A stretch of DNA of 64,000 nucleotides from Phycisphaerae bacterium (GTDB lineage: Bacteria > Planctomycetota > Phycisphaerae > Phycisphaerales > Phycisphaeraceae). Every line of letters starts with the position of its first letter. The first letter of the stretch is position 1. Location of the stretch: NCBI GenBank assembly GCA_030432595.1, contig JAUIGU010000005.1, positions 62,001 to 126,000 on the forward strand, written 5' to 3'. Position numbers and translations under genes: made by a program. This document shows, piece after piece, positions 1 through 64,000 of this stretch. The notes below the pieces were generated by a model, which made no database searches, had not been told where the DNA came from, and saw only the letters and a list, made by a program, of their open reading frames with translations.

Positions 1-585
1 GAGTACGGCAGCGTCCGCGAGAACAGCGGCACCTACGACGGCAAGACCATCAACGACGAACGCCGCTTCACCAACCCCAACACCTCCGACGCCGGCGGCA
101 TGGACCTGCTCACCCTCGCCATGCACGAGATCGGCCACGCGCTGGGCCTGACCACTTCGAATCTCGCCGACTACCGCTACGACACCAAACGCGGCGTCGA
201 CGACGGCGTGCGCATCGCGACCGGCCTGCCCGGGGCGGGCATCACTGTCGACCTCCACGGCACGCACCCCGAGGGCATCGACACGCTGCTGATGGCTCAC
301 CTGCTCCACGACGGGCAGCGCGTGTTCCCCTCGGTGCTGGACATCGCGACGATCGCGACGGTCTCGCGCTACGACCAGGTCCAGACGTCGTTCGAGGCCC
401 TCCGCGCCGCGACCCGCAACCCGCGCAACGAGATCTTCAAGTCCCTCGTGCAGTTGCCCGGCGGCGGCACCCAGCAGATCGACCTGGGCGACATCCAGGT
501 GCTGCCCGAACCGAGCGTGGCTACGGCCCTGGCGGCGCTGGTCGGGGTTCTGGGCGTGGCCCGCCCGCGTCGACGGGTGTCTTGA
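1..585 (+). CDS. Secreted matrixin-like metalloprotease with PEP-CTERM tail (5' end outside window)
   Basis: The frame is open from base 1, so the N terminus and any signal peptide lie outside. The visible 194 residues contain HEIGHALGL (His42, Glu43, His46), the zinc/catalytic motif of matrixin-type metallopeptidases. In the usual HExxHxxGxxH motif the third ligand is His; here that position is Thr52. The C terminus has PEP at the start of a hydrophobic helix followed by RPRRR, the PEP-CTERM sorting signal, so the protein is probably exported and processed by an exosortase. The segment LLMAHLLHDGQRVFPSVLD resembles the equivalent part of the large metalloprotease at 52771-55656, so both belong to one family. 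Loss of the third His may mean altered metal binding or an inactive enzyme. Family call is fairly sure; activity is not. Confidence 0.75.
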   Translation, partial: EYGSVRENSGTYDGKTINDERRFTNPNTSDAGGMDLLTLAMHEIGHALGLTTSNLADYRYDTKRGVDDGVRIATGLPGAGITVDLHGTHPEGIDTLLMAHLLHDGQRVFPSVLDIATIATVSRYDQVQTSFEALRAATRNPRNEIFKSLVQLPGGGTQQIDLGDIQVLPEPSVATALAALVGVLGVARPRRRVS

Positions 586-732
586 CCATATTTTTGTTGC
601 AAATCTCTTTAAAATAGAATATTACGATAAATGATGTGCCGATTTTGATGTCTTGGTCGATCGATCGGCTCAGATCATGTCCCGACTCGGTTCCGGCGAA
701 TCAGGGATTATACCTAAGCCATTTCTCCCTAG

Positions 733-761
733 TTGATTTGCTTCTCTCGTTTCGCTATTCT
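733..761 (+). promoter_or_regulatory. Predicted sigma70-type promoter
   Basis: TTGATT (733-738) and TATTCT (756-761) are separated by 17 bases, in an AT-rich 232-base gap ahead of the PEP-CTERM gene at 818. The match is read by eye only. Confidence 0.4.
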
Positions 762-817
762 GCTGATACTGGCGGAAGAAGATTTATCGATTCACTTGCT
801 AGGGGAGAGAACGATTC

Positions 818-1639
818 ATGAACTCGCTGAAATCCACATCGCGGTTTTTATCGGCAGGGGCGGCGTTGCTCGTCGGTGCGAGCGCGGCGAACGCCGTAGT
901 CATCGACTTCGAAACCGAAGACGACTTCGTCACCCCGCTGATCAACGGCCAAATCGTGGACGCCGCGTATGACGCGGTGGACACCGAATTCGGCAACCTG
1001 ATCACCGTGTCCTCGACGCGGGCCAACGCGCTGGGCAACCTCGGCGCGACCATCTTCGACTCCGACGCCGCGGACCAACTGCCCAACACGCAGGACCCCG
1101 ACCTGCTCGTCGGCACCGGCAACATCCTCATCCTCCAGAACGACGAGAGCCCCGCGACCTCGGTCGATGCGACCTACGGCCTCGTCTACGACTTCCCCAA
1201 CGATGAAGACGACGGTGCCGACCGCGGCAGCCTCGTCATCACCTTCCTCACGCCGTCGGAACTTCGCTCCGTCGATCTGGTCGATGTCAACGGCGGCGTC
1301 GAGTTCGACGTGATCCTCACCGACGTCAACAACCTCACCCGCACCTACTCGGCCGGCCCGAAGTGGACCACCGACGTCACCGTCAACCCCACCGGCTACA
1401 AGACTCTCGACCTGACCACCCTGGCCGACCAGCCGGGTGAGCCGCTCGCCACCGGTGGCCCGGCCACCGCCGTGGAAGACGCCGGCTACGACCCGTTCAA
1501 CGTGGTCAGTCTCGAAGTCGTCATCGGCGGCTCCCGGCCCTCCGGCGGCATCGACAACATCGTCTTCGTCCCCGAGCCCGCCACCGCCGCCCTGGCCGGT
1601 CTGGCCACCGTGCTCGTCGCCGGCCGTCGTCGCCGCTGA
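818..1639 (+). CDS. PEP-CTERM sorting domain protein
   Basis: A 273-residue exported protein of unknown function. Residues 1-26 form a signal peptide (hydrophobic stretch FLSAGAALLVGASAANA with an AxA-like cleavage site). The C terminus reads VPEPATAALAGLATVLVAGRRRR: a PEP motif, a transmembrane helix and an arginine cluster, the standard exosortase sorting signal. The middle is acidic and predicted beta-rich (FETEDDF near residue 30, many Asp/Thr/Val), as in other extracellular PEP-CTERM proteins; no enzymatic motif was recognised. The ATG is preceded by a good ribosome site (AGGGGAG about 10 bases upstream), which fixes the start. It is a single-gene unit: a promoter-like sequence lies about 60 bases upstream and a strong terminator follows at 1673. 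Confidence 0.8.
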   Translation: MNSLKSTSRFLSAGAALLVGASAANAVVIDFETEDDFVTPLINGQIVDAAYDAVDTEFGNLITVSSTRANALGNLGATIFDSDAADQLPNTQDPDLLVGTGNILILQNDESPATSVDATYGLVYDFPNDEDDGADRGSLVITFLTPSELRSVDLVDVNGGVEFDVILTDVNNLTRTYSAGPKWTTDVTVNPTGYKTLDLTTLADQPGEPLATGGPATAVEDAGYDPFNVVSLEVVIGGSRPSGGIDNIVFVPEPATAALAGLATVLVAGRRRR

Positions 1640-1672
1640 AGTCCGGCAACGATCTTTCGCGAAACCCTCACG

Positions 1673-1703
1673 ACCCCGCTCTTCCGGAGCGGGGTTGTTT
1701 TTT
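1673..1703 (+). terminator. Rho-independent terminator
   Basis: The stem ACCCCGCTC/GAGCGGGGT has a short loop and is followed by TGTTTTTTG. It lies 34 bases after the stop of the PEP-CTERM gene. Confidence 0.85.
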
Positions 1704-2097
1704 GTTGGATAGGCCCACGCATCTCATTCACGACAGGGACACCAAGTTGACCCGCGGATTCGACCGGCTGTTGGGGACCGCGGGTATCCGGATCGTCAAG
1801 TCGCCGTTCATGGCCCCCAACGCCAACGCGTACGCCGAGTCGTGGATTGCGTGGATCCGACGGGAGTGCCTGGACCACTTCTGGTGCTTCAGCCTCAGCC
1901 ACTTAGATCATCTGGTGCAGACCTACGTCAGGTACTACAACGAGCATCGGCCCCATCAGGGGATGAAGAATCAAGTGCTTCAGCCAGCCACGCGACTCCG
2001 GCTCACCGCCGAAGCCGAAGAAAAACTCGCCGGAGTGATCGGCTGTCGATCCGAACTCGGCGGGTTGTTGAAGAACTACTACCGCCGGGCTGCGTGA
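1702..2097 (+). pseudogene. Remnant of an integrase-domain (rve, IS3-like) transposase
   Basis: An open frame of about 131 codons encodes only the C-terminal half of a DDE transposase/integrase core. It shows IHDRDTKL (second catalytic Asp region), NANAYAESW (catalytic Glu) and YYNEHRPHQG, the usual end of rve-type domains. The helix-turn-helix partner, the first catalytic Asp and a proper start codon are missing; the frame opens directly in the T-run of the preceding terminator. It is therefore a decayed insertion remnant joined to the end of the PEP-CTERM transcription unit. Bases 2098-2300 downstream hold no recognisable gene or clear terminal inverted repeat. Confidence 0.8.
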
Positions 2098-2304
2098 AGC
2101 CGTCATCGCTTCGCAAACACAACTCTTCACTTTTCAAAGAACTCAGTTGATGTTTCGACTGGGGATGATATCGCTTTGTCTTCCAGCATCGCGCTTCGTC
2201 AAACCGATCTCATCGGGTAGCCTGTCGGCGTCGAAACGCCTTCGGGTTGCAAACGGTGACGCGCCAACATTATGGAACAGATCGCGTGAAGCCAAGGATG
2301 GACA

Positions 2305-2331
2305 GCAAAATAAGACCCGCAAAGCGGATCT
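2305..2331 (-). terminator. Probable terminator of the ankyrin gene
   Basis: Read on the minus strand, AGATCCGC/GCGGGTCT with an AAA (TTT) loop is followed by TATTTTGC, about 29 bases after the stop of the gene at 2360-2743. One G-U pair is in the stem. Confidence 0.55.
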
Positions 2332-2359
2332 CGGAGGGATAACAGAAGTAATCAATCAT

Positions 2360-2743
2360 TCAGCCGAAGAATTGCTTGAGATCATAATTAGCAATTCGTT
2401 CCGCTATATCACGAGGGCTACTACCGGTGGCATTAGATTTATCAGGATCAGCACCAGCTTCTAAGAGAAGCCGAATGACTTCTCCACGCCCTTGAGACTT
2501 CATAGTCGCCACCCATAGCGGTGTATTCCCAAACTTGTTAACGGGATCAATCTCGGCACCAGCTTCAAGCAGCCGCTTTGCGACAGCCGGTTGATAATCT
2601 TGAGCCGCAAAATGCAAAGGCGTAAATCCGTCTTTGTCTACCGCATTAGGATCAAACCCATCAGCAAGCAGTTTTTCTACATGATCCTCGTTTCCATCCG
2701 ACGCGGCGTAATGCAGCTCGGTCCGATTCATTCTGTCTGTCAT
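2360..2743 (-). CDS. Ankyrin-repeat protein
   Basis: A 127-residue soluble protein made almost entirely of ankyrin repeats. Visible units include TELHYAASDGNEDHVEKLL, then GFTPLHFAAQ, then GNTPLWVAT and a last incomplete repeat GSSPRDIAE. There is no signal peptide or membrane segment, so it is cytoplasmic. Ankyrin repeats bind other proteins; the partner is unknown. Small free-standing ankyrin proteins of this kind are common as immunity proteins in toxin loci, but no toxin gene is adjacent. The gene is more AT-rich than its neighbours and sits between a transposase remnant and a palindromic repeat, which fits horizontal acquisition. The start was taken at MTDRMNR, the first Met of the frame. 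Confidence 0.8.
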   Translation of the reverse strand: MTDRMNRTELHYAASDGNEDHVEKLLADGFDPNAVDKDGFTPLHFAAQDYQPAVAKRLLEAGAEIDPVNKFGNTPLWVATMKSQGRGEVIRLLLEAGADPDKSNATGSSPRDIAERIANYDLKQFFG

Positions 2744-2802
2744 CTTGGTGCCTCAAACCTATGGCTCAGATTGTTCGCAGGTAGTTCGATCTGATAAAGC
2801 GA

Positions 2803-2878
2803 GTAGGGTGGGTCGAGCGAAGCGGACCCACCACGATACTTAAGATCGGTGGGTCCGCTGACGCTTGACCCACCCTAC
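2803..2878. repeat. Palindromic doublet (REPIN-like), family D
   Basis: The outer arms GTAGGGTGGGTC (2803-2814) and GACCCACCCTAC (2867-2878) are perfect inverse complements. The inner arms AGCGGACCCACC (2821-2832) and GGTGGGTCCGCT (2848-2859) are also perfect. Each half can also fold on itself through GGTGGGTC/GGACCCACC. The element lies between the starts of the ankyrin gene and the end of argG. Confidence 0.75.
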
Positions 2879-2928
2879 AGCCTTATCTACGTGTATCCGT
2901 CTTTATCTGTGGTTCCTACTGGACCACC

Positions 2929-4173
2929 TCACACCCGCGGTTTCTGCTTCATCCCGCGGACCTGCATGGGCAGGCCGAAGAGGTCGATGAAGCCGCGGGC
3001 GGCGGTGATGTCGTAGCCGTCCATGGCGAAGCTCGCGAGCTTCTCGTCGTAGAGGCTCTTGGGCGAGTCGGCCTTCACGGCCAGGGCGTTGCCCTTGTAG
3101 AGCTTGACGGTCACCGTGCCGGTCACGACCCGGTTCGCCTCGTCCATGAAGCTCTGGATCGCTTCGCGGAGCGGGTGGAACCACTGGCCGTAATACGTTA
3201 ACTCGGCGTAACGCGTGGCCAGGCGGATCTTCTCGTGGTAGAGGTCGCGTTCGAGCGTGAGCTGTTCCAGCGCTTTGTGGGCTTCGTAGAGGATGGTCCC
3301 GCCGGGCGTTTCGTACACGCCGCGCGACTTCATGCCAACGAGGCGGTTCTCGACGAGGACCGTCGTGCCCACCGCGTGCTTGCCGCCGATCGTGTTGAGC
3401 TTGGCGATGAGGTCGTGCCCGGCCAGCTTCTTGCCATTGACCGCGACGGGGTTGCCGGCCTTGAACTCGACCGTGACGTACTCCGCCTTGGCCGGGGCTT
3501 TCTCGACCGGCACCGACATCACCAAACAGTTCTTCCAGTTCGGCTCCTGGTCGGGGTGCTCGATCTCGGCGCCCTCGTGGGAGATGTGCCAGAGGTTGCG
3601 GTCACGCGAGTAGATTTTCTTGGTGGTTTGATCGATGGGGATCTTGTGCTTCTTCGCGTAGGCGATGGCGGTCTCGCGGTCGGTCAACCCGTCGGCGATG
3701 AAGGCCGGGTCTTTCCATGGGGAAATGATCTTGAGCTTGGGGTTGAGCGCCCGGGCGGTGAGTTCGAAGCGGACCTGGTCGTTGCCCTTGCCCGTGGCGC
3801 CGTGGCCCACGGCGTCGGCCTTGGTCTGCTTGGCGACAAGCACCTGGTGCTTGGCGATCAGCGGCCGGGCGATCGACGTGCCCAGCATGTAGTCGCTCTC
3901 GTAGACCGCGTGGGCGCGGATCATCGGGAAGCAGTACTGCTCGGCGAACTCTTTGCGGAGGTCTTTGACCACGACCTCGTCGGCCCCGGAGGCGTAGGCC
4001 TTCTTTTCGATGCCTTTGAGTTCGTCGCCCTGCCCGAGTTCGGCCGCGAACGCCACGAGCTTGACGCCCGGGTAGCGGTCCTTGAGCCAGGGGAGGATGA
4101 CGGACGTGTCGAGCCCGCCGGAGTAGGCGAGGACGATCTTCTTGGGGTCTTTCGGTTGCTGGGCTTTGACCAT
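2929..4173 (-). CDS. argG: Argininosuccinate synthase
   Basis: This enzyme joins citrulline and aspartate with ATP to give argininosuccinate, the penultimate step of arginine synthesis, in the cytoplasm. The N-terminal ATP pyrophosphatase loop YSGGLDTS is at residues 17-24, and further family segments such as GATGKGNDQVRFE, the aspartate/citrulline-binding region, are clear. The product is 414 residues, the usual length. The longer frame begins 14 codons upstream, but MVKAQQPKDPKKIVLAYSGG matches the family N terminus, so the ATG at 4173 was chosen. It stands alone, not in an arg operon; the next minus-strand gene upstream is an unrelated dehydrogenase about 90 bases away. Confidence 0.95.
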   Translation of the reverse strand: MVKAQQPKDPKKIVLAYSGGLDTSVILPWLKDRYPGVKLVAFAAELGQGDELKGIEKKAYASGADEVVVKDLRKEFAEQYCFPMIRAHAVYESDYMLGTSIARPLIAKHQVLVAKQTKADAVGHGATGKGNDQVRFELTARALNPKLKIISPWKDPAFIADGLTDRETAIAYAKKHKIPIDQTTKKIYSRDRNLWHISHEGAEIEHPDQEPNWKNCLVMSVPVEKAPAKAEYVTVEFKAGNPVAVNGKKLAGHDLIAKLNTIGGKHAVGTTVLVENRLVGMKSRGVYETPGGTILYEAHKALEQLTLERDLYHEKIRLATRYAELTYYGQWFHPLREAIQSFMDEANRVVTGTVTVKLYKGNALAVKADSPKSLYDEKLASFAMDGYDITAARGFIDLFGLPMQVRGMKQKPRV

Positions 4174-4264
4174 GGTGGCGCGATGATAGCGAAAGCCACC
4201 CCGGGCAAAACTCAAGCCGATTCAACAACAACCATCGCGCGGCCGCCACCGGCACCCGTGCGCG

Positions 4265-5134
4265 TTACGCCGGCGTCGCCGCGCCCGGCGGCGGGGCGGT
4301 CTGCTGCTGCGGGGCCGGGTGCTTGCGGGCGTACCGCCGTTCCAGCGCCCACGCCGTCACGCCCGGGCACGCCGTCGCCGCCGCGAACCCCAACCGCGAC
4401 CACCACGCCGGCCACACCTCCGCCTTCGGACGCCGGAGCGCCCCGACGATCTTTTTCGCCACGTGCTCGGGCGACTGCATCAACGCCCCGGGCGTCTGCG
4501 ACACCGCCGACGACACGTCCCGCCCCGAACGCGCCGCCGCCGTCTCGAAAAACTCCGTCCTGGTCCCCACCGGGTGGATTGTGGTGACGTCGAACCCGCG
4601 CCCGTGCAGCTCCGCCCGCATCGCCTGCGCCAGCGCGTCCTGCGCCGCCTTGGTCGCCGCGTACGGGCCGTGCATCCCCGGGCCCATCTCGCTCAGGCAC
4701 GACGTGGTCACGAGCAGGTGGTTCAACCCCTCGGCCGTGCGGTCCATGTAGCGCAGCGCCTCGCGCAGCGTATGCACCGTGCCCCAGTAGTTGACCTCAA
4801 AGATCTGCCGGTGCTCGGCCAGCGGGACCGTGTGCACCTCCTTCTCGAACCCGTAGCCCGCGTTGGCCAGCGTCGCGTCCACCCGGCCAAACCGCTTCCA
4901 CGTCTCGGCGAACAGGCCGCGCACGTCCTCGGGGTTCGCGACGTTGCAGGTGAAAAAGTGCGCCTTTCGGCCCATGTCCGCGACCTGCCGGGCGATCTTC
5001 ATCAGCCGCTCCGCCCGCCGCGCCGCCAGCGACACGTGCATCCCGGCCTTCGCCGCCGCCAGCGCCGTCGCCGCCCCGATGCCCGAAGACGCCCCGGTGA
5101 TCACCAGAACCCGATCCTGCAAGTCACGACTCAT
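4265..5134 (-). CDS. Short-chain dehydrogenase/reductase (SDR family)
   Basis: A classical SDR of 289 residues. The Rossmann glycine motif TGASSGIG is at residues 13-20, NAG follows about residue 90, and the active-site Ser and YAATK (YxxxK) are present near residues 150-165. It should use NAD(P)H to reduce or oxidise a carbonyl or alcohol; the substrate cannot be read. The last 80 residues are extended, hydrophobic and proline-rich (WPAWWSRLGFAAATACPG then a PAPQQQ tail), which suggests membrane contact as in SDRs acting on lipids. The start MSRDLQDR was chosen over a start 21 codons upstream because it places the Rossmann motif at the normal distance. Confidence 0.85.
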   Translation of the reverse strand: MSRDLQDRVLVITGASSGIGAATALAAAKAGMHVSLAARRAERLMKIARQVADMGRKAHFFTCNVANPEDVRGLFAETWKRFGRVDATLANAGYGFEKEVHTVPLAEHRQIFEVNYWGTVHTLREALRYMDRTAEGLNHLLVTTSCLSEMGPGMHGPYAATKAAQDALAQAMRAELHGRGFDVTTIHPVGTRTEFFETAAARSGRDVSSAVSQTPGALMQSPEHVAKKIVGALRRPKAEVWPAWWSRLGFAAATACPGVTAWALERRYARKHPAPQQQTAPPPGAATPA

Positions 5135-5250
5135 GCCGTAATTGTAGAGCCAAACGCCGGAAATCCCATGCCCGGTGTCCGCTCGGCGGTCACCCATTTT
5201 GCTTGGAGTGGCACCGGCCCCTCCTGCGCCCGCAACGTATCCTGCCCCCC

Positions 5251-5796
5251 ATGACCACGGCCACGACCATGACCGACGCAGACCTCGCCGCCGCCATCGC
5301 CGACGCCGCGCTGCTCCGCGGCGACTTCACCCTCCGCTCGGGCCGGAAAAGCCGGTACTACCTCGACAAATACCTCTTCGAAACCCGCCCGGAGATCCTC
5401 AAGGAACTCGGCAAACGCTTCGCACAGCACGTCACCGACGACGTCGACCGCGTCGCCGGCCCCGAACTCGGCGGCGTCCCCCTCGCCACCGCCACCGCCC
5501 TCGAAACCGGCAAGCCCATGATCCTCGTCCGCAACGCCAAAAAGGACTACGGCACCGCCCAACGCTTCGAAGGCAAACTCGAAAAAGGCGACCGCGTCCT
5601 CATCACCGAAGACATCGCCACCTCCGGCGGACAGTCCATCGAAGCCGCCCAACTCCTGCGCGACGCGTGCGGCTGCGAGGTCGTCAAGATCGTCGTCGTC
5701 ATCGACCGGCAGGAAGGCGCCGAGCAAGCCATCCGCGACGCGGGTTTCGACTTCGCCGCGCTGTTCACCAAGGCCGACCTGGGCATCGACGAGTGA
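5251..5796 (+). CDS. pyrE: Orotate phosphoribosyltransferase
   Basis: This enzyme transfers ribose-5-phosphate from PRPP to orotate, giving OMP in pyrimidine synthesis. The PRPP loop VLITEDIATSGGQS, the ALLRGDFTLRSGRKSRYYLDK N-terminal signature and GPELGGVPLA are all present. The length of 181 residues is normal. An upstream in-frame start would add 16 residues unlike the family, so the ATG at 5251 is preferred; a second Met six codons later is possible. It is divergent from the SDR gene with 116 bases between the two starts, and is followed by 750 bases without a gene. Confidence 0.93.
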   Translation: MTTATTMTDADLAAAIADAALLRGDFTLRSGRKSRYYLDKYLFETRPEILKELGKRFAQHVTDDVDRVAGPELGGVPLATATALETGKPMILVRNAKKDYGTAQRFEGKLEKGDRVLITEDIATSGGQSIEAAQLLRDACGCEVVKIVVVIDRQEGAEQAIRDAGFDFAALFTKADLGIDE

Positions 5797-5816
5797 CCAA
5801 AGCCCCACATGCCTAC

Positions 5817-5870
5817 TTAGACCCCGGCGAGTCGCCGGGGGCCGGCCCCGGGTGACTCACCCGGGACTAA
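5817..5870. repeat. Palindromic doublet (REPIN-like), family C
   Basis: Two hairpins stand head to head. CCCCGGCGA-G-TCGCCGGGG (5822-5840) and CCCGGGTGA-C-TCACCCGGG (5847-5865) are both perfect. The flanks TTAG and CTAA and the central GGCCGG junction are symmetric, so the second unit is an inverted, diverged copy of the first with a compensated stem. It lies 20 bases after the pyrE stop. Confidence 0.75.
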
Positions 5871-5890
5871 ATGAGGAATGCACGAACGTA

Positions 5891-6310
5891 TGTCGCTTTC
5901 CTGCGCACGCTTGGCCCGAAAGTTCGTCGCGTCAACTTGACGTGCGGGTAAAATACAAGTGCGAGTGAAGGGCGTGGCCTCCGCGTGGGTGCCAGGTGGG
6001 TGAGGGCTTGAGTTCCTTAATCACGAATCGCCGTGTGGCCTTGGACGCGGGTGGGTCGGGACGGAACCCGACGACACGCCGCCTCCCGCCGGAACCCCCC
6101 GAGTGAGTCCCATCCGAAACGCGGTGACGGCGGGTTGCAAAACCGACGCCGGCTGGGGGTCTGTGGATCGCGACGGCGGTCCCGCCCCGGGTTTGTTTCG
6201 AAGCGAGTCCAAAGCGAGCCGGGCCGTGTCGGCCCGGGTTCCGGACACCGGGCCGACACGGCCCGGCTCGCCAGAGGCGCACACGGCGTTCTTTCACAAG
6301 TGAATCCGAG
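5891..6310. repeat. Long dispersed structured repeat, copy 1
   Basis: About 420 bases matching 40600-41018 in the same orientation. By eye the core (5972-6210) differs at roughly 15 positions, mostly transitions, with one small length difference. Shared blocks include the start TTCCTGCGCACGCTTGG, a TTGAC-N-TGCGGGTAAAAT segment, a GTCGGG/CCCGAC stem whose six-base loop differs between copies, and a terminal hairpin pair. Here the pair (6214-6237 and 6248-6271) forms a perfect 24-base inverted repeat around a 10-base loop, and each arm is itself a hairpin (CCGGGCCG-TGT-CGGCCCGG). The minus-strand frame is open in both copies but changes amino acids freely, so protein coding is unlikely. Confidence 0.85.
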
Positions 6311-6334
6311 GGGCGTTGTCGTCCCCAAAATTCG

Positions 6335-6403
6335 TCCGTGCTTTCATGCACGGATAGCCGGAACCCGGCGGGTTCCGGACCGGGAGCCGCCGGCTCCCGG
6401 CTG
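6335..6403. repeat. Hairpin cluster with family E palindromic doublet
   Basis: A stem TCCGTGC/GCACGGA (6335-6354) is followed by two perfect hairpins, GGAACCC-GGC-GGGTTCC (6360-6376) and CCGGGAGCCG-C-CGGCTCCCGG (6380-6400). The latter two read as head-to-head units of the form AGCCGG-N5-GGC-N5'-CCGG with different but compensated stems. Bases 6404-6546 beyond them hold no gene; they form the leader of the lipoprotein gene. Confidence 0.7.
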
Positions 6404-6546
6404 AAGCGCGCGGGGTAAGCTTGGCCTTTCGCCCTTTTCGATGAGGGATGGTGGGGCGGGTGTGCACGGGTGCAGCGAGAAGGTCCTATTGACACGAGCA
6501 AGGTTGATACAAGCCTGGGCCGAGCCGTTTGGGTAAACTGCCGGGT

Positions 6547-7002
6547 ATGAAGCGTGTGACCGAGGCGGTGATTCAGCGGTGTCCTGTTTGTCTGGCCGGT
6601 CATGTTGTTGTGTGGGTGGCGGTGTTTTTGTTCCTGGGTTTCGGGCTGGGCTGTGTGCAGCGGACGGTGACGGTGACGTCGGAGCCGGCGGGGGCGTTGG
6701 TGTGGTTGAACGACCGGGAGGTGGGGCGGACGCCGGTGACGGTGCCGTTCACGTTCTACGGGATGTACGACGTGCGTCTGGAGCGTGACGGTTACGAGCC
6801 GTTGTGGACGAGCCAGAAGGCGGAGGCGCCGTGGTGGGAGACGCCGCCGGTGGATTTGTTCGCCGAGGCGACGGACGGGCGGGTGGAACTGGAGTGGCAC
6901 TTCGAGTTGGAGCCGGCCCGGGCGACCGACGACGCTGCGGTGGACGCGCTGGTGGACGAGGCGCGGGCGTTGCGTTCGCGTCTGGATGTGGACACGCCCT
7001 GA
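6547..7002 (+). CDS. PEGA-domain lipoprotein
   Basis: A 151-residue protein. Hydrophobic residues about 20-36 end in the lipobox FGLGC, so it should be lipid-anchored after signal peptidase II cleavage. A PEGA domain follows directly: VTVTSEPAGALVWLNDREVGRTPV through YDVRLERDGYEPL. PEGA domains are surface beta modules named for their P-E-G-A signature; their ligands are mostly unknown. The C terminus is acidic and helical. The start at 6547 (MKRVTEA) was chosen because it places the positive n-region before the hydrophobic helix. The DUF971 gene begins 17 bases downstream, so the two may be co-transcribed. Confidence 0.8.
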   Translation: MKRVTEAVIQRCPVCLAGHVVVWVAVFLFLGFGLGCVQRTVTVTSEPAGALVWLNDREVGRTPVTVPFTFYGMYDVRLERDGYEPLWTSQKAEAPWWETPPVDLFAEATDGRVELEWHFELEPARATDDAAVDALVDEARALRSRLDVDTP

Positions 7003-7019
7003 GTTCCGGCAGCCCGGCC

Positions 7020-7415
7020 ATGGCCCACGAACCGATCCAGTTCGGCCCGGAACATCGTCGGCCCGCGAACGACGCCGAGGTCCCGGTGACGGAGACCGAC
7101 GTGACGCCGGTGTCGCTGGAGCTCAAGCGGGACGAGGCGTTGACGGTGCGGTGGTCGGACGGCGTGGTGTCGCGCTACCCGGTGGCGATGCTGCGGAAGA
7201 TGTCGCCGGCCGCGGACGCCAAGGCGTGGCGTGAAGAACAGGCGGGCAACCCGCTGGCGGTGTTGCCCGAGTCGATGGCGGGCGGGTCGGGGCCGATAAC
7301 CGCGGAGTCGGCGGAGCTGGTCGGGACGTACGCGTTGCGGATTTGTTTCAGCGATGGTCACACGTCGGGGCTGTATGCGTGGGGTTATTTGCGGTCGTTG
7401 CCGAGCGCGGACTAA
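7020..7415 (+). CDS. DUF971 (GBBH-like N-terminal domain) protein
   Basis: A 131-residue cytoplasmic protein. The C-terminal half carries the DUF971 signature: LELKRDEALTVRWSDG, RYPVAMLRKMSP, and the closing GTYALRICFSDGHTSGLYAWGYLR. The same domain forms the N terminus of gamma-butyrobetaine hydroxylase, where it binds zinc; free-standing versions are linked by context to iron-sulfur protein (Mrp/ApbC) maturation in other bacteria, but no such gene is adjacent here. The ATG at 7020 was chosen because upstream codons of the frame overlap the lipoprotein gene and look non-coding. Confidence 0.8.
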   Translation: MAHEPIQFGPEHRRPANDAEVPVTETDVTPVSLELKRDEALTVRWSDGVVSRYPVAMLRKMSPAADAKAWREEQAGNPLAVLPESMAGGSGPITAESAELVGTYALRICFSDGHTSGLYAWGYLRSLPSAD

Positions 7416-7690
7416 GTGGTTTCCCGGTGTTTCGGTGGGCTTGATCGGGGTTAACGGGGCGTAGGGTGTTGGGCCAAAAGATGTCGGATGTTTCAAGCGG
7501 CGTTCGCGCGTCCGTCGATTGAAGGAATAGCAACATCTTTCGGTTCGGTCGGTTGGCCATGTTTCTAACCGTCGCCTCACACACCGAACCGAAATACGGC
7601 GTAGCTTCCCGCCACCGACGGGTCGGTCCCGTCGGGAGTCATCGAGCCGGCCTGCTTACCCGCCGGCAAACCCACAAGGAGACCATCAAG

Positions 7691-9019
7691 ATGGTCATGA
7701 AGAGATGCAGGAGCCTGGTCGCAGGTTCACTGGTGTGTGGTGCCGCCACGCTGCCGGCGTTTGCGGAGGACACGGACGTCGCGGCGATGCGGACCGAGTT
7801 GGCCCAGATGCGGGCCGAGATCGCGCAGCTCAAGGCCGAGACCGGCGCGTCGTGGATGGATCAGGCCCGCGAGCAGGAAATGCGGGCGCTGGTTGAAGAG
7901 GTGATGTCCGACGTGTCGTCGCGCTCCGCCTTCCAAGAGGGCGGCCTGGGCGCCGGCCACGACGGGAAGAAGTTCTACCTCGAGGGCAACGGCTTCCGCC
8001 TCAACGTCGGCGGCCAGATGCAGTTCCGCTGGGTCTACAACACCAGCGACGCCCGCACCGGCGACGCCGAAGAGCTCGACGGGTTCGAGATGCGGCGGAC
8101 CAAGCTGTCGTTCGACGGCTACATCGGTGACCCCAAGCTGGGCTACACCATTGTGCTGGCCAGCGACCGCGACCGCCCGGTCTCCGACGCGGATGTCTAC
8201 GTGACGGACGCGATCATCGACTACAAGTTCGACAACGGCGTGAAGGTCAGCGTCGGCCGCATGAAGCTGCCGTTCCTGGCCGAGGAGTTGCTGTCCTCGA
8301 AGCGTCTGCTCGCCGCCGACCGCGGCATGAGCACGGAGTTCTTCACGGCCGGCCGTGCGGAACAGATCCAGGTCGAGATCCCGATCGAAGAGGTCGCCAA
8401 GGTCTACCTGGCGTACAGCGACGGCGCGAACACAGACGGCACCGGCGCGACCGCGGACACGGTGGACTACGCCGTGACCGGCCGCGTGCAGGCCAAGCTC
8501 GCCGGTGAATGGGACCAGATGAAGGACCTGGTCGCCGTCGATCAGGACTTCGCCGCGTTCGTCGGCGGTGCGGTGCACCTCGAAGAGACCGAGGGCGCCG
8601 GCGGCGACGAGCTGGTCGCCTGGACCGTGGACGGCGTGATCAAGACCGGCAACCTCGCCGCGATGGCCGCCATCATGATGGCGACGGGCGACACCGACGA
8701 CCGTGACCAGTTCGGCGTCCTGGCCCAGGCCGGCTACAACATCAACGAGCAGTGGCAGCCCTTCATCCGTTGGGACCACATCGACGACGACGCGGCCGAC
8801 GAGATCGACGCGTTCACCTTCGGCGTGAACTACTTCCTGAAGAAGCACAACGCCAAGTTCACCGCGGACGTCGTGTACGTCATCGAACCGGAAGACCCCT
8901 CGGCCGTCGTGTCGCTCAACGGCGGCGAGTTCAGCTCGGGCCTGGGCCTGAGCAGCACCGGCCTCAACGGCGACGACGACCAGATCGCGTTCCGGGCGCA
9001 GTTCCAACTGCTGTTCTGA
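7691..9019 (+). CDS. OprP/OprO-like outer-membrane porin
   Basis: A 442-residue exported beta-barrel protein. The signal peptide ends at LPAFAED; a coiled-coil segment (AAMRTELAQMRAEIAQLKAE, about residues 29-48) follows and would trimerise or reach the cell wall; the rest is a phosphate-selective porin O/P barrel (FRLNVGGQMQFRWVY, MRRTKLSFDGYIGDPKLGYTI, GRMKLPFLAEE) ending in a terminal Phe after FRAQFQLLF, as outer-membrane barrels do. The ATG at 7691 has an AAGGAG ribosome site ten bases upstream, which rejects the longer frame. Its position just before phoB-phoR-phoU suggests phosphate uptake under Pho control, though no clear Pho box was identified in the 275 bases upstream. A terminator follows. 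Confidence 0.85.
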   Translation: MVMKRCRSLVAGSLVCGAATLPAFAEDTDVAAMRTELAQMRAEIAQLKAETGASWMDQAREQEMRALVEEVMSDVSSRSAFQEGGLGAGHDGKKFYLEGNGFRLNVGGQMQFRWVYNTSDARTGDAEELDGFEMRRTKLSFDGYIGDPKLGYTIVLASDRDRPVSDADVYVTDAIIDYKFDNGVKVSVGRMKLPFLAEELLSSKRLLAADRGMSTEFFTAGRAEQIQVEIPIEEVAKVYLAYSDGANTDGTGATADTVDYAVTGRVQAKLAGEWDQMKDLVAVDQDFAAFVGGAVHLEETEGAGGDELVAWTVDGVIKTGNLAAMAAIMMATGDTDDRDQFGVLAQAGYNINEQWQPFIRWDHIDDDAADEIDAFTFGVNYFLKKHNAKFTADVVYVIEPEDPSAVVSLNGGEFSSGLGLSSTGLNGDDDQIAFRAQFQLLF

Positions 9020-9052
9020 TCGCGTGTCGTTGCGAAACCTCTGAACCTTGCG

Positions 9053-9087
9053 ACCCGCGGGCGGATCCACCGCCCGCGGGTTTTTCT
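9053..9087 (+). terminator. Rho-independent terminator
   Basis: The stem ACCCGCGGGCG/CGCCCGCGGGT is followed by TTTTCTT. It separates the porin gene from phoB. Confidence 0.88.
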
Positions 9088-9218
9088 TGGAGGCCTCCTA
9101 GCCGGCCCGCCGCCTTTTGTTTGTTTTTGGTTATGAACGTGGCGGATGTAAGCCGGTTGGGTAGCTTGTACGCATGGCAGTGCAAGCCCAAGCCCATCGC
9201 CCCGCCCGGAGTCAGGTC

Positions 9219-9911
9219 ATGGCCGACACGTCGATCCTCCTGGTCGAGGACGAGCGCGACCTCCTCGAACTGCTTAAGTACAACCTCGACCGCGAGGGCT
9301 ACGCCGTCCGCACCGCCGAGACCGGCGAGGAAGCGCTCAAGCAGGTGCGCAGCGACCCACCGGATTTGATCCTTTTGGACCTGATGTTGCCGGCGATGGA
9401 TGGGCTCGAAGTCTGCCGTTCGCTGAAGAGTCGCGACGCCACGGCGGACGTGCCGGTGATCATGCTCACGGCCAAGGGCGAGGAGTCGGACATCGTGCGC
9501 GGGCTGGAGTTGGGCGCGGACGACTACGTGACCAAGCCGTTCTCGCCGCGGGTCCTGATGGCGCGGATCCAGGCGGTGCTGCGTCGCGCCGAGGCGATGA
9601 CCGTGCCGGGCCCGACGCGGGTCCACGAGGCCGGCCGCGTCCACGTCGATCTGGACCGTCACGAAGCCAGCGCCGACGGGCAAGCCGTGGACCTCACCGC
9701 CACCGAGTTCAAGCTGCTCACTCTGCTGGTCAGCAAGCCCGGACGTGTGTTCACCCGGCAACAGATCATCGAGTCGATCCACGAGGGGTTCGCGGCCGTC
9801 ACCGACCGCAGCGTGGACGTGCAGGTCGTCGCCCTGCGTCGCAAGCTCGGCCACGCGGGCAAGAGCATCGAGACGATCCGCGGCGTCGGCTATCGTTTCC
9901 GGGAGGACTGA
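9219..9911 (+). CDS. phoB: Response regulator PhoB
   Basis: An OmpR/PhoB-family transcription regulator of 230 residues. The receiver domain has the acidic pair EDE at 10-12, phosphoacceptor Asp54 in LLDLMLP, the conserved Thr in MLTAKG and Lys in TKPFSPR. The C-terminal winged helix follows (LTATEFKLLTLLVSKPGRVFTR to IETIRGVGYRF). When phosphorylated by PhoR it should activate phosphate-starvation genes, plausibly including the porin upstream. The ATG at 9219 matches the family N terminus; an upstream start would add 15 residues. phoR starts 29 bases after the stop. Confidence 0.9.
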   Translation: MADTSILLVEDERDLLELLKYNLDREGYAVRTAETGEEALKQVRSDPPDLILLDLMLPAMDGLEVCRSLKSRDATADVPVIMLTAKGEESDIVRGLELGADDYVTKPFSPRVLMARIQAVLRRAEAMTVPGPTRVHEAGRVHVDLDRHEASADGQAVDLTATEFKLLTLLVSKPGRVFTRQQIIESIHEGFAAVTDRSVDVQVVALRRKLGHAGKSIETIRGVGYRFRED

Positions 9912-9940
9912 ACGCCCCGACGCGGAGCGGACGTGACACG

Positions 9941-11203
9941 ATGACCACCTGGGTCCTGAGCATTCTGTTGGCGGCGGCGTTGATCGCGTTGGCCGTGCTG
10001 GCCGTCGCGCACCGCCGGCAACTCCGCCTGCTGCGCACCCTGCGCCGCTCGGACCAGCAGCTCACGACGCAGTTGCGGCAGCGGCTCGTGTCGGAGTCCG
10101 CCCGCCGCAACGAACTTGAAGCGCTGTTGGGCTCGATGGCGGAGGGCGTGGTCGCGGTGGATTCCTCCGGCGGCCTGCTCAACCTCAACCGGGCGGCGGC
10201 GGCGATGCTTCGGCTGGACCGCAACCGCACGCTCGGCCAGCCCATGCAGGAAAACATCCGCAACTCGCGCGTGCAGGAGATGCTCAGCACCACGCTCACC
10301 GAAGGCGCCGCGCTGCAGGACGAGTTCGAGCTGGCGATCCCGGGTGAATCGCTCGACCGGCCGCACGTTATTCAGGCGCAGACCGCGCCGTTGCACGACG
10401 GCGACGGGGAACGCATCGGCGCGCTGGCGGTGCTGCACGACGTGACGCAGGTGCGCCGGCTGGAATCGGTTCGGCGGGATTTTGTCGCCAACGTGTCGCA
10501 CGAGGTGAAGACCCCCGTCGCCGCGATCAAAGCCGCGGTCGAGACGCTGCTGGACGACCACGCGGGCACGATGAGCCGGGACGACGCGGTGCGTTTCTTG
10601 CGGATCGTGGTCCGCCAGGCCGACCGCCTGGACGCGATCGTCGAGGACCTGTTGGCGCTGGCGCGGATCGAGCAGTCGGAGCTGGCGGACGCCGAGGGGA
10701 TGGAGGCCGAGGCCGTCGCCCCGGTGCTGCGTTCGGCGGTGGAGACGTGTCAGGCCAAGGCGGACGAGAAACAGATCGCCGTGCGGATCGAGTGCGACCC
10801 GGCGTTGCGGGCCCACATGCGGACGAACCTGATCGAGCAGGCGGTGGTCAACCTCGTGGACAACGCCGTGAAGTACAGCCCGGAGCAGACCACGGTGCGC
10901 GTGCACGCGTTCACCGAAGGCGACGACGCGGTGATCGCCGTTACCGATCAGGGCCGCGGGATCGAGCCGGTCCACCTGGAGCGCATCTTCGAGCGTTTCT
11001 ACCGCACCGACCGCGCCCGCAGCCGGATGCTCGGCGGCACGGGTTTGGGGCTCTCGATTGTCAAGCATGTGATGGAGGCGCACCGCGGCCGGGTCTCCGT
11101 GGACAGCAAGCCCGGCACCGGCTCGACCTTCCGCCTGCACCTGGGCGCCGCGTCCGACGGACACGCCGCCGCCGGCAGCGCCGCCATCCCGCCCGCCGCG
11201 TAA
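9941..11203 (+). CDS. phoR: Phosphate-sensing histidine kinase PhoR
   Basis: A 420-residue membrane histidine kinase. One transmembrane helix (about residues 5-23) is followed by a basic linker, a PAS domain (LEALLGSMAEGVVAVDSSG to VLHDVTQVRR), the HisKA domain with His187 in VSHEVKTPV, and the HATPase domain with N box NLVDNAVKYS, G1 DQGRGIEP, F box FERFYR and G2 GGTGLGLSI. The single helix and no periplasmic domain match PhoR, which reads phosphate status through the Pst transporter and PhoU. It lies between phoB and phoU in one transcription unit. No pst genes are in the window. Confidence 0.9.
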   Translation: MTTWVLSILLAAALIALAVLAVAHRRQLRLLRTLRRSDQQLTTQLRQRLVSESARRNELEALLGSMAEGVVAVDSSGGLLNLNRAAAAMLRLDRNRTLGQPMQENIRNSRVQEMLSTTLTEGAALQDEFELAIPGESLDRPHVIQAQTAPLHDGDGERIGALAVLHDVTQVRRLESVRRDFVANVSHEVKTPVAAIKAAVETLLDDHAGTMSRDDAVRFLRIVVRQADRLDAIVEDLLALARIEQSELADAEGMEAEAVAPVLRSAVETCQAKADEKQIAVRIECDPALRAHMRTNLIEQAVVNLVDNAVKYSPEQTTVRVHAFTEGDDAVIAVTDQGRGIEPVHLERIFERFYRTDRARSRMLGGTGLGLSIVKHVMEAHRGRVSVDSKPGTGSTFRLHLGAASDGHAAAGSAAIPPAA

Positions 11204-11244
11204 CCTTTCGTCGAATCTTCACGCCTTTTTCCCGGAGCCTCCGC

Positions 11245-11928
11245 GTGTCCATCTTCCTCGAACGCCAGGTCGAAAAACTGAAAAAACAGGTCATGTCGCT
11301 GGGCACCCGTTGCGAGGAGAGCGTGCGCGACGCCGTGGCCGCGGTGCTCCGCCGCGACGTCGCGCTCGCCGAGCGCGTGATCGAGAACGACAAGCAGATC
11401 GACCTCGAAGAGGTGGACCTGGAAGAGGAGTGCCTGCACACGCTCGCGCTGAACCAGCCGGTCGCGTTCGACCTGCGTTACGTGATCGCGGTGCTGAAGA
11501 TCAACAACGACCTGGAGCGCATCGGGGACCACGCCAAGAACATCGCCCAGCAGGCCATCGCGCTCGCCGACGAAGCCGAGCTCGACGAGATGCCCTACGA
11601 CCTGCGGACGATGAGCCAGAACGTCATCGAGATGCTCCACCTCGCGCTGGACGCGCTGGTGCAACTCGACACCGACAAGGCCCGGCAGGTCCGCAAGAAG
11701 GACGACACGGTGGACACGATCAACGCGGAGATGTACGACGCGGTCATCGCCGCCATGCGTCGCGACCCGCACCGCATGGAGCAGCTCGTCCACTTCATGA
11801 GCATCTCCAAGCAGCTTGAGCGCATCGCCGACCACGCGTGCAACATCTCCAAGGACGTGCTCTATATGGCTGAGGGCGAGATCCTCCGGCACATGCGGCT
11901 GCGCCGCGGCGCTGCGAAGGCCACCTGA
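11245..11928 (+). CDS. phoU: Phosphate signalling protein PhoU
   Basis: A 227-residue all-helical protein with two PhoU three-helix repeats. Each carries the metal-binding pattern: NNDLERIGDHAKNIAQ in the first and SKQLERIADHACNISKDVLYM in the second. PhoU links the Pst transporter to PhoR and holds the kinase off when phosphate is ample. The start is a GTG at 11245 (VSIFLERQVEKLKKQV), 41 bases after phoR; an ATG further in would remove the first helix. Upstream codons of this frame overlap phoR and are non-coding. Confidence 0.9.
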   Translation: MSIFLERQVEKLKKQVMSLGTRCEESVRDAVAAVLRRDVALAERVIENDKQIDLEEVDLEEECLHTLALNQPVAFDLRYVIAVLKINNDLERIGDHAKNIAQQAIALADEAELDEMPYDLRTMSQNVIEMLHLALDALVQLDTDKARQVRKKDDTVDTINAEMYDAVIAAMRRDPHRMEQLVHFMSISKQLERIADHACNISKDVLYMAEGEILRHMRLRRGAAKAT

Positions 11929-11994
11929 TCCGAAACAGGTGCCCGATTCCACGGTCGCGGACATCGACCCTTAACAAGTCGGCGGAGACGCTTC

Positions 11995-12498
11995 ATGCAA
12001 TTGACGCTCTTCCGGCACGGCATCGCCGAAGATCAGCATCCCGGCCTGGACGACTTCGACCGCGCGCTGACGCCGCGCGGTCGGCAACGGACGCTCGAAG
12101 CGGCGCGCGGGCTCGCCGTCGTCATTGACCCGCCGAACCGACTGATCACCAGCCCCAAGCGTCGTGCGGTCGAGACCGCCGAGATCGCCGCCGGGGTTTT
12201 CGGCGTCGCGGTCGAGACCGAACCGATCCTCGCCGAGGCATCCGCGGCCTCGGTGGTCCGCTGGCTGCGCGGTGTGGACACGTCGAGCGTGATGCTGGTC
12301 GGGCACGAGCCGACGTTCTCGGCGGTGATCGAAGCCCTGGTGTGCGGCAAGCCGGCCGGGCTGGTCGAACTCAAGAAGGCCGGCGCGGCCGTACTCGACG
12401 TGCTTGGTCCGGTAGGGGGGCGGGACGCGGCGCAGTTGTTGGCGCTGCTGCCGCCGCGCGTGCTGCGGGCGTTGGGCTCGTCGGACCGCGACGACTGA
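11995..12498 (+). CDS. sixA: Phosphohistidine phosphatase SixA
   Basis: A 167-residue histidine-phosphatase-fold protein. The catalytic RHG is at residues 7-9, followed by the second Arg in SPKRRAVETAEI and the second His in VMLVGHEPTFS. SixA removes phosphate from phosphohistidine, known for the ArcB and PTS-Ntr phosphotransfer chains in Enterobacteria. Here it follows phoU by 66 bases on the same strand, which suggests a link to His-Asp signalling, and the window also encodes a PtsN-like EIIA (36064-36531). It converges with the DUF3482 GTPase, with 21 bases between stops. Confidence 0.85.
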   Translation: MQLTLFRHGIAEDQHPGLDDFDRALTPRGRQRTLEAARGLAVVIDPPNRLITSPKRRAVETAEIAAGVFGVAVETEPILAEASAASVVRWLRGVDTSSVMLVGHEPTFSAVIEALVCGKPAGLVELKKAGAAVLDVLGPVGGRDAAQLLALLPPRVLRALGSSDRDD

Positions 12499-12519
12499 AT
12501 CCGTCCCACTTTTTCCGGT

Positions 12520-13944
12520 TCACGATCCGGCGTCACGGGTGTCGGATCGCAGCACGTCGATGAGGATCGGCTCAAGCCGGACGCGGGTGTCGGCGGCGAC
12601 GGCGTCGTCCTCGGGGTGTTTCAAGACCGGTCGCAACGCCTCCGCGACCCGTTTGCGCAGCGCGTCGTCCCAGGTAAGGCCCGACGCGGGCAACTCTACG
12701 GCGTCGCGTCGCGCGTGCGTGCGCTGCGCGATCACGCGGTGGTGCAGCCGGGCCCGTCCCAGCAGCACGAAGGCGAGGTTGACGTTGCGGCTGGGCCCGA
12801 CCGCAGCGAGCCGGCCGCCCATCGGCAGGCCCAGCAGCTTCGCCTTGGGCAGCTTGCCGCCACCCCACCACCCGCCCAGGCCGCCGGCGACCGCGCCCGA
12901 GAGCGTGAACACGCCGAACGAGAGCCCATGCGCCGCCACGTCCGCGCCCGCGCCGAGCAACGCCGAGGCCCCCGCGCCCATGAGCGCGAGTTGCTGCCGC
13001 GTCAGCCCGAAGCGGTTCCACGTGCCGGACGCGAACAAGTCGCCCAGCGCGTCGCCGAGTTCGTTGTGGTGTGAGCCTTCGTCGGTTTCCTGCCGGCGGA
13101 GGTCCACGAAGTCGTAGACCTCTTCGACCCGGTCCATCGCGTCGCGTTCGAGGTCGCGCAGGCCCTGGCGGTACTGCTTTTCGAGGGCTTCGCGGTGTTC
13201 GTCGGGGTTGGCGTACTCTTCGAGCTTTTTCTCGACGCGGAAGCGCATGGCCGCGACGACCGCGTGACTCACGATCTGCGCCGCGCGGCGACGGCGGTCG
13301 TCACGGTCCGTTTCGAGCGCGTCGATCGCTTCGCGCACGGGCTTCTGCCAGGCCTCGTTGAGTTGGCCGAACGCTTCGAGCAGCTCGATCCGCTTCTGCC
13401 ACTCGGCGGTGACGGCGTTGAACACGCGGACGACGCCGAAGTACTGACCCAGCGCATCGCGCCAGGCATCGACGTGGTTGGCCGGACCGATCGGGTTGAT
13501 GAGCGCCATGCGCGGCCGGCCCGCCCAACGGAGGATCTCCATCTCCGGCTCGTACTCGGGGCCGTAGGGCGTCGAGCCGTCCACGACGTAGAGCACGCCG
13601 GTGTCGTCGTTGTCGACCAGCGGCCGCAGCAGCGCGACCTCGTCGGGGAACTTCTCGGCGTGTTGCGGTTCTTCGACGAAGCGGCGCACGATCGCGGGGT
13701 GCTGGTCGGCGTTGGCTTCGTGGTCCTGCATCCAGCGCAGCGCGGCGCGGGCCCGCTGGAAGCCGGGGGTGTCCACCAGCGTGTAGAGCGTCCGGCCGTC
13801 GAGCTTGAGCGGGAACGTGTCGGCGGCCGTGGTCGTGCCGGGCTCGGGCGAGACGCGCACGCGTTCGTCCTGCGCGAGGGTCGCGACGATGCTCGACTTG
13901 CCCTTGTTGGGGTGGCCGACGACGACGAAACGCGGGGCGCTCAT
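12520..13944 (-). CDS. DUF3482-type GTPase
   Basis: A 474-residue protein with an N-terminal G domain: P-loop GHPNKGKSS (about 8-16), a Thr-containing switch GTTTAADTF, DTPGF as G3 and a later NPIG at the position of G4 (NKxD is not canonical). The C-terminal half is helical and has a Gly/Ala-rich hydrophobic stretch (MGAGASALLGAGADVAA and GAVAGGLGGWWGGG) typical of this family, so it likely touches the membrane. It overlaps the DUF2868 gene by 4 bases (ATGA at 13941-13944), so the pair should be co-translated. The two domains are often found side by side in bacteria, but the process they serve is not known. Confidence 0.8.
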   Translation of the reverse strand: MSAPRFVVVGHPNKGKSSIVATLAQDERVRVSPEPGTTTAADTFPLKLDGRTLYTLVDTPGFQRARAALRWMQDHEANADQHPAIVRRFVEEPQHAEKFPDEVALLRPLVDNDDTGVLYVVDGSTPYGPEYEPEMEILRWAGRPRMALINPIGPANHVDAWRDALGQYFGVVRVFNAVTAEWQKRIELLEAFGQLNEAWQKPVREAIDALETDRDDRRRRAAQIVSHAVVAAMRFRVEKKLEEYANPDEHREALEKQYRQGLRDLERDAMDRVEEVYDFVDLRRQETDEGSHHNELGDALGDLFASGTWNRFGLTRQQLALMGAGASALLGAGADVAAHGLSFGVFTLSGAVAGGLGGWWGGGKLPKAKLLGLPMGGRLAAVGPSRNVNLAFVLLGRARLHHRVIAQRTHARRDAVELPASGLTWDDALRKRVAEALRPVLKHPEDDAVAADTRVRLEPILIDVLRSDTRDAGS

Positions 13945-15431
13945 GGGGTGCCCTCCGCCGCCGCGTCGGTTCGGTTGGGTTCGGTCGCCGCGACGACGCG
14001 CAGCCACGGGTCGCCGATGGCCGAGAGCTTCCGCGCCCAGACGGACGCAGCGGCGTGGTCGGTTTCGCCGCGGCGCACGACCGCGACTTCGGTCAGGACG
14101 CCGTCGCCGAGTTGGTCGCGCAGGGATATGAGCAGGTCGGTGAACTCGGCGAGCGGGGGTTCCCAGCCCTTGACGTAGACGCGGACGGGTCGGCCGGCCG
14201 CGGCGGTGTCGTGCAGCGTGGCTTGGTCCTGTTCCAGCGTGCACCCGCCGCCGGCATCGCGGACTTCGGCGTCGTCCGCAACGCCCGGCGTCGGCGCGGC
14301 GGACCACCGGATGACGGACCAGGTTTCTGACGTCTTGGTTTCCGTGGTCTCGAGGGTTTCCAGGTCTGTTTGATCCACGAATGGTTTGTCGGTTTGGCCG
14401 GCGTCGGTCTGCGCTGCGTCGCCGTTTGGTCCGCCGGCTTCCACCAGGGGTGTTTTCATCCGGCGCAGCACGTCCTGGCCCGCGGGGTGCCGGTCGAACG
14501 CCGTCGTGACCGCCCGCCGCATCCGCAACACCGACCACGCCGCCAGCAGCAGCCGCGGTGCGATGCCGTACGCCACGATCAGCCAAGACAACGGCCGCCA
14601 CCACGATTTGAACGCGTCCGGGTCGGCCTGGTAAAGCTCGGTGAACGGCACGGCGCGCTCGCTGATCGTCAACTCCACGGTCTGCGCATCGGGCACCACG
14701 CCGGGCGCGAACCACAACAGTGACAGCAAACCGGACCGCAGCTTTTCGGGATCGACCTCGAACGTGCTCGCCCAGCCGAACGCCAGGTCGCTCGTCGCCA
14801 GCAGGGCCATGAACGTCACCCAGCCCGACCCCACGAACATTAACGCCAGCACCTGCGACACCGACCACCCCGCCCAGACGCCGGCCCGGCCCAGCACCTT
14901 CCCGCCGCGCCGCAGCTCGCCGCGCAGCGCCTCGGCCGTCTCCGACGCCGCCCCCGGAAGCTTTGACGCCACCGCCGACACGACCGCGCCGCCCAGCCCC
15001 GGCAAGGATCCGGGCCACAGCCGCGGCAGGACGCCGAGCATGCCCAGCGCCGACACTGCCGCCGTGACCAGCGGCAACGCCACAAACACCACCAGCACCG
15101 CGAGCACGTTGATCGGGCGCGTCCCGTCGTAGCGGAACACCGCCAGTGCCGCGCCCACGCCCAGAAACACCGCCGCGACCGCCCCGAGGGTCAGCGCCGT
15201 CCACCAGCCCGCGTGCAGGCGCTGCCGGACCTGGCCGTTCTGGACCCGCCGGGTCCACGCCAGCAGCCGGCGTCGGTCGCCCGTGGGGCCATCGGTGGGT
15301 TCGTCTTCATAGTCCGCCACCAGCCCGCGGTCCCGCCGGTGCAGGGCCCGCCGCGTCGCCTCGGCGTCCCGGCGGGTCTGGACCGACAGCGTCAGCAGGT
15401 CCGCGAGGCGGGGTGTGGCTCGGCCGGCCAT
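13941..15431 (-). CDS. DUF2868 integral membrane protein
   Basis: A 496-residue membrane protein. Segments GWWTALTLGAVAAVFLGVGAALAVF, INVLAVLVVFVALPLVTAAVSALG, VLALMFVGSGWVTFMALLA and a helix near PLSWLIVAYGIAPRLLLAAW give about four to six membrane spans. A long soluble C-terminal domain with an alpha/beta pattern (RVYVKGWEPPLAEF, VLTEVAVVRRGETD) follows. It is the partner of the DUF3482 GTPase with which it overlaps. The first 40 residues are basic and cytoplasmic. The start MAGRATPR was chosen; a frame start 13 codons upstream is possible. Function unknown. Confidence 0.78.
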   Translation of the reverse strand: MAGRATPRLADLLTLSVQTRRDAEATRRALHRRDRGLVADYEDEPTDGPTGDRRRLLAWTRRVQNGQVRQRLHAGWWTALTLGAVAAVFLGVGAALAVFRYDGTRPINVLAVLVVFVALPLVTAAVSALGMLGVLPRLWPGSLPGLGGAVVSAVASKLPGAASETAEALRGELRRGGKVLGRAGVWAGWSVSQVLALMFVGSGWVTFMALLATSDLAFGWASTFEVDPEKLRSGLLSLLWFAPGVVPDAQTVELTISERAVPFTELYQADPDAFKSWWRPLSWLIVAYGIAPRLLLAAWSVLRMRRAVTTAFDRHPAGQDVLRRMKTPLVEAGGPNGDAAQTDAGQTDKPFVDQTDLETLETTETKTSETWSVIRWSAAPTPGVADDAEVRDAGGGCTLEQDQATLHDTAAAGRPVRVYVKGWEPPLAEFTDLLISLRDQLGDGVLTEVAVVRRGETDHAAASVWARKLSAIGDPWLRVVAATEPNRTDAAAEGTP

Positions 15432-15616
15432 GCCCTCATCATCGGCCAGCGGCGCAACGACAGCAAACACAACACCTTGCCACGCCCCGAGAAACGCCGA
15501 GGGATCGTTGGCATTTCGGGCCCGGGCCGGTACACTTGATCTTCTAAAAGACTTTTCCGGGCGTTACATCTGCGATCCGGAACGAATCCCTGAACTTGCC
15601 TGACCTTGGAGGTGAA

Positions 15617-16996
15617 GTGCCTGCTTCCGCTTTTTTTGCATCTTGTGATCGAGCCGCGTGGTGTCTGTTTGCGGCGATGGTGACGCTGGCGTCTTCCGGG
15701 GCCGGGGCGATCGTGCTCGACGCGGACTTCGACCACGGCTCGCTGCAGTCCTACACGGTATCGGACGCCTCGGCGACGCCGACGATCAACCTCACCGGCC
15801 GGGACAACTACTACGGCGGCGGGCAGTGGCGTTGGCTCTACTTCCGTGCCGACGATGCACTGGGCACCCAGCCGACGTTCTCGATCTCCAACAACTTTGC
15901 CGGCGGGGCGCAGGCGCTGACGTCGCACTCGATGGTCTATTCCTACGACGGCCAGACGTGGGACTTCTTCGACAACAACGACTTGACCGCCGGACGTGGC
16001 AGCAACCGGTTCGCGTTCAGCAACGACACCGCGTTCGCGGAAGACTCGGTGTTCGTCGCCTACGCGATCCCCTACAGCTATTTGGACAGCGTCGAGCACA
16101 CCCGCCAGGTCTTGGCCAGCCCCTGGGCGACGCCCACCGCCAGCGGGACCACCGGCGGCCGACTCGGCGCCGGCGTCATCGGCCAGTCGCCCGGCGGCGT
16201 CGACGACCTGGGCCGGACCATCGACCCCCGCTCCATCTTTGCCTACCGCATCACCAACCCCGCGACCGACTCGGCCACGGAAGCGAAACGCAAGGTCGTC
16301 ATCACCACCGGCATGCACGCCGGCGAGACGCTGGGCACCCACACCTTCCAGGGCCTGGTGGACTGGCTGATCTCCGACGACCCGCGGGCCGCCGCGATGC
16401 GCGACGTCGCCGAATTCTACGCCTACCCGACCATGAACCCCGACGGCCGCTTCGCCGGGCACAACCGCTCGACCGTCGAAAACCCCGACCGCGACCCCAA
16501 TGGCTTCTGGAACCCGTCGCTGTGGGTCGGGCACGAGGACATCCAGGTCAACGGTGAGGCCATGATCGCCGACACCGCTGTCACCCCGGGTACCGTCGAT
16601 GCCTTCATCGACTTTCACTCCACCATCCCCACGTCCCCTCCCGACGACTTCGGCTTCATCGAGTACGAGCAGGGCGACAACCTCGCCGACTTCTGGGTCG
16701 AGCTCAAGCGGCTGCAACCCAATATCCTGGACACCGACTCGACCGGCAACAGTTGGACCAGCGCCAACTTCGCCGAGGCCTTCCTCATGGCCCAGGTCGA
16801 TATCACCTTCGAGACCCAGTTCGGGTTCGAGCGGGGCGTGGACCACTACCTCGACATGGGCAAGAACTTCGGCGTCGCGTTCCACAACGCCTGGGTGCCC
16901 GAGCCTGCGGGGGGGCTGGCGCTTTTGCCACTCTTCGCGCTGCGGCGACTCGGTCGCCGGCGGGCGCCACGGTCGCTTGCGACCGTGCGTGACTGA
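15617..16996 (+). CDS. Secreted M14-family carboxypeptidase-like protein with PEP-CTERM tail
   Basis: A 459-residue exported protein. After a signal peptide (hydrophobic stretch ending GAGA) comes a beta-rich N domain, then a zinc carboxypeptidase core: HAGE (about residues 234-237, zinc His and Glu), MNPDGR, DFHST (third zinc His) and ITFETQFG carrying the likely catalytic Glu. The C terminus has VPEPAGGLALLPLFALRRLGRRR, a PEP-CTERM signal. The last ten residues (APRSLATVRD) are encoded by a palindromic repeat that runs into the gene. A GTG at 15617 with GGAGG four bases upstream is the preferred start; a TTG at 15596 is in frame. It should trim peptides outside the membrane or at the cell surface. 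Confidence 0.78.
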   Translation: MPASAFFASCDRAAWCLFAAMVTLASSGAGAIVLDADFDHGSLQSYTVSDASATPTINLTGRDNYYGGGQWRWLYFRADDALGTQPTFSISNNFAGGAQALTSHSMVYSYDGQTWDFFDNNDLTAGRGSNRFAFSNDTAFAEDSVFVAYAIPYSYLDSVEHTRQVLASPWATPTASGTTGGRLGAGVIGQSPGGVDDLGRTIDPRSIFAYRITNPATDSATEAKRKVVITTGMHAGETLGTHTFQGLVDWLISDDPRAAAMRDVAEFYAYPTMNPDGRFAGHNRSTVENPDRDPNGFWNPSLWVGHEDIQVNGEAMIADTAVTPGTVDAFIDFHSTIPTSPPDDFGFIEYEQGDNLADFWVELKRLQPNILDTDSTGNSWTSANFAEAFLMAQVDITFETQFGFERGVDHYLDMGKNFGVAFHNAWVPEPAGGLALLPLFALRRLGRRRAPRSLATVRD

Positions 16997-17056
16997 ACCG
17001 ACCGGCGAACCAAAGTTAGAACCTTTCGGCACACGGTCGCGAGCGACCGTGGCACC
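16966..17056. repeat. Palindromic doublet (REPIN-like), family A, copy 1
   Basis: Two palindromes, CACGGTCGC-TT-GCGACCGTG (16968-16987) and CACGGTCGC-GA-GCGACCGTG (17032-17051), stand about 44 bases apart in opposite orientation, flanked by GCGCCAC on the left and GTGGCACC on the right. The left unit forms the last codons of the M14 gene. Confidence 0.85.
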
Positions 17057-17070
17057 CCGGACACCCGTCT

Positions 17071-17104
17071 AAAAAACAGGACGCGGCCTTGCGCCCGCGT
17101 CCTG
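17071..17104 (-). terminator. Rho-independent terminator of the 34-residue gene
   Basis: The stem CAGGACGCG/CGCGTCCTG (17077-17104) on the minus strand is followed by TTTTTT (17071-17076 on the plus strand are AAAAAA). It lies about 30 bases after the stop of the small gene at 17134. Confidence 0.75.
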
Positions 17105-17133
17105 TGAGTATTCATGCCTTTCGGCGTTTCGGA

Positions 17134-17238
17134 TTACTTCGCCTTGGGCTTGGGCTTGCCGGGCTTGGTCGGCTTGGCGGCCGGCGTCGGCTTGAGCGAG
17201 GGCTTGGCGGAGTTCTTGCGGTTGGGCTTGGTAGCCAT
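17134..17238 (-). CDS. Small Lys/Pro/Ala-rich basic protein
   Basis: A 34-residue frame starting MATKPNRKNSAKPS and ending KPGKPKPKAK, then TAA. It holds about 12 Lys/Arg, 9 Pro and no acidic residue, like the tail of histone H1 or some ribosome- or DNA-binding extensions. Evidence that it is real: an ATG with a purine-rich AAAGGGG about 8 bases upstream, a stop followed within 30 bases by a strong terminator on the same strand, and regular codon choice (AAG and CCG/CCC). It is alone on its strand. A DNA- or RNA-binding role is inference from composition only. Confidence 0.55.
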   Translation of the reverse strand: MATKPNRKNSAKPSLKPTPAAKPTKPGKPKPKAK

Positions 17239-17546
17239 GGTGCTGCCCCTTTCGGCAGTCCGGCGTGGCGCCGGGGTTTTCGCGGCGGGCGGTTGTGCAT
17301 CCGGCCGGTCACTCTGATCCCGCCGGGCCCGCTTGGCGATGCGTGTATTTCGCCAAGTTTTTCGCGCAAGTCAAGAGGCAACAAAATAAAACTGGGCCCC
17401 CCGCGGTACTGAATTATTCGTAGCCCGCCCGAGGTCGAGCCCCCGGCAGGAAGCCGCGCCCGCGGTCGATGCCGGGCCGCGCCCCGGAATAATCGGGCCG
17501 ACCTGTGGGCTAGAGTGGTGTTGATCCGGCCGTTTGAAGGAGCTTC
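17239..17546. other. Intergenic region between divergent genes
   Basis: 308 bases between the starts of the basic small protein (minus) and arsM (plus), so it must hold both promoters. The AT-rich part is near 17340-17420 (CAAGTTTTTCGCGCAAGTC, then AACAAAATAAAAC). No clear arsenic-repressor operator was recognised. Confidence 0.4.
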
Positions 17547-18518
17547 ATGAGTTACCACGACACCGTTCAGGACGTCTACCGCCAAGCCGCCCAGGCCCCC
17601 GCCGACAACCTCTGCTGCATCCCGGCCGCGCCGCGCTACCTGCCCGAGCTCGACATCCCCAAAGTCATGCACGACATGAACTACGGTTGCGGGACCACCG
17701 TCCACCTCCAGGACATGGCCCCGAACCAGCGCGTGCTCTACGTCGGCGTCGGCGGCGGGCTCGAAGCGCTGCAGCTCGCCTACTTCACCCGTCGGCCCGG
17801 CGGCGTCGTCGCCGTTGACCCGGTCGCCGAGATGCGCGAGGCCGCCCGCACCAACCTCGAACTGGCCGCGAAGACCAACCCGTGGTTCGACCCTTCGTTC
17901 GTGGAGATCGTCGAGGGCGATGCGCTGTCGCTTCCTCTCGACGACGCGTCCGTAAACCTCGCGGCGCAGAACTGCCTGTTCAACATCTTCAAGACCGGCG
18001 GCGATCTGGAAAAAGCCCTCGCCGAGATGCACCGCGTCCTCAAGCCCGGCGGCCGGCTGGTCATGTCCGACCCGATCACGCCCCGGCCCATGCCGGCACA
18101 CCTCATCGACAACGAAATCCTGCGGGCCCAGTGCCTCTCGGGCTGCCTCACGTACGAGGCCTACATCGACGCGATCGTCGGCGCGGGCTTCGGCTCGGGC
18201 GAGGTCCGCTCGCGCCAGCCCTACCGCGTGCTCGACGCGGCCAGCTACGACCTCGACGAAGACCTGCTGCTCGAGACCATCGAGGTCGCGGCGTACAAGG
18301 TGCCGATCCCCGACGACGGGGCCTGCATCTTCACCGGCCGCACCGCGATCTACACCGGCCCCGACGGCAGCTTCGACGACGGCAAGGGCCACGTCCTCCC
18401 CAAGAACTCGCCGATGCCCGTCTGCGACAAGACCGCCGGGGCCCTGGCGTCACTGAACCATCCGCACCTGACCGTGACGCCATCGACATGGCACTACACG
18501 GGCGGCGGGTGCTGCTGA
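17547..18518 (+). CDS. arsM: Arsenite S-adenosylmethionine methyltransferase (arsenosugar type)
   Basis: A 323-residue SAM-dependent methyltransferase. Motif I is VLYVGVGGGLEALQLA, the acidic loop follows as VVAVDP, and motif VLKPGGRLVMSD is present. Cys pairs and singles in DNLCCIP, NYGCGTT and AQNCLFN are the likely arsenic ligands. This variant differs from ordinary ArsM and matches the form found with the radical SAM protein ArsS in arsenosugar synthesis; arsS lies 460 bases downstream on the same strand. It would methylate arsenite to di- or trimethylated arsenic. The C terminus ends in GGGCC, adding two Cys. GGAGC lies six bases before the ATG. Confidence 0.85.
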   Translation: MSYHDTVQDVYRQAAQAPADNLCCIPAAPRYLPELDIPKVMHDMNYGCGTTVHLQDMAPNQRVLYVGVGGGLEALQLAYFTRRPGGVVAVDPVAEMREAARTNLELAAKTNPWFDPSFVEIVEGDALSLPLDDASVNLAAQNCLFNIFKTGGDLEKALAEMHRVLKPGGRLVMSDPITPRPMPAHLIDNEILRAQCLSGCLTYEAYIDAIVGAGFGSGEVRSRQPYRVLDAASYDLDEDLLLETIEVAAYKVPIPDDGACIFTGRTAIYTGPDGSFDDGKGHVLPKNSPMPVCDKTAGALASLNHPHLTVTPSTWHYTGGGCC

Positions 18519-18524
18519 AGGAAG

Positions 18525-18983
18525 ATGAAACTCACCTACACCGTTCTGAATGCCGGCTGGGCCGAAGTCAACGTAAGAGAGGGTGATGCTGACATCGAGA
18601 TGGTCGCGTCGTATCTGCATGACTCGCTGCGTGACCTCGCTCAAGCGGCGGTGAATCTCCTCCAAGGAGTCAGCGAACAGCGTTGCGTTTTTATGGATGA
18701 ACCCGGAGAACACCAATTCCATCTGACCAAACGTGAAGACAAGGCGTATACACTTCAAATCCATTGGTACGACGATTGGGAGAGTTGGGGGATGCATCCA
18801 CCGGATCAACGAGATTTAGTGCTTGATTCCGAGATCACCAGCCAGGATTTTGCCTCCGAGGTGCTGTCGAACCTCTTACTAATCAACAAAGAGTTAGGGC
18901 CTGAAGTCTATAAAAAACGGTGGATTGAAAACGACTTCCCCACCGATTTGATGCTTCAACTCAAAACCTTGGTGGACGCTTGA
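18525..18983 (+). CDS. Hypothetical protein between arsM and arsS
   Basis: A 152-residue soluble protein, not recognised. It begins MKLTYTVLNAGWAEVNV and is acidic, with a mixed alpha/beta pattern: strands at the N terminus, a helix YLHDSLRDLAQAAVNLLQG, strands QFHLTKRE and YTLQIHWYDDW, and a C-terminal helix SEVLSNLLLINKELG. There is no signal peptide. It starts 6 bases after arsM stops and its stop overlaps the arsS start, so it is translated as part of the operon. Its base composition is clearly more AT-rich than both neighbours, which suggests it was inserted into an existing arsM-arsS pair. Proteins of this look are often immunity-type proteins, but that is a guess. Confidence 0.7.
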   Translation: MKLTYTVLNAGWAEVNVREGDADIEMVASYLHDSLRDLAQAAVNLLQGVSEQRCVFMDEPGEHQFHLTKREDKAYTLQIHWYDDWESWGMHPPDQRDLVLDSEITSQDFASEVLSNLLLINKELGPEVYKKRWIENDFPTDLMLQLKTLVDA

Positions 18984-19981
18984 CACAGGTATCCCTCCCC
19001 ATCGCCGAAGCCGACGCGTTCCACCGGCGTTTTGCCCACGAGCTGCGTGCCGCGCCGCGGATCACGACGCTGCAGATCAACATTGGGCTGCGCTGCAACC
19101 TCGCCTGTCGGCACTGCCACGTCGATTCGTCCCCGCAGCGTCGCGGCGACGACGAGAACATGCCCCCGGAAATCGCGGACCGCGTGATCGCGTGGGTGCT
19201 CGAACATGAGCAGATCGACACCATCGACATCACCGGCGGATCGCCCGAGATGAACCCCCACTTCCGCCGGATGGTCGAGGCGTTCGCTGCGGCCGGGCGG
19301 CACGTGATGGACCGCTGCAACCCGACGATTATCACGCACGTCGAGAAGGACGGCACGGATTACGCCTGGGTCCCCGCCTTCCTCGCGAAACACAAGGTCG
19401 AGGTCGTCGCGTCGCTTCCGTGCTATACCGCCGACAACGTGGACAAGCAGCGCGGCCGCGGCAGCTTCGACGCCTCCGTCCAAGGCCTGCTCGCCCTCAA
19501 CGATGTCGGCTACGGCACCGACCCCGACCTGCCCCTCAACCTCGTCTACAACCCCAACGGCCCGTCGCTCCCGCCGCCGCAGGAGAGCCTCGAAGCCGAC
19601 TACAAACGCGAGCTGCGCGAACACTTCGGCATCGCGTTCACGTCGCTGTTCACCATCACCAACATGCCCATCAAGCGCTGGCGGCGCGACCTCGAACAGT
19701 CCGGCAAGCTCGAAACCTACATGGACAAACTCGTCCACGCGTACAACCCCGACACAATCAACGGCCTGATGTGCCGGCACCAGGTCCACATCGACCCGCT
19801 CGGCCGACTCTTCGACTGCGACTTCAACCACGCGCTGGACCTGCGCACGCCGGGCCGCGAGACGCAGCACCTCTGGGATGTCACCCCCGACGACCTCGCC
19901 GACCGCGTCATCGCCACCGCCGACCACTGCTACGGCTGCACCGCCGGCGCGGGCAGCTCGTGCGGCGGGGCGTTGGTTTGA
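18980..19981 (+). CDS. arsS: Arsenosugar biosynthesis radical SAM protein
   Basis: A 333-residue radical SAM enzyme. The 4Fe-4S cluster motif CNLACRHC has Cys39, Cys43 and Cys46, and ITGGSPEMNP is the GGE-like SAM site. The C-terminal domain (DUF3641) has Cys in GLMCRHQVHID, LFDCDF and YGCTAGAGSSCGG, likely binding a further cluster. ArsS is believed to attach the 5'-deoxyadenosyl group to methylated arsenic, giving the precursor of arsenosugars, as partner of ArsM. The start is a TTG at 18980 that overlaps the stop of the preceding gene (TTGA), so translation is coupled. Confidence 0.85.
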   Translation: MTQVSLPIAEADAFHRRFAHELRAAPRITTLQINIGLRCNLACRHCHVDSSPQRRGDDENMPPEIADRVIAWVLEHEQIDTIDITGGSPEMNPHFRRMVEAFAAAGRHVMDRCNPTIITHVEKDGTDYAWVPAFLAKHKVEVVASLPCYTADNVDKQRGRGSFDASVQGLLALNDVGYGTDPDLPLNLVYNPNGPSLPPPQESLEADYKRELREHFGIAFTSLFTITNMPIKRWRRDLEQSGKLETYMDKLVHAYNPDTINGLMCRHQVHIDPLGRLFDCDFNHALDLRTPGRETQHLWDVTPDDLADRVIATADHCYGCTAGAGSSCGGALV

Positions 19982-20002
19982 GCGATTCTCTGGATCGCCG
20001 CG

Positions 20003-21091
20003 TCAACTGAGAAGTTGATCCACGTCGCCGTTGACCAGCGCCTCGCGCGACGCCCGCAGCAGCCCGGCCCGCCAGCCCGCGGGCTTGTCCGGCAGCGGGA
20101 GCTGCGCCACGCCGATCAGACGGCGCATGATCTCCGCGGCGGTGAAACTGGTCAGCAGCACGGTGTCGCCCACGCCGTCGTACCCGTAGCTCTCGAGGAA
20201 GCGCTTGGCCAGCTTCGGGCGCTCGGCCATGATCAGGTGCGCCACCGCCACGCCCTGGTCGAACTCGCGCGGGCCCGCGAAGCCGAACTCCGGGTCGATC
20301 ACCCGCACGCCGTCGGCGGTCTCGACCCAGCTGCCCGGGAAGAAGTCGCCGTGCAGCAGCGCTTCGCCCTCGGCGAGGTATTCGTCGCCGGTGTCTTCGA
20401 GGTACGACCGGAACGTCTCGTCGTTCTGCAGTTCGCGGACGACCGCGGTCAGGCCTTCTTCGAGTTCTTCGAGGGGCACGCCGTTGTCGTCCTGCAGCGG
20501 GACGTCGAAGATGTGGGCGTGGTTGAGTTCGCGCATCGCGCGGTTGTCGTAGCCGCCGGTGACCCGGCCGACCGTGCCGTCGTGCAGGGCGCGGAGGTAC
20601 CACGCCAGCTCGTCGATGGTTTCGTTGGAAAGCTCGCCGCCGGAGTAGACCCACGACAGGTCGGCCGAGCCCCCGAGGTCTTCCAGCAGCAGGGTGTGGC
20701 AGGACTGGCTGGCACCCAGCATCCGCGGCATCATCTCGGCGACCTCGGCGATCTTGCCGACCACCTCGTACCACCGCCGCTCGAACGCGATCCGCTCGAC
20801 CGGCGCCGGGATCGACGGGTACTTCGCGACCCACGGCCGGGACTGCTTGAGGATCACGGTCCGGCCCTGGTCGCCCGCGGCCATGCCGACACGCAGGACC
20901 ACGTTCATGTTGCCCTGCCCGGCCTTTTCGACGCCGGTGATGACCTCCTCGCCGTGCAGCCAACCGCGGTGACGCATCAGCGACTCGATCTCGTCGGGCG
21001 TGTCCTCGGCCAGCCAGGCCGGCTCGGGCGTGCCGTCCGCGGCGGGCTCGGTCGTGGCGGTGTCGGCCGTGGGGTTCGGGGCGTCGGTCAT
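20003..21091 (-). CDS. Phosphotransferase similar to S-methyl-5-thioribose kinase
   Basis: A 362-residue protein-kinase-like (APH/choline kinase fold) enzyme. Visible elements are the N-lobe GQGNMNVVLRV and VILKQSRPWV (the Lys binds ATP), the catalytic loop LLHGDFFPGSWVE and the metal-binding VIDPEFGFAGPREFDQG. The KQSRPWV-KYP-IPAPVERIAFE block resembles methylthioribose kinase, an enzyme of methionine salvage, and so does the length. The next gene upstream encodes a dioxygenase-like protein and no mtnA is nearby, so the substrate is uncertain; a different sugar or amine kinase remains possible. Confidence 0.65.
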   Translation of the reverse strand: MTDAPNPTADTATTEPAADGTPEPAWLAEDTPDEIESLMRHRGWLHGEEVITGVEKAGQGNMNVVLRVGMAAGDQGRTVILKQSRPWVAKYPSIPAPVERIAFERRWYEVVGKIAEVAEMMPRMLGASQSCHTLLLEDLGGSADLSWVYSGGELSNETIDELAWYLRALHDGTVGRVTGGYDNRAMRELNHAHIFDVPLQDDNGVPLEELEEGLTAVVRELQNDETFRSYLEDTGDEYLAEGEALLHGDFFPGSWVETADGVRVIDPEFGFAGPREFDQGVAVAHLIMAERPKLAKRFLESYGYDGVGDTVLLTSFTAAEIMRRLIGVAQLPLPDKPAGWRAGLLRASREALVNGDVDQLLS

Positions 21092-21150
21092 CCCGCAAGC
21101 TTAGCCGCAAACGCGCAAGGTTTCGCGGCAGGCGCAACCGACCGGGCTCC

Positions 21151-22857
21151 TCACGCCGTCACGGCCTCCAGCGGCACCGGGCAGCCCTTGGCGTCGTGTT
21201 CGAGCCGACCGCGCTCGGCGGCGTCGAGCCGGTCGAGCAGCCCGAGCTGCCGGTAGGTTTCGAGCATCGACCGCGCCTCGATCCCGCGGTAGGCAAGGTT
21301 GATGTCGACGATCGGCTTGCCCAGCACGTCTTCGAGGTCCTCCTGGGTATACGTGCGGCGGTTCTCGGCCGTGGACGCCGTGCCGTACTGGTTGAGGTTC
21401 GAGGCGAAAATGCCCGCAGCGCTGAACGGCAAAAAGTCTTCGTAACGCAGGCCGTCGACCCCGACATACCCGCGCTCGCACAGCGTCGCCAGGTCCGTCG
21501 TGTCGATCGAACCCCCGGCCGCCTTCCCCGCCTCGGTCGCGTGGTACTTTCCGTAAACCAAACCCTGATCCAACAATTCGCCCAGCGCCTTGGGGAACGC
21601 CTCGAACGCCTCGGCCTGCACCGCCTGGTACGCGGCGAAATCCCGTCTGGCCAGCTCGGGGTCCTCGGCCCGCTTCTTCTCGAACGCGGCGAGACATTGG
21701 TCGTACAGCTCACGCCCCGCAGGCGTCGTCGCGTAGCCGCGCTGCTCGATCTCGCCGAAGCGGGCGGTGTGCACGGTATCCGTCGTCGTGCCGTCGGGGT
21801 TCGTGAACGTCACCGGCTCGGTCAGCGCCTTGTACGCGTCCTGCCGCAGCAGAATCGGCGTGTCTACGTCCGGCCCCTCCGTGAAATCCTTGAAGCCCGC
21901 GTGGTCGTACTTCGTCAAATCCAGGTCCGGCTGCTTCAGCCGCTCTATCAACGCGTCGATCAGTTCCGCGATCGTGTTCTCCATCACCGGGGCCTCGGTC
22001 AACGCGTCGATCTGCGTGCGGTCCAGGTGCTTGAAACTCAGCACCACGTAGTCCTTGCCGGCGTTTTGGTTCAGCCGTGACAGCGCCTCGACCGCCCGGC
22101 CCCTAAACACCGGCTCGTCCATCTCGCCCATCGCGAACTTCATGGCCGAGGTGTACAGGTCCATGCAGAACGTGTTGGGCGTGAGGTGGTTGAGGTGGTG
22201 CGAGTGGAAGCACGCGATGTCCGCCGCGATCTTGAACCCGCCTCCGCACAGGTCCTTGTACAGCTCGTGCCCGCGGGCCTCGCCAGTCCACTTGAAGATG
22301 CGCGTCGTCGCCTCGTGGATCAGCGCGTCCGCGTCGTCATGATCCAGCCCACCCTGCGCCTCGGCCTTTTCGATCAAACTCTTCGCCCGGTCGCCGAACA
22401 CGTTGCGGTCCGCGAGCCGTTCCTCGATCCGCTCCTTCGTCGCGTCGTCGAAATAATCGGTGACCAACAACGACGTGAACACGCGGTGCTCCGGGTTGAT
22501 CACCGACCGGAACGCCGTCGAGATCACCGGCTGGCTCTTCGCGCCCAGCGCCGTCATGTCGTAGAACTGGTGCGGCTCCATCGCGAAGCAGGCGAAGAAC
22601 CGCCCGATCCACCGGTACTCGTCCGGCCGGCCGATGCGGATCGCCCCGTGCCGCTCGGCACTGGTCGCCTCGATCTGCCCGTCGTCCATCGCGAACCCCG
22701 GGAACTTCGCCGCCACCAGGTCGCACACCGCCCGGTTGCACACCAGGTTCACCGCCAGCGACTTGTCGTACAGCGGCACCTCCCGCCCGAACATCGCGGA
22801 CAACTCCGCGAACAGCCGGTGCTGCATCCTGATTTTGTCCACGTATGGGCCTGCCAT
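21151..22857 (-). CDS. DUF1338 non-haem iron dioxygenase (HglS/YdcJ-like)
   Basis: A 568-residue protein with DUF1338 family marks: MEPHQFYD, NPEHRVFTSLL, SHHLNHLTPNTF, RGYATTPAGRELYD and YEDFLPFSAAGIFASNL. Characterised members (HglS) are Fe(II)-dependent 2-oxoadipate dioxygenase/decarboxylases that make 2-hydroxyglutarate in lysine breakdown, built on a vicinal-oxygen-chelate-like fold. Conserved His and Glu in the first three blocks are the probable iron ligands. It is about 100 residues longer than HglS, mostly from extra helical segments in the first 250 residues. It lies 59 bases upstream of the kinase-like gene on the same strand. The substrate is not shown by context. Confidence 0.75.
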   Translation of the reverse strand: MAGPYVDKIRMQHRLFAELSAMFGREVPLYDKSLAVNLVCNRAVCDLVAAKFPGFAMDDGQIEATSAERHGAIRIGRPDEYRWIGRFFACFAMEPHQFYDMTALGAKSQPVISTAFRSVINPEHRVFTSLLVTDYFDDATKERIEERLADRNVFGDRAKSLIEKAEAQGGLDHDDADALIHEATTRIFKWTGEARGHELYKDLCGGGFKIAADIACFHSHHLNHLTPNTFCMDLYTSAMKFAMGEMDEPVFRGRAVEALSRLNQNAGKDYVVLSFKHLDRTQIDALTEAPVMENTIAELIDALIERLKQPDLDLTKYDHAGFKDFTEGPDVDTPILLRQDAYKALTEPVTFTNPDGTTTDTVHTARFGEIEQRGYATTPAGRELYDQCLAAFEKKRAEDPELARRDFAAYQAVQAEAFEAFPKALGELLDQGLVYGKYHATEAGKAAGGSIDTTDLATLCERGYVGVDGLRYEDFLPFSAAGIFASNLNQYGTASTAENRRTYTQEDLEDVLGKPIVDINLAYRGIEARSMLETYRQLGLLDRLDAAERGRLEHDAKGCPVPLEAVTA

Positions 22858-23154
22858 GGGAAGCCTCCAATCCGGGCCGAACTTCTCAGTAACTAGTGGT
22901 CCGATTGTTCTAGCATATCAAACTTGATACCAAAAGCGATCATATTGTCGCAATTGTTGGATAGTTCTCCGTAGTATTCGACTGACTTGCGCACGCGTGA
23001 TAAACCAATGACGTTGTTCTGTATTGAATGCCGCAGTGGAGCACCGAGTACTCCGACCGTTTCGGGTCGGTCGTCCCGATGAGGTGCCTGCTCCTAAGAG
23101 CAACCGGACTTGAACTGACTTTTTGTTGAATGGCTACACAGTTTGAGATCTACT
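22858..23154. other. Intergenic region, AT-rich
   Basis: 297 bases between divergent genes. It is markedly more AT-rich than its left neighbour, has a short stem CCGACC/GGGTCGG near 23058-23076 and stop codons in all frames. No gene was recognised; it probably arrived together with the SMI1/KNR4 gene. Confidence 0.4.
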
Positions 23155-23580
23155 ATGTCGCAATTTGACTTCGATCAGATTGAAGATGAACTCGGTCTGG
23201 TTGTCCCACATATTTACCGCATGTTTACAACTGCAGTGGAAGACGCGGGTCATAATCTCGCCACTTTCCGCATTTATCATGACAACGCAACTTTGATTGA
23301 AGGAAACTGGCGTACACGCAACGCTCTAAGTAACTCGGAGCCAAAATGGCGCAACCACTACCTTGATATTGGTGTCGGCGACGGTTGCGGCAATTACTTC
23401 TTCCTTCTCGCTACAGATGAAAGTGACGATCTAGCTCAGTTGTGGGCACATGATCCGCCCGGTATCGAGCAGGTTGGTTCGGCTACGGACTTTTTGAAAG
23501 ACGTGTTTGCGGAGATCAAACAAAACTTTCACGGATCCAATCGATATCGATTCCAGGGACTTATGTACTGGGACCTGTAG
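23155..23580 (+). CDS. SMI1/KNR4 (SUKH) family protein
   Basis: A 141-residue soluble protein with the SUKH fold pattern: N-terminal helix FDQIEDELGLVVPHIYRMF, then strands, then the signature YLDIGVGDGCGNYFFLL and a closing HDPPGIEQVGSATDFLKDVF. SUKH proteins are best known as immunity proteins against secreted polymorphic toxins, though some have other roles. No toxin gene is adjacent. The composition is AT-richer than the flanking genes, which suggests transfer. The ATG at 23155 (MSQFDFDQ) was preferred over a TTG four codons earlier. Confidence 0.75.
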   Translation: MSQFDFDQIEDELGLVVPHIYRMFTTAVEDAGHNLATFRIYHDNATLIEGNWRTRNALSNSEPKWRNHYLDIGVGDGCGNYFFLLATDESDDLAQLWAHDPPGIEQVGSATDFLKDVFAEIKQNFHGSNRYRFQGLMYWDL

Positions 23581-23687
23581 AGTTGCATCGAACTTGGCCC
23601 GTGTGCCAGCAGACAAAGTCAATGGCGACCATCATTAAACTGCACCCCTGAAATGAATCTCTGAAGCAAGCGAACAAGGACACCCCC

Positions 23688-24812
23688 GTGACTCGCAACC
23701 TCGGCATCCTCACCTCCGGCGGCGACTGCCCCGGGCTCAACGCCGCCATCCGTGGGGTGTGCAAGCCCGCGATCGCCGAGTTTGGGTTTACGGCCGTGGG
23801 GTTCCGCGACGGGTTCCGCGGGCTCATGCAGGACCGCATCCTGCGCCTGGACAACGCGGCGCTCTCGGGCATCCTCACCGAGGGCGGCACCATCCTGGGC
23901 ACCTCCCGCGACAAGCCCAACAAGATGCCCGTCGGCGAACAGACCCTCGACATGACCGGCGTCATGGTCGAGACCTACGAGAAACACCAGCTCGACGCGC
24001 TCGTGTGCCTCGGCGGCGGCGGCACGCAAAAGAACGCCAGGCTGCTTATGGACAAAGGCCTCAACGTCGTCACCCTGCCCAAGACCATCGACAACGACGT
24101 CGGCGTCACCGACATGACCTTCGGCTTCGACACGGCGCTGGCCATCGCGACCGACGCCATCGACAAGCTGCACTCCACCGCGACCAGCCACCACCGCATC
24201 ATCGTCGTCGAGATCATGGGCCACCGGGCCGGCTGGCTGGCGCTGGGGGCGGGCGTGGCCGGCGGGGCGGACGTGATCCTCATCCCCGAGATCCCGTACG
24301 ACCTCGAAGCCGTGGCCGGGGCGATCCGGGCGCGGTCCAAGGCGGGCAAGCGGTTCAGCATCGTCGCCGTCGCCGAGGGCGCGATGTCGAAAAAAGAAAT
24401 GAAGGCGTTCGACGAAGCGAAGCAGCGCAAGTCCGACGCAAAGAACAAGGCGGACAAGCAGAAGGCCAAGGACGAGCTCGCGATGCTCGACGCGGCCCGC
24501 GGCGACCACACGGTCCACCTCACGCACCTGCTCGAAGAGATGGTCGGCATGGAGGCCCGGCTCACCATCCTCGGCCACCTTCAGCGCGGCGGCACGCCCA
24601 GCGCGGCCGACCGCCTGCTCGCGACGCAGCTGGGGACCAAGGCCGCGGAGTGTCTGGACAAAGAGCAGTACGGCGTGATGATCGCGCTGAAGGGTCAGGA
24701 GGCCGTGCCGGTGCCGTTGGAGGAGGTTGCGGGCAACCGCAAGGTCGTGCCGTTGGACCATGCGTGGGTGCACACGGCGCGGCGGGTGGGGACGTGCCTG
24801 GGGGATGGGTGA
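23688..24812 (+). CDS. 6-phosphofructokinase, mixed-substrate type
   Basis: A 374-residue phosphofructokinase that makes fructose-1,6-bisphosphate in glycolysis. The N-terminal loop [13 protein letters not shown] and the substrate motif PKTIDND are clear. In E. coli numbering the residue after PGTIDND's Pro is Gly124 for ATP enzymes; here it is Lys, as in PPi or mixed-substrate enzymes, while the 102-106 region reads GGGGT in place of GGDGS. The Asp103 equivalent is thus Gly. A charged helical insert of about 40 residues ([20 protein letters not shown] onward) splits the C-terminal domain before [15 protein letters not shown]. The start is GTG. The phosphoryl donor cannot be fixed from sequence alone. 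Confidence 0.85.
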
Positions 24813-24833
24813 GTCGGTGGTCGCATTCGTTGC

Positions 24834-24925
24834 GGGTGCCACGGTCGCTTGCGACCGTGTTCTTCTCGATCGTGAATGTCTTGGATGAAGTGTCAACCTC
24901 ACGGTCGCAAGCGACCGCGGCACCC
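24834..24925. repeat. Palindromic doublet (REPIN-like), family A, copy 2
   Basis: CACGGTCGC-TT-GCGACCGTG (24840-24859) and CACGGTCGC-AA-GCGACCGCG (24900-24919) are 40 bases apart in opposite orientation, with GGGTGC on the left and GCACCC on the right. The layout is the same as at 16966-17056. It lies just after the phosphofructokinase stop. Confidence 0.85.
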
Positions 24926-24972
24926 GGGCCACTGCGTTCGATCTAGCATGCGGTGTGGACGTGCTCCCCGCG

Positions 24973-25536
24973 ATGCCCCCGTTGATCACCGGCTTCGAAC
25001 CCTTCGGTCCGCTGACGCGCAACGTCTCGGCGGACGTGGTCGCGGCGCTCGAGGCCGACCCGCGGATCGACGTGGTCACGGCGGTGTTGCCCGTGTCCTA
25101 CGCCGACGCCGGGCCGCGGCTGTGCGGGTTGATCGACCGGCACCGGCCGTCCGCGGTGTTGATGCTGGGCGTCCACCGCGGGTCGGACCTTCGGCTCGAG
25201 ACCACCGCCCGCAACCGCGACCGGTCAACCAGCCCCGACAACCGGCAGCAGATCCGCGACGACCACGTCATCGCTGCCGACGGCCCGCCGACGTATCCCG
25301 CAACCCTGCCGCTGCCCGCGATGGTCCGGGCGTTGGAAGACCTCGGCCTGCCGCACCACGTGTCCGACGACGCCGGCGGCTACCTGTGCAACCACGGCTT
25401 CTACGCCGCGCGGCACCACCTGCGGACCCCCGGCACGCCCGTGGGCTTCCTCCACCTGCCCGACGCCCGGTTCATCGATCTGGACACCCAGGTCGCGGCG
25501 GTGCGGCGGTTGCTCGCGTTGTTGACGCCGCGTTGA
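24973..25536 (+). CDS. pcp: Pyroglutamyl-peptidase I (peptidase family C15)
   Basis: A 187-residue cysteine peptidase that removes N-terminal pyroglutamate from peptides. The N-terminal signature ITGFEPFG, the catalytic Glu region LRLETTARNRD, the nucleophile Cys in GYLCNHGFYAARHHL and the catalytic His in VGFLHLPD are all present. The length is close to that of the family (about 200-215), slightly short. The ATG at 24973 gives the family N terminus; a GTG six codons earlier is possible. It stands between a repeat doublet and the convergent end of the complex III operon. Confidence 0.85.
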   Translation: MPPLITGFEPFGPLTRNVSADVVAALEADPRIDVVTAVLPVSYADAGPRLCGLIDRHRPSAVLMLGVHRGSDLRLETTARNRDRSTSPDNRQQIRDDHVIAADGPPTYPATLPLPAMVRALEDLGLPHHVSDDAGGYLCNHGFYAARHHLRTPGTPVGFLHLPDARFIDLDTQVAAVRRLLALLTPR

Positions 25537-25603
25537 CGCCAAAGCCGCCGTCGGTACGGCGTGCCGATCGCGGGAAGGGGTTTGTTTTCGGTGGTGCCGG
25601 CGT

Positions 25604-25867
25604 TCAGTACCGCTCGGCGACCTGGCGCATGGCCTGATCGATGCCGACGCCGGTGTTGTCGCCGTTGAGGTGGCCGGCCTGCGCTTCGTTCGCGGTGATG
25701 AGCGGCTGGTAGTTGCTGTACTTCTCGGCGCGGGTTGCCTGCTGTTTGTTGAACTCGTAGCGGAACCACGCGGTCGAGCCGGCCACGATGGTGATCAGCA
25801 GCAGGACGAACACCACCGAGACGAAGGTGATGGTGCCGAAGTTCAGTTCGCGGGTGGTGCCGTGCAT
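25604..25867 (-). CDS. Small single-span membrane protein at the end of the complex III operon
   Basis: An 87-residue protein: about 12 polar residues, one transmembrane helix (TITFVSVVFVLLLITIVAGSTAWF) and a soluble tail of about 50 residues rich in Asn, Gln and Ala (NKQQATRAEKYSNYQPLITANEAQ). It is the last gene of the minus-strand ActA-F series, 173 bases after ActF, with an inverted repeat between them. No cofactor-binding motif is visible. It may be an accessory subunit of alternative complex III or of the terminal oxidase; this is inferred from position and topology only. Confidence 0.65.
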   Translation of the reverse strand: MHGTTRELNFGTITFVSVVFVLLLITIVAGSTAWFRYEFNKQQATRAEKYSNYQPLITANEAQAGHLNGDNTGVGIDQAMRQVAERY

Positions 25868-25877
25868 GTCAGTGAGT

Positions 25878-26041
25878 GGGGAGTCGGGAGTGGGGAGTCG
25901 GAAGCGGCGAAAGCAGTCCTTCGGGGTTGCTGGGCGTGGCTTCGTTGCTTTCGTCGTTATCGGCGGCCTCGGTTGTGGTGGAGTTCGGGGATGGGTCGAA
26001 AGCGGGCAGGGGTCTCTGGCGACTCTCTACTCCCGACTCCC
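25878..26041. repeat. Inverted repeat pair around the ActF 3' end
   Basis: GGGAGTCGGGAGTGGGGAG and following bases (25878-25900) are matched in inverse orientation at 26020-26041 (CGACTCTCTACTCCCGACTC), with two to three mismatches over 22 bases and about 120 bases between. The right arm ends inside the ActF stop codon. Confidence 0.65.
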
Positions 26042-27699
26042 TACTTCCCGTTCCCCGCTGCATGGATCGGCGCCCACACGTTCGTGTCCAGGGCGAGCGA
26101 TTCGTGCAGGCGCGGGTCGCCCTTGGCGACGAGGCTGTGCCGGGCCGCGAGCCGCAGCGCGTAGGCCAGCAGCAGGCACACCACGCCCACGGCGGTCAGC
26201 AGGTCGATCGGCAAAAAGCCCAGCCCGATCTCCGGGGAGCTGAACACCGGCATCACGTACCAGTACAGGTCCACGTACACGACCACCAACATCCACGCCG
26301 ACATCACGACCCGCCAGAACGGGTGGCGCTTGACGTGCTTGGACAGCAGGATCGCGAACGGCAGGAACAGGTGGAAGAACAGCAGGAACAGCGCGACCCA
26401 CGACCAGCCCGAGCCCAGCGTCGGCGCGGCGGCGTCTTTGAACGTGTCACCACCGCCGCCGAGCTGACCGGCCGCGGTGGTCACGCCGCGCAGCTCGAAC
26501 CAGTAGGTGGTTTCGGGCAGGGAGGCGTACCAGATCAGCATGAACTGGCTGAAGCTGACGTAGCCCCAGAAGAACACGAACGCGAACAGCAGCTTACCCA
26601 GGTCGTGGTAGTGCTCGGTCGTCACGTTGGGCAGGTAGCCGCGGCGCTGCAGGACCGTGAGCACGAGGATCATCGTCGCCAGGCCGGCGGTGAACGCGTT
26701 GGCGAAGAAGATGATCGCGAACATCGTCGAGAAAAACACCGGGTCCAGCGACATCAAGAGGTCGATGGTCATGAACGTGGTGAGCAGGGCGAACGTGATG
26801 ACCGACGCGGGGGCCCACTTCTCGCGGGTGTTGGTCAGTTCGGGGTCTTTGGTGCGGTCCTGCCGGACGGAGAGGCGCCAGTACCCCACGCCGATCAGGC
26901 TGAACACCGCGAAGTAGACGATCCAGCGCAGTGCCCAGAACCAGCCCTCGAACCAGGGGTACTTGACGCCGACGTAGTACTCCAGGGCGCCCCCGTACCA
27001 GCCCCAGTCTTTGGCGTTTTCGCCCATGAAGGTGGGCGGGCCGTGGTGGCCGCCGTGGGCGTCCGCGTGTTCTTCGCCGTGGTCGGCGTCGGCGGCGTGG
27101 TTCGCGTCTTCGCCGTGTTCACCGGGCTCGGCGTGGGTGTCGGCGTCCTCGCTGGCGATCACGCGGGCGGGGCCGGCGGGGGAGTCGAAGTCGGCGTTGC
27201 GGGCGTGTTCGTTGTCGTGCGTTTCGTCGGCGTCTTCGCCTTCGTGATGTTCACCGTCGTCGTGGTCCGCGTCGTGCTCGGTGTCGTGCACGTCCGCCGC
27301 GTGGGCGCCGTCGCCGAAGGGCTGGGCCCAGGGGTACGGGATGCCGGTGCCGGAGACGACGAAGACGACCACCGGGATGAACAGCGCCGCCATGAACGGC
27401 ACGCAGGCGGCGAACGTCTCGGCGACGCGGCGGACCATGGCGCACCAGCCGGCGCGGAACAGGGTGGTGATGATCGTGAAGAACAGGCAGCCCCAGACGA
27501 TCGCCAGGGCGAAGGCGTAGGCGACGATGTAGGCGAACGCGAAGCGCTCGACGCCGTCGGGGAACAGCACGGCCAGGATCAGCGCGAGCACCAGGCAGGC
27601 GCCACCCAGGGCCAGCAGCCCGTGGTACCACGGGCCGGCCCGGTTGCCCAGGACAACGGTGTCGGCGTCGGTCAGTTCGGGGATGGCGTGGTGGGCCAT
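26041..27699 (-). CDS. actF: Alternative complex III, quinone-binding membrane subunit ActF
   Basis: A 552-residue polytopic membrane protein of the quinol:cytochrome c/acceptor oxidoreductase that replaces bc1. About ten helices can be seen, including WYHGLLALGGACLVLALILAVLF, WALRWIVYFAVFSLIGVGYW and LLFAFVFFWGYVSFSQFMLIWYASLPE; the last is the best-conserved block of the family. It is unusual in a soluble loop at residues 131-221, which holds 16 His and many Asp/Glu (for example HDTEHDADHDDGEHH) between helices 3 and 4. The loop would be extracytoplasmic or membrane-peripheral and could bind metals. It follows ActE in the operon by 65 bases. Confidence 0.85.
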   Translation of the reverse strand: MAHHAIPELTDADTVVLGNRAGPWYHGLLALGGACLVLALILAVLFPDGVERFAFAYIVAYAFALAIVWGCLFFTIITTLFRAGWCAMVRRVAETFAACVPFMAALFIPVVVFVVSGTGIPYPWAQPFGDGAHAADVHDTEHDADHDDGEHHEGEDADETHDNEHARNADFDSPAGPARVIASEDADTHAEPGEHGEDANHAADADHGEEHADAHGGHHGPPTFMGENAKDWGWYGGALEYYVGVKYPWFEGWFWALRWIVYFAVFSLIGVGYWRLSVRQDRTKDPELTNTREKWAPASVITFALLTTFMTIDLLMSLDPVFFSTMFAIIFFANAFTAGLATMILVLTVLQRRGYLPNVTTEHYHDLGKLLFAFVFFWGYVSFSQFMLIWYASLPETTYWFELRGVTTAAGQLGGGGDTFKDAAAPTLGSGWSWVALFLLFFHLFLPFAILLSKHVKRHPFWRVVMSAWMLVVVYVDLYWYVMPVFSSPEIGLGFLPIDLLTAVGVVCLLLAYALRLAARHSLVAKGDPRLHESLALDTNVWAPIHAAGNGK

Positions 27700-27764
27700 G
27701 CGTGGGGTACGGGGTGCAGGGTTCGGGGATCGGAAGAAGCAGCGTGTCCGGTGCTTCGTTTTGA

Positions 27765-28544
27765 CTACTGACTACTGGCTACGGACGATTCCGCGTCGAC
27801 CTGTCGCCACGCCGAGCGCATCTGGTCGGGCTGTTGAGCGAGTTGGAGGGCGCGGACGTAGGCGACGATGGCCCAGCGGTCTTCCACGGTGGTGGCGTGG
27901 CCGTAGCCGGCCATGTTGGCCTTGCCGTTGACGATGGTGTTGTAGAGCTTGCCCTCGGGGTAGAGGCCCGGGCCGTAGAGCAGTTGGCCGGAGGCCTCGT
28001 CGACGGTGAGGAGGTTGGCGGCGGCGACCCAGACGGTGCCGAGCTTGACGCCGCTGTCCTTGTTGATGGCGAGCGCCTGGCCGCGTTGCTGGATCATGCC
28101 CTGGCCCAGGCCGTCGAGGCCGTGGCAGGGCGAGCACAGGGCGTTGTAGCGGGCCTGGCCGTGCTGGACGAACCGCTCATCGACCTCGATGGATTCGGGG
28201 AAGCCTTGGAAGTACTCGGTGGCGGCCTCGCCGCCGTCGGCGACGAGCGCGAAGCCGCGGTGGAGGTGGTCGTCGCCGTCGAGGTGGCCGCGCGCGACCG
28301 AGCCGGGCACCGGCGGGCGCATGGCCCGGCCGTCCGCGAACACGGGCGAGGCGGCCTGGGCCCGCAGCTTCGGCTGGTTGTCCATGTCCTGGAAGAGGTG
28401 GACGCGCGGCTGCTCGTGGTAGCTGAAGCGGTGCTTGAGGAACAGCGACAGCGGTACCCACGTCGCGACCGTGCCGATGACCACGGCCACGATCAGCCAG
28501 AACGGCGGCTTGGGCAGGAACAGGCGTAGGTCGAGGTCGGGCAT
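27765..28544 (-). CDS. actE: Alternative complex III, monohaem cytochrome c subunit ActE
   Basis: A 259-residue membrane-anchored cytochrome c. One N-terminal helix (PPFWLIVAVVIGTVATWVPLSLFL) is followed by a soluble domain with a single haem site CSPCH (about residues 136-140). The axial Met is probably in NMAGYGH. ActE passes electrons from the complex to a soluble carrier or oxidase. The C terminus VDAESSVASSQ is encoded by a short repetitive sequence (TACTGACTACTGGCTAC), so the original stop may have been displaced. Operon position between ActD and ActF is standard. Confidence 0.88.
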   Translation of the reverse strand: MPDLDLRLFLPKPPFWLIVAVVIGTVATWVPLSLFLKHRFSYHEQPRVHLFQDMDNQPKLRAQAASPVFADGRAMRPPVPGSVARGHLDGDDHLHRGFALVADGGEAATEYFQGFPESIEVDERFVQHGQARYNALCSPCHGLDGLGQGMIQQRGQALAINKDSGVKLGTVWVAAANLLTVDEASGQLLYGPGLYPEGKLYNTIVNGKANMAGYGHATTVEDRWAIVAYVRALQLAQQPDQMRSAWRQVDAESSVASSQ

Positions 28545-28594
28545 GGGGCGGGGTTGGGGGTGCGGGCGGTTTGGTTTGAGTGTTTTCGATTTTC

Positions 28595-28626
28595 AAAGCC
28601 CGGGGACGGCCGTCTCCGGGCTTTGG
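28595..28626. repeat. Palindrome, family B, copy 1
   Basis: CAAAGCCCGGGGACGG is followed directly by CCGTCTCCGGGCTTTG, a 32-base near-perfect palindrome with one mismatch, between the ActD and ActE genes. The same sequence type occurs at 62437-62468. Confidence 0.8.
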
Positions 28627-28636
28627 CGGCAGTGCG

Positions 28637-29266
28637 TCAGTAGCTCACCAGGTCCGTGCTCAGCGCGCCCTTGTCTTTCAGGAACGCGGCGGTCGATTGC
28701 TCGTCGAAGTTGCGGTCGGCGGCCTCGATGGCCAGCACGAAGCGGTCGTCGGTCGCGCGCTTCATCAGGTCGCTGTTGAACAGCGGGTTGTAGAGCATTG
28801 GCAGCTTGTTGAGGAAGAACATCGCGAACACCGCCGTGTACGCGCTGAACATGATCGTCAGCTCGAAGATCACCGGGATGTACGCCGCCAGCGACCACAA
28901 CGGCTTGCCGGAGATCAGGTACGGGTACGGCTCGAGCACGGTCGGCACGCCGGGGATCGGGCTCTCGACGAAGCCCATCGTGTAGCTGGTCATCACCAGC
29001 CCCAGCGCCATGCCGGTCAGGCCCATCGCCAGCACGATCCAGGGCAGGATGGTCGGCTTGACGCCCAGCGCGTCGTCGATGCCGTGGATCGGGAACGGCG
29101 TGTGCACGTCCATCTTGCGGTAGCCCGCGTCATAGGCGGCCTGCGTCGCGTGCAGCACGCCCTCGACCGTGTCGAACTCGGCGAGCACGGCGAACGGGCG
29201 CGACGGCGCGTCGGCGTCGGACGCGTGCGGTGTCGTCTCGGGGTGCGTGGGGGCGAGGGTCGTCAT
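28637..29266 (-). CDS. actD: Alternative complex III subunit ActD (DUF3341)
   Basis: A 209-residue protein. The N-terminal soluble part (FAVLAEFDTVEGVLHATQAAYDAGY, MDVHTPFPIHGID) is the DUF3341 signature; two transmembrane helices follow (ILPWIVLAMGLTGMALGLVMT and SLAAYIPVIFELTIMFSAYTAVF). ActD packs beside the NrfD-like ActC in known complex III structures and carries no cofactor. It starts one base after the ActC stop, so expression is tightly coupled. Confidence 0.88.
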   Translation of the reverse strand: MTTLAPTHPETTPHASDADAPSRPFAVLAEFDTVEGVLHATQAAYDAGYRKMDVHTPFPIHGIDDALGVKPTILPWIVLAMGLTGMALGLVMTSYTMGFVESPIPGVPTVLEPYPYLISGKPLWSLAAYIPVIFELTIMFSAYTAVFAMFFLNKLPMLYNPLFNSDLMKRATDDRFVLAIEAADRNFDEQSTAAFLKDKGALSTDLVSY

Positions 29267-29267
29267 G

Positions 29268-30707
<1,440 letters not shown>

Positions 30708-30727
30708 GTCTATTTCAGATCGATGAT

Positions 30728-30798
30728 TTCAGATTTCAGATGTTTTGCGGTGTGGGTTTACGGCGGGACATCTGAAATCTCAAATCTGAAATCTCAAA

Positions 30799-30801
<3 letters not shown>
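30728..30801. repeat. AT-rich inverted repeat in the complex III operon
   Basis: GATTTCAGATTTCAGATGT (about 30729-30747) pairs with ACATCTGAAATC (from 30768), and the right arm continues as tandem AAATCTGAAATCTC units up to the ActB stop. It is strikingly AT-rich against the GC-rich background. Related wording (CAAATCTCAAATCCGAAATC) lies at about 34390-34432 between ActB and ActA. Confidence 0.7.
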
Positions 30802-34401
<3,600 letters not shown>

Positions 34402-34434
34402 TCGCAAATCTCAAATCCGAAATCGGCAATCGCC

Positions 34435-35208
34435 TCACCGGTGGCAGGTCGAACACGCCTGCATGTAGTGCTTGTTGTGGATCTGCATGTCTTCCTTCAC
34501 GGCCCGGCCGATCAGGAGCTGCGCCGCCGCAAGGTCGCCTTCTTCGAGGCTCCCGGCCTGGATCGCGGCCTGGACCTCCGGCGTGTCAAACGGCGTCCAC
34601 GCCATGTTCGTCACCTCCGACGCCGGCCGCAGATACTTCTCCGGCTCGCGGTGGCACTCGATGCACCAGCTCATGCTCAGGTTGTTGACCTGGTGCACGC
34701 CTTCCTCGCCCATCTGGTCGATCCGCCCGTGGCAGGTCACGCAGCCGATGCCCTTGGTCACGTGGGCCGCGTGGTTGAAGTAGGCGTAGTCCGCGAGGTC
34801 GTGGACCTTGACCCACTCGACCGGGTCGCCGCTGGCGACGCTCTCGTAGAGCGGCGCGAGCTTGGCCGACTGCGGCTTGATCTGCAGGCCGTTCTGGTCG
34901 GGCGGCACGTCCGGGCCGGCGCCGTGGCAGGCGACGCAGGTCTGGGTCGGCGGGATCGCCGCGAAGCCCGCGTGCATCACGGTCGTGTGGCAGTAGGTGC
35001 AGTCCAGCCCGAGCTGGCCGACGTGCAGCGCGTGGCTGTACGGGATCGGCTGGGTCGGCCGGTAGTTGCGGTTGAGGTTGTCGGGGTTGAGCGCGAGGAA
35101 CACGGCCGTCGGGGCGTACATCCCCCCGCCGATCGCCCCCAGCACCAGCAGCGGCAAGACGTAGTTCGCCCAACGCGGAAAGATGAACTTGTCGGTGTGC
35201 TCGCTCAT
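34435..35208 (-). CDS. actA: Alternative complex III, pentahaem cytochrome c subunit ActA
   Basis: A 257-residue cytochrome with one N-terminal membrane helix (YVLPLLVLGAIGGGMYAPTAVFLA) and five haem-binding sites: CTYCH, CVACH, CVTCH, CIECH and CSTCH, the last at the C terminus. It is the first gene of the operon, as in other complex III clusters. The start MSEHTDKFIFP was taken at 35208; nine further codons upstream are in frame. The 224 bases upstream up to the next gene probably hold the operon promoter. Confidence 0.9.
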   Translation of the reverse strand: MSEHTDKFIFPRWANYVLPLLVLGAIGGGMYAPTAVFLALNPDNLNRNYRPTQPIPYSHALHVGQLGLDCTYCHTTVMHAGFAAIPPTQTCVACHGAGPDVPPDQNGLQIKPQSAKLAPLYESVASGDPVEWVKVHDLADYAYFNHAAHVTKGIGCVTCHGRIDQMGEEGVHQVNNLSMSWCIECHREPEKYLRPASEVTNMAWTPFDTPEVQAAIQAGSLEEGDLAAAQLLIGRAVKEDMQIHNKHYMQACSTCHR

Positions 35209-35432
35209 GCCAGGGCTCGGCCTCTCGGCCGTCATCCATCCCGTTGCGTCCCGACGACGGGGGCTCCGACCCGTCGCGGCGTCCGTGCGTTAACCCCCCA
35301 ATCGGATCAACCGGCTTCGCTCGGCCAACCCTGATCCGCGTCTCGTGCGGAGCATAGCGTTTGCGTGCGCGACAAACAAAGCGGGCAAAACGGACCCAAC
35401 CGGAACGCGCCGCGTCCGCCTGCGACCCGGTC

Positions 35433-35870
35433 TCATGCCGGCGTCATCCCGCCGCCCAACGCCGCCGACGACGGACGCAACGCCACCAGCAGCGTCAGCA
35501 TCACCCCCGCCAGCAGCCCGCCCGGCAGCATCGCGTTATTCCACAAACACCCGATCAGCGCCAGCACCGCCCCCGCCGCGATCGTCCCCCACACGATCAG
35601 TAAACCGCGGAAGTACGTGTCCGGGTCCGCCGGCCGACTCTCCCAGCCGGCGCGGATCACGTGGCTCTTCACCACCAGCATCACCGGCACCACCACCAGC
35701 GACCAGAACGCCGCCAACGCGTAAACCACCCCGCCCACCACCTTCTGCCCGTCCACGATCAAGAGCACCAGCGCCCCCGCCCCCAGCAACCCGACCACGA
35801 ACAGCGCCCACGTCCAGCCGGCCTTGGTCAACGTCCCGGCCGCGTCGCGGTCCAGACTCGTCGCATTCAT
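35433..35870 (-). CDS. Membrane protein upstream of the complex III operon
   Basis: A 145-residue protein with four hydrophobic segments: WTWALFVVGLLGAGALVLLIV, VVGGVVYALAAFWSLVVVPVML, GLLIVWGTIAAGAVLALIGCLW and LPGGLLAGVMLTLLVALR. No motif was recognised. It is on the same strand as and 224 bases ahead of ActA, so it may be co-transcribed with complex III, but the gap allows a separate promoter. The ATG at 35870 follows a weak GAGGGAA and skips 18 unlikely upstream codons. Confidence 0.7.
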   Translation of the reverse strand: MNATSLDRDAAGTLTKAGWTWALFVVGLLGAGALVLLIVDGQKVVGGVVYALAAFWSLVVVPVMLVVKSHVIRAGWESRPADPDTYFRGLLIVWGTIAAGAVLALIGCLWNNAMLPGGLLAGVMLTLLVALRPSSAALGGGMTPA

Positions 35871-35984
35871 CGCGGTTCCCTCGTCGTGAAGTGATGGAGA
35901 CAGGCGCAGCCAACATACCACCAACGCGCCCCCCGGTCACGCGGAGGTCACCGTCCACCCGCTGGTTGGTTTTGAGCAGTGAGC

Positions 35985-36046
35985 CGCGGGTCAACGACCC
36001 GCGCGCCTCCGCCCGCAAGCCGGGGTGCCACGGTCGCTTGCGACCG
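35985..36046. repeat. Two adjacent palindromes, including a family A singlet
   Basis: CGCGGGTC-AAC-GACCCGCG (35985-36003) is followed by the family A unit GTGCCACGGTCGC-TT-GCGACCGTG ending at 36046. No inverted partner of the latter was found nearby, so this is a single copy. It lies 18 bases from the 3' end of the EIIA gene. Confidence 0.75.
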
Positions 36047-36063
36047 TGCCTCGTCCAGCCAAC

Positions 36064-36531
36064 TCACACCGCCGCCCGGCTCTCCAACTGTTTGATGAGC
36101 TCGTACATCGCCTGCCCCGTCTCGCACTTTTTCATCTGCTCCCGCACCACCACGTCGATCAGCATCTGACTGATCTTCGAGAGGGCGGTGATGTGCGGCC
36201 CCGTCTGGTCGATCGGCGACGCCAGCAGAATGATCAGCTCCACCGGCTTGCGGTCGATCGAGCCGAAGTCGATGGGCTCGGCCGTGCGCCCGATGGCCAT
36301 GCGCAGCTTGTCCACACCCTCGGTCTTGCCGTGCGGCACCGCGATGCCCCCGCCGATCCCCGTGGTCCGCGTCGTCTCGCGCTTCCAGATCGCGTCCTTG
36401 AGTTCGTCGGCGTCTTCGATGTCGGTCTTCTCGACCAGCAGGTCCGCCAGCTCGAAGATCGCGCCCTGCTTGTCCGCGTGGGACAGCGGCACGATGATGC
36501 AGTCGGGCTGGAGGATGTCGGTCAAACGCAT
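36064..36531 (-). CDS. PTS EIIA-type (PtsN-like) regulatory protein
   Basis: A 155-residue protein of the PTS EIIA type 2 (fructose/nitrogen) family. The phosphorylated His67 lies in AVPHGKTEG, with the preceding RETTRTTGIGGGIA typical. The remaining helices and strands (VELIILLASPIDQTG, HITALSKISQML) match PtsN/EIIA-Ntr, which has a regulatory role and does not itself carry sugar. No permease, EI or HPr is in the window. MRLTDILQPD at 36531 is the family N terminus; 21 upstream codons were rejected. Confidence 0.83.
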   Translation of the reverse strand: MRLTDILQPDCIIVPLSHADKQGAIFELADLLVEKTDIEDADELKDAIWKRETTRTTGIGGGIAVPHGKTEGVDKLRMAIGRTAEPIDFGSIDRKPVELIILLASPIDQTGPHITALSKISQMLIDVVVREQMKKCETGQAMYELIKQLESRAAV

Positions 36532-36707
36532 GCCGTGCTCCTCAATCACCTGGGCCGGCCGAACCGGCCGAACACCCCCAACACTCGTCGGCACAATCGC
36601 GGAGCCGAACCACTCGCTCCCGGCGCGGACGAATCGATAAGCCTATCCACGCCCGACACCCCCGGCAAACCGGAGGCTCTCCTCCAGAACATGCAGCATC
36701 AATCGAA

Positions 36708-36730
36708 GCCCACGTTCTCCGAACGTGGGC
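36708..36730. promoter_or_regulatory. Perfect palindrome 36 bases before recQ
   Basis: GCCCACGTTC-TCC-GAACGTGGGC has a 10-base stem and a 3-base loop. It could be an operator (GTTC/GAAC half-sites), or another member of the palindrome repeats seen elsewhere in the window. No T-run follows, so it is not a standard terminator. Confidence 0.5.
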
Positions 36731-36766
36731 CCGCGTCCCCAGGCACCGACCCGCTACCGTGTTCCC

Positions 36767-38698
36767 ATGTCCACCCCGGGTGAACATCTCCACGAGTCGG
36801 CGTCGCCCCCGGGCGCCACGTTCGAGCACCCGGAACTCACCTCCGACGCCCGCGCCCTGCTCGACGCCCTCAAGCAGTCGTTCGGCCACGAACGCTTCCG
36901 CGCCATGCAGGCCGAGATCGTCGGCGACGCGCTCGACCGCCGCGACGTCTTCGTCATCCTCCCCACCGGCGGCGGCAAGTCGCTGTGCTACCAGCTCCCC
37001 GCCGTCCTCGAACGCCAGCGCGGGCACGGCGTCACCGTCGTCGTCTCCCCGCTCATCGCGCTCATGCAGAACCAGGTCGACGTGCTCCGCGCCAACGGCG
37101 TCCCCGCCGCCTTCCTCAACTCCACCCTCGACCTCGACGAGCTCTACCAGCACGAGCGCGACGCGATCGCCGGCAATCTCGACCTGGTCTACCTCGCGCC
37201 CGAACGCCTGATGTCGCCGGCCGGGCAGCGCTGGCTCGCGCAGGTGCCCGTCGCGCGATTCGCCATCGACGAAGCCCACTGCATCAGCGAGTGGGGCCAC
37301 GACTTCCGCCCCGAGTACCGCATGCTCGGTGAGCTGCGCGAGTTACACAATGGTCGCTTCCGGGGGGTGCCCGTCATGGCGCTCACCGCCACCGCCACGC
37401 CCCGCGTCGCCGACGACATCGTCCGCCAACTCGCCCTGCGCGAACCCGCCCTCCACCGCGGCGGCTTCGAGCGTGAGAACCTCACCTACGAAGTCCGCCC
37501 CAAACAACGCGTCGTCGAACAGGTCTTGGCGCACCTGCAAGCACACCCCGATGATGAAGGCATCATCTACTGCCAGTCGCGCAACCGCTGCGAGCAGCTC
37601 GCCGCCCGGCTCCAAGAACACAACATCGACGCGCTGCCGTACCACGCGGGCCTCGACAAGGACGTCCGCGAAGCCAACCAGCACGCCTTCATCTTCGGCC
37701 AGGCCCGCGTCGTCGTCGCCACCATCGCCTTCGGCATGGGCGTGGACAAGCCCGACGTCCGCTTCGTCTTCCACGCCGACCTCCCGAAAAACATCGAGGG
37801 CTACTACCAGGAGACCGGCCGCGCCGGACGCGACGGCCTGCCCGCCCGATGTGTGTTGTTCTATTCCGGGGGCGACCGCTCCAAGGTCGAGTTCTTCATC
37901 AACCAGAAGACCGACCCCGCCGAGATCGAGCACGCCCAGCAGCAGCTCGACGAGATGGTCCGCTACTGCCACACCACCGGCTGCCGCACCGCCCACGTCC
38001 TCGAACACTTCGGTGAATCACTCGACGCGTCACGCGACGGGCAATGCCAGCACTGCGACAACTGTTTGAACCCGCCCACGCTCCGCGACATCACCACCGA
38101 CGCCCGCAAGCTCCTCTCCGCCGTCGCCCGCACCGGCCAGCGCTTCGGCCTCACCCACGTCATCGACGTCCTCCGCGGCTCCGCCTCCCAACGCGTCACC
38201 GCCCGACAGCACGACCAGCTCTCCGTCCACGGCATCGGCAAGGACCACCCCGTCGGCCACTGGCGCGCCGTCGCCGAGCACCTCATCAAGGAAGACCTCC
38301 TCGCCCAGTCCCCCGACGAGTTCCGCACCGTCACCCTCACCCCCGCAAGCAAACCCCTGCTGCGCGGCGAACTCAAGATCGAGATGCCCGTCAGCCGCGC
38401 CGTCTCACCCGAGCCCGAGCGCGCCCGCCGCGGCCGACGACCCACCGCCGCCGACATCCCGGACGACCAGGTCGACCACGCCCTGTTCGAGAAGCTCCGC
38501 CAATTGCGCAAAGAACTCGCCGAAGACCAGGGCGTCCCCCCGTACGTCGTCTTCGGCGACGCCGCGCTCCGCCAGATGGCCGCGCAGCACCCGCGCAACG
38601 ACGAGCAGTTCATCGCGATCTCCGGCGTCGGCCGCACCAAACTCGAACGCTACGGCCCCGCGTTCCTCCAACGCATCCGCGAACACGACGACGCCTGA
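36767..38698 (+). CDS. recQ: ATP-dependent DNA helicase RecQ
   Basis: A 643-residue superfamily 2 helicase that unwinds DNA 3' to 5' in recombination and fork repair. Walker A is TGGGKSLCYQLP (about residues 66-77), Walker B DEAHCISEWGHDFRPEY, and the helicase C domain has IIYCQSRNRCE and QETGRAGRDG. The RQC zinc site follows (RYCHTTGCR, then CQHCDNC), then a winged helix and an HRDC domain at the C terminus (LFEKLRQLRKELAEDQGVPPYVVF to RYGPAFLQRI). ATG at 36767 was chosen; an upstream start adds 14 weak codons. Confidence 0.95.
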   Translation: MSTPGEHLHESASPPGATFEHPELTSDARALLDALKQSFGHERFRAMQAEIVGDALDRRDVFVILPTGGGKSLCYQLPAVLERQRGHGVTVVVSPLIALMQNQVDVLRANGVPAAFLNSTLDLDELYQHERDAIAGNLDLVYLAPERLMSPAGQRWLAQVPVARFAIDEAHCISEWGHDFRPEYRMLGELRELHNGRFRGVPVMALTATATPRVADDIVRQLALREPALHRGGFERENLTYEVRPKQRVVEQVLAHLQAHPDDEGIIYCQSRNRCEQLAARLQEHNIDALPYHAGLDKDVREANQHAFIFGQARVVVATIAFGMGVDKPDVRFVFHADLPKNIEGYYQETGRAGRDGLPARCVLFYSGGDRSKVEFFINQKTDPAEIEHAQQQLDEMVRYCHTTGCRTAHVLEHFGESLDASRDGQCQHCDNCLNPPTLRDITTDARKLLSAVARTGQRFGLTHVIDVLRGSASQRVTARQHDQLSVHGIGKDHPVGHWRAVAEHLIKEDLLAQSPDEFRTVTLTPASKPLLRGELKIEMPVSRAVSPEPERARRGRRPTAADIPDDQVDHALFEKLRQLRKELAEDQGVPPYVVFGDAALRQMAAQHPRNDEQFIAISGVGRTKLERYGPAFLQRIREHDDA

Positions 38699-38753
38699 CC
38701 CCTACGCTTCCCCGGCCACCCCACCCACCTCTCTTCGCCCGGAGGCATCCACA

Positions 38754-39182
38754 ATGAGCAAGCCGTTGGCCGCATCCGTAATGATCGCGTCCGTGCTGTT
38801 GATGACCTTGGTCCTTCTCGGCTGTTTGCCCGCCGCCCCCGCCGACGCGCCCGGGCCGCAGCACCCGCGGATCGAACCGGTGCCGGTCGCTGAAGACCCC
38901 GACGCGCTGGTCCGGTCGCACATGATGGCCGGTTGGAGGGACCCGCCGCGGCGCAAGTGGACCATCGCGTACCACCCGATCGACGGGCTGGACGACGCCT
39001 CGGCGTGGCACCTCCAGGGCACGATGTGGTGGGTGCGCCTCGTCTCCCGCGGCGACCCGCTGGACGAGCACAAGATTTACGAGATCGACGCCGCCGCGCT
39101 GAACCAGAACTACGGCACCATCGACTTCTACGTCTACGACCGCCGCGAACTCGGCGACGCTCCACCCCCGGCCGACCGTTGA
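38754..39182 (+). CDS. Predicted lipoprotein
   Basis: A 142-residue exported protein. The hydrophobic stretch VMIASVLLMTLVLLGC ends in a lipobox (LLGC), then a Pro/Ala-rich linker (LPAAPADAPGPQHP). The mature part is a small unrecognised domain with many aromatic residues (KWTIAYHPIDGLDD, GTMWWVRLV, IDFYVYDRREL), probably beta-sheet. GGAGG lies nine bases before the ATG. It follows recQ by 55 bases on the same strand but is unlikely to be related in function. Confidence 0.7.
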   Translation: MSKPLAASVMIASVLLMTLVLLGCLPAAPADAPGPQHPRIEPVPVAEDPDALVRSHMMAGWRDPPRRKWTIAYHPIDGLDDASAWHLQGTMWWVRLVSRGDPLDEHKIYEIDAAALNQNYGTIDFYVYDRRELGDAPPPADR

Positions 39183-39201
39183 CGCGCTGCGGTCGTGTAA
39201 A

Positions 39202-39516
39202 TCACTCTTGGCTAGACAATGCCTTCTCGAAGATTCTCACGAGGTCCGGAGGAGGAAGAAGCGTTTTGTCGGTCCATCGCTCGTGTTGAAAACAGCCGAA
39301 GTATTGTTTGAGCTTTTCGACATTGTTGTTTGATGTCCCCCAATGCCGAAGTATTTGCGGGACTTCGTGAAGGGCGTCCATCAGGTCGTAAACGACGTCT
39401 TGTGACGCGCCGGTGTCACCCGAGTAGTTCCGGCAATACACCATCGCGTGATAGAGCGTGTAGAGCGCCGCGTCCATCACAACGTCGGGTACGGGTTGGG
39501 TATCGGATGACATCAT
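39202..39516 (-). CDS. Hypothetical protein, AT-rich
   Basis: A 104-residue soluble, mostly helical protein, not recognised. It starts MMSSDTQPVPDVVMDAALYT and has helices around LYTLYHAMVYCRNYSG, QDVVYDLMDALHEVPQILRHWG and NVEKLKQYFGCF. AAAGGTG lies 6 bases before the ATG. It is more AT-rich than its neighbours and resembles in style the other small orphan genes of the window. It lies 45 bases downstream of the ion channel gene on the same strand. Confidence 0.6.
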   Translation of the reverse strand: MMSSDTQPVPDVVMDAALYTLYHAMVYCRNYSGDTGASQDVVYDLMDALHEVPQILRHWGTSNNNVEKLKQYFGCFQHERWTDKTLLPPPDLVRIFEKALSSQE

Positions 39517-39561
39517 GAATCACCTTTCGCCCTGGAAACACCTGAGACAATAGGCGTTCCT

Positions 39562-40470
39562 CTAACCTTTCCGCCTCTCCTCCTTCTCCAACGCCCCGCG
39601 CAGCGACCGCACCTGCGACAGCAGGTCGTCCATGCGCTCCTCCAGCATCACCAGTTCTTCCGCCGGCGTGAGCTTGCCGTCTTCGCCCAGGCTCTTTTCG
39701 CGTTGGCGGCGGTTGCGTTCGTCCTCGGCCTCTTCCATCGAGTTGATGATCACGCCGATGAACAGGTTCAGCATGATCATCGTGCCCAGCAGCACGAACG
39801 ACACGAAGTACGCCACGCTCACCAGCGGCCTCGCTTGAGGCTCGAAGTCGTAACGGGCGCGGTCCGCATCCGAGAACGGGTACTGGTCCGAGCCGTACAT
39901 CTGGATGTACATCACGTCGGTCCAGTCCTCGAGCGTGACCACGCGGAACAGCGACAGCATCGCCGTGCCCAGGTCGCGGAAGTGGACCGGGTCGTTGGCG
40001 CGGAAGAGGAACACGCCCGTCACCGCGTAGACGTAGAACATGATCCCCAGCAGGAGCGCCACGAACACCAGCGACGGCAGCGACGCCAGCAGTGAGCCGA
40101 CCAGCAGTTGCAGCTTGGGCACGGAACTGATCAGCCGCAGCGTCCGCAGCACGCGGATCAGCCGCAGCACCGCGGCGTACTCCGAGTCCACCGGCAGGAA
40201 GCACACGACCACGATGAGGAAATCGAAGACGTTCCACGGGTCCAGGAAGTACCGGTAGAACCGCCGGCCGTGCGACGCCATCTTCAGCACCGCTTCGAGC
40301 GCGAACAGCCAGAGCACAATCTCGTCGAGGACGTGCAGCCACCACCCGTGCTCGGCCACGATGCGCGGCGAGGTCTCGAGCCCGACCAAGAGCGCGGCGA
40401 GCAGGATCAGCCACAGCACCGCCCGGCCGAACCACGGGCTGTTGACGAGGGTGTGGATCGCGGAAACCAT
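39562..40470 (-). CDS. Bacterial voltage-gated cation channel (NaChBac/NavAb-like)
   Basis: A 302-residue six-helix channel subunit. S1-S3 span about residues 15-95; the voltage sensor S4 has Arg103, 106, 109 and 112 at three-residue spacing (VLRLIRVLRTLRL). S5 is about 132-156, the pore loop has the selectivity filter TLEDWTD at 179-185, and S6 is about 218-245 (LLGTMIMLNLFIGVII). A charged coiled coil follows (LEERMDDLLSQVRSLRGALEKE), the tetramer-forming tail of this family. Sodium channels read TLESWSM or TLESWAS; the two acidic residues here recall the engineered calcium-selective TLDDWSD, so calcium passage is plausible. Confidence 0.88.
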   Translation of the reverse strand: MVSAIHTLVNSPWFGRAVLWLILLAALLVGLETSPRIVAEHGWWLHVLDEIVLWLFALEAVLKMASHGRRFYRYFLDPWNVFDFLIVVVCFLPVDSEYAAVLRLIRVLRTLRLISSVPKLQLLVGSLLASLPSLVFVALLLGIMFYVYAVTGVFLFRANDPVHFRDLGTAMLSLFRVVTLEDWTDVMYIQMYGSDQYPFSDADRARYDFEPQARPLVSVAYFVSFVLLGTMIMLNLFIGVIINSMEEAEDERNRRQREKSLGEDGKLTPAEELVMLEERMDDLLSQVRSLRGALEKEERRKG

Positions 40471-40533
40471 CGTGGGGGATGGTAATGGGGCGGCCGGTCT
40501 TTAGACCAAACGCGTGGCCGTGTGGTCTGAATC

Positions 40534-40580
40534 AGCCGGACACGGGCCGCGTCCGGACCGGGACCGGCCCGGTCCCGGTT
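40534..40580. repeat. Palindromic doublet, family E, copy 2
   Basis: AGCCGG-ACACG-GGC-CGCGT-CCGG (40534-40556, one mismatch) stands head to head with CCGG-GACCG-GCC-CGGTC-CCGG (40558-40578, perfect). The flanks and loop match the doublet at 6357-6403 but the stems differ and stay paired. It lies between the channel gene start and copy 2 of the long repeat. Confidence 0.7.
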
Positions 40581-40599
40581 GGGCGCGGGGGGCGATGCG

Positions 40600-41018
40600 T
40601 GTCACGTTCCTGCGCACGCTTGGTCCGGTACTTCGCCGCGGCGTCTTGACCTGCGGGTAAAATGAATACAGCGAGAGTGGAGCGTGGCCTCCGCGTGGGT
40701 GCCAGGTGGGTGAGGGCTTGAGTTTCTTAATCACGAAATGCCGTGTGGCCTTGGACGCGGGTGGGTCGGGATGGAGCCCGACCGCACGCCGTCTCCCGCC
40801 GGAACCCCCCGAGTGAGTCCCATCCGAAGCGCGGTGACGGCGGGTTGAAAAACCGACGCCGGCCGGGGGTCTGTGGATCGTGACGGCGGTCCCGCCCCGG
40901 GTTTGTTTCGAAAGCGAGTTCATAGCGAGCCGGGCCGTGTCGGCCCGGATGCCGGACACCGGGGTGACACACCCCGGCTCGCTCAGAAACGCACACGGTG
41001 TTCTTTGACATGTGAAGC
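40600..41018. repeat. Long dispersed structured repeat, copy 2
   Basis: Same orientation as 5891-6310. The left terminal hairpin (40925-40948) is identical to copy 1, while the right one (40959-40982) reads CCGGGGTG-ACA-CACCCCGG where copy 1 has CCGGGCCG-ACA-CGGCCCGG: four changes that preserve every pair. As a result the long 24-base stem of copy 1 is broken here in its middle, but the small hairpins and the outer GCGAGCCGGG/CCCGGCTCGC pairing remain. The 663 bases 40471-41133 contain no recognisable gene. Confidence 0.85.
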
Positions 41019-41059
41019 AGGGGCGTAAGGAGCTCCACCCACGCAGAGGAAGAAACAGA

Positions 41060-41081
41060 GCCCCGCAGGTGAATGCGGGGC
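41060..41081 (-). terminator. Probable terminator
   Basis: The stem GCCCCGCA/TGCGGGGC has a 6-base loop. On the minus strand it is followed by CTCTGTTTCTTCCT, a broken T-run, 53 bases after the stop of the PEP-CTERM gene at 41134. Confidence 0.5.
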
Positions 41082-41133
41082 CCGCGTGCGTACACCCGTT
41101 GCGTGAGTCGATCTCTGCGTTCACTGGCCGCGC

Positions 41134-42066
41134 TCAGGCGCGCCGCGTTTGACGGCGGTGGCGCAGCGCGGCGGGGAGCAGAAAGACCGCGGCGGCGGGT
41201 TCGGGGACTGCGCCGCCATTGAAACCCGGCGCGGCGCTGCTGCCCCAGTTGAGCAAGACGCCGTCGAGTTCGCCCTGATCGACGAGGCCGGTGGGCAGGT
41301 CGTTCGTCCAGCCGGGCGGGGTGTTGCCGGTCGTGTCCGTGCCCCAGTTCTGGAGCACGAGGTCCAGGTCGCCCTGCTCGACCTGCCCGCTGTTGTTGTA
41401 GTCGCCCGTCAGGGACGCGGCGTCGTAGACGTAGGTCACCTTGATGAACGAGCCCGCCTTGAGCGCGCCGGTGACGCTCGCCGGCGCGATGGTGATGCGG
41501 GCGTTGGCGTCGCCGTCGTAGGTGACGCGGACCGTCGGGTCGCCCCCGCCGCCGGGCGCGACGAAGGCGTCGATCCACGCGGGCGCCGCGGTGCCGGGAA
41601 TCAGCATGTCGACGTTGGCGATGTTGAAGGGTGCCGTGAACACCTGCGGCGGCGCGTTGTGGTCGTTGGTCCCGGTGCCGTTGCCGCCGCCGTTGCCCGA
41701 GAAGATGAGCGCGTCGTTGATCTTGAGCGTGCCCGAGCTGTTCAGGCCGCCGCCGGCCTGCCCGCCGAACGACTCGACGGCGAGGTCGAAATCGAAGAAG
41801 TGCTCGACGTCGATCCGGGTCAGCTCGCCCAGCGCCGGGTCGAACCGGTCGAAGGTGGCCGACAGGTCCAGGTTGCGCGTTGCGTCGGCGGTGACTTCGT
41901 CGAAGAGGGTCTCGGCCGGGACGGAAACGGTCTGCGTCAGTTCGGCGCCCATCGATGCCGCGGTCGCGCCACCCAGGACCAGCGCGGCCGCCGCGATGAA
42001 CGCACGCCGGCCGGACCGCACGGGGGCGGTGACGCGTTGGAGGGTTTGAAGTTTTTTGGAGGTCAT
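41134..42066 (-). CDS. PEP-CTERM protein with dockerin-like repeats
   Basis: A 310-residue exported protein. The signal region (RRAFIAAAALVLGGATAASMGAE) is followed by a beta-rich domain of about 170 residues with Gly/Asn-rich loops (GNGGGNGTGTNDHN), then a pair of dockerin-like calcium loops (GDYNNSGQVEQGDLDLVLQNWG and TGLVDQGELDGVLLNWG) and finally VPEPAAAVFLLPAALRHRRQ, a PEP-CTERM signal. Dockerin-like pairs are common before PEP-CTERM tails in planctomycetes and may bind cohesin-like partners. The start MTSKKLQTLQ was chosen; 27 upstream codons look non-coding. Confidence 0.78.
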   Translation of the reverse strand: MTSKKLQTLQRVTAPVRSGRRAFIAAAALVLGGATAASMGAELTQTVSVPAETLFDEVTADATRNLDLSATFDRFDPALGELTRIDVEHFFDFDLAVESFGGQAGGGLNSSGTLKINDALIFSGNGGGNGTGTNDHNAPPQVFTAPFNIANVDMLIPGTAAPAWIDAFVAPGGGGDPTVRVTYDGDANARITIAPASVTGALKAGSFIKVTYVYDAASLTGDYNNSGQVEQGDLDLVLQNWGTDTTGNTPPGWTNDLPTGLVDQGELDGVLLNWGSSAAPGFNGGAVPEPAAAVFLLPAALRHRRQTRRA

Positions 42067-42196
42067 GGTGAACGTTCCGTCGCCTCGGGTTCGCGGGCGG
42101 TCAAACATGCCAATTCTGACGCGCCGATGCGGGCGGGCAATAGGCATTGCCCTAATGCCGGGTCAAAAGGTTGAAAAGGGTGATGGAGGCGTGGAT

Positions 42197-43069
42197 TCAG
42201 CCCTTCGGCTGCATCTTGTAAGGCCCGCCGTCGCTGAGGTGCTTGCCTTCTTCGACGCGCTGCACCCAGCGCTTCGCCATGTCGGACAGCGTCTGGCCGC
42301 CGTGGGCGGCGGGTTTGACAAACGAAGGTTGCCAATCCGTGAGCCCCAGCCAGTCGTGGAGGACGACGACCTGCCCGTGGCAAGCGGGCCCCGCGCCGCA
42401 GCCGATCACGGGGACGGACGTGGCGTCGACGACGGCCTGGGCCGCCTCGGCGGTGGACTGCTCGATGAGCAGCATGGACGCGCCGGCGTCTTCGAGGCGT
42501 TTGGCGAGCTGGACCATGGCCTTGATCTTGTCGGCGGTGCGGCCGGCGACGACGGGCACGCCCGTGGTCGCGGTGCGTTGCGGGCGCCAGCCGATGTGGG
42601 CGACGACGGGGATCGACGCGCGGTCGAGCTTGTCGACGAGGCCGACGAAGCGTTCGTCCACTTCGATCTTGACCGCGTCGGCACGGCCCTCGGTGATGAA
42701 CCGGCCGGCGTTGCGGGTCGCGTCGGCGTCGTCGGCGTGGTAACTCATGAAGGGCATGTCGCCCATGATGAAGGCTTTGGGCGCGCCGCGTTTGACGGCG
42801 GCGGTGAGGGTGAGCATGAAGTCCAGCGGGGCGTGGACGGTGTCGTCGAAGCCGAGCACGACGTGGCCGGCGGTGTCGCCGACGAGCATGACGTCCAGGC
42901 CGCCGCGGTAGAGCCAGCGGGCGGTGGTGGCGTCGTAGCAGGTGAGGACGGGGATTTTTTTGTTTTCGCGGGCGCGGCGTTTGAGGTCGCGCATGGAGAC
43001 GGCGGGGCGGTCGGGCATGGGGTGTTCGTGCGGAGCGGGCCCGGGGCCGGCGGGGGGAGGCGGGGTCAT
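42197..43069 (-). CDS. panB: 3-methyl-2-oxobutanoate hydroxymethyltransferase
   Basis: The enzyme transfers a hydroxymethyl group from methylene-tetrahydrofolate to 2-oxoisovalerate, giving ketopantoate for pantothenate and CoA. Family blocks are clear: KIPVLTCYDATTARW, VMLVGDTAGHVVLG, FIMGDMPFMSY, VKIEVDE and VVAHIGWRPQ. The product is 290 residues from the ATG at 43069; another Met 17 codons in would give the usual length of about 273, and the Pro-rich lead may not be real. It follows the PEP-CTERM gene's promoter region on the same strand, with no other pan gene in view. Confidence 0.9.
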   Translation of the reverse strand: MTPPPPAGPGPAPHEHPMPDRPAVSMRDLKRRARENKKIPVLTCYDATTARWLYRGGLDVMLVGDTAGHVVLGFDDTVHAPLDFMLTLTAAVKRGAPKAFIMGDMPFMSYHADDADATRNAGRFITEGRADAVKIEVDERFVGLVDKLDRASIPVVAHIGWRPQRTATTGVPVVAGRTADKIKAMVQLAKRLEDAGASMLLIEQSTAEAAQAVVDATSVPVIGCGAGPACHGQVVVLHDWLGLTDWQPSFVKPAAHGGQTLSDMAKRWVQRVEEGKHLSDGGPYKMQPKG

Positions 43070-43211
43070 GGGCACGATCCTATCGGACGCGCGTGCGGAC
43101 TGTGCCGTTTGTGGCGTCGGTGCCGATGACAATGGGCCCGCTTCAACGGGTTTGGGCGACCGGTTCTCATGTCGTGGAACGCCGGCCCGCGAAGTCCGAT
43201 GGGAAGTCACG

Positions 43212-43529
43212 ATGTCCCTTCACCCGACACATCTGGCCGTGGGTTCCTCCCCGTCGTCTTCCCGGCCTTCGGGCGACGCGGTGAACGTGCTGTCGCTGGC
43301 GGTGGTGATCGCGGTGGCGGTGGCGTTATTCCTGCTGGTGGTGTTGCAGCGCGGGCCGGAGCGGGTCGCGGCGAACGTGTCCGAGCCAAACCGCGCCGCG
43401 GTGGTGCCGGGCGCGGCGGCGGGCGCGGGTCGGGAGACGGCGGCGGATGTGTTTCGCCCGATGCTCGAGGGGCAGAACGCGGCGCAGCGCAACGAGCGCG
43501 CGGTGCGTGACGATCTGCGGCCGCGCTGA
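43212..43529 (+). CDS. Small single-span membrane protein
   Basis: A 105-residue protein with one transmembrane helix (VLSLAVVIAVAVALFLLVVL) after a polar N terminus and an Ala/Arg-rich tail (GRETAADVFRPMLEGQNAAQRNERAV). No family was recognised. The ATG at 43212 is 142 bases from the divergent panB start. The gene ends 20 bases before the convergent ABC transporter gene. Coding status rests on the clear helix and codon bias. Confidence 0.6.
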   Translation: MSLHPTHLAVGSSPSSSRPSGDAVNVLSLAVVIAVAVALFLLVVLQRGPERVAANVSEPNRAAVVPGAAAGAGRETAADVFRPMLEGQNAAQRNERAVRDDLRPR

Positions 43530-43549
43530 CACGAGAACACACTCCGCGT

Positions 43550-45397
43550 TCACGCCTCGGTCGCGTGGATGAACTGCCGGTAGAGGTTGGCGTAGATGCC
43601 GGCTTCTTCGAGCAGCTCGTTGTGCGTGCCGCGCTCGACGATCTTGCCGTGGTCCAGGACCAGCACCGTGTCGGCGTGGCGGATGGTGGAGAGGCGGTGG
43701 GCGACGACGAAGCTCGTGCGGTTCTTCAGCAGCACCGCCAGCGCCTTCTGGATGCGGGCCTCGGTCATGGTGTCGACGCTGCTGGTGGCTTCGTCGAGGA
43801 TGAGGATCGCCGGGTCGGCGAGCATCGCGCGGCAGAAGCACACGAGCTGCCGTTGGCCCAGCGACAACGAGCCGCCTTTCTCGCCGACCTGCGTGTAGAG
43901 CCCGTCGGGCAGGGATTCGAGCAGGTCGAGGCAGTCGAGCTTCCGCGCGGCCTCGAAGACTTCCTCGTCGGCGGCGTCGGGTTTGCCGACGCGGATGTTG
44001 TCCATGACTGTGCCGGTGAAGAGGAAGTTGGACTGCAGGACGATGCCGAGCTGGTGGATGAGCGCGTCGGTCTGGAGCTTGCTGACCTCGATGCCGTCGA
44101 TGGTGAGCCGGCCTTCAGTAGGCAGATAGAACTTGGAGATGAGTTTGATGATGGTGGACTTGCCCGAGCCGGTGTGCCCGACGAGGGCGACGGTCTGGCC
44201 GGGCTCGGCGACGAAGTGGATGCCGTGCAGCACGGGGCGGTCGGCGTGGTACCCGAAGCCGACGTCCTCGAACACGACGCGACCCTCGATCGTCGGCGGC
44301 ACGACGGCGTCGTCGTCCTCGAGGTGGTCGGGCTCGCGGTCGAGCAGCGAGAACACACGTTCGGCGCCGGCCATCGCGGTCAGCGCGGTGTTGTGCTGCT
44401 GAGCGATGATGCGGATCGCCTGGAAAAACGCGGGCAATTGGAACACGAACACGACGAGCGCAGCGTAGGTCGCGGCCTGTTGCTCGGGGGTCGCCTCGCT
44501 GAAAGACAGCCCGCCGTACAGCACCTGGTACCCGCCGAGCACGACGAGCAGCGCGAGGAAGAACTGCGAGTTGAGCTCCAGCAGCGGGATGTAGACGCCG
44601 GCCAGCCGCATCGCGCGGATGTTGTAGCTCGCGTGGTCGTTGACCAGGTCGCGGAAGAGCCCGGCGTTGACTTCCTGGCGGACGAAGCCCTGCGTCACGC
44701 GGATGCCCGAGACGGACTCGGCGATTGTCGCGGTGACCCGGCTCATCGACGCCTGCACCTCGCGCCACGCTTGTCCGAGTCGGCGTCCGAAGAAGCGGTT
44801 CATCGCCCAGATCACCGGCGACATCGCGAGCACGAAGAAGAACAGCGGCAGGTCGTACCACGCCATGATGATCGACGCGACGGTGATGTTGCACACGTTG
44901 ACCAGCGTGACGAACAGCACGTCCTGGATGCCCATGCGCAGGGCCTCGGCGTCGGAGCTCATGCGGCTGATGATGCTGCCGACCTTGGTGCGGTCGTAGA
45001 AGCTCATGCCCAGGCGTTGCAGGTGGCGGAAGATGTCGAGGCGCAGGTCGCGGACGACGTACTCGCCGAGCATGAGCGCGAAGCGCTGACGGAAATGCAA
45101 CGTGAAGTAGGTGAACGCGGCGATGGCGAGGAAGCCGGCCGCGCCCCACTGGATGCCGGTCCAGTCCTTGCGGGCGATCGGGCCGTTGATGACGGCGGCG
45201 ATGGCCCACGCCATCGTGGGCACCTGGATGCCGCGGAGGATGACGATGACCAGCAGCGCGTTGCGCATCGCCGCGTACGGCCGGGTGTAGCCCCACAGCC
45301 GGCGGATCAGCGTCCACTGCAGCGGGGCGTGGCGTTTGTCTTCGTCCTCGGCCCGGCGGGTCAGGGTGATGGCGGTGGCGTGGGCGGCTTTGCTCAT
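43550..45397 (-). CDS. ABC exporter half-transporter with consensus Walker B (subunit 2)
   Basis: A 615-residue type IV exporter half: six helices in the first 340 residues, then an ATPase domain. Walker A is GHTGSGKST, Q loop LQSNFLF, the signature is LSLGQRQL (consensus LSGGQ), Walker B ILILDEATSSVD with the catalytic Glu, and H loop VVAHRLSTIR. With the upstream partner it forms a heterodimer in which this Walker site is the hydrolytic one. It overlaps the partner gene by 4 bases (45394-45397). The substrate is unknown; exporters of this class move lipids, peptides or drugs. Confidence 0.88.
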   Translation of the reverse strand: MSKAAHATAITLTRRAEDEDKRHAPLQWTLIRRLWGYTRPYAAMRNALLVIVILRGIQVPTMAWAIAAVINGPIARKDWTGIQWGAAGFLAIAAFTYFTLHFRQRFALMLGEYVVRDLRLDIFRHLQRLGMSFYDRTKVGSIISRMSSDAEALRMGIQDVLFVTLVNVCNITVASIIMAWYDLPLFFFVLAMSPVIWAMNRFFGRRLGQAWREVQASMSRVTATIAESVSGIRVTQGFVRQEVNAGLFRDLVNDHASYNIRAMRLAGVYIPLLELNSQFFLALLVVLGGYQVLYGGLSFSEATPEQQAATYAALVVFVFQLPAFFQAIRIIAQQHNTALTAMAGAERVFSLLDREPDHLEDDDAVVPPTIEGRVVFEDVGFGYHADRPVLHGIHFVAEPGQTVALVGHTGSGKSTIIKLISKFYLPTEGRLTIDGIEVSKLQTDALIHQLGIVLQSNFLFTGTVMDNIRVGKPDAADEEVFEAARKLDCLDLLESLPDGLYTQVGEKGGSLSLGQRQLVCFCRAMLADPAILILDEATSSVDTMTEARIQKALAVLLKNRTSFVVAHRLSTIRHADTVLVLDHGKIVERGTHNELLEEAGIYANLYRQFIHATEA

Positions 45398-47334
45398 GTC
45401 TCCGCCTCCGCTTCTTTTTCGAGCCGACCTTTGCCGGGCATGCCCAGCAGCCGCCGGCTCTCGGCGTCGGCGGACTGCAGGTCGGCCGCGTCGCGGTAGT
45501 GGCCGCCGCTGCCCATGAGGTCCGCGTGCGTGCCGGCCTGGACGATCCGGCCCTTGTCCAGCACGATCACCAAATCCGCGCGGCGCAGCGTCGAGAGCCG
45601 GTGCGCGACCACGAACGTCGTGCGGTCCTTCATCGCCTCGCCCATCGCCTCGAGGATCTCGTGCTCGGTCTCGGGGTCGATCGCCGCGGTCGGGTCGTCC
45701 ATCAGCAGCACCGGCGGGTCCAGCAGCACCGCGCGGGCGATGGCGATGCGTTGGCGCTGCCCGCCCGAGAGGTTCGTGCCGCCCTCCATGAGCAGCGTGT
45801 CGTAGGCCTTGTCGAGGTCTTCGGTGATGAAGTTGTGAGCACAAGCAATTTTCGCGGCCGTAATAATTTGCTCGCGGGTCGCCTCGGGGTGCCCGAACGC
45901 GATGTTCTCGGCGACGGTGTTGGAGAACAAAAAGCTCTCCTGGAACACCAGCCCGATGCTGCGGCGCAGCTCGTCGAGGTCGAACTTTTTCAAATCGACG
46001 CCGTCGAGCGTGATGCGGCCGGCGTCGGGGTCGTAGAAGCGCGGGATCATGGACAGCAGCGTGCTCTTGCCCGCGCCGGTGGCGCCGAGGATGGCGACGA
46101 TCTGCCCGGGCTTGACCTCGAAGTCGATGTCGGTGAGCGCGTCGGTGCCGTCGGCGTAGCCGAAGGTGACGTGCTCGAAGCGCAGCGCGCCTTTGGGCCG
46201 GCCGATGCGGGCGGGGACCGCGGGGCTCTCGACCTCAAGCGGCGTGTCGAGCACCTCGAAGACGCGGCCGGCGCCGGTGAGCGAGCGCTGGACCGAGTTG
46301 GTGATCTGCGCGATGTTGCCGACCTGCCCGCTGAACTGCTGGAGCAGGCCGGAGAACACGACGAGTGTGCCCAGCGTGAACGCCGGGTCGTGGATGTAGA
46401 TGTACCCGCCGTAGAGCAGCAGGACCACGAGGTTGAACTGCGGGATGAAGCCGATCAGCGGCACGAAGACGGACACGCGCCAGAAGATCCAGGTGCCCAG
46501 GTTGGTGATCTTGCGGTTGGCCTCGGTGAACTTCTCGATCTCTTCGTTCTGCCGGGCGAAGCCCTTGACGACGTGGACGCCCTGGGCGTTCTCGGCGAGG
46601 ACGCGGATGGCGTCGTCGAACTGCTCGCGGTTGGTGCGGTAGGCGGGCTTGACGATCCGGCCGAAGTACCCGGTGAGGAACCACAGGATCGGGGTGGTCG
46701 CCAGGCACCACAGCGTCAGCGACACGTGCAGCGTGAACATGTACGCGGTGAAGAACACCAGCGACACGGAGATCATCAGCACCTGGATCAGGACCTGATC
46801 GACGAACATGCGGACGGCCTGGACGTCGCCGGTGACGCGGTTGATGATCGACCCGGACTCGTTGGCGTCGAAGAACTTGAAGCTGAGGCGTTGGAGCTTG
46901 TCGTAGACGTCGCTGCGGAGCTTGACGACGATGTCCTGGACGAGGACGGCGATCCAGATGTTGCTGATGCGGTCCAGGAAGAAGCGGACGGTGGCGACGG
47001 CGAGGATGATGCCGCCGACGAGCCCGACCTTGGCCATGTCGGACCAGGCGTCGGGGGGCGCGAGGCCCAGCGGCCACTGCGGGGCCTTGTTGCCGTTCTC
47101 GTTGGCATCGGTGAGCGGGTCGAAGGCGTGCCCGATGACGTCGATGCCTAAGCCCAGGAAGCCCAGGCCCGACAGCGCGAGCGCGAGCAGCACGAGCTGG
47201 AGCAGCACACAGCGGACGACCTGGCTGCGGTAGAACCACGCCAGGCCGCACATGCGGCGGATGAGCTGACCGTTGGTTTGCGTCGGCGGGGCGTCGGCGC
47301 GGTTGGGTTGGGGAGGCCGGCCGGGCGCGTGCAC
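45394..47334 (-). CDS. ABC exporter half-transporter with degenerate Walker B (subunit 1)
   Basis: About 646 residues: six helices in the first 380 residues, then an ATPase domain with Walker A GATGAGKST, Q loop VFQESFLFS, the consensus signature LSGGQRQRIAI, and Walker B VLLMDDPTAAID, in which the catalytic Glu is Asp. H loop VVAHRLSTLR is intact. This is the partner of the next gene. The start is uncertain: a GTG at 47334 is used here, a TTG at 47397 is in frame, and the first membrane helix begins around YRSQVVRCVLLQ. The LOG gene is divergent. Confidence 0.85.
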   Translation of the reverse strand: MHAPGRPPQPNRADAPPTQTNGQLIRRMCGLAWFYRSQVVRCVLLQLVLLALALSGLGFLGLGIDVIGHAFDPLTDANENGNKAPQWPLGLAPPDAWSDMAKVGLVGGIILAVATVRFFLDRISNIWIAVLVQDIVVKLRSDVYDKLQRLSFKFFDANESGSIINRVTGDVQAVRMFVDQVLIQVLMISVSLVFFTAYMFTLHVSLTLWCLATTPILWFLTGYFGRIVKPAYRTNREQFDDAIRVLAENAQGVHVVKGFARQNEEIEKFTEANRKITNLGTWIFWRVSVFVPLIGFIPQFNLVVLLLYGGYIYIHDPAFTLGTLVVFSGLLQQFSGQVGNIAQITNSVQRSLTGAGRVFEVLDTPLEVESPAVPARIGRPKGALRFEHVTFGYADGTDALTDIDFEVKPGQIVAILGATGAGKSTLLSMIPRFYDPDAGRITLDGVDLKKFDLDELRRSIGLVFQESFLFSNTVAENIAFGHPEATREQIITAAKIACAHNFITEDLDKAYDTLLMEGGTNLSGGQRQRIAIARAVLLDPPVLLMDDPTAAIDPETEHEILEAMGEAMKDRTTFVVAHRLSTLRRADLVIVLDKGRIVQAGTHADLMGSGGHYRDAADLQSADAESRRLLGMPGKGRLEKEAEAET

Positions 47335-47515
47335 GTCGGGGGGTCCGTGGGGGTGGCGAGGTACGGGCCACGATAGCGTTCCCGACCTCGACGGCAAGGG
47401 GGCGGGGCGACCCGGTGGAAGTTTTCAGCTTTTCCCTTGTGGTCGGCCGAAAGCTTCAGGGCTTAAGGTCACGCGTATTAACGGGTCGGAAGTTTTTCAC
47501 CGGGAGCCGTGAGTG

Positions 47516-48055
47516 ATGACGCGTTCGGTGTGTGTGTATTGTGCGTCGCGCGGACAGGTCGAGCCGGCGTTCGGCGCCCTGGCGGACGAGCTGGGGGCGG
47601 CGCTGGGGGAGCGCGGGTGGTCGCTGGTGTACGGCGGCGGGTCGGTGGGGTTGATGGGCCGGGTGGCGCGGGCGACGCACGCGGCGGGCGGCCGGGTGGT
47701 GGGCGTGATCCCCGAGTCGATGGACACGGTCGAGATCGCCTACCGCGACGCGGACGAGCTGATCGTCGTGGACACGATGCGGCAGCGCAAGCAGATCATG
47801 GACGACCGGGCCGACGCGTTCGTGATCCTGCCCGGCGGGTTCGGGACGCTCGAAGAACTATCCGAGGTCATCACGCACCGGTACCTCAAGTACCACACCA
47901 AGCCGGTCGTGATCGTGAACCACGACGGGTTCTACGACCCTCTGCTGGAGCTGTTCCGGCACTTCATCGAGCACGGGTTTGCGTCGGCGTCGTTCTCCGA
48001 GATGTACGACGTAGTGGACGGTGTGGCCGGGGTGTTGGCGGCGCTGGAGGGTTGA
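47516..48055 (+). CDS. LOG-family nucleoside 5'-monophosphate phosphoribohydrolase
   Basis: A 179-residue Rossmann-like protein of the LOG (lonely guy) family. SVCVYCASR at the N terminus, YGGGSVGLMG and the signature PGGFGTLEE (with MRQRKQIM just before) are all present. LOG enzymes split the base from cytokinin or AMP-type nucleotides. Many bacterial members act in purine salvage or have unknown roles. The ATG at 47516 was chosen over an adjacent GTG; GGGAG lies about ten bases upstream. It converges with serC. Confidence 0.87.
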   Translation: MTRSVCVYCASRGQVEPAFGALADELGAALGERGWSLVYGGGSVGLMGRVARATHAAGGRVVGVIPESMDTVEIAYRDADELIVVDTMRQRKQIMDDRADAFVILPGGFGTLEELSEVITHRYLKYHTKPVVIVNHDGFYDPLLELFRHFIEHGFASASFSEMYDVVDGVAGVLAALEG

Positions 48056-48073
48056 GACTGCCGAAGATCGGGC

Positions 48074-49156
48074 TCAACCGTGTTTGCCCGCGAAGTCCGT
48101 CATGAAGCCGGCGAGCGCTTCGACGCCCTCCATCGGCATCGAGTTGTAGATCGAGGCGCGGCAGCCGCCGACGCTGCGGTGGCCCTTGAGCCCGCTGAGG
48201 CCGGCGGCGTCGGCCTCTTTCACGAACTGCGCTTCGAGGTCTTCGCTGGGCAGGCGGAACACCACGTTCATGGTGGAACGGAACTTGGCGTCGACGGGGC
48301 AGCGGTAGAACGCGTTGTGCTTGTTGATCGTGTCGTACAGCAGGCCGCTGCGTTTGGCCGCCATGTCCTGCGCCCAGGCGAGCCCGCCCTTGCCTTCGAG
48401 CCACTTGAGCACGAGGTTGACCATGTAGAGCTGGAAGACGGGTGGGGTGTTGAGCATGGAGTCGCCGGCGACGTGCCCGCCGTAGCTGAGATAGCCGGGC
48501 AGTCCGTCGTTGCATTTTTCCAGGAGGTCGTCGCGAATGATGACGACGGCCAGGCCGGCGGGCCCGATGTTCTTCTGGGCGCCGGCGTAGACGAGCCCGA
48601 ACCTGCTCACGTCGAACGGCCGGCTGAGGAAGTCGCTGGACATGTCGGCGACGATCGGCGCGTCGCAGGCGGGGAAGTCTTTCCACTGCACGCCGCCGAT
48701 GGTCTCGTTGCTGGTGAGGTGCAGGTAGGTCGCGTCCGTGCTGGACTTCACGGTCGACGGGTCGGGCAGGGTCATGAAGTCGGCGGCGCTTCCGTCAAAG
48801 ACGACGTTGACGTTGCCGAGGCCCTTGGCGTCGGCGATGGCCTTCTTGGCCCAGGCGCCGGAGTGGGTGTAGTCGGCGGTGCGGTCTTTGTTGAGCAGGT
48901 TCAGCGGGATCATGCCGAACTGGAGCGTCGCGCCGCCGCCGAGGAACAGGACGTGGAAGTTGTCGGGCAGGTCGAGGAGGTGTTTCATCCGCTGCACCGC
49001 CTCGTCGCGCACGGCCTGCACGGGCTTGGAGCGGTGGGACATCTCGATGATCGACATGCCCGTGCCTTCGTAGTCGAGCATCTGGTCCCGGGCGGTCTCG
49101 AGGACTTCGACGGGGAGGGTGCAGGGGCCGGCGGAGAAGTTGTGGATGCGGGGCAT
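48074..49156 (-). CDS. serC: Phosphoserine aminotransferase
   Basis: A 360-residue PLP-dependent class V aminotransferase that makes phosphoserine from 3-phosphohydroxypyruvate with glutamate; it also serves pyridoxine synthesis in some bacteria. The N terminus IHNFSAGPCTLP, the phosphate-binding GGGATLQFGMIPLNLL, the PLP Asp region DMSSDFLSRP and the Lys in YAGAQKNIGPAGL are clear, as is the C-terminal SVGGCRASIYNSMP. Full length and normal start. No serA or serB is nearby. Confidence 0.95.
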   Translation of the reverse strand: MPRIHNFSAGPCTLPVEVLETARDQMLDYEGTGMSIIEMSHRSKPVQAVRDEAVQRMKHLLDLPDNFHVLFLGGGATLQFGMIPLNLLNKDRTADYTHSGAWAKKAIADAKGLGNVNVVFDGSAADFMTLPDPSTVKSSTDATYLHLTSNETIGGVQWKDFPACDAPIVADMSSDFLSRPFDVSRFGLVYAGAQKNIGPAGLAVVIIRDDLLEKCNDGLPGYLSYGGHVAGDSMLNTPPVFQLYMVNLVLKWLEGKGGLAWAQDMAAKRSGLLYDTINKHNAFYRCPVDAKFRSTMNVVFRLPSEDLEAQFVKEADAAGLSGLKGHRSVGGCRASIYNSMPMEGVEALAGFMTDFAGKHG

Positions 49157-49392
49157 GGCGGGGTCGGGGTGGGGGGGTGAAACGCGCGGGAGCGTAGCAG
49201 GTTTCGCGGGGTTTTTCGGGGTCTGGATCGGCGGCGGTGGAGGCTTTCGCGGGTCTTGACGTTTGTGCGGGCTGGGCGGGGGTCCGTGCGGGGGTTGTGG
49301 GCCCTTTGGTGTACCGCGGGGGTCGGACCGCCGATGAATCCGGCGGGATCTGTCGGGGTGTCCGGTGGCCCGCGGCCTTTTGTGTGAGTCAC

Positions 49393-51963
49393 ATGCGCAA
49401 CCCCCGCCCCTCCCACACGCTCGCGACCCGGCTGGTGGTCTGGATGACCGCGCTGGGGCTGTTCGCGGCGGCGGGTCTGGCCGTGCTGGAATACCAGCGT
49501 GTGCGCGACACCCGCCAAGAGGCGCTGCGTGCGCAGGTCGAGTCGGCCCGGCAGGTGGTCGGCGACCTTCTGGACAGCGAGGCGCAGTGGGACGGTCCGG
49601 AACTCGTGGCGTTGATGCGGCTGCTCAAGGAGACGGGCAACTTCCGGGCGGTGCGGCTGTGGGACGCGACGTCGGAGTCGTTGAGCAAGCCGGTGGTGGC
49701 GGGCTCGTGGCTGCGGGCGGACGAGCCCGAGCCGGCGATCTGGACGGTGGATCGGCACAGCGCCGCGGCGTGGCCGTCGTACCACGACGCGCCGACGGTG
49801 GTCTATCGGCTGCCGATCAACGCGAGCGGTCGCACGTTCTCGTTGGAACTGCTGGTCAACAGCGCGGACCGGCACCACGCGGTGGTGAGCAAGACGTTCT
49901 GGAACATGGTGCCGGCGCTGGTGATGCTGGCGGTGGCGGCGTTGACGGCGTTGTTTTTGTTTAAGCGTTGGGTGTCGGTGCCGCTGTGCCGGCTGGCGCA
50001 GAACCTCGACGCGCAGTGCGGCGTGGAAACGATCGAAGCGCTCGCGGCCGCGACGTCCGGTTCGCCCGCGCGGGCGGTTTCGGCCGTGGCCGACACGGTT
50101 CGCCGGGTGCGTGACGATGAGCGTCGGATGGAGGCGGTGCTGCGTGAGAATGAGGCGCTGTTCGACTTTGCGCCCACGGCGTTGATGGTGCTGGACGCGC
50201 GGGGGCGGGTTTCCCGCGCCAACACCCGCGCGGTGGCGATGATGGAGCAGACGGTCGGGCGTTCGCTGCTGGGCGAGCCGGTGTACAGCTGGGTGGACCC
50301 CGACGAGCGCAAGGTGCTCGCCGAGGTGACGGACCGGCTGCTGCACGACGAACGCGTGGTGGTCCCGCTGCGGGTGACCGGACCCAAGGGGACGCTGGAC
50401 CTGGTGATCGACGCCCAGTGCCAGCCGACGGCGGAAAACGAGGGCGGCGGTCCGACGGGGGCGTGCGATCACATCCGTCTGGCGTTGCAGGACCAGTCGC
50501 GGACGCTGGACCTGCACCAGCGTCTCGAGCGTCACCGCCGCTTGCTCGCGCTGGGCCTGGACCGGGCGCCGGGCGCCGTCGTGTTGACCGACGTGCAAGG
50601 GCGGGTCGTGTTCCACAACCGCACGCTGGGCACACTGTTACAGCGTCGGCCCGACGAGCTGCTGCACGCCCCGATCGACAAGCCCGGGTTCTGGTCCACG
50701 CTCGTGGCCGAGGCGTCCGCGTCGTGGTGCGCGCGGTTCTCCGCGGTCCTCGCCGACGCCGACGGTGCCGAGCGTCACTGGGTGGAGCCCGTGGAGGGCG
50801 GGGCGGTCCGTGTGTCGGCCGAGCCGTTGATCGACGCGGACGACGGGCGGGTTGGGGTGCTGTGGCGCATCGAACCGGTGAACGCCGCGGGCGACGCGGC
50901 GGCCGGCACGGGGTCGGACGAAGCGAAGCCCATTGTGGCGGCGCCGTTCAGTCCGGCGAACCGCGTCGCGGCGGAGCTTCATGAAGCGCGGAGCGTGTCG
51001 TCGTTGCTGGAAGCGACGGTCGAGTCGCTACGTCGCGTGAGCGGCGCCGAGGTCGCGGGGATCGCGATCCGTGCGGAGATGCCGGGGCTGGCGTACCGGA
51101 GTCGGCAATTGGTTTCGCGCGGCGCGCTGCCGTTGACGATCGAGGGCTACCCGGCGTTGTTACGGGAGATCGAGAGCGAGGTCATGCCGGAAGTCCTGCA
51201 CGCGGGTGTCACCTTATGCGGTTCGCACGAGGGCGTCGCCAACGCGGCCCGGGCGTTTGAGCCGTGCGGGTTGGGTGCGTTTGCGGCCGCGCCGCTCCTG
51301 GGGACCGGCGAAGAACTCGGCGTGGTCTGGATCGCCCGTCGGCCCGGCGTAGAACTGGACCGGCGGACGGTCGAGCTTCTCGAATACGTCGCGCGCCTGG
51401 TGGCGCCGCGGCTGGAGACCGCCGCGGTCCACGAACGCCTCGCCGCGCTGTCGTTGATGGACGCGCAGACGTGGCTGCCCACGACAAACCTGCTGGTCCG
51501 CGAGACCCGGCGGAGTCTCGAAAGCGGCGAGCCCCTGGCGATCCTCGTACTCCGGGCGGACCACTTCGACCCGTCGGCACCCACCGCGGTCTTGCCCAGC
51601 GGCACGCTGGCGCTGGCCTGGGCGGACCGGCTGCGGGCCCGCTGCCGACGCAACATCTTCATTGCCGCGCCGGGCCCGGCGACGTTCGCGGTCTGCGTGC
51701 GGGGGCTTGAACCCGGCAGCGCCCTGGGCCTGGCCGACCGCCTGCGCAAGACGCTCCGCGAGACCCACCCCGGCACCGGCGAGGCGGACTTCGGCCCCTG
51801 GTCGGCGGGCGTCGCGTCCTACGACCCGACGCGCACGTCCAACGCCGCGCCCGACGCCCAGACCCTGCTCGAAGAGGCATGGGCCCACCTGCTGCGCGTC
51901 CGCGACCTCGGGGGCGACCGCGTGGGCTCGGCCGGGACGCAGCGGCTTCGGGCCGCGTCGTAA
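49393..51963 (+). CDS. Membrane PAS/GAF sensor with degenerate GGDEF domain
   Basis: An 856-residue sensor. Two membrane helices (about 17-35 and 170-193) bracket an outside domain of about 130 residues. The cytoplasmic part has a PAS domain (about 250-330, LFDFAPTALMVLDARGRV), a second PAS-like domain (about 390-490, LDRAPGAVVLTDVQGRV), a GAF-like domain (about 530-680) and a C-terminal GGDEF-fold domain (about 688-850). In the last, the start DAQTWLPTTN matches DxLTGLPNR, but the active-site GGDEF is PGPATF, so cyclase activity is most unlikely. It may still bind nucleotide or partner proteins. The start MRNPRPSHT follows the serC divergent region. Confidence 0.75.
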   Translation: MRNPRPSHTLATRLVVWMTALGLFAAAGLAVLEYQRVRDTRQEALRAQVESARQVVGDLLDSEAQWDGPELVALMRLLKETGNFRAVRLWDATSESLSKPVVAGSWLRADEPEPAIWTVDRHSAAAWPSYHDAPTVVYRLPINASGRTFSLELLVNSADRHHAVVSKTFWNMVPALVMLAVAALTALFLFKRWVSVPLCRLAQNLDAQCGVETIEALAAATSGSPARAVSAVADTVRRVRDDERRMEAVLRENEALFDFAPTALMVLDARGRVSRANTRAVAMMEQTVGRSLLGEPVYSWVDPDERKVLAEVTDRLLHDERVVVPLRVTGPKGTLDLVIDAQCQPTAENEGGGPTGACDHIRLALQDQSRTLDLHQRLERHRRLLALGLDRAPGAVVLTDVQGRVVFHNRTLGTLLQRRPDELLHAPIDKPGFWSTLVAEASASWCARFSAVLADADGAERHWVEPVEGGAVRVSAEPLIDADDGRVGVLWRIEPVNAAGDAAAGTGSDEAKPIVAAPFSPANRVAAELHEARSVSSLLEATVESLRRVSGAEVAGIAIRAEMPGLAYRSRQLVSRGALPLTIEGYPALLREIESEVMPEVLHAGVTLCGSHEGVANAARAFEPCGLGAFAAAPLLGTGEELGVVWIARRPGVELDRRTVELLEYVARLVAPRLETAAVHERLAALSLMDAQTWLPTTNLLVRETRRSLESGEPLAILVLRADHFDPSAPTAVLPSGTLALAWADRLRARCRRNIFIAAPGPATFAVCVRGLEPGSALGLADRLRKTLRETHPGTGEADFGPWSAGVASYDPTRTSNAAPDAQTLLEEAWAHLLRVRDLGGDRVGSAGTQRLRAAS

Positions 51964-52096
51964 CCACCGCCGGGCGTTTTTCACTCTTCCTGACCGGGTA
52001 CGGGCCATTTCCTTTGGCCCGCGGTGTGGTGTGTCGTCAACATCTCTCAAATTCGGGCGTTCGGCGGTGCTGAATCTTCGCTTCGAAAAAACTGTA

Positions 52097-52116
52097 AATC
52101 ATTGACAATGATTGTC
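52097..52116. promoter_or_regulatory. Overlapping palindromes, possible operator
   Basis: AATCATT-GAC-AATGATT (52097-52113) and GACAAT-G-ATTGTC (52104-52116) overlap and include a -35-like TTGACA. The wording recalls Fur-family boxes. It lies about 120 bases before the coiled-coil gene at 52236, in a short AT-rich stretch. Confidence 0.4.
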
Positions 52117-52235
52117 TTGTGCAAATCATGGCGTTGCCTTTCATGGTTTCGCCGGTTTGGGCGTCATGGTTCAACCGCCGCCGGTTGTCCCGGCCGACCG
52201 CGGTAGACTCGACGTTCCCGCCGGTGGGAGAGACC

Positions 52236-52520
52236 ATGGACGAAAAGACGTTCCACGACAAGCTCACCAGCCTGATGGGCCAGATCTCGACGCTCCCCGA
52301 GGCCGAGAGGGCCAAGCTCACCGAACTGGCCGAGCAGACCCGGCAACGGCACCTCAAGCTCAAGAAGACGGTCGGCGAGCTGCAGGAGTCCCTCGACTAC
52401 CTCCGGCTGTCCATCAAGTACCTGGTCTTCGACCTGGAAGCCACGCGGCGGGAGAACAAGTACCTGCGGAAGATGCTCGACGACGCCGGCACCAAGGGCG
52501 ACGAAGGCGGCAACGCATAA
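52236..52520 (+). CDS. Small coiled-coil protein
   Basis: A 94-residue helical protein starting MDEKTFHDKLTSLMGQIS. Residues about 25-80 form a heptad-rich coiled coil (LTELAEQTRQRHLKLKKTVG then LQESLDYLRLSIKYLVFDLE and RRENKYLRKML). There is no membrane segment. Not recognised by a named domain; the charged helix-hairpin look suggests a dimeric scaffold or regulator. GGGAGAG lies five bases before the ATG, which fixes the start against an upstream frame extension. A terminator follows at 52585, so it is a single-gene unit. Confidence 0.7.
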   Translation: MDEKTFHDKLTSLMGQISTLPEAERAKLTELAEQTRQRHLKLKKTVGELQESLDYLRLSIKYLVFDLEATRRENKYLRKMLDDAGTKGDEGGNA

Positions 52521-52584
52521 AAGCTCGCCGGTCGTCTCGACCGGCCCTTGATCCTTAAACCCAACTGAGGCCCGATCCCAGAGC

Positions 52585-52618
52585 CCGGCCCGCGACCCTG
52601 CGTCGCGGGCCGGTTTTT
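52585..52618 (+). terminator. Rho-independent terminator
   Basis: A perfect 12-base stem CCGGCCCGCGAC/GTCGCGGGCCGG with a 5-base loop is followed by TTTTT. Confidence 0.9.
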
Positions 52619-52770
52619 CGTGGGCGCTGTCGCGACGGCGGCGCGAGGATTCGTATACGTCTTTCCCCAGATTGACACTGTGCATTTCGGGTTGAAAGAG
52701 GGGTTCGGATTCCCGGGGTGGCCCGTTACCATCCGACGTTCCAGCGGCGACGCCCGCGGGACGAGAGAGG

Positions 52771-55656
52771 ATGCGAACGCGACCCTTCCCAGCAAAGGTC
52801 GGCCGTTGGTCGGCACGGCGATCCCCCCGTGACGGTGGGCGGCGGCGGTCGTGGCTTTTTGTTTTTTGGGCTGTGCTCGGAGGGGTCGCGCTCTGTCCAA
52901 GTGCGGCGGGTGCGCTCAACCTGACCTTGCAACACCGCACTGCGCTCAGCAACGAGCCCTGGACCGACCCGGACGGCGGCAAGCTCACCGCGCTGTTCAA
53001 CGCCGCCGGCGATTACTACGACGGCCTCATCGAAGACAGCCACGCCCTCGAGGTGCAGTTCTACTACTTCGACTTCGGCACCCAGACGCAGAACCTGGGC
53101 AGCACCCGCCTGATCTCGCAGTCCGGCGGGCGGGCGACCAAGGTCTACATCCAGATCGCCAAGAACCCGGTCGGCTCGCCGAGCAACTGGTACTACGACA
53201 CCAGCCCGAACGACCACGGCGAGTTCGACCTGCAACGCACGCTCGTGCAGGACCTCAGCGGTTCGCAGCAGAGCGACTACTTCAACGGCAGCGTCCCCGA
53301 CACGCTCGAACTCGGCTACGCGGGCTACGGCTCGGGTGCCGCCGCGGGAAAGTACGACCTCTACACGCTCGTGCTCCACGAACTTGGGCACGCGCTGGGC
53401 CTGCACAGCGAGAACACGTCTTCGATCAACGAGACGTGGGACGGCGACTACGACTTCGAGTCGTGGCAGCTCGGCGGGTACGCCGGCGCGGCCGAGATCG
53501 AGAGCGGGCAGATCGGTCACCTTGATGCGCCGACGACGCTGATGGCGCCGCTGTTCTCTCCGGGAGAGCGTCGGCTGCCTTCGACGGCGGACGTGCTGGC
53601 GATGGCGGCGTCGCACAACTACGCGGCGCTCGACCTGGAACGCGTCGACTTCGCGGCCGACGGCGGAGGCAACGACTGGACCGGCTCGAACTGGATCGGC
53701 GGGCGCAACCCCGACGCGGGCGACGATGCGTACATCGGCTCGGGCGTTCACAACCCGACGGTTCGGCTCCAGGGCAACCAGACGGTGCGCAACCTCACCG
53801 TGTCCCGCGGCGACACGGTGGACCTGAACCACCGGGACCTCACGGTGGCCGGGACGCTGCGGCTGCGCGACGGCGGCACGCGGGTGCGGGTGCGCGGCGG
53901 CGCGGCGGACCTGGACGTGCCCTCGCTGGAAATCGGTGTGGGCGCGACGTTGGCGGTGAGCGAAGGCGGCGGGGTGGATGTGGATACGCTCGGCGTCGAT
54001 GCGGGAGCGACTTTATCGACCGGAGACGGTGCCGTGTTTGTCTCGAACCGCCTGGACAATCGCGGCACGATCCGGAGCACGTCGGGCGGGACCACGGTGT
54101 TGACCACGCACGCGGGCCACGCGGCGTGGGACCTGGACGGCGACGGCGGCGGGGCGGTGGATGTGGACGCCGGCGACATCACGTTCAGCAACGGCCGGTT
54201 CACCGACGCGTTCGGCGGGACGCTGACGGTACGGGCGGGGCGGACGCTGACCGTGCCCGAAACGCTGGTCATCAACGCCGGGCAGTCCCGGTTCGAAGGC
54301 AGCGCGATCACCGGCAACGAACCCGCGCGGCTCGGCGGCGGTCTGCGGCTTGAAGGCGGCGAGCTTTCGTGGAACGGGCTCGTGCAGATCGACGGCGATG
54401 TCGCGGTTGTGGGTGGCACGCTGACGAGCGACCCGGGCGCATCGCACCGCTCGAACGTGTCGGGCGGTTTTACGTTATCCGGGGGCGCGCTGAACACCGC
54501 AGCCGGTCACGTGATCGAGGTTGGCGGCGACGTCTTGATCGATCACGCGTCCGTGGCGACGACCGCGGCGTTCGTCGCGGCCGGCTCGGTGACGACCCGC
54601 GGCGAAGTCCAGGTGGGCGCGGTTTCCGCCGGGCAGGGTTTGCGGGTGGAGGGCGCGTTGTTGGTTGATGCGTTGGATGCGACCGACATCGAGATCGGTG
54701 ACGGGGTCGCCACGGCGGCGGTCACGTGGGGTTCGGCCGGGCCGAGCGGCGCAAGTCGGCTGCACTTCGACATTCTGGGGGCCGGGCCCGGCGAGCACGA
54801 CCGACTCACGGCGTACCACGGAGTCGACGAAGACGGCCGTGACGCCACGCTCGTCTTTCGGACCGGCTACGTGCCGAGCGAGGGCGACCGGGTGACGTTG
54901 ATCGACGACGTGGCGAGCAATGATCTTCGAGGCTTTGCGGTGACCGAGGGCGCGGTCCTGGACGGCGGACTGCGCTGGGCGGTGCTCTACGAACCCGGGC
55001 GGGTCGAGGCGGTGGCCGCGCAGCCCGGCGACACAGACCTGGACGGTGATGTGGATTTCCTGGACGCGATGACGCTGATGCGTGGCTACCGCGCGGCGGC
55101 GGGGCCGGTCGGCACGGGCGTGCCGGTGGAGGACATGCTTTGGCACGACGGCGACTTCGACGCGGACCGTGATGTTGATCTCGAGGACGCGCTCGCGTTG
55201 GCGAACCACTACACCGGGCGCTCGGGAGTGACGGCGCCGCCGACGCCGGTCGGTACGTCGGCAGAGCTGTGGATCGATCCGTCGACGGGTGACGCGACGC
55301 TGGCCGGCGCGGCGGACACGGTGGCGGCGTTGCGGCTGGCGTCGGCGTCGGGCGCGATCGTCGGCGGCCCCAGCGCTGCGGGCGTGGTCGCGCTGCGGGA
55401 CGATGCCCACGGCGTTGAAGCGGTGCGTTTCACCGGTAACGGCAGTTGGGGACCGGCGCATTTTGCGACGGGAGACGTTTCGGACATCGCGTTCTGGTAC
55501 GCACTGGACGGCGACGATGCGCTGCGGGCGGGCGTCGTGCGGATCGTGCCCGAGCCCGGCGGGCTCGCGCTGCTTGCGGTCTTATTGATGTCGGGCGGCT
55601 TGCGCTTGCGCGGTGAGACGGGGCGCGTCACGAAGCCGTCGGGGACGGTGGGTTGA
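52771..55656 (+). CDS. Large secreted matrixin-like metalloprotease with dockerin-like repeats and PEP-CTERM tail
   Basis: A 961-residue exported protein. The signal peptide is about residues 27-48 (WLFVFWAVLGGVALCPSAAGA, preceded by a long Arg-rich lead). The protease domain has the full HELGHALGLHS motif: His203, His207 and His213 for zinc, Glu204 catalytic. Residues about 290-700 are a long chain of short beta-strand repeats (TVRNLTVSRGDTVDLNHRDL and similar), a right-handed beta-helix type passenger. Dockerin-like loops follow (DTDLDGDVDFLDAMTLMRGY, DGDFDADRDVDLEDALALAN), then VPEPGGLALLAVLLM and Arg residues, the PEP-CTERM signal. Its last 29 bases overlap the convergent mdoH end. Confidence 0.82.
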   Translation: MRTRPFPAKVGRWSARRSPRDGGRRRSWLFVFWAVLGGVALCPSAAGALNLTLQHRTALSNEPWTDPDGGKLTALFNAAGDYYDGLIEDSHALEVQFYYFDFGTQTQNLGSTRLISQSGGRATKVYIQIAKNPVGSPSNWYYDTSPNDHGEFDLQRTLVQDLSGSQQSDYFNGSVPDTLELGYAGYGSGAAAGKYDLYTLVLHELGHALGLHSENTSSINETWDGDYDFESWQLGGYAGAAEIESGQIGHLDAPTTLMAPLFSPGERRLPSTADVLAMAASHNYAALDLERVDFAADGGGNDWTGSNWIGGRNPDAGDDAYIGSGVHNPTVRLQGNQTVRNLTVSRGDTVDLNHRDLTVAGTLRLRDGGTRVRVRGGAADLDVPSLEIGVGATLAVSEGGGVDVDTLGVDAGATLSTGDGAVFVSNRLDNRGTIRSTSGGTTVLTTHAGHAAWDLDGDGGGAVDVDAGDITFSNGRFTDAFGGTLTVRAGRTLTVPETLVINAGQSRFEGSAITGNEPARLGGGLRLEGGELSWNGLVQIDGDVAVVGGTLTSDPGASHRSNVSGGFTLSGGALNTAAGHVIEVGGDVLIDHASVATTAAFVAAGSVTTRGEVQVGAVSAGQGLRVEGALLVDALDATDIEIGDGVATAAVTWGSAGPSGASRLHFDILGAGPGEHDRLTAYHGVDEDGRDATLVFRTGYVPSEGDRVTLIDDVASNDLRGFAVTEGAVLDGGLRWAVLYEPGRVEAVAAQPGDTDLDGDVDFLDAMTLMRGYRAAAGPVGTGVPVEDMLWHDGDFDADRDVDLEDALALANHYTGRSGVTAPPTPVGTSAELWIDPSTGDATLAGAADTVAALRLASASGAIVGGPSAAGVVALRDDAHGVEAVRFTGNGSWGPAHFATGDVSDIAFWYALDGDDALRAGVVRIVPEPGGLALLAVLLMSGGLRLRGETGRVTKPSGTVG

Positions 55657-57850
55657 ACATGCCGGTCTCGAGGTGTTCGAGCGAGGCCTGCTGGACCGGG
55701 TCGGGCGCGCCGTCGCGGTTCCGCCGGGTGCGCGTGCGGTCGAGCAGGCGGGGAAGCGGCTCCTTGGCGACCTTGGCCAGCTTCTCGGGCGGCCACATCG
55801 CCCACGCGTAGCGGTGCAGGCGGCGCAGCGACGCGGGCGAGGACAGCACGGCGTCCTGTTCCGGGCGTTTCAGGTCCGCCAGCCCGTCGCGGAGCGCGAC
55901 CTCCGTGGCGTGTTCGAGGTCGACGCCGTCGGCGACCGGCTTCGGCTCGTCGTTGGTGTCCAGGTGCAGCCGGTGCAGTTCGAGCAGCGCGGGGTCCGTG
56001 ACGACACGGTCGAGCGGGTCGAGGTGGGCGGCGCGGTCGGCGACGCGCTGGGTGCGGCGCAGCGCGAGCGCGAAACGCCGCAGGACGCGGGGCGTGTGCC
56101 CCTCCTCGGGGATCATGAGGAGCCCGCGGTCGCGCAGCCAAATGCCGACCTTTGCGTTGCTCAGCAGCATCGCCAGCGGGACGGCGAACACCAGCCCCGC
56201 AAACACGGGCGACGCCCACCCCACCAGGCCCGGCGCGACGCCCCAGACGACCGCCAACGCGACCAGCCCCAGGACCGTGTGCAGCCAGTGGTCGCGCCAC
56301 GCGTCGGCCCAGCCGAGCTGGGTCTCGTCGCGGTTCTGCTTGCCCCAGTTCACGCTTCGGCCCGACAGCGTCGTCAGCACGAAGCGCGTGTGGTAGACCA
56401 TCATCAGCGGCGCGATCAGCACGGACACCGTGACCTCGATCAGCGCGCTGATGACCGCCGGCAGCTCGCCGCCGTGCGCCCGCAGCAGCGCCGGGCGTTG
56501 GAGCAGCATGCACACCGCGTAGAACTTGGGGATCAGCAGCATCGCCATGACAGCGACGAACAGCAGCACGCCGACCAGCGCCGGCGAGATCGGGTCCAGC
56601 GGCGAGGCGTGCGTGATCAAGGTTTCGCCGCCCGCCCAACGCTGCGTCGCGACGACCACCAGTCCCAGCAGCATGAACGCCAGCCACAGCGGCGAGGCGA
56701 GGTACGACATCACGCCCATGCCCAGGTGGATGCGCGACAGCGGGTGGTAGCCGCGCGTGAACACCAGCCGCAGGTGCTGCATGTTGCCCTGGCACCAGCG
56801 CTGGTCGCGTTTGGCGTAGTCGACGAGCGTCGTCGGGCATTCTTCGTAACTGCCCGTGAGGTCGTACGCGATGCGCACCTTGTAGCCGGCCTTGCGCATG
56901 AGCGCCGCCTCGACGAAGTCGTGGCTGAGGATCTCGCCGCCCAGCGGGGGTTTGCCGGGCAGGATCGGCAGGCCGCAGTGCTCGACGAACGGCTGGATGC
57001 GGATGAGCGCGTTGTGGCCGTAGTAGTTCCCGTCCAGGTGGGTCCACACGCCGAAGCCGGTGGTGAAGACTTCGCCGTAGACGCGCGCCGCGAACTGCTG
57101 GCAGCGGGCGAAGAACGAGAGCCGGCCGACGGGCGTGGGCGGGGCCTGGAGGATGCCGATGTCGTCGCGGGCGGCGCAGCGCTGGGCCATCTCGACGACG
57201 GTGTCGCCGTCCATGACCGAGTCGGCGTCGAGCGTGAGCATGAACGTATACGCCGAGCCGAAGCGCGTGCAGAAGTCTTCGAGGTTGCCGCTCTTGCGGG
57301 CGGTGTTCTTGTGCCGCCGGCGGTAGAAGACGCGGGCCTTGTCGCCCACGGCGTCGCGCAGCGCGGCGAGCTGCAATTCTTCGTTGATCCAGACCCGCGG
57401 GTCGCGCGTGTCGCTGAGGATGAACCAGTCGAAGGCCTTGCCGTACCCGGTCTGATCGACCGAGCGGATCATGGCCTCGACGCCGGCGAAGACGCGGACG
57501 GGGTCCTCGTTGTAGATCGGCATGACCACCGCGGTGCGCGGCAGGCGGTCGGGCGGCAGCTTGGGCGTGGGCTCGGGGCGGTACGGCACGATCGACATCG
57601 GCGAGCGGCGCAGCAGGTGCAGCAGCCCGATCGTCGCCGTCCAGAACCCCTGCGCGACCCAGAGGAACAGCACCGTGAACAGCAGCCACAGCAATACGGT
57701 GCCCACGTTGACGCCTTGCCGAAACACGAGGTGCCCGAACGCCATCGCGCCCAGGTAGGTGCTGGCGAACGTGGCGAGCGCCAGCCCGACGCGCGAGAAC
57801 AGCACGGCGATGTCGAAACGCGGGCGCGGCTTGGCGGCGGGGTCTTTCAC
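55628..57850 (-). CDS. mdoH: Glucans biosynthesis glucosyltransferase MdoH/OpgH
   Basis: A 740-residue inner-membrane family 2 glycosyltransferase that makes the beta-1,2 glucan backbone of osmoregulated periplasmic glucans from UDP-glucose. Two N-terminal helices precede the catalytic domain (VVMPIYNEDPVRVF, the DxD in LTLDADSVMDGD, SHDFVEAALMRKAGY, and QRWCQGN as the Q/RxxRW motif), followed by about five more helices. It is about 100 residues shorter than the E. coli protein, mostly at the N terminus. It belongs with the two upstream genes in one operon. Its 3' end overlaps the convergent metalloprotease gene. Confidence 0.9.
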   Translation of the reverse strand: MKDPAAKPRPRFDIAVLFSRVGLALATFASTYLGAMAFGHLVFRQGVNVGTVLLWLLFTVLFLWVAQGFWTATIGLLHLLRRSPMSIVPYRPEPTPKLPPDRLPRTAVVMPIYNEDPVRVFAGVEAMIRSVDQTGYGKAFDWFILSDTRDPRVWINEELQLAALRDAVGDKARVFYRRRHKNTARKSGNLEDFCTRFGSAYTFMLTLDADSVMDGDTVVEMAQRCAARDDIGILQAPPTPVGRLSFFARCQQFAARVYGEVFTTGFGVWTHLDGNYYGHNALIRIQPFVEHCGLPILPGKPPLGGEILSHDFVEAALMRKAGYKVRIAYDLTGSYEECPTTLVDYAKRDQRWCQGNMQHLRLVFTRGYHPLSRIHLGMGVMSYLASPLWLAFMLLGLVVVATQRWAGGETLITHASPLDPISPALVGVLLFVAVMAMLLIPKFYAVCMLLQRPALLRAHGGELPAVISALIEVTVSVLIAPLMMVYHTRFVLTTLSGRSVNWGKQNRDETQLGWADAWRDHWLHTVLGLVALAVVWGVAPGLVGWASPVFAGLVFAVPLAMLLSNAKVGIWLRDRGLLMIPEEGHTPRVLRRFALALRRTQRVADRAAHLDPLDRVVTDPALLELHRLHLDTNDEPKPVADGVDLEHATEVALRDGLADLKRPEQDAVLSSPASLRRLHRYAWAMWPPEKLAKVAKEPLPRLLDRTRTRRNRDGAPDPVQQASLEHLETGMFNPPSPTAS

Positions 57851-57886
57851 GGGCGGTGTCGGCGGTGTTGGCGGCGGCGGGGCGGA

Positions 57887-58426
57887 TCAGTGGGGCGGGG
57901 TCTCGTCGCCGACGGGCAGGTCGTGGGCGTCGGCGACGGGTCGCGACTTCATCGGCATGGCCCAGCGGGCGGTCGAAACCCAGAACGAGCCGCGCATCAC
58001 CGCGGGCAGCTCGCCCAGCGGCTGCCGGGGCATGTCCTGCGGGTGGGCCTTGGGCAGCGGGGGCGCGAACGCGGGGTCGCACTGCATCGCGGTGCTCAGG
58101 CAGCGCGCGAACGCTTCGGGGTGCTCGAACGCGTGCAGGAACCCCGCAAGGTGTTCGCGCAGGTGGCACGCGATCCACTGCCGCGCCGCGTCGCGTTGCT
58201 CGTCGTCGGCCAGGTGTTCCAGCACGTTGTCGTGCCAGGCCTCGACCAGCTCGATCGCGGCGCTGATCCACTGCGGCGACGTGCGGTCGTGCCGGCCTTG
58301 TGTGTCCAACGCCTGTTCGAGCGCGGCTGCCGTTGCGTCGCGCTGCTTGCGGTCCACGAACCCCCGGGCCAGCAGGTAACCGGTCAGGCGGTGCCGGGCG
58401 TCGTGTTGCAAAGCGTTTGCGCTCAA
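57887..58426 (-). CDS. Hypothetical helical protein inside the mdoGH operon
   Basis: A 179-residue soluble protein. It starts MSANALQHDARHRLTGYLLA and is mostly helical up to about residue 115 (RDATAAALEQALDTQG, WISAAIELVEAWHDNVLEHLA, CHLREHLAGFLHAFEHPEAF), ending in a Pro-rich tail with PVMRGSFWVSTARW-like wording. No signal peptide. It overlaps mdoG by 4 bases (ATGA at 58423-58426) and ends 36 bases before mdoH, so it is surely co-expressed with them. This is not one of the standard opg/mdo genes; a role in controlling or assembling the glucan synthase is inference. Confidence 0.7.
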   Translation of the reverse strand: MSANALQHDARHRLTGYLLARGFVDRKQRDATAAALEQALDTQGRHDRTSPQWISAAIELVEAWHDNVLEHLADDEQRDAARQWIACHLREHLAGFLHAFEHPEAFARCLSTAMQCDPAFAPPLPKAHPQDMPRQPLGELPAVMRGSFWVSTARWAMPMKSRPVADAHDLPVGDETPPH

Positions 58427-60030
58427 GGGTCGCCCCAGTCCCAGCGGTAGACCCAGGTCTCGGTGAGCACGTCGTCCCCGCGCTTGAGGAAGGCCCGGAG
58501 CTCCATGGGCTCGCCGTTATCGTAAGGCTTGGCGTCGATCATCACCTGCCACAGGCCCAGCTCTTCGAAGCGCACGACCGACGGCTTGCCCAGGACCTGC
58601 CCGTTGGTCACGTTGGTGACCACATCCGGGATGCCCGCGAACGGTTCGTCCAGCCCGCCGCCGTTGGCGAAGAGCACGAAGCGCAGCGCCCCGTTCTCGC
58701 GCTTCCCGGGGAACAGGGCCTGGGGCACGCCGCGGTGGGTCTCGATGAACCGACCGGCCGAGGGAAGCGGCGGCTGGTCGTCGCAGAACCACAGCGTGTA
58801 GCCGAAGTCGAAGCGCTGACCCGACATGACTTTTTCGCTGTCGGCGGGTACCCAGAACGCGGCGACGTTGTCGAAGTCCTCGTCGCCGCTGTGGAACTCG
58901 ATCAGCTCGACCCAGCCCTGCCCCCACTGGTCGTGGGCCTCGACCCAAACGCTGGGGCGGCGGTGGTACTCAAGGTTGGGGTCCATGTAGTTGCGGAAGG
59001 CGCGGTCGCGCTGGATCAGGCCGAACCCGCGCGGCGATTCGAGCTTGAAGCGGGAGACGCGGCTGGCGCCGGGGTTGTCCAGGGGGCGCCAGATGTGTTC
59101 GCCGTGCTGCGAGACCATGAGCAGGCCGTCCGAGTCGTGGACTTCCGGGCGCCACGCGCCGAACCGGCCGGGCTGTTCTTCGCCCATGAGGAACATGCTG
59201 GTCAGCGGGGCGAGGCCGGCCTTGGTGACGCCGTGACGGAAGAACAGCGCGACCTCGGTGTCGATGGTGGTGTAGTCGCCGGGGTCGACGACGAAGCGGT
59301 ACGCGCCGGTGACGGACGGGCCGTTGAGCAGGGCGTAGATGGTGGCGTGCTGGTCGTTGGGTTTGGGCCGGACGAGCCAGAACTTCTCGAAGTGCGGGAA
59401 CTCTTCGGGCTGGTCCTTGAGGAAGGTGTCGATGGCCAGGCCGCGGCTGGACGCGCCCCAGTGGTGATCGCTGCCGACGGCACGGAAGTAGGACGCGCCC
59501 AGGAACGAAAGCTTTTCCTTGAAGAGGTTCTTGGCCGGGTCGCGGAGGTACAGGGTCAGGCCGGCGTAGCCCAGGTCGCCGACCTTGTCCGCGCCGAGTG
59601 AATCGGGCGAGAGCCCGCTGCGGTTGAGGTCGAAGCGGTGGGGGTCGTAGGGCACGGGCCGGGCCTGCCCGTCGACGACCTCGACGATGTGCACCGGGCG
59701 GTCGAACCACGCGCCGCGGTGGAAGAAGCGCAGGCGGAAGGGCATGCCGGCCTCGGACCACATCGACGCCTCGGGCCGGAACGGGATCAACCGGGTGCCG
59801 TGCTCGGGCAGCGAGCGCAACACCTCAGGCAGCGGCGGCCCGGGGGACTCGAAGGGCCGGGCGGCGAGTTCCTCGGCCTCGGCGACGACCGACTGAAAGA
59901 CCGCATCTTCATCGACGTGACCGGGCTTGGCCGACGCAGCGGTGGAACACAGCAGGCAGCACGCGCAGAGCAGGCCGAGTGTGCAGCGGTACCAGTAGGG
60001 CGTTGAATCGATGTGGATATCCATCCTCAT
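58423..60030 (-). CDS. mdoG: Periplasmic glucans biosynthesis protein MdoG/OpgG
   Basis: A 535-residue periplasmic protein that shapes and branches osmoregulated glucans made by MdoH. The signal peptide is RCTLGLLCACCLLCSTAASAK (cleavage after ASA). Family blocks include FRLRFFHRGAWFDRPVHIVEV, YAGLTLYLRDP, FLGASYFRAVG, YGLSSRGLAIDT-like GASSRGLAIDTF, and VVDPGDYTTIDTEVALFFR, with the C-terminal immunoglobulin-like domain at the end. Length is like that of the E. coli protein (511). First gene of the operon; 163 bases upstream separate it from fmdB. Confidence 0.92.
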   Translation of the reverse strand: MRMDIHIDSTPYWYRCTLGLLCACCLLCSTAASAKPGHVDEDAVFQSVVAEAEELAARPFESPGPPLPEVLRSLPEHGTRLIPFRPEASMWSEAGMPFRLRFFHRGAWFDRPVHIVEVVDGQARPVPYDPHRFDLNRSGLSPDSLGADKVGDLGYAGLTLYLRDPAKNLFKEKLSFLGASYFRAVGSDHHWGASSRGLAIDTFLKDQPEEFPHFEKFWLVRPKPNDQHATIYALLNGPSVTGAYRFVVDPGDYTTIDTEVALFFRHGVTKAGLAPLTSMFLMGEEQPGRFGAWRPEVHDSDGLLMVSQHGEHIWRPLDNPGASRVSRFKLESPRGFGLIQRDRAFRNYMDPNLEYHRRPSVWVEAHDQWGQGWVELIEFHSGDEDFDNVAAFWVPADSEKVMSGQRFDFGYTLWFCDDQPPLPSAGRFIETHRGVPQALFPGKRENGALRFVLFANGGGLDEPFAGIPDVVTNVTNGQVLGKPSVVRFEELGLWQVMIDAKPYDNGEPMELRAFLKRGDDVLTETWVYRWDWGDP

Positions 60031-60193
60031 GAAGTCTCATCCTTGAGTGCAGGGTGAAAGGGTGTGTCCATCTCCCCCACGTCCCACCCACACCCACGGC
60101 AGTGCGCCCCGCCGTGACCGTCCCAACCACCTTGGACATTGTAAAGCGTCCGGCTGGTGACCGCGAAATTCCCGCGTATGGGTCATCTAGCGT

Positions 60194-60577
60194 TTACTTG
60201 GAGGCCGGACCGCCGCCGGGCTTCTTGGCGGCCTTGTTAGCGGGTTTGCCGGCAGGCTTGGGGTCCTTGGCGGCGGCTTTGGCGTCGGACTTGCCGGCGT
60301 CGCCGGTCGACTTGCCGTCGGAGGTGCCGTCGGCTTTCTTGCCGTCGCCTTTGCCGCTGTCGCTGTCGGCTTTCTGAGCGCTCTTGTAGCCCTCGGAGCG
60401 GTAGTCGGTCTCGTAGAAGCCCGAGCCCTTGAAGATGATGCCGGCCCCGGTGCCGATCTGCCGGCGCAGCTTGGGCTTGCCGCACGCCGGGCACTTCTTG
60501 AGCGGCTTGGCGGTGATCGACTGGAACTCTTCGAGCTCGTGCTCGCAGGCGTCGCAGATGTATTCGTAGGTCGGCAT
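60194..60577 (-). CDS. FmdB-family zinc ribbon protein
   Basis: A 127-residue protein. The N terminus MPTYEYICDAC starts a zinc ribbon with Cys8, Cys11, Cys29 and Cys32 (CDAC and CPAC); GTGAGIIFKGSGFYETDY closes the family domain. The last 70 residues are low-complexity and rich in Lys, Ala, Asp, Pro and Gly (KDPKPAGKPANKAAKKPGGG), like the free 34-residue protein at 17134-17238. FmdB proteins are putative regulators or RNA/DNA-binding proteins of unclear role. The frame begins at 60604, overlapping the grpE stop (ATGA), so start choice is open: MPTYEY is the family start, the longer one is coupled to grpE. Confidence 0.8.
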   Translation of the reverse strand: MPTYEYICDACEHELEEFQSITAKPLKKCPACGKPKLRRQIGTGAGIIFKGSGFYETDYRSEGYKSAQKADSDSGKGDGKKADGTSDGKSTGDAGKSDAKAAAKDPKPAGKPANKAAKKPGGGPASK

Positions 60578-60600
60578 GGGTCTTTGCTTTGCAAAATCCG

Positions 60601-61230
60601 TCATTGCGCCACGGACACCTGCGCGGGGCGTACCGGCAGGTCGTTGACGTAGTAGCCGGGCAGGAATGTCTGGATGACGTGCCCGGCGTCGATGTCGTCG
60701 TGGGGCTGGTGCATCAGGGCGTCGTGGCGGTTGGGGTCGAACTCTTCGCCGGGCTCGACCACGACGCGTTGCAGGCCGAAGGCGCTGAGGGCTTTGAGCA
60801 TCTCGTCGCGGATGGAGGCGACGCCGTCGAGCACTTCGCCGGCGCTGGACTGCTCGGGGTCGACTTCCAGGGCGCGGTCGAAGTGGTCGAGCACGGTCGT
60901 GAGCGCGCGGGCGATCTCGACGACGCGCTGCTGACGCATGGTCTCGAGTTCACGGGACGAGCGGCGGACGTAGTTCTGGTAGTCGGCCTGGGCGCGGAGG
61001 AACTTGTCCTCGAACGCGTCGCGCTCTTCCTGGAGCTTGACGAGTTCTTCGCTTTGCTTGCCTTGCGCGGCGGGGGCGTCGTCGTCGGGCGAGCCGAGGT
61101 CGAGCTTGTCGAGCAGCTCCTCGGCTTCGACTTCGCCGTCCGCGAAGGTCGGCTCGTCGCCGTCGGGGGTGAGATCGACGTACTCGTCCGCTTGTTCGGC
61201 GTCGGGTTGTTCGCGGGGTTGGTCGGTCAT
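60601..61230 (-). CDS. grpE: Nucleotide exchange factor GrpE
   Basis: A 209-residue DnaK exchange factor. An acidic N terminus (EQADEYVDLTPDGDE) leads into a long coiled-coil helix (ELVKLQEERDAFEDKFLRAQADYQNYVRRSSRE), then ARALTTVLDHFDRALE and the beta domain ending VIQTFLPGYYVNDLPVRPAQVSVA. It lies 13 bases after dnaJ in the same unit; dnaK is not in the window. Confidence 0.93.
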   Translation of the reverse strand: MTDQPREQPDAEQADEYVDLTPDGDEPTFADGEVEAEELLDKLDLGSPDDDAPAAQGKQSEELVKLQEERDAFEDKFLRAQADYQNYVRRSSRELETMRQQRVVEIARALTTVLDHFDRALEVDPEQSSAGEVLDGVASIRDEMLKALSAFGLQRVVVEPGEEFDPNRHDALMHQPHDDIDAGHVIQTFLPGYYVNDLPVRPAQVSVAQ

Positions 61231-61243
61231 GGTCGGGGCCGGG

Positions 61244-62386
61244 TCAGGTGCCCAGGTAGGTCTTGATTTTGTCCCAGAAGCCCTTGGACTCGGGCATGCG
61301 GTTGGCGTCGTGGTCTTCGGTGTCGGCGAACTCGCGGAGGAGTTCCTTTTGTCGGCTCGTGAGCTTCTTGGGAACCTCGAGCGTGATGACGGCGATGAGG
61401 TCGCCGCGTTTGCCGGTGCGGAGGTTGGGCAGGCCTTCGTGGCGGACGCGGATGAGGTCGCCGTGCTGGCTGCCGGCCTTGATCTCGATGGTGGTGTCGC
61501 CGTCGAGGGTGGGGACGGCGACGGTCGCGCCCAGCGCGGCCTGCGCGAAGCTCACGGGCATCTTGAGGATCAGGTGGTCGTCCTGGCGCTGGAACAGGTC
61601 GTGCTCTTCGACGCGGACGACGACGTGGAGGTCGCCGCGCGGGCCGGCCCCGCCGCCGGGCACGATGCCGGGCTCGCCCTCGCCGGCGACGCGGATGGCC
61701 TGGCCGTCCTGGATGCCGGCGGGGACTTTCACCGAGAGCCGACGCTTGAGCCCGGTGCGGCCCTTGCCGCCGCAGGGCCCACAGTTTTCTGCGTAGCTCT
61801 TGCCCGCACCGTGGCATGCGGGGCAGGTGGTGACCATCTGGAAGAACCCGCCGCCGCGGCGGACCTGCCCGACGCCGCCGCAGGTGACGCAGGTCACGGG
61901 CGAGGTGCCGGGCTTGCCGCCGGAGCCTTTGCAGGTTTCGCAGACGTCCTGGCGGGTGAACTCGATGTCCTGCTCGCAGCCGGTGAGCACGTCGTTGAGG
62001 GTGATGACGGCCTGGGTTTCGAGGTCGTAGCCGCGCTGAACGCCGCCGCGAGCGCGGCCGCCCCGTCCGCCGCCGCCGAACGAGCCGCCGAAGATGTCGT
62101 CGAACATCGAGAAGATGTCCTGCGCGTTCATGTGCGAGAAGTCGTGCCCGGCGGCACCGCGCAGGCCGGCGTGGCCGAAGCGGTCGTACTTCGCGCGTTT
62201 CTCGCCGTCGGAGAGGACTTCATAGGCCTCGGCGCACTCCTTGAAGCTGGCCTCGGCGTCCTTGTCGCCGGGGTTGCGGTCGGGGTGGTACTTCATGGCC
62301 AGCTTGCGGTACGAGCGTTTGATCTCGTCGCCGGACGCGGTGCGTTCGACGGAGAGGATCTCGTAGTAGTCGCGTTGGGTGGCCAT
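61244..62386 (-). CDS. dnaJ: Chaperone DnaJ
   Basis: A 380-residue full-length type I Hsp40. The J domain has HPD at 34-36 ([20 protein letters not shown] onward), a Gly-rich linker with [16 protein letters not shown], four CxxCxGxG zinc repeats ([33 protein letters not shown]) and the C-terminal substrate domain. It delivers unfolded proteins to DnaK and stimulates its ATPase. It is co-oriented with grpE and downstream of groEL, with a 113-base gap holding a perfect palindrome. Confidence 0.95.
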
Positions 62387-62436
62387 GGGGCGTGCGGTTT
62401 CTTCGCGAGGTTCTTCGAAGGGTTTCGTTTTTGCGG

Positions 62437-62468
62437 TAAAGCCCGGGGATGGCCATCCCCGGGCTTTA
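62437..62468. repeat. Palindrome, family B, copy 2
   Basis: TAAAGCCCGGGGATGG is followed directly by its exact inverse complement CCATCCCCGGGCTTTA: 16-base arms and no loop. It lies between the groEL stop and the dnaJ start. No T-run follows on either strand, so it is not a standard terminator. Same type as 28595-28626. Confidence 0.85.
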
Positions 62469-62499
62469 GGGTCGGTTCACATTTCGGCGAGCAGGTTGA

Positions 62500-64000
62500 T
62501 CACGCCACCGCGGCGTTGACCGGCTCTTCGTCGTCCTTGAGGTCGGCGACGAGCACGTTAGTGGTCAACATGAGTCCCGCGACGCTGGCGGCGTTGAGCA
62601 GGGCGGTGCGGCTGACCAGCGCCGGGTCGAGGATGCCGGCCTTGACCATGTCGACGTACTCGCCGGTGGCGGCGTCGTAGCCGTGGTTGCCCTTCTTGTT
62701 TTTGACTTCATCGACGACGACGTAGCCGTCTTCGCCGGCGTTGTCCACGATCTGCCGCAGGGGCAGCTCGAGCGCGGAGGCGACGATGTCGAAGCCGAGT
62801 TTGTCGTCGCCCTTGGCCTTGGCGCGGCCGGCCTCGACGGCCTCAATGGCGCGGATGAAGCTCACGCCGCCGCCGGGCACGTAGCCCTCGGCCGCCGCGG
62901 CCTTGGTGGCGTGGAGCGCGTCATCGACGCGGTCCTTGGCTTCCTTCATCGCGGTCTCGGTCGCGCCGCCGACGTTGATGATGGCGACGCCGCCGGTCAG
63001 CTTGGCCAGGCGTTCCTGGAGCTTCTCGCGGTCGTAGTCGGAGGTCGTGGTCTCGATCTGCTTGCGGATCTGGTCGCAGCGGGCTTCGACGTCCTTCTTC
63101 TTGCCGGCGCCTTGGATGACGGTGGTCGCGTCCTTGCCGACGGTGATCTTCTTGGCGGTACCGAGCTGGTCGAGCTCGAGCGCTTCGAGCTGGAGCCCGA
63201 GGTCTTCGCTGATGAAGGTGCCGCCGGTGAGCGTGGCGATGTCACCGAGCAGGGCCTTGCGGCGGTCGCCGAAGCCGGGGGCCTTGACGGCCGCGACCTT
63301 GAGCACCCCGCGGAGCCGGTTCACGACGAGCGCGGCGAGCGCTTCGTTCTCGACGTCCTCGGCGATGATCAGCAGCTGTTTGTTCGCCATCGCCACCTTG
63401 TTGAGTAGCGGCAGCAGGTCGGGCAGGTTGCTGATCTTCTTTTCGTGGATGAGGATCACCGCGTCCTCGAGCACGCACTCCATCGTGTCGGGGTCGGTGA
63501 TGAAGTACGGCGAGAGGTAGCCCTTGTCGAACTGCATGCCCTCGACGTAGCTGAGTTCGGTCTGGGCGGTCTTGCCCTCTTCGATCTCGACAACGCCGTC
63601 TGCCCCGACCTTGTCGATGGCCTCGGCGATGAGCGAGCCGATGGTCGTGTCGTGGTTGGCCGAGACGGTCGCGACCTTGCGGAGGTCATCGACGCCCTTG
63701 CACTTGGTCGCGGCGGCCTTGATGGCGTCGGACGCAGCTTCGGCGGCGGCGTTGATGCCGCGCTGCAGGGCGACGGTGTTCGCACCGGCGGCGACGTGGC
63801 GGAGGCCCTCGTTGTAGATCGCCTCGGCGAGGACGACGCTGGTCGTGGTGCCGTCGCCGGCCTTGTCGCCGGTCTTCTTGGCGACCTCGACGACCATTTT
63901 CGCGCCCATGTTTTCGAAGGGCGTGTCGAGCTCGACTTCCTTGGCGACGCTGACGCCGTCCTTGGTGACGGCCGGGCCGCCGAAGGACTTCTGCATCACG
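62500..64000 (-). CDS. groEL: Chaperonin GroEL (5' end outside window)
   Basis: The 500 visible residues cover GroEL from about residue 38 to the end. Recognisable are [20 protein letters not shown], the ATP-site [26 protein letters not shown] and [24 protein letters not shown]. GroEL forms the double ring that folds proteins with GroES. The C terminus ends EEPVNAAVA and lacks the flexible GGM repeats of E. coli GroEL. Its start and any groES lie beyond base 64000. Downstream on the same strand are dnaJ, grpE and fmdB, so heat-shock genes are grouped here. Confidence 0.95.

What the first reader, a model, noticed from the sequence alone, without database searches (positions are those of the whole stretch)
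5891..6310. A roughly 420-base non-coding repeat whose hairpins covary between copies
The same sequence, about 94% identical in its core by eye, occurs here and at 40600-41018, both in gene-free stretches of unrelated context. Differences fall in loops (the GTCGGG/CCCGAC stem is kept while its loop changes ACGGAA to ATGGAG) or are compensated: the right terminal hairpin CCGGGCCG-ACA-CGGCCCGG becomes CCGGGGTG-ACA-CACCCCGG with all pairs kept. Paired change with a constant left hairpin is the signature of a conserved RNA or DNA structure. A shared TTGAC...TGCGGGTAAAAT stretch near its left end could be a promoter. No known RNA family fits. It could be a structured RNA or a non-autonomous mobile element.
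Basis: seen in the sequence. Interest (0 to 1): 0.8.

Follow-up and report, generated by a model that had tools for sequence, protein, structure and literature searches.

The report
Dispersed, fast-evolving structured RNA gene family
The repeat is one of at least 44 copies in this bacterium of a gene-like element that encodes a folded RNA of roughly 340-390 nucleotides and no protein; a sister species has its own heavily diverged set at different places, so it looks like a new RNA family that moves around and is kept uniform within each genome.

Summary
Observation confirmed and greatly extended. The two window copies belong to a family of at least 44 intergenic copies in this genome. Copies are on average 85% identical (no pair above 94%), yet a 25-nt core is identical in 38 of 44. 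Compensatory pair changes are far above a tree-based null (39 vs 2.2, maximum 6 in 200). G-U outnumber A-C mismatches 10:1, so the functional molecule is the + strand RNA. One loop is a GNRA tetraloop in 40/40, and there is no shared reading frame. A conserved upstream block (TGCGCA box, then a TAAAAT-type box in 44/44) was found only in front of these RNAs. Nothing in Rfam, phages, plasmids or viral contigs matches.

A same-genus genome, first scored as lacking it, carries a strongly diverged version: 10 copies found in the roughly one quarter I could read. A profile from those copies alone finds all 40 complete copies here and nothing else. Insertion sites checked are not shared, and linkage between variants decays within about 40 nt: concerted evolution with turnover of positions.

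Best reading: a transcribed structured RNA element that spreads as a unit. How it moves and what the RNA does are unknown.

The parts
5898..5954 (+). Copy 1 conserved upstream block: TTTCC, TGCGCACG box (5902-5909), TTGACG (5937-5942), GCGGGTAAAAT (5944-5954); promoter-like
   Evidence: TGCGCA box 47-48 nt before the TAAAAT-type box in 40 of 44 copies; block found in the genome only in front of these RNAs
5955..5969 (+). Copy 1 5' leader, variable
   Evidence: leader variants GTAAGTGCAGGTGAA / GAATACAGCGAGAGTGGA among copies
5970..6116 (+). Copy 1 5' domain of the RNA (modelled as R1)
   Evidence: alignment A1, pair counts
6022..6035 (+). P4 hairpin CACG-AANYGN-CGUG; two pairs change on both sides
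6043..6086 (+). P6 hairpin with hypervariable, compensated apical stem and hexaloop ANGGAN (6061-6066; A-N-GGA invariant in the 39 aligned copies)
6128..6151 (+). Hairpin with GNRA tetraloop (GCAA at 6137-6140; GAAA/GCAA/GGAA among copies) and a compensated pair
6165..6182 (+). Hairpin GGATCGCGACGGCGGTCC with a compensated pair
6200..6272 (+). Expansion segment: AGCGAGTCCAA repeats plus two REP-like palindromes (6219-6237 and 6248-6266); replaced by unrelated hairpins in 5 copies
6280..6326 (+). Conserved 3' module CACACGGCGTTCTTTCACAAGTGAA...GGGGCGTTGTCGTCCCC, shared with the sister species
6335..6402 (+). Downstream hairpin CCGTG..CACGG and REP-like twin palindrome accompanying most copies
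40607..40663 (+). Copy 2 conserved upstream block (TGCGCACG 40611-40618; GCGGGTAAAAT 40653-40663)
40680..40826 (+). Copy 2 5' domain of the RNA
   Evidence: G000:C70:102680-102826, R1 175.5 bits
40827..41035 (+). Copy 2 3' domain and 3' module (TTCTTTGACATGTGAA at 41001)

Best explanation
Each copy is a stand-alone gene for a folded non-coding RNA of roughly 340-390 nt on the + strand, with its own conserved upstream (promoter-like) block and a conserved 3' module. Shown: selection acts on the RNA fold, and the copies form one homologous family in two same-genus species. Strongly inferred: copies spread as a unit (the sites compared are not shared between the species) and are homogenised within a genome by exchange of short tracts between copies, so the species diverge while copies stay alike. 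Weakly inferred: the RNA works as an RNA or RNA-protein complex in trans, and its conserved ends (TGCGCA box on the left, UUCUUUSACAAGUGAA plus hairpin on the right) are what the transcription and/or the mobilising machinery recognises. No mobilising enzyme was identified.
For: At least 44 intergenic copies with unrelated flanks. Paired cells 98.4% vs 96.1% shuffled and 35-47% slid; covariation score 0.141 vs 0.092 (0/500). 39 compensatory double changes on the tree vs 2.2 +/- 1.4. G-U 243 vs A-C 25 cells in variable pairs; GNRA loop 40/40; 33 haplotypes of the P6 tip with A-N-GGA kept. TAAAAT-type box in all 44 and a TGCGCA box at near-constant spacing, block exclusive to the family. No shared ORF. 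Divergent family in G001 and reciprocal profile hits to all 40 complete copies; independent compensated helix in G001 (5 of 9 pairs changed on both sides, 0/500). Where a neighbour gene of a copy has its ortholog in held G001 DNA, no RNA is there (6 sites). r2 falls from 0.34 (5 nt or less) to 0.06 (40 nt) and about 0.03 beyond.
Against: No expression data. No target-site duplications or terminal inverted repeats, no near-identical pair (maximum 94%), no linked transposase or reverse transcriptase in the 20 neighbours scanned, so transposition is not demonstrated; ordinary duplication and loss could also turn positions over. P1, P2 and P5 are almost invariant and neither supported nor refuted by covariation. 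Shared short tracts mean some of the 39 events are probably copies of fewer original events, and a strict all-pairs test that counts any covariation found only 2 pairs at E<0.05, one of them in the structure.
Confidence: 0.62

Rival explanations
1. A host-encoded trans-acting regulatory RNA family (for example one that titrates an RNA-binding protein such as CsrA through the ANGGAN hexaloop), multiplied for dosage by ordinary duplication; not a mobile element.
For: Every complete copy keeps fold and upstream block; no pair above 94% identity, i.e. no recent burst; invariant A-N-GGA hexaloop on a freely varying but paired stem, which is the textbook form of a CsrA site (own knowledge); downstream gene convergent in 24 of 35 copies.
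Against: Sites are not shared with the sister species; only one such loop per RNA; the homologous hairpin region in G001 has no ANGGAN loop. Presence of CsrA in this genome was not tested.
Confidence: 0.35
2. An RNA-guided mobile-element RNA (omega RNA, bridge RNA or similar) expressed from ORF-less elements and served by a protein encoded elsewhere.
For: Size and ornateness resemble the 343-nt HEARO RNA (PMC12286853); conserved ends, diverging interior, site turnover; IS110-type elements favour REP palindromes, which accompany most copies (own knowledge).
Against: No HEARO or other Rfam match; conserved sequence starts at the upstream block and runs through the 3' module, leaving no obvious guide segment; no IscB/IsrB/TnpB/IS110 gene among the neighbours scanned.
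Confidence: 0.1
3. A purely DNA-level repeat (REP/BIME/MITE-like) whose palindromes look like RNA hairpins.
For: REP-like palindromes are embedded in and behind the element.
Against: Strand polarity of mismatches (243 G-U vs 25 A-C), GNRA loops, compensated helices outside the palindromes, no TIR or TSD.
Confidence: 0.05
4. Artefact: an assembly or contamination repeat, or a fast-evolving protein gene.
For: Several copies lie at contig ends, as repeats do.
Against: Copies differ by 6-32% and sit in unique flanks; no conserved frame; homologous family in a second genome.
Confidence: 0.01

Closest known systems
Bacterial MITE-type intergenic repeats with transcribed RNA structure (ERIC, NEMIS/Correia, CIR, YPAL/RU; PMC2229807)
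   Same: Dozens of dispersed intergenic copies, stable RNA folds, no protein needed
   Different: Those are about 100-200 bp with TIR and TSD and long simple stem-loops, often transcribed as part of neighbouring mRNAs; this is a 340-390 nt multi-helix RNA with GNRA loop, a conserved upstream block of its own and no TIR or TSD
HEARO / OMEGA RNAs of IsrB, IscB and TnpB (IS200/IS605 superfamily)
   Same: Similar length (343 nt for the HEARO of L. maxima, PMC12286853), structured RNA linked to mobility, conserved element ends
   Different: No Rfam HEARO match, no linked nuclease ORF seen, no visible guide
OLE / ROOL / GOLLD large ornate RNAs (PMC12286853)
   Same: Large RNA of unknown function recognised by covariation
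   Different: ROOL and GOLLD are phage/prophage-borne; this is present in dozens of chromosomal copies, and none of these families matches
REP/BIME palindromes
   Same: REP-like twin palindromes occur inside and behind most copies
   Different: They are interchangeable modules here, not the conserved core
CsrB/RsmZ decoy RNAs
   Same: Hairpin with ANGGAN hexaloop
   Different: One site per RNA instead of many; not seen in the sister species

Membership tests
Any Rfam 15 family | Score above a family's gathering threshold | tested here: not met
   No hit in the window; sub-threshold hits only, mostly to GC-rich palindromes; nothing for the G001 RNA loci
HEARO / OMEGA RNA | Covariance match to the Rfam HEARO family | tested here: not met
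HEARO / OMEGA RNA | Linked IsrB/IscB/TnpB gene | tested here: inconclusive
   None among 20 neighbour proteins scanned; the rest of the genome was not scanned
MITE | Terminal inverted repeats | tested here: not met
   Left end CTGCGCACG and right end ...GTCCCC are not inverted copies of each other
MITE | Target-site duplication | tested here: not met
   Shared words between flanks 5.85 vs 5.87 +/- 0.13 shuffled
MITE | Dispersed, no ORF, sites differ between relatives | tested here: met
CsrB/RsmZ-type decoy | Several GGA hairpin loops per RNA | tested here: not met
   One invariant ANGGAN hexaloop
CsrB/RsmZ-type decoy | CsrA encoded and bound | not tested
Group II intron | Rfam group II match; GUGYG start | tested here: not met
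   No Rfam group II hit; 5' leader variable
Sigma-70 promoter | TTGACA and TATAAT 16-18 nt apart | tested here: not met
   TTGAC is 6-7 nt before TAAAAT

The most novel reading that the evidence does not exclude
A new class of RNA-based mobile element in bacteria: a protein-less structured RNA with its own upstream signal, whose fold is required for its own spread by a machinery acting in trans, present in dozens of copies and homogenised within each genome.
Probability: 0.25. Interest if true: 0.92.

Novelty: new variant of a known kind. Interest (0 to 1): 0.75.

Why it matters
Multicopy non-coding RNAs of this size with their own upstream signal, turned over in position yet homogenised within a genome, matched nothing in Rfam. 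Concerted evolution makes such families nearly invisible to ordinary homology search between even sister species: blastn and a covariance model scored the same-genus genome as empty although it carries about ten copies in the quarter that could be read. Similar families may therefore be widespread and overlooked. If the RNA drives its own spread, it would be a new kind of bacterial RNA mobile element.

Tried and rejected
Single-species restriction: first suggested by blastn and CM R1, then rejected when a weak 39-nt hit led to the G001 family. Actinoplanes 19-mer match: chance, no R1 match. Protein coding: no shared frame. TSD search: none. Leader/3'-module type correlation: no consistent link by eye. 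Generic APC G-test covariation scan was dominated by the two alternative 3' modules and was replaced by counting compensatory events. Homologs in about 0.35 Mb from four other genera plus older loci: only REP palindromes. Viral, phage and plasmid collections: none. Functional theme among neighbours: none seen (DnaA, LytB, transaldolase, glycosidases, M50 protease).

Full report
What is there. The stretch 5891-6310 and its partner at 40600-41018 are two members of a family with at least 44 copies in the 4.39-Mb genome (73 contigs) that contains the window. BLAST returned 40 scored copies, and the 25-mer GCGTGGGTGCCAGGTGGGTGAGGGC, allowing up to 3 mismatches, finds 44 (38 exact, none on the reversed control). 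I fetched all 44 with flanks. Four are cut by contig ends; several others sit near contig ends, as expected of repeats. Complete copies are 68-94% identical, mean 85%. All copies are intergenic by a codon-usage gene caller, with unrelated neighbours. The RNA's 3' end faces a convergent gene in 24 of 35 scorable cases, a mild bias.

Anatomy. From left to right: a conserved upstream block with a TGCGCACG box 47-48 nt before a TAAAAT-type box (44/44 match T-N-N-AAT; variants TAAAAT, TAGAAT, TACAAT, TATAAT). Then a variable leader; a 147-nt 5' domain with several helices; a 3' domain with a GNRA hairpin and further helices; an expansion segment usually made of two REP-like palindromes but replaced by other hairpins in five copies; and a 3' module CACGGYGTTCTTTSACAWGTGAA...GGGGCGT..CCCC. 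The last comes in two variants, most often followed by a REP-like twin palindrome. The upstream block occurs in the genome only in front of these RNAs (40 of 40 hits).

RNA or DNA? On 39 copies of the 5' domain, 98.4% of paired cells are standard pairs; cells changed on both sides number 64 against 17.5 in shuffles; the covariation score is 0.141 against 0.092 (0/500 shuffles) and 0.03-0.05 when the structure is slid. On a tree of the copies, structure pairs show 39 compensatory double changes against 2.2 +/- 1.4 (maximum 6 of 200) in a null that reshuffles substitutions within branches. Because copies exchange tracts (below), some of these events are probably transfers of an already compensated hairpin; the 10-12 different pairs with two-sided changes are the safer number. 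A strict all-pairs G-test was uninformative: two pairs at E<0.05, one of them in the structure. Among variable pairs, G-U cells outnumber A-C cells 243 to 25, which fixes the strand as +. The tetraloop is GAAA, GCAA or GGAA in 40/40. The P6 apical hairpin has 33 haplotypes in 40 copies with its stem largely paired and loop A-N-GGA-N kept. No reading frame is shared. P1, P2 and P5 hardly vary within the species and are unsupported either way.

Is it known? Nothing in Rfam reaches threshold. Plasmid, phage and viral collections are negative. The one exact 19-mer match in the GTDB genome set is chance. The literature searches found no description, with the limit that only open-access papers are held.

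A hidden sister family. Searches with sequence and with the covariance model made the family look private to one genome (51 family and 397 class genomes). This was wrong. A weak 39-nt hit in the same-genus genome G001 led to a locus (L161) with the same order of landmarks: CTGCGCA box, GGGTAGAG, GAGTCCCGTCCGAA, TTCTTTGACAAGTGAATCAGGGGCG. Reading about 1.1 Mb of G001 gave 10 copies in two subfamilies, which suggests a few dozen in the whole genome. Homology is firm: a profile built from G001 copies alone hits all 40 complete copies here, at the right place, E about 1e-3 to 1e-9, and nothing else in the window or the 44 flanking loci. In seven of seven G001 copies with an intact left end the TGCGCA-like box is exactly 28 nt before GGTAG. 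An apical helix in G001 is independently compensated (5 of 9 pairs changed on both sides, 0/500 shuffles). Matching DNA of the two species around copy 1 is mostly 77-83% identical, so the RNA evolves much faster between species than within. The absence calls in other genera are therefore not evidence of absence; about 0.35 Mb from four other genera held none.

Concerted evolution and turnover. Within this genome r2 between variants is 0.34 at 5 nt or less, 0.14 at 20, 0.06 at 40 and about 0.03 beyond, near the background for 40 sequences. This is best explained by short-tract exchange among copies, although recurrent mutation within hairpins contributes. Positions are not shared: where a neighbour gene of a copy here has its ortholog in held G001 DNA (L063, L075, L089, L095, L099 and, at 613 bp, L088), G001 has no RNA there. 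One locus (L078 and G001 L203) has the RNA on the same side of the same gene but 2.5 kb further off. No target-site duplication or terminal inverted repeat was found. So the element behaves as something that moves or is gained and lost, by an unidentified route.

How it most likely works. Shown: a homologous family of RNA-coding units under selection for RNA structure. Strongly inferred: spread as a unit plus within-genome homogenisation. Weakly inferred: the RNA acts as an RNP in trans and the conserved ends are recognised by transcription or mobilising machinery. The CsrA-like ANGGAN loop is attractive, but it is single and not seen in G001. An omega-RNA or bridge-RNA role is possible but lacks a linked protein and a guide segment.

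Verdict. Certainty that it is an RNA is about 0.93; that copies move as a unit about 0.65; function open.

Noticed in passing
L066, L080, L085 (right ends): The same insertion sequence (ORF starting MERKIFRFLLDHFDR) is inserted at the same point of the REP-like palindrome just 3' of three RNA copies, each at a contig end; a REP-targeting IS.
   Followed up: no
L085:2951-3037, L104:3445-3531, L066:2802-2890 and G001 L164: A second intergenic palindromic repeat of about 87 nt is about 80% conserved between the two species, much better than the RNA itself.
   Followed up: no
G001 L189 11026-14284 versus L088 and L089: Genes lying upstream of two different RNA copies in this genome are direct neighbours in the sister species, so a rearrangement breakpoint coincides with RNA copies; local synteny also breaks at window copy 1 (pyrE side).
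   Followed up: partly
window 41187-41406: The C-terminal coding stretch of the PEP-CTERM-type gene next to copy 2 matches about 40 places in G001 at 72-84% identity, a large family of probably secreted proteins sharing one tail.
   Followed up: no
window 5812-5865, 6357-6402, 40537-40580: REP-like twin palindromes with interchangeable GC-rich stems, in both orientations; similar palindromes also found in related genomes.
   Followed up: partly
G001 copies: All 10 RNA copies found in G001 lie on the + strand of their contigs, whereas here they are 23 to 21.
   Followed up: no
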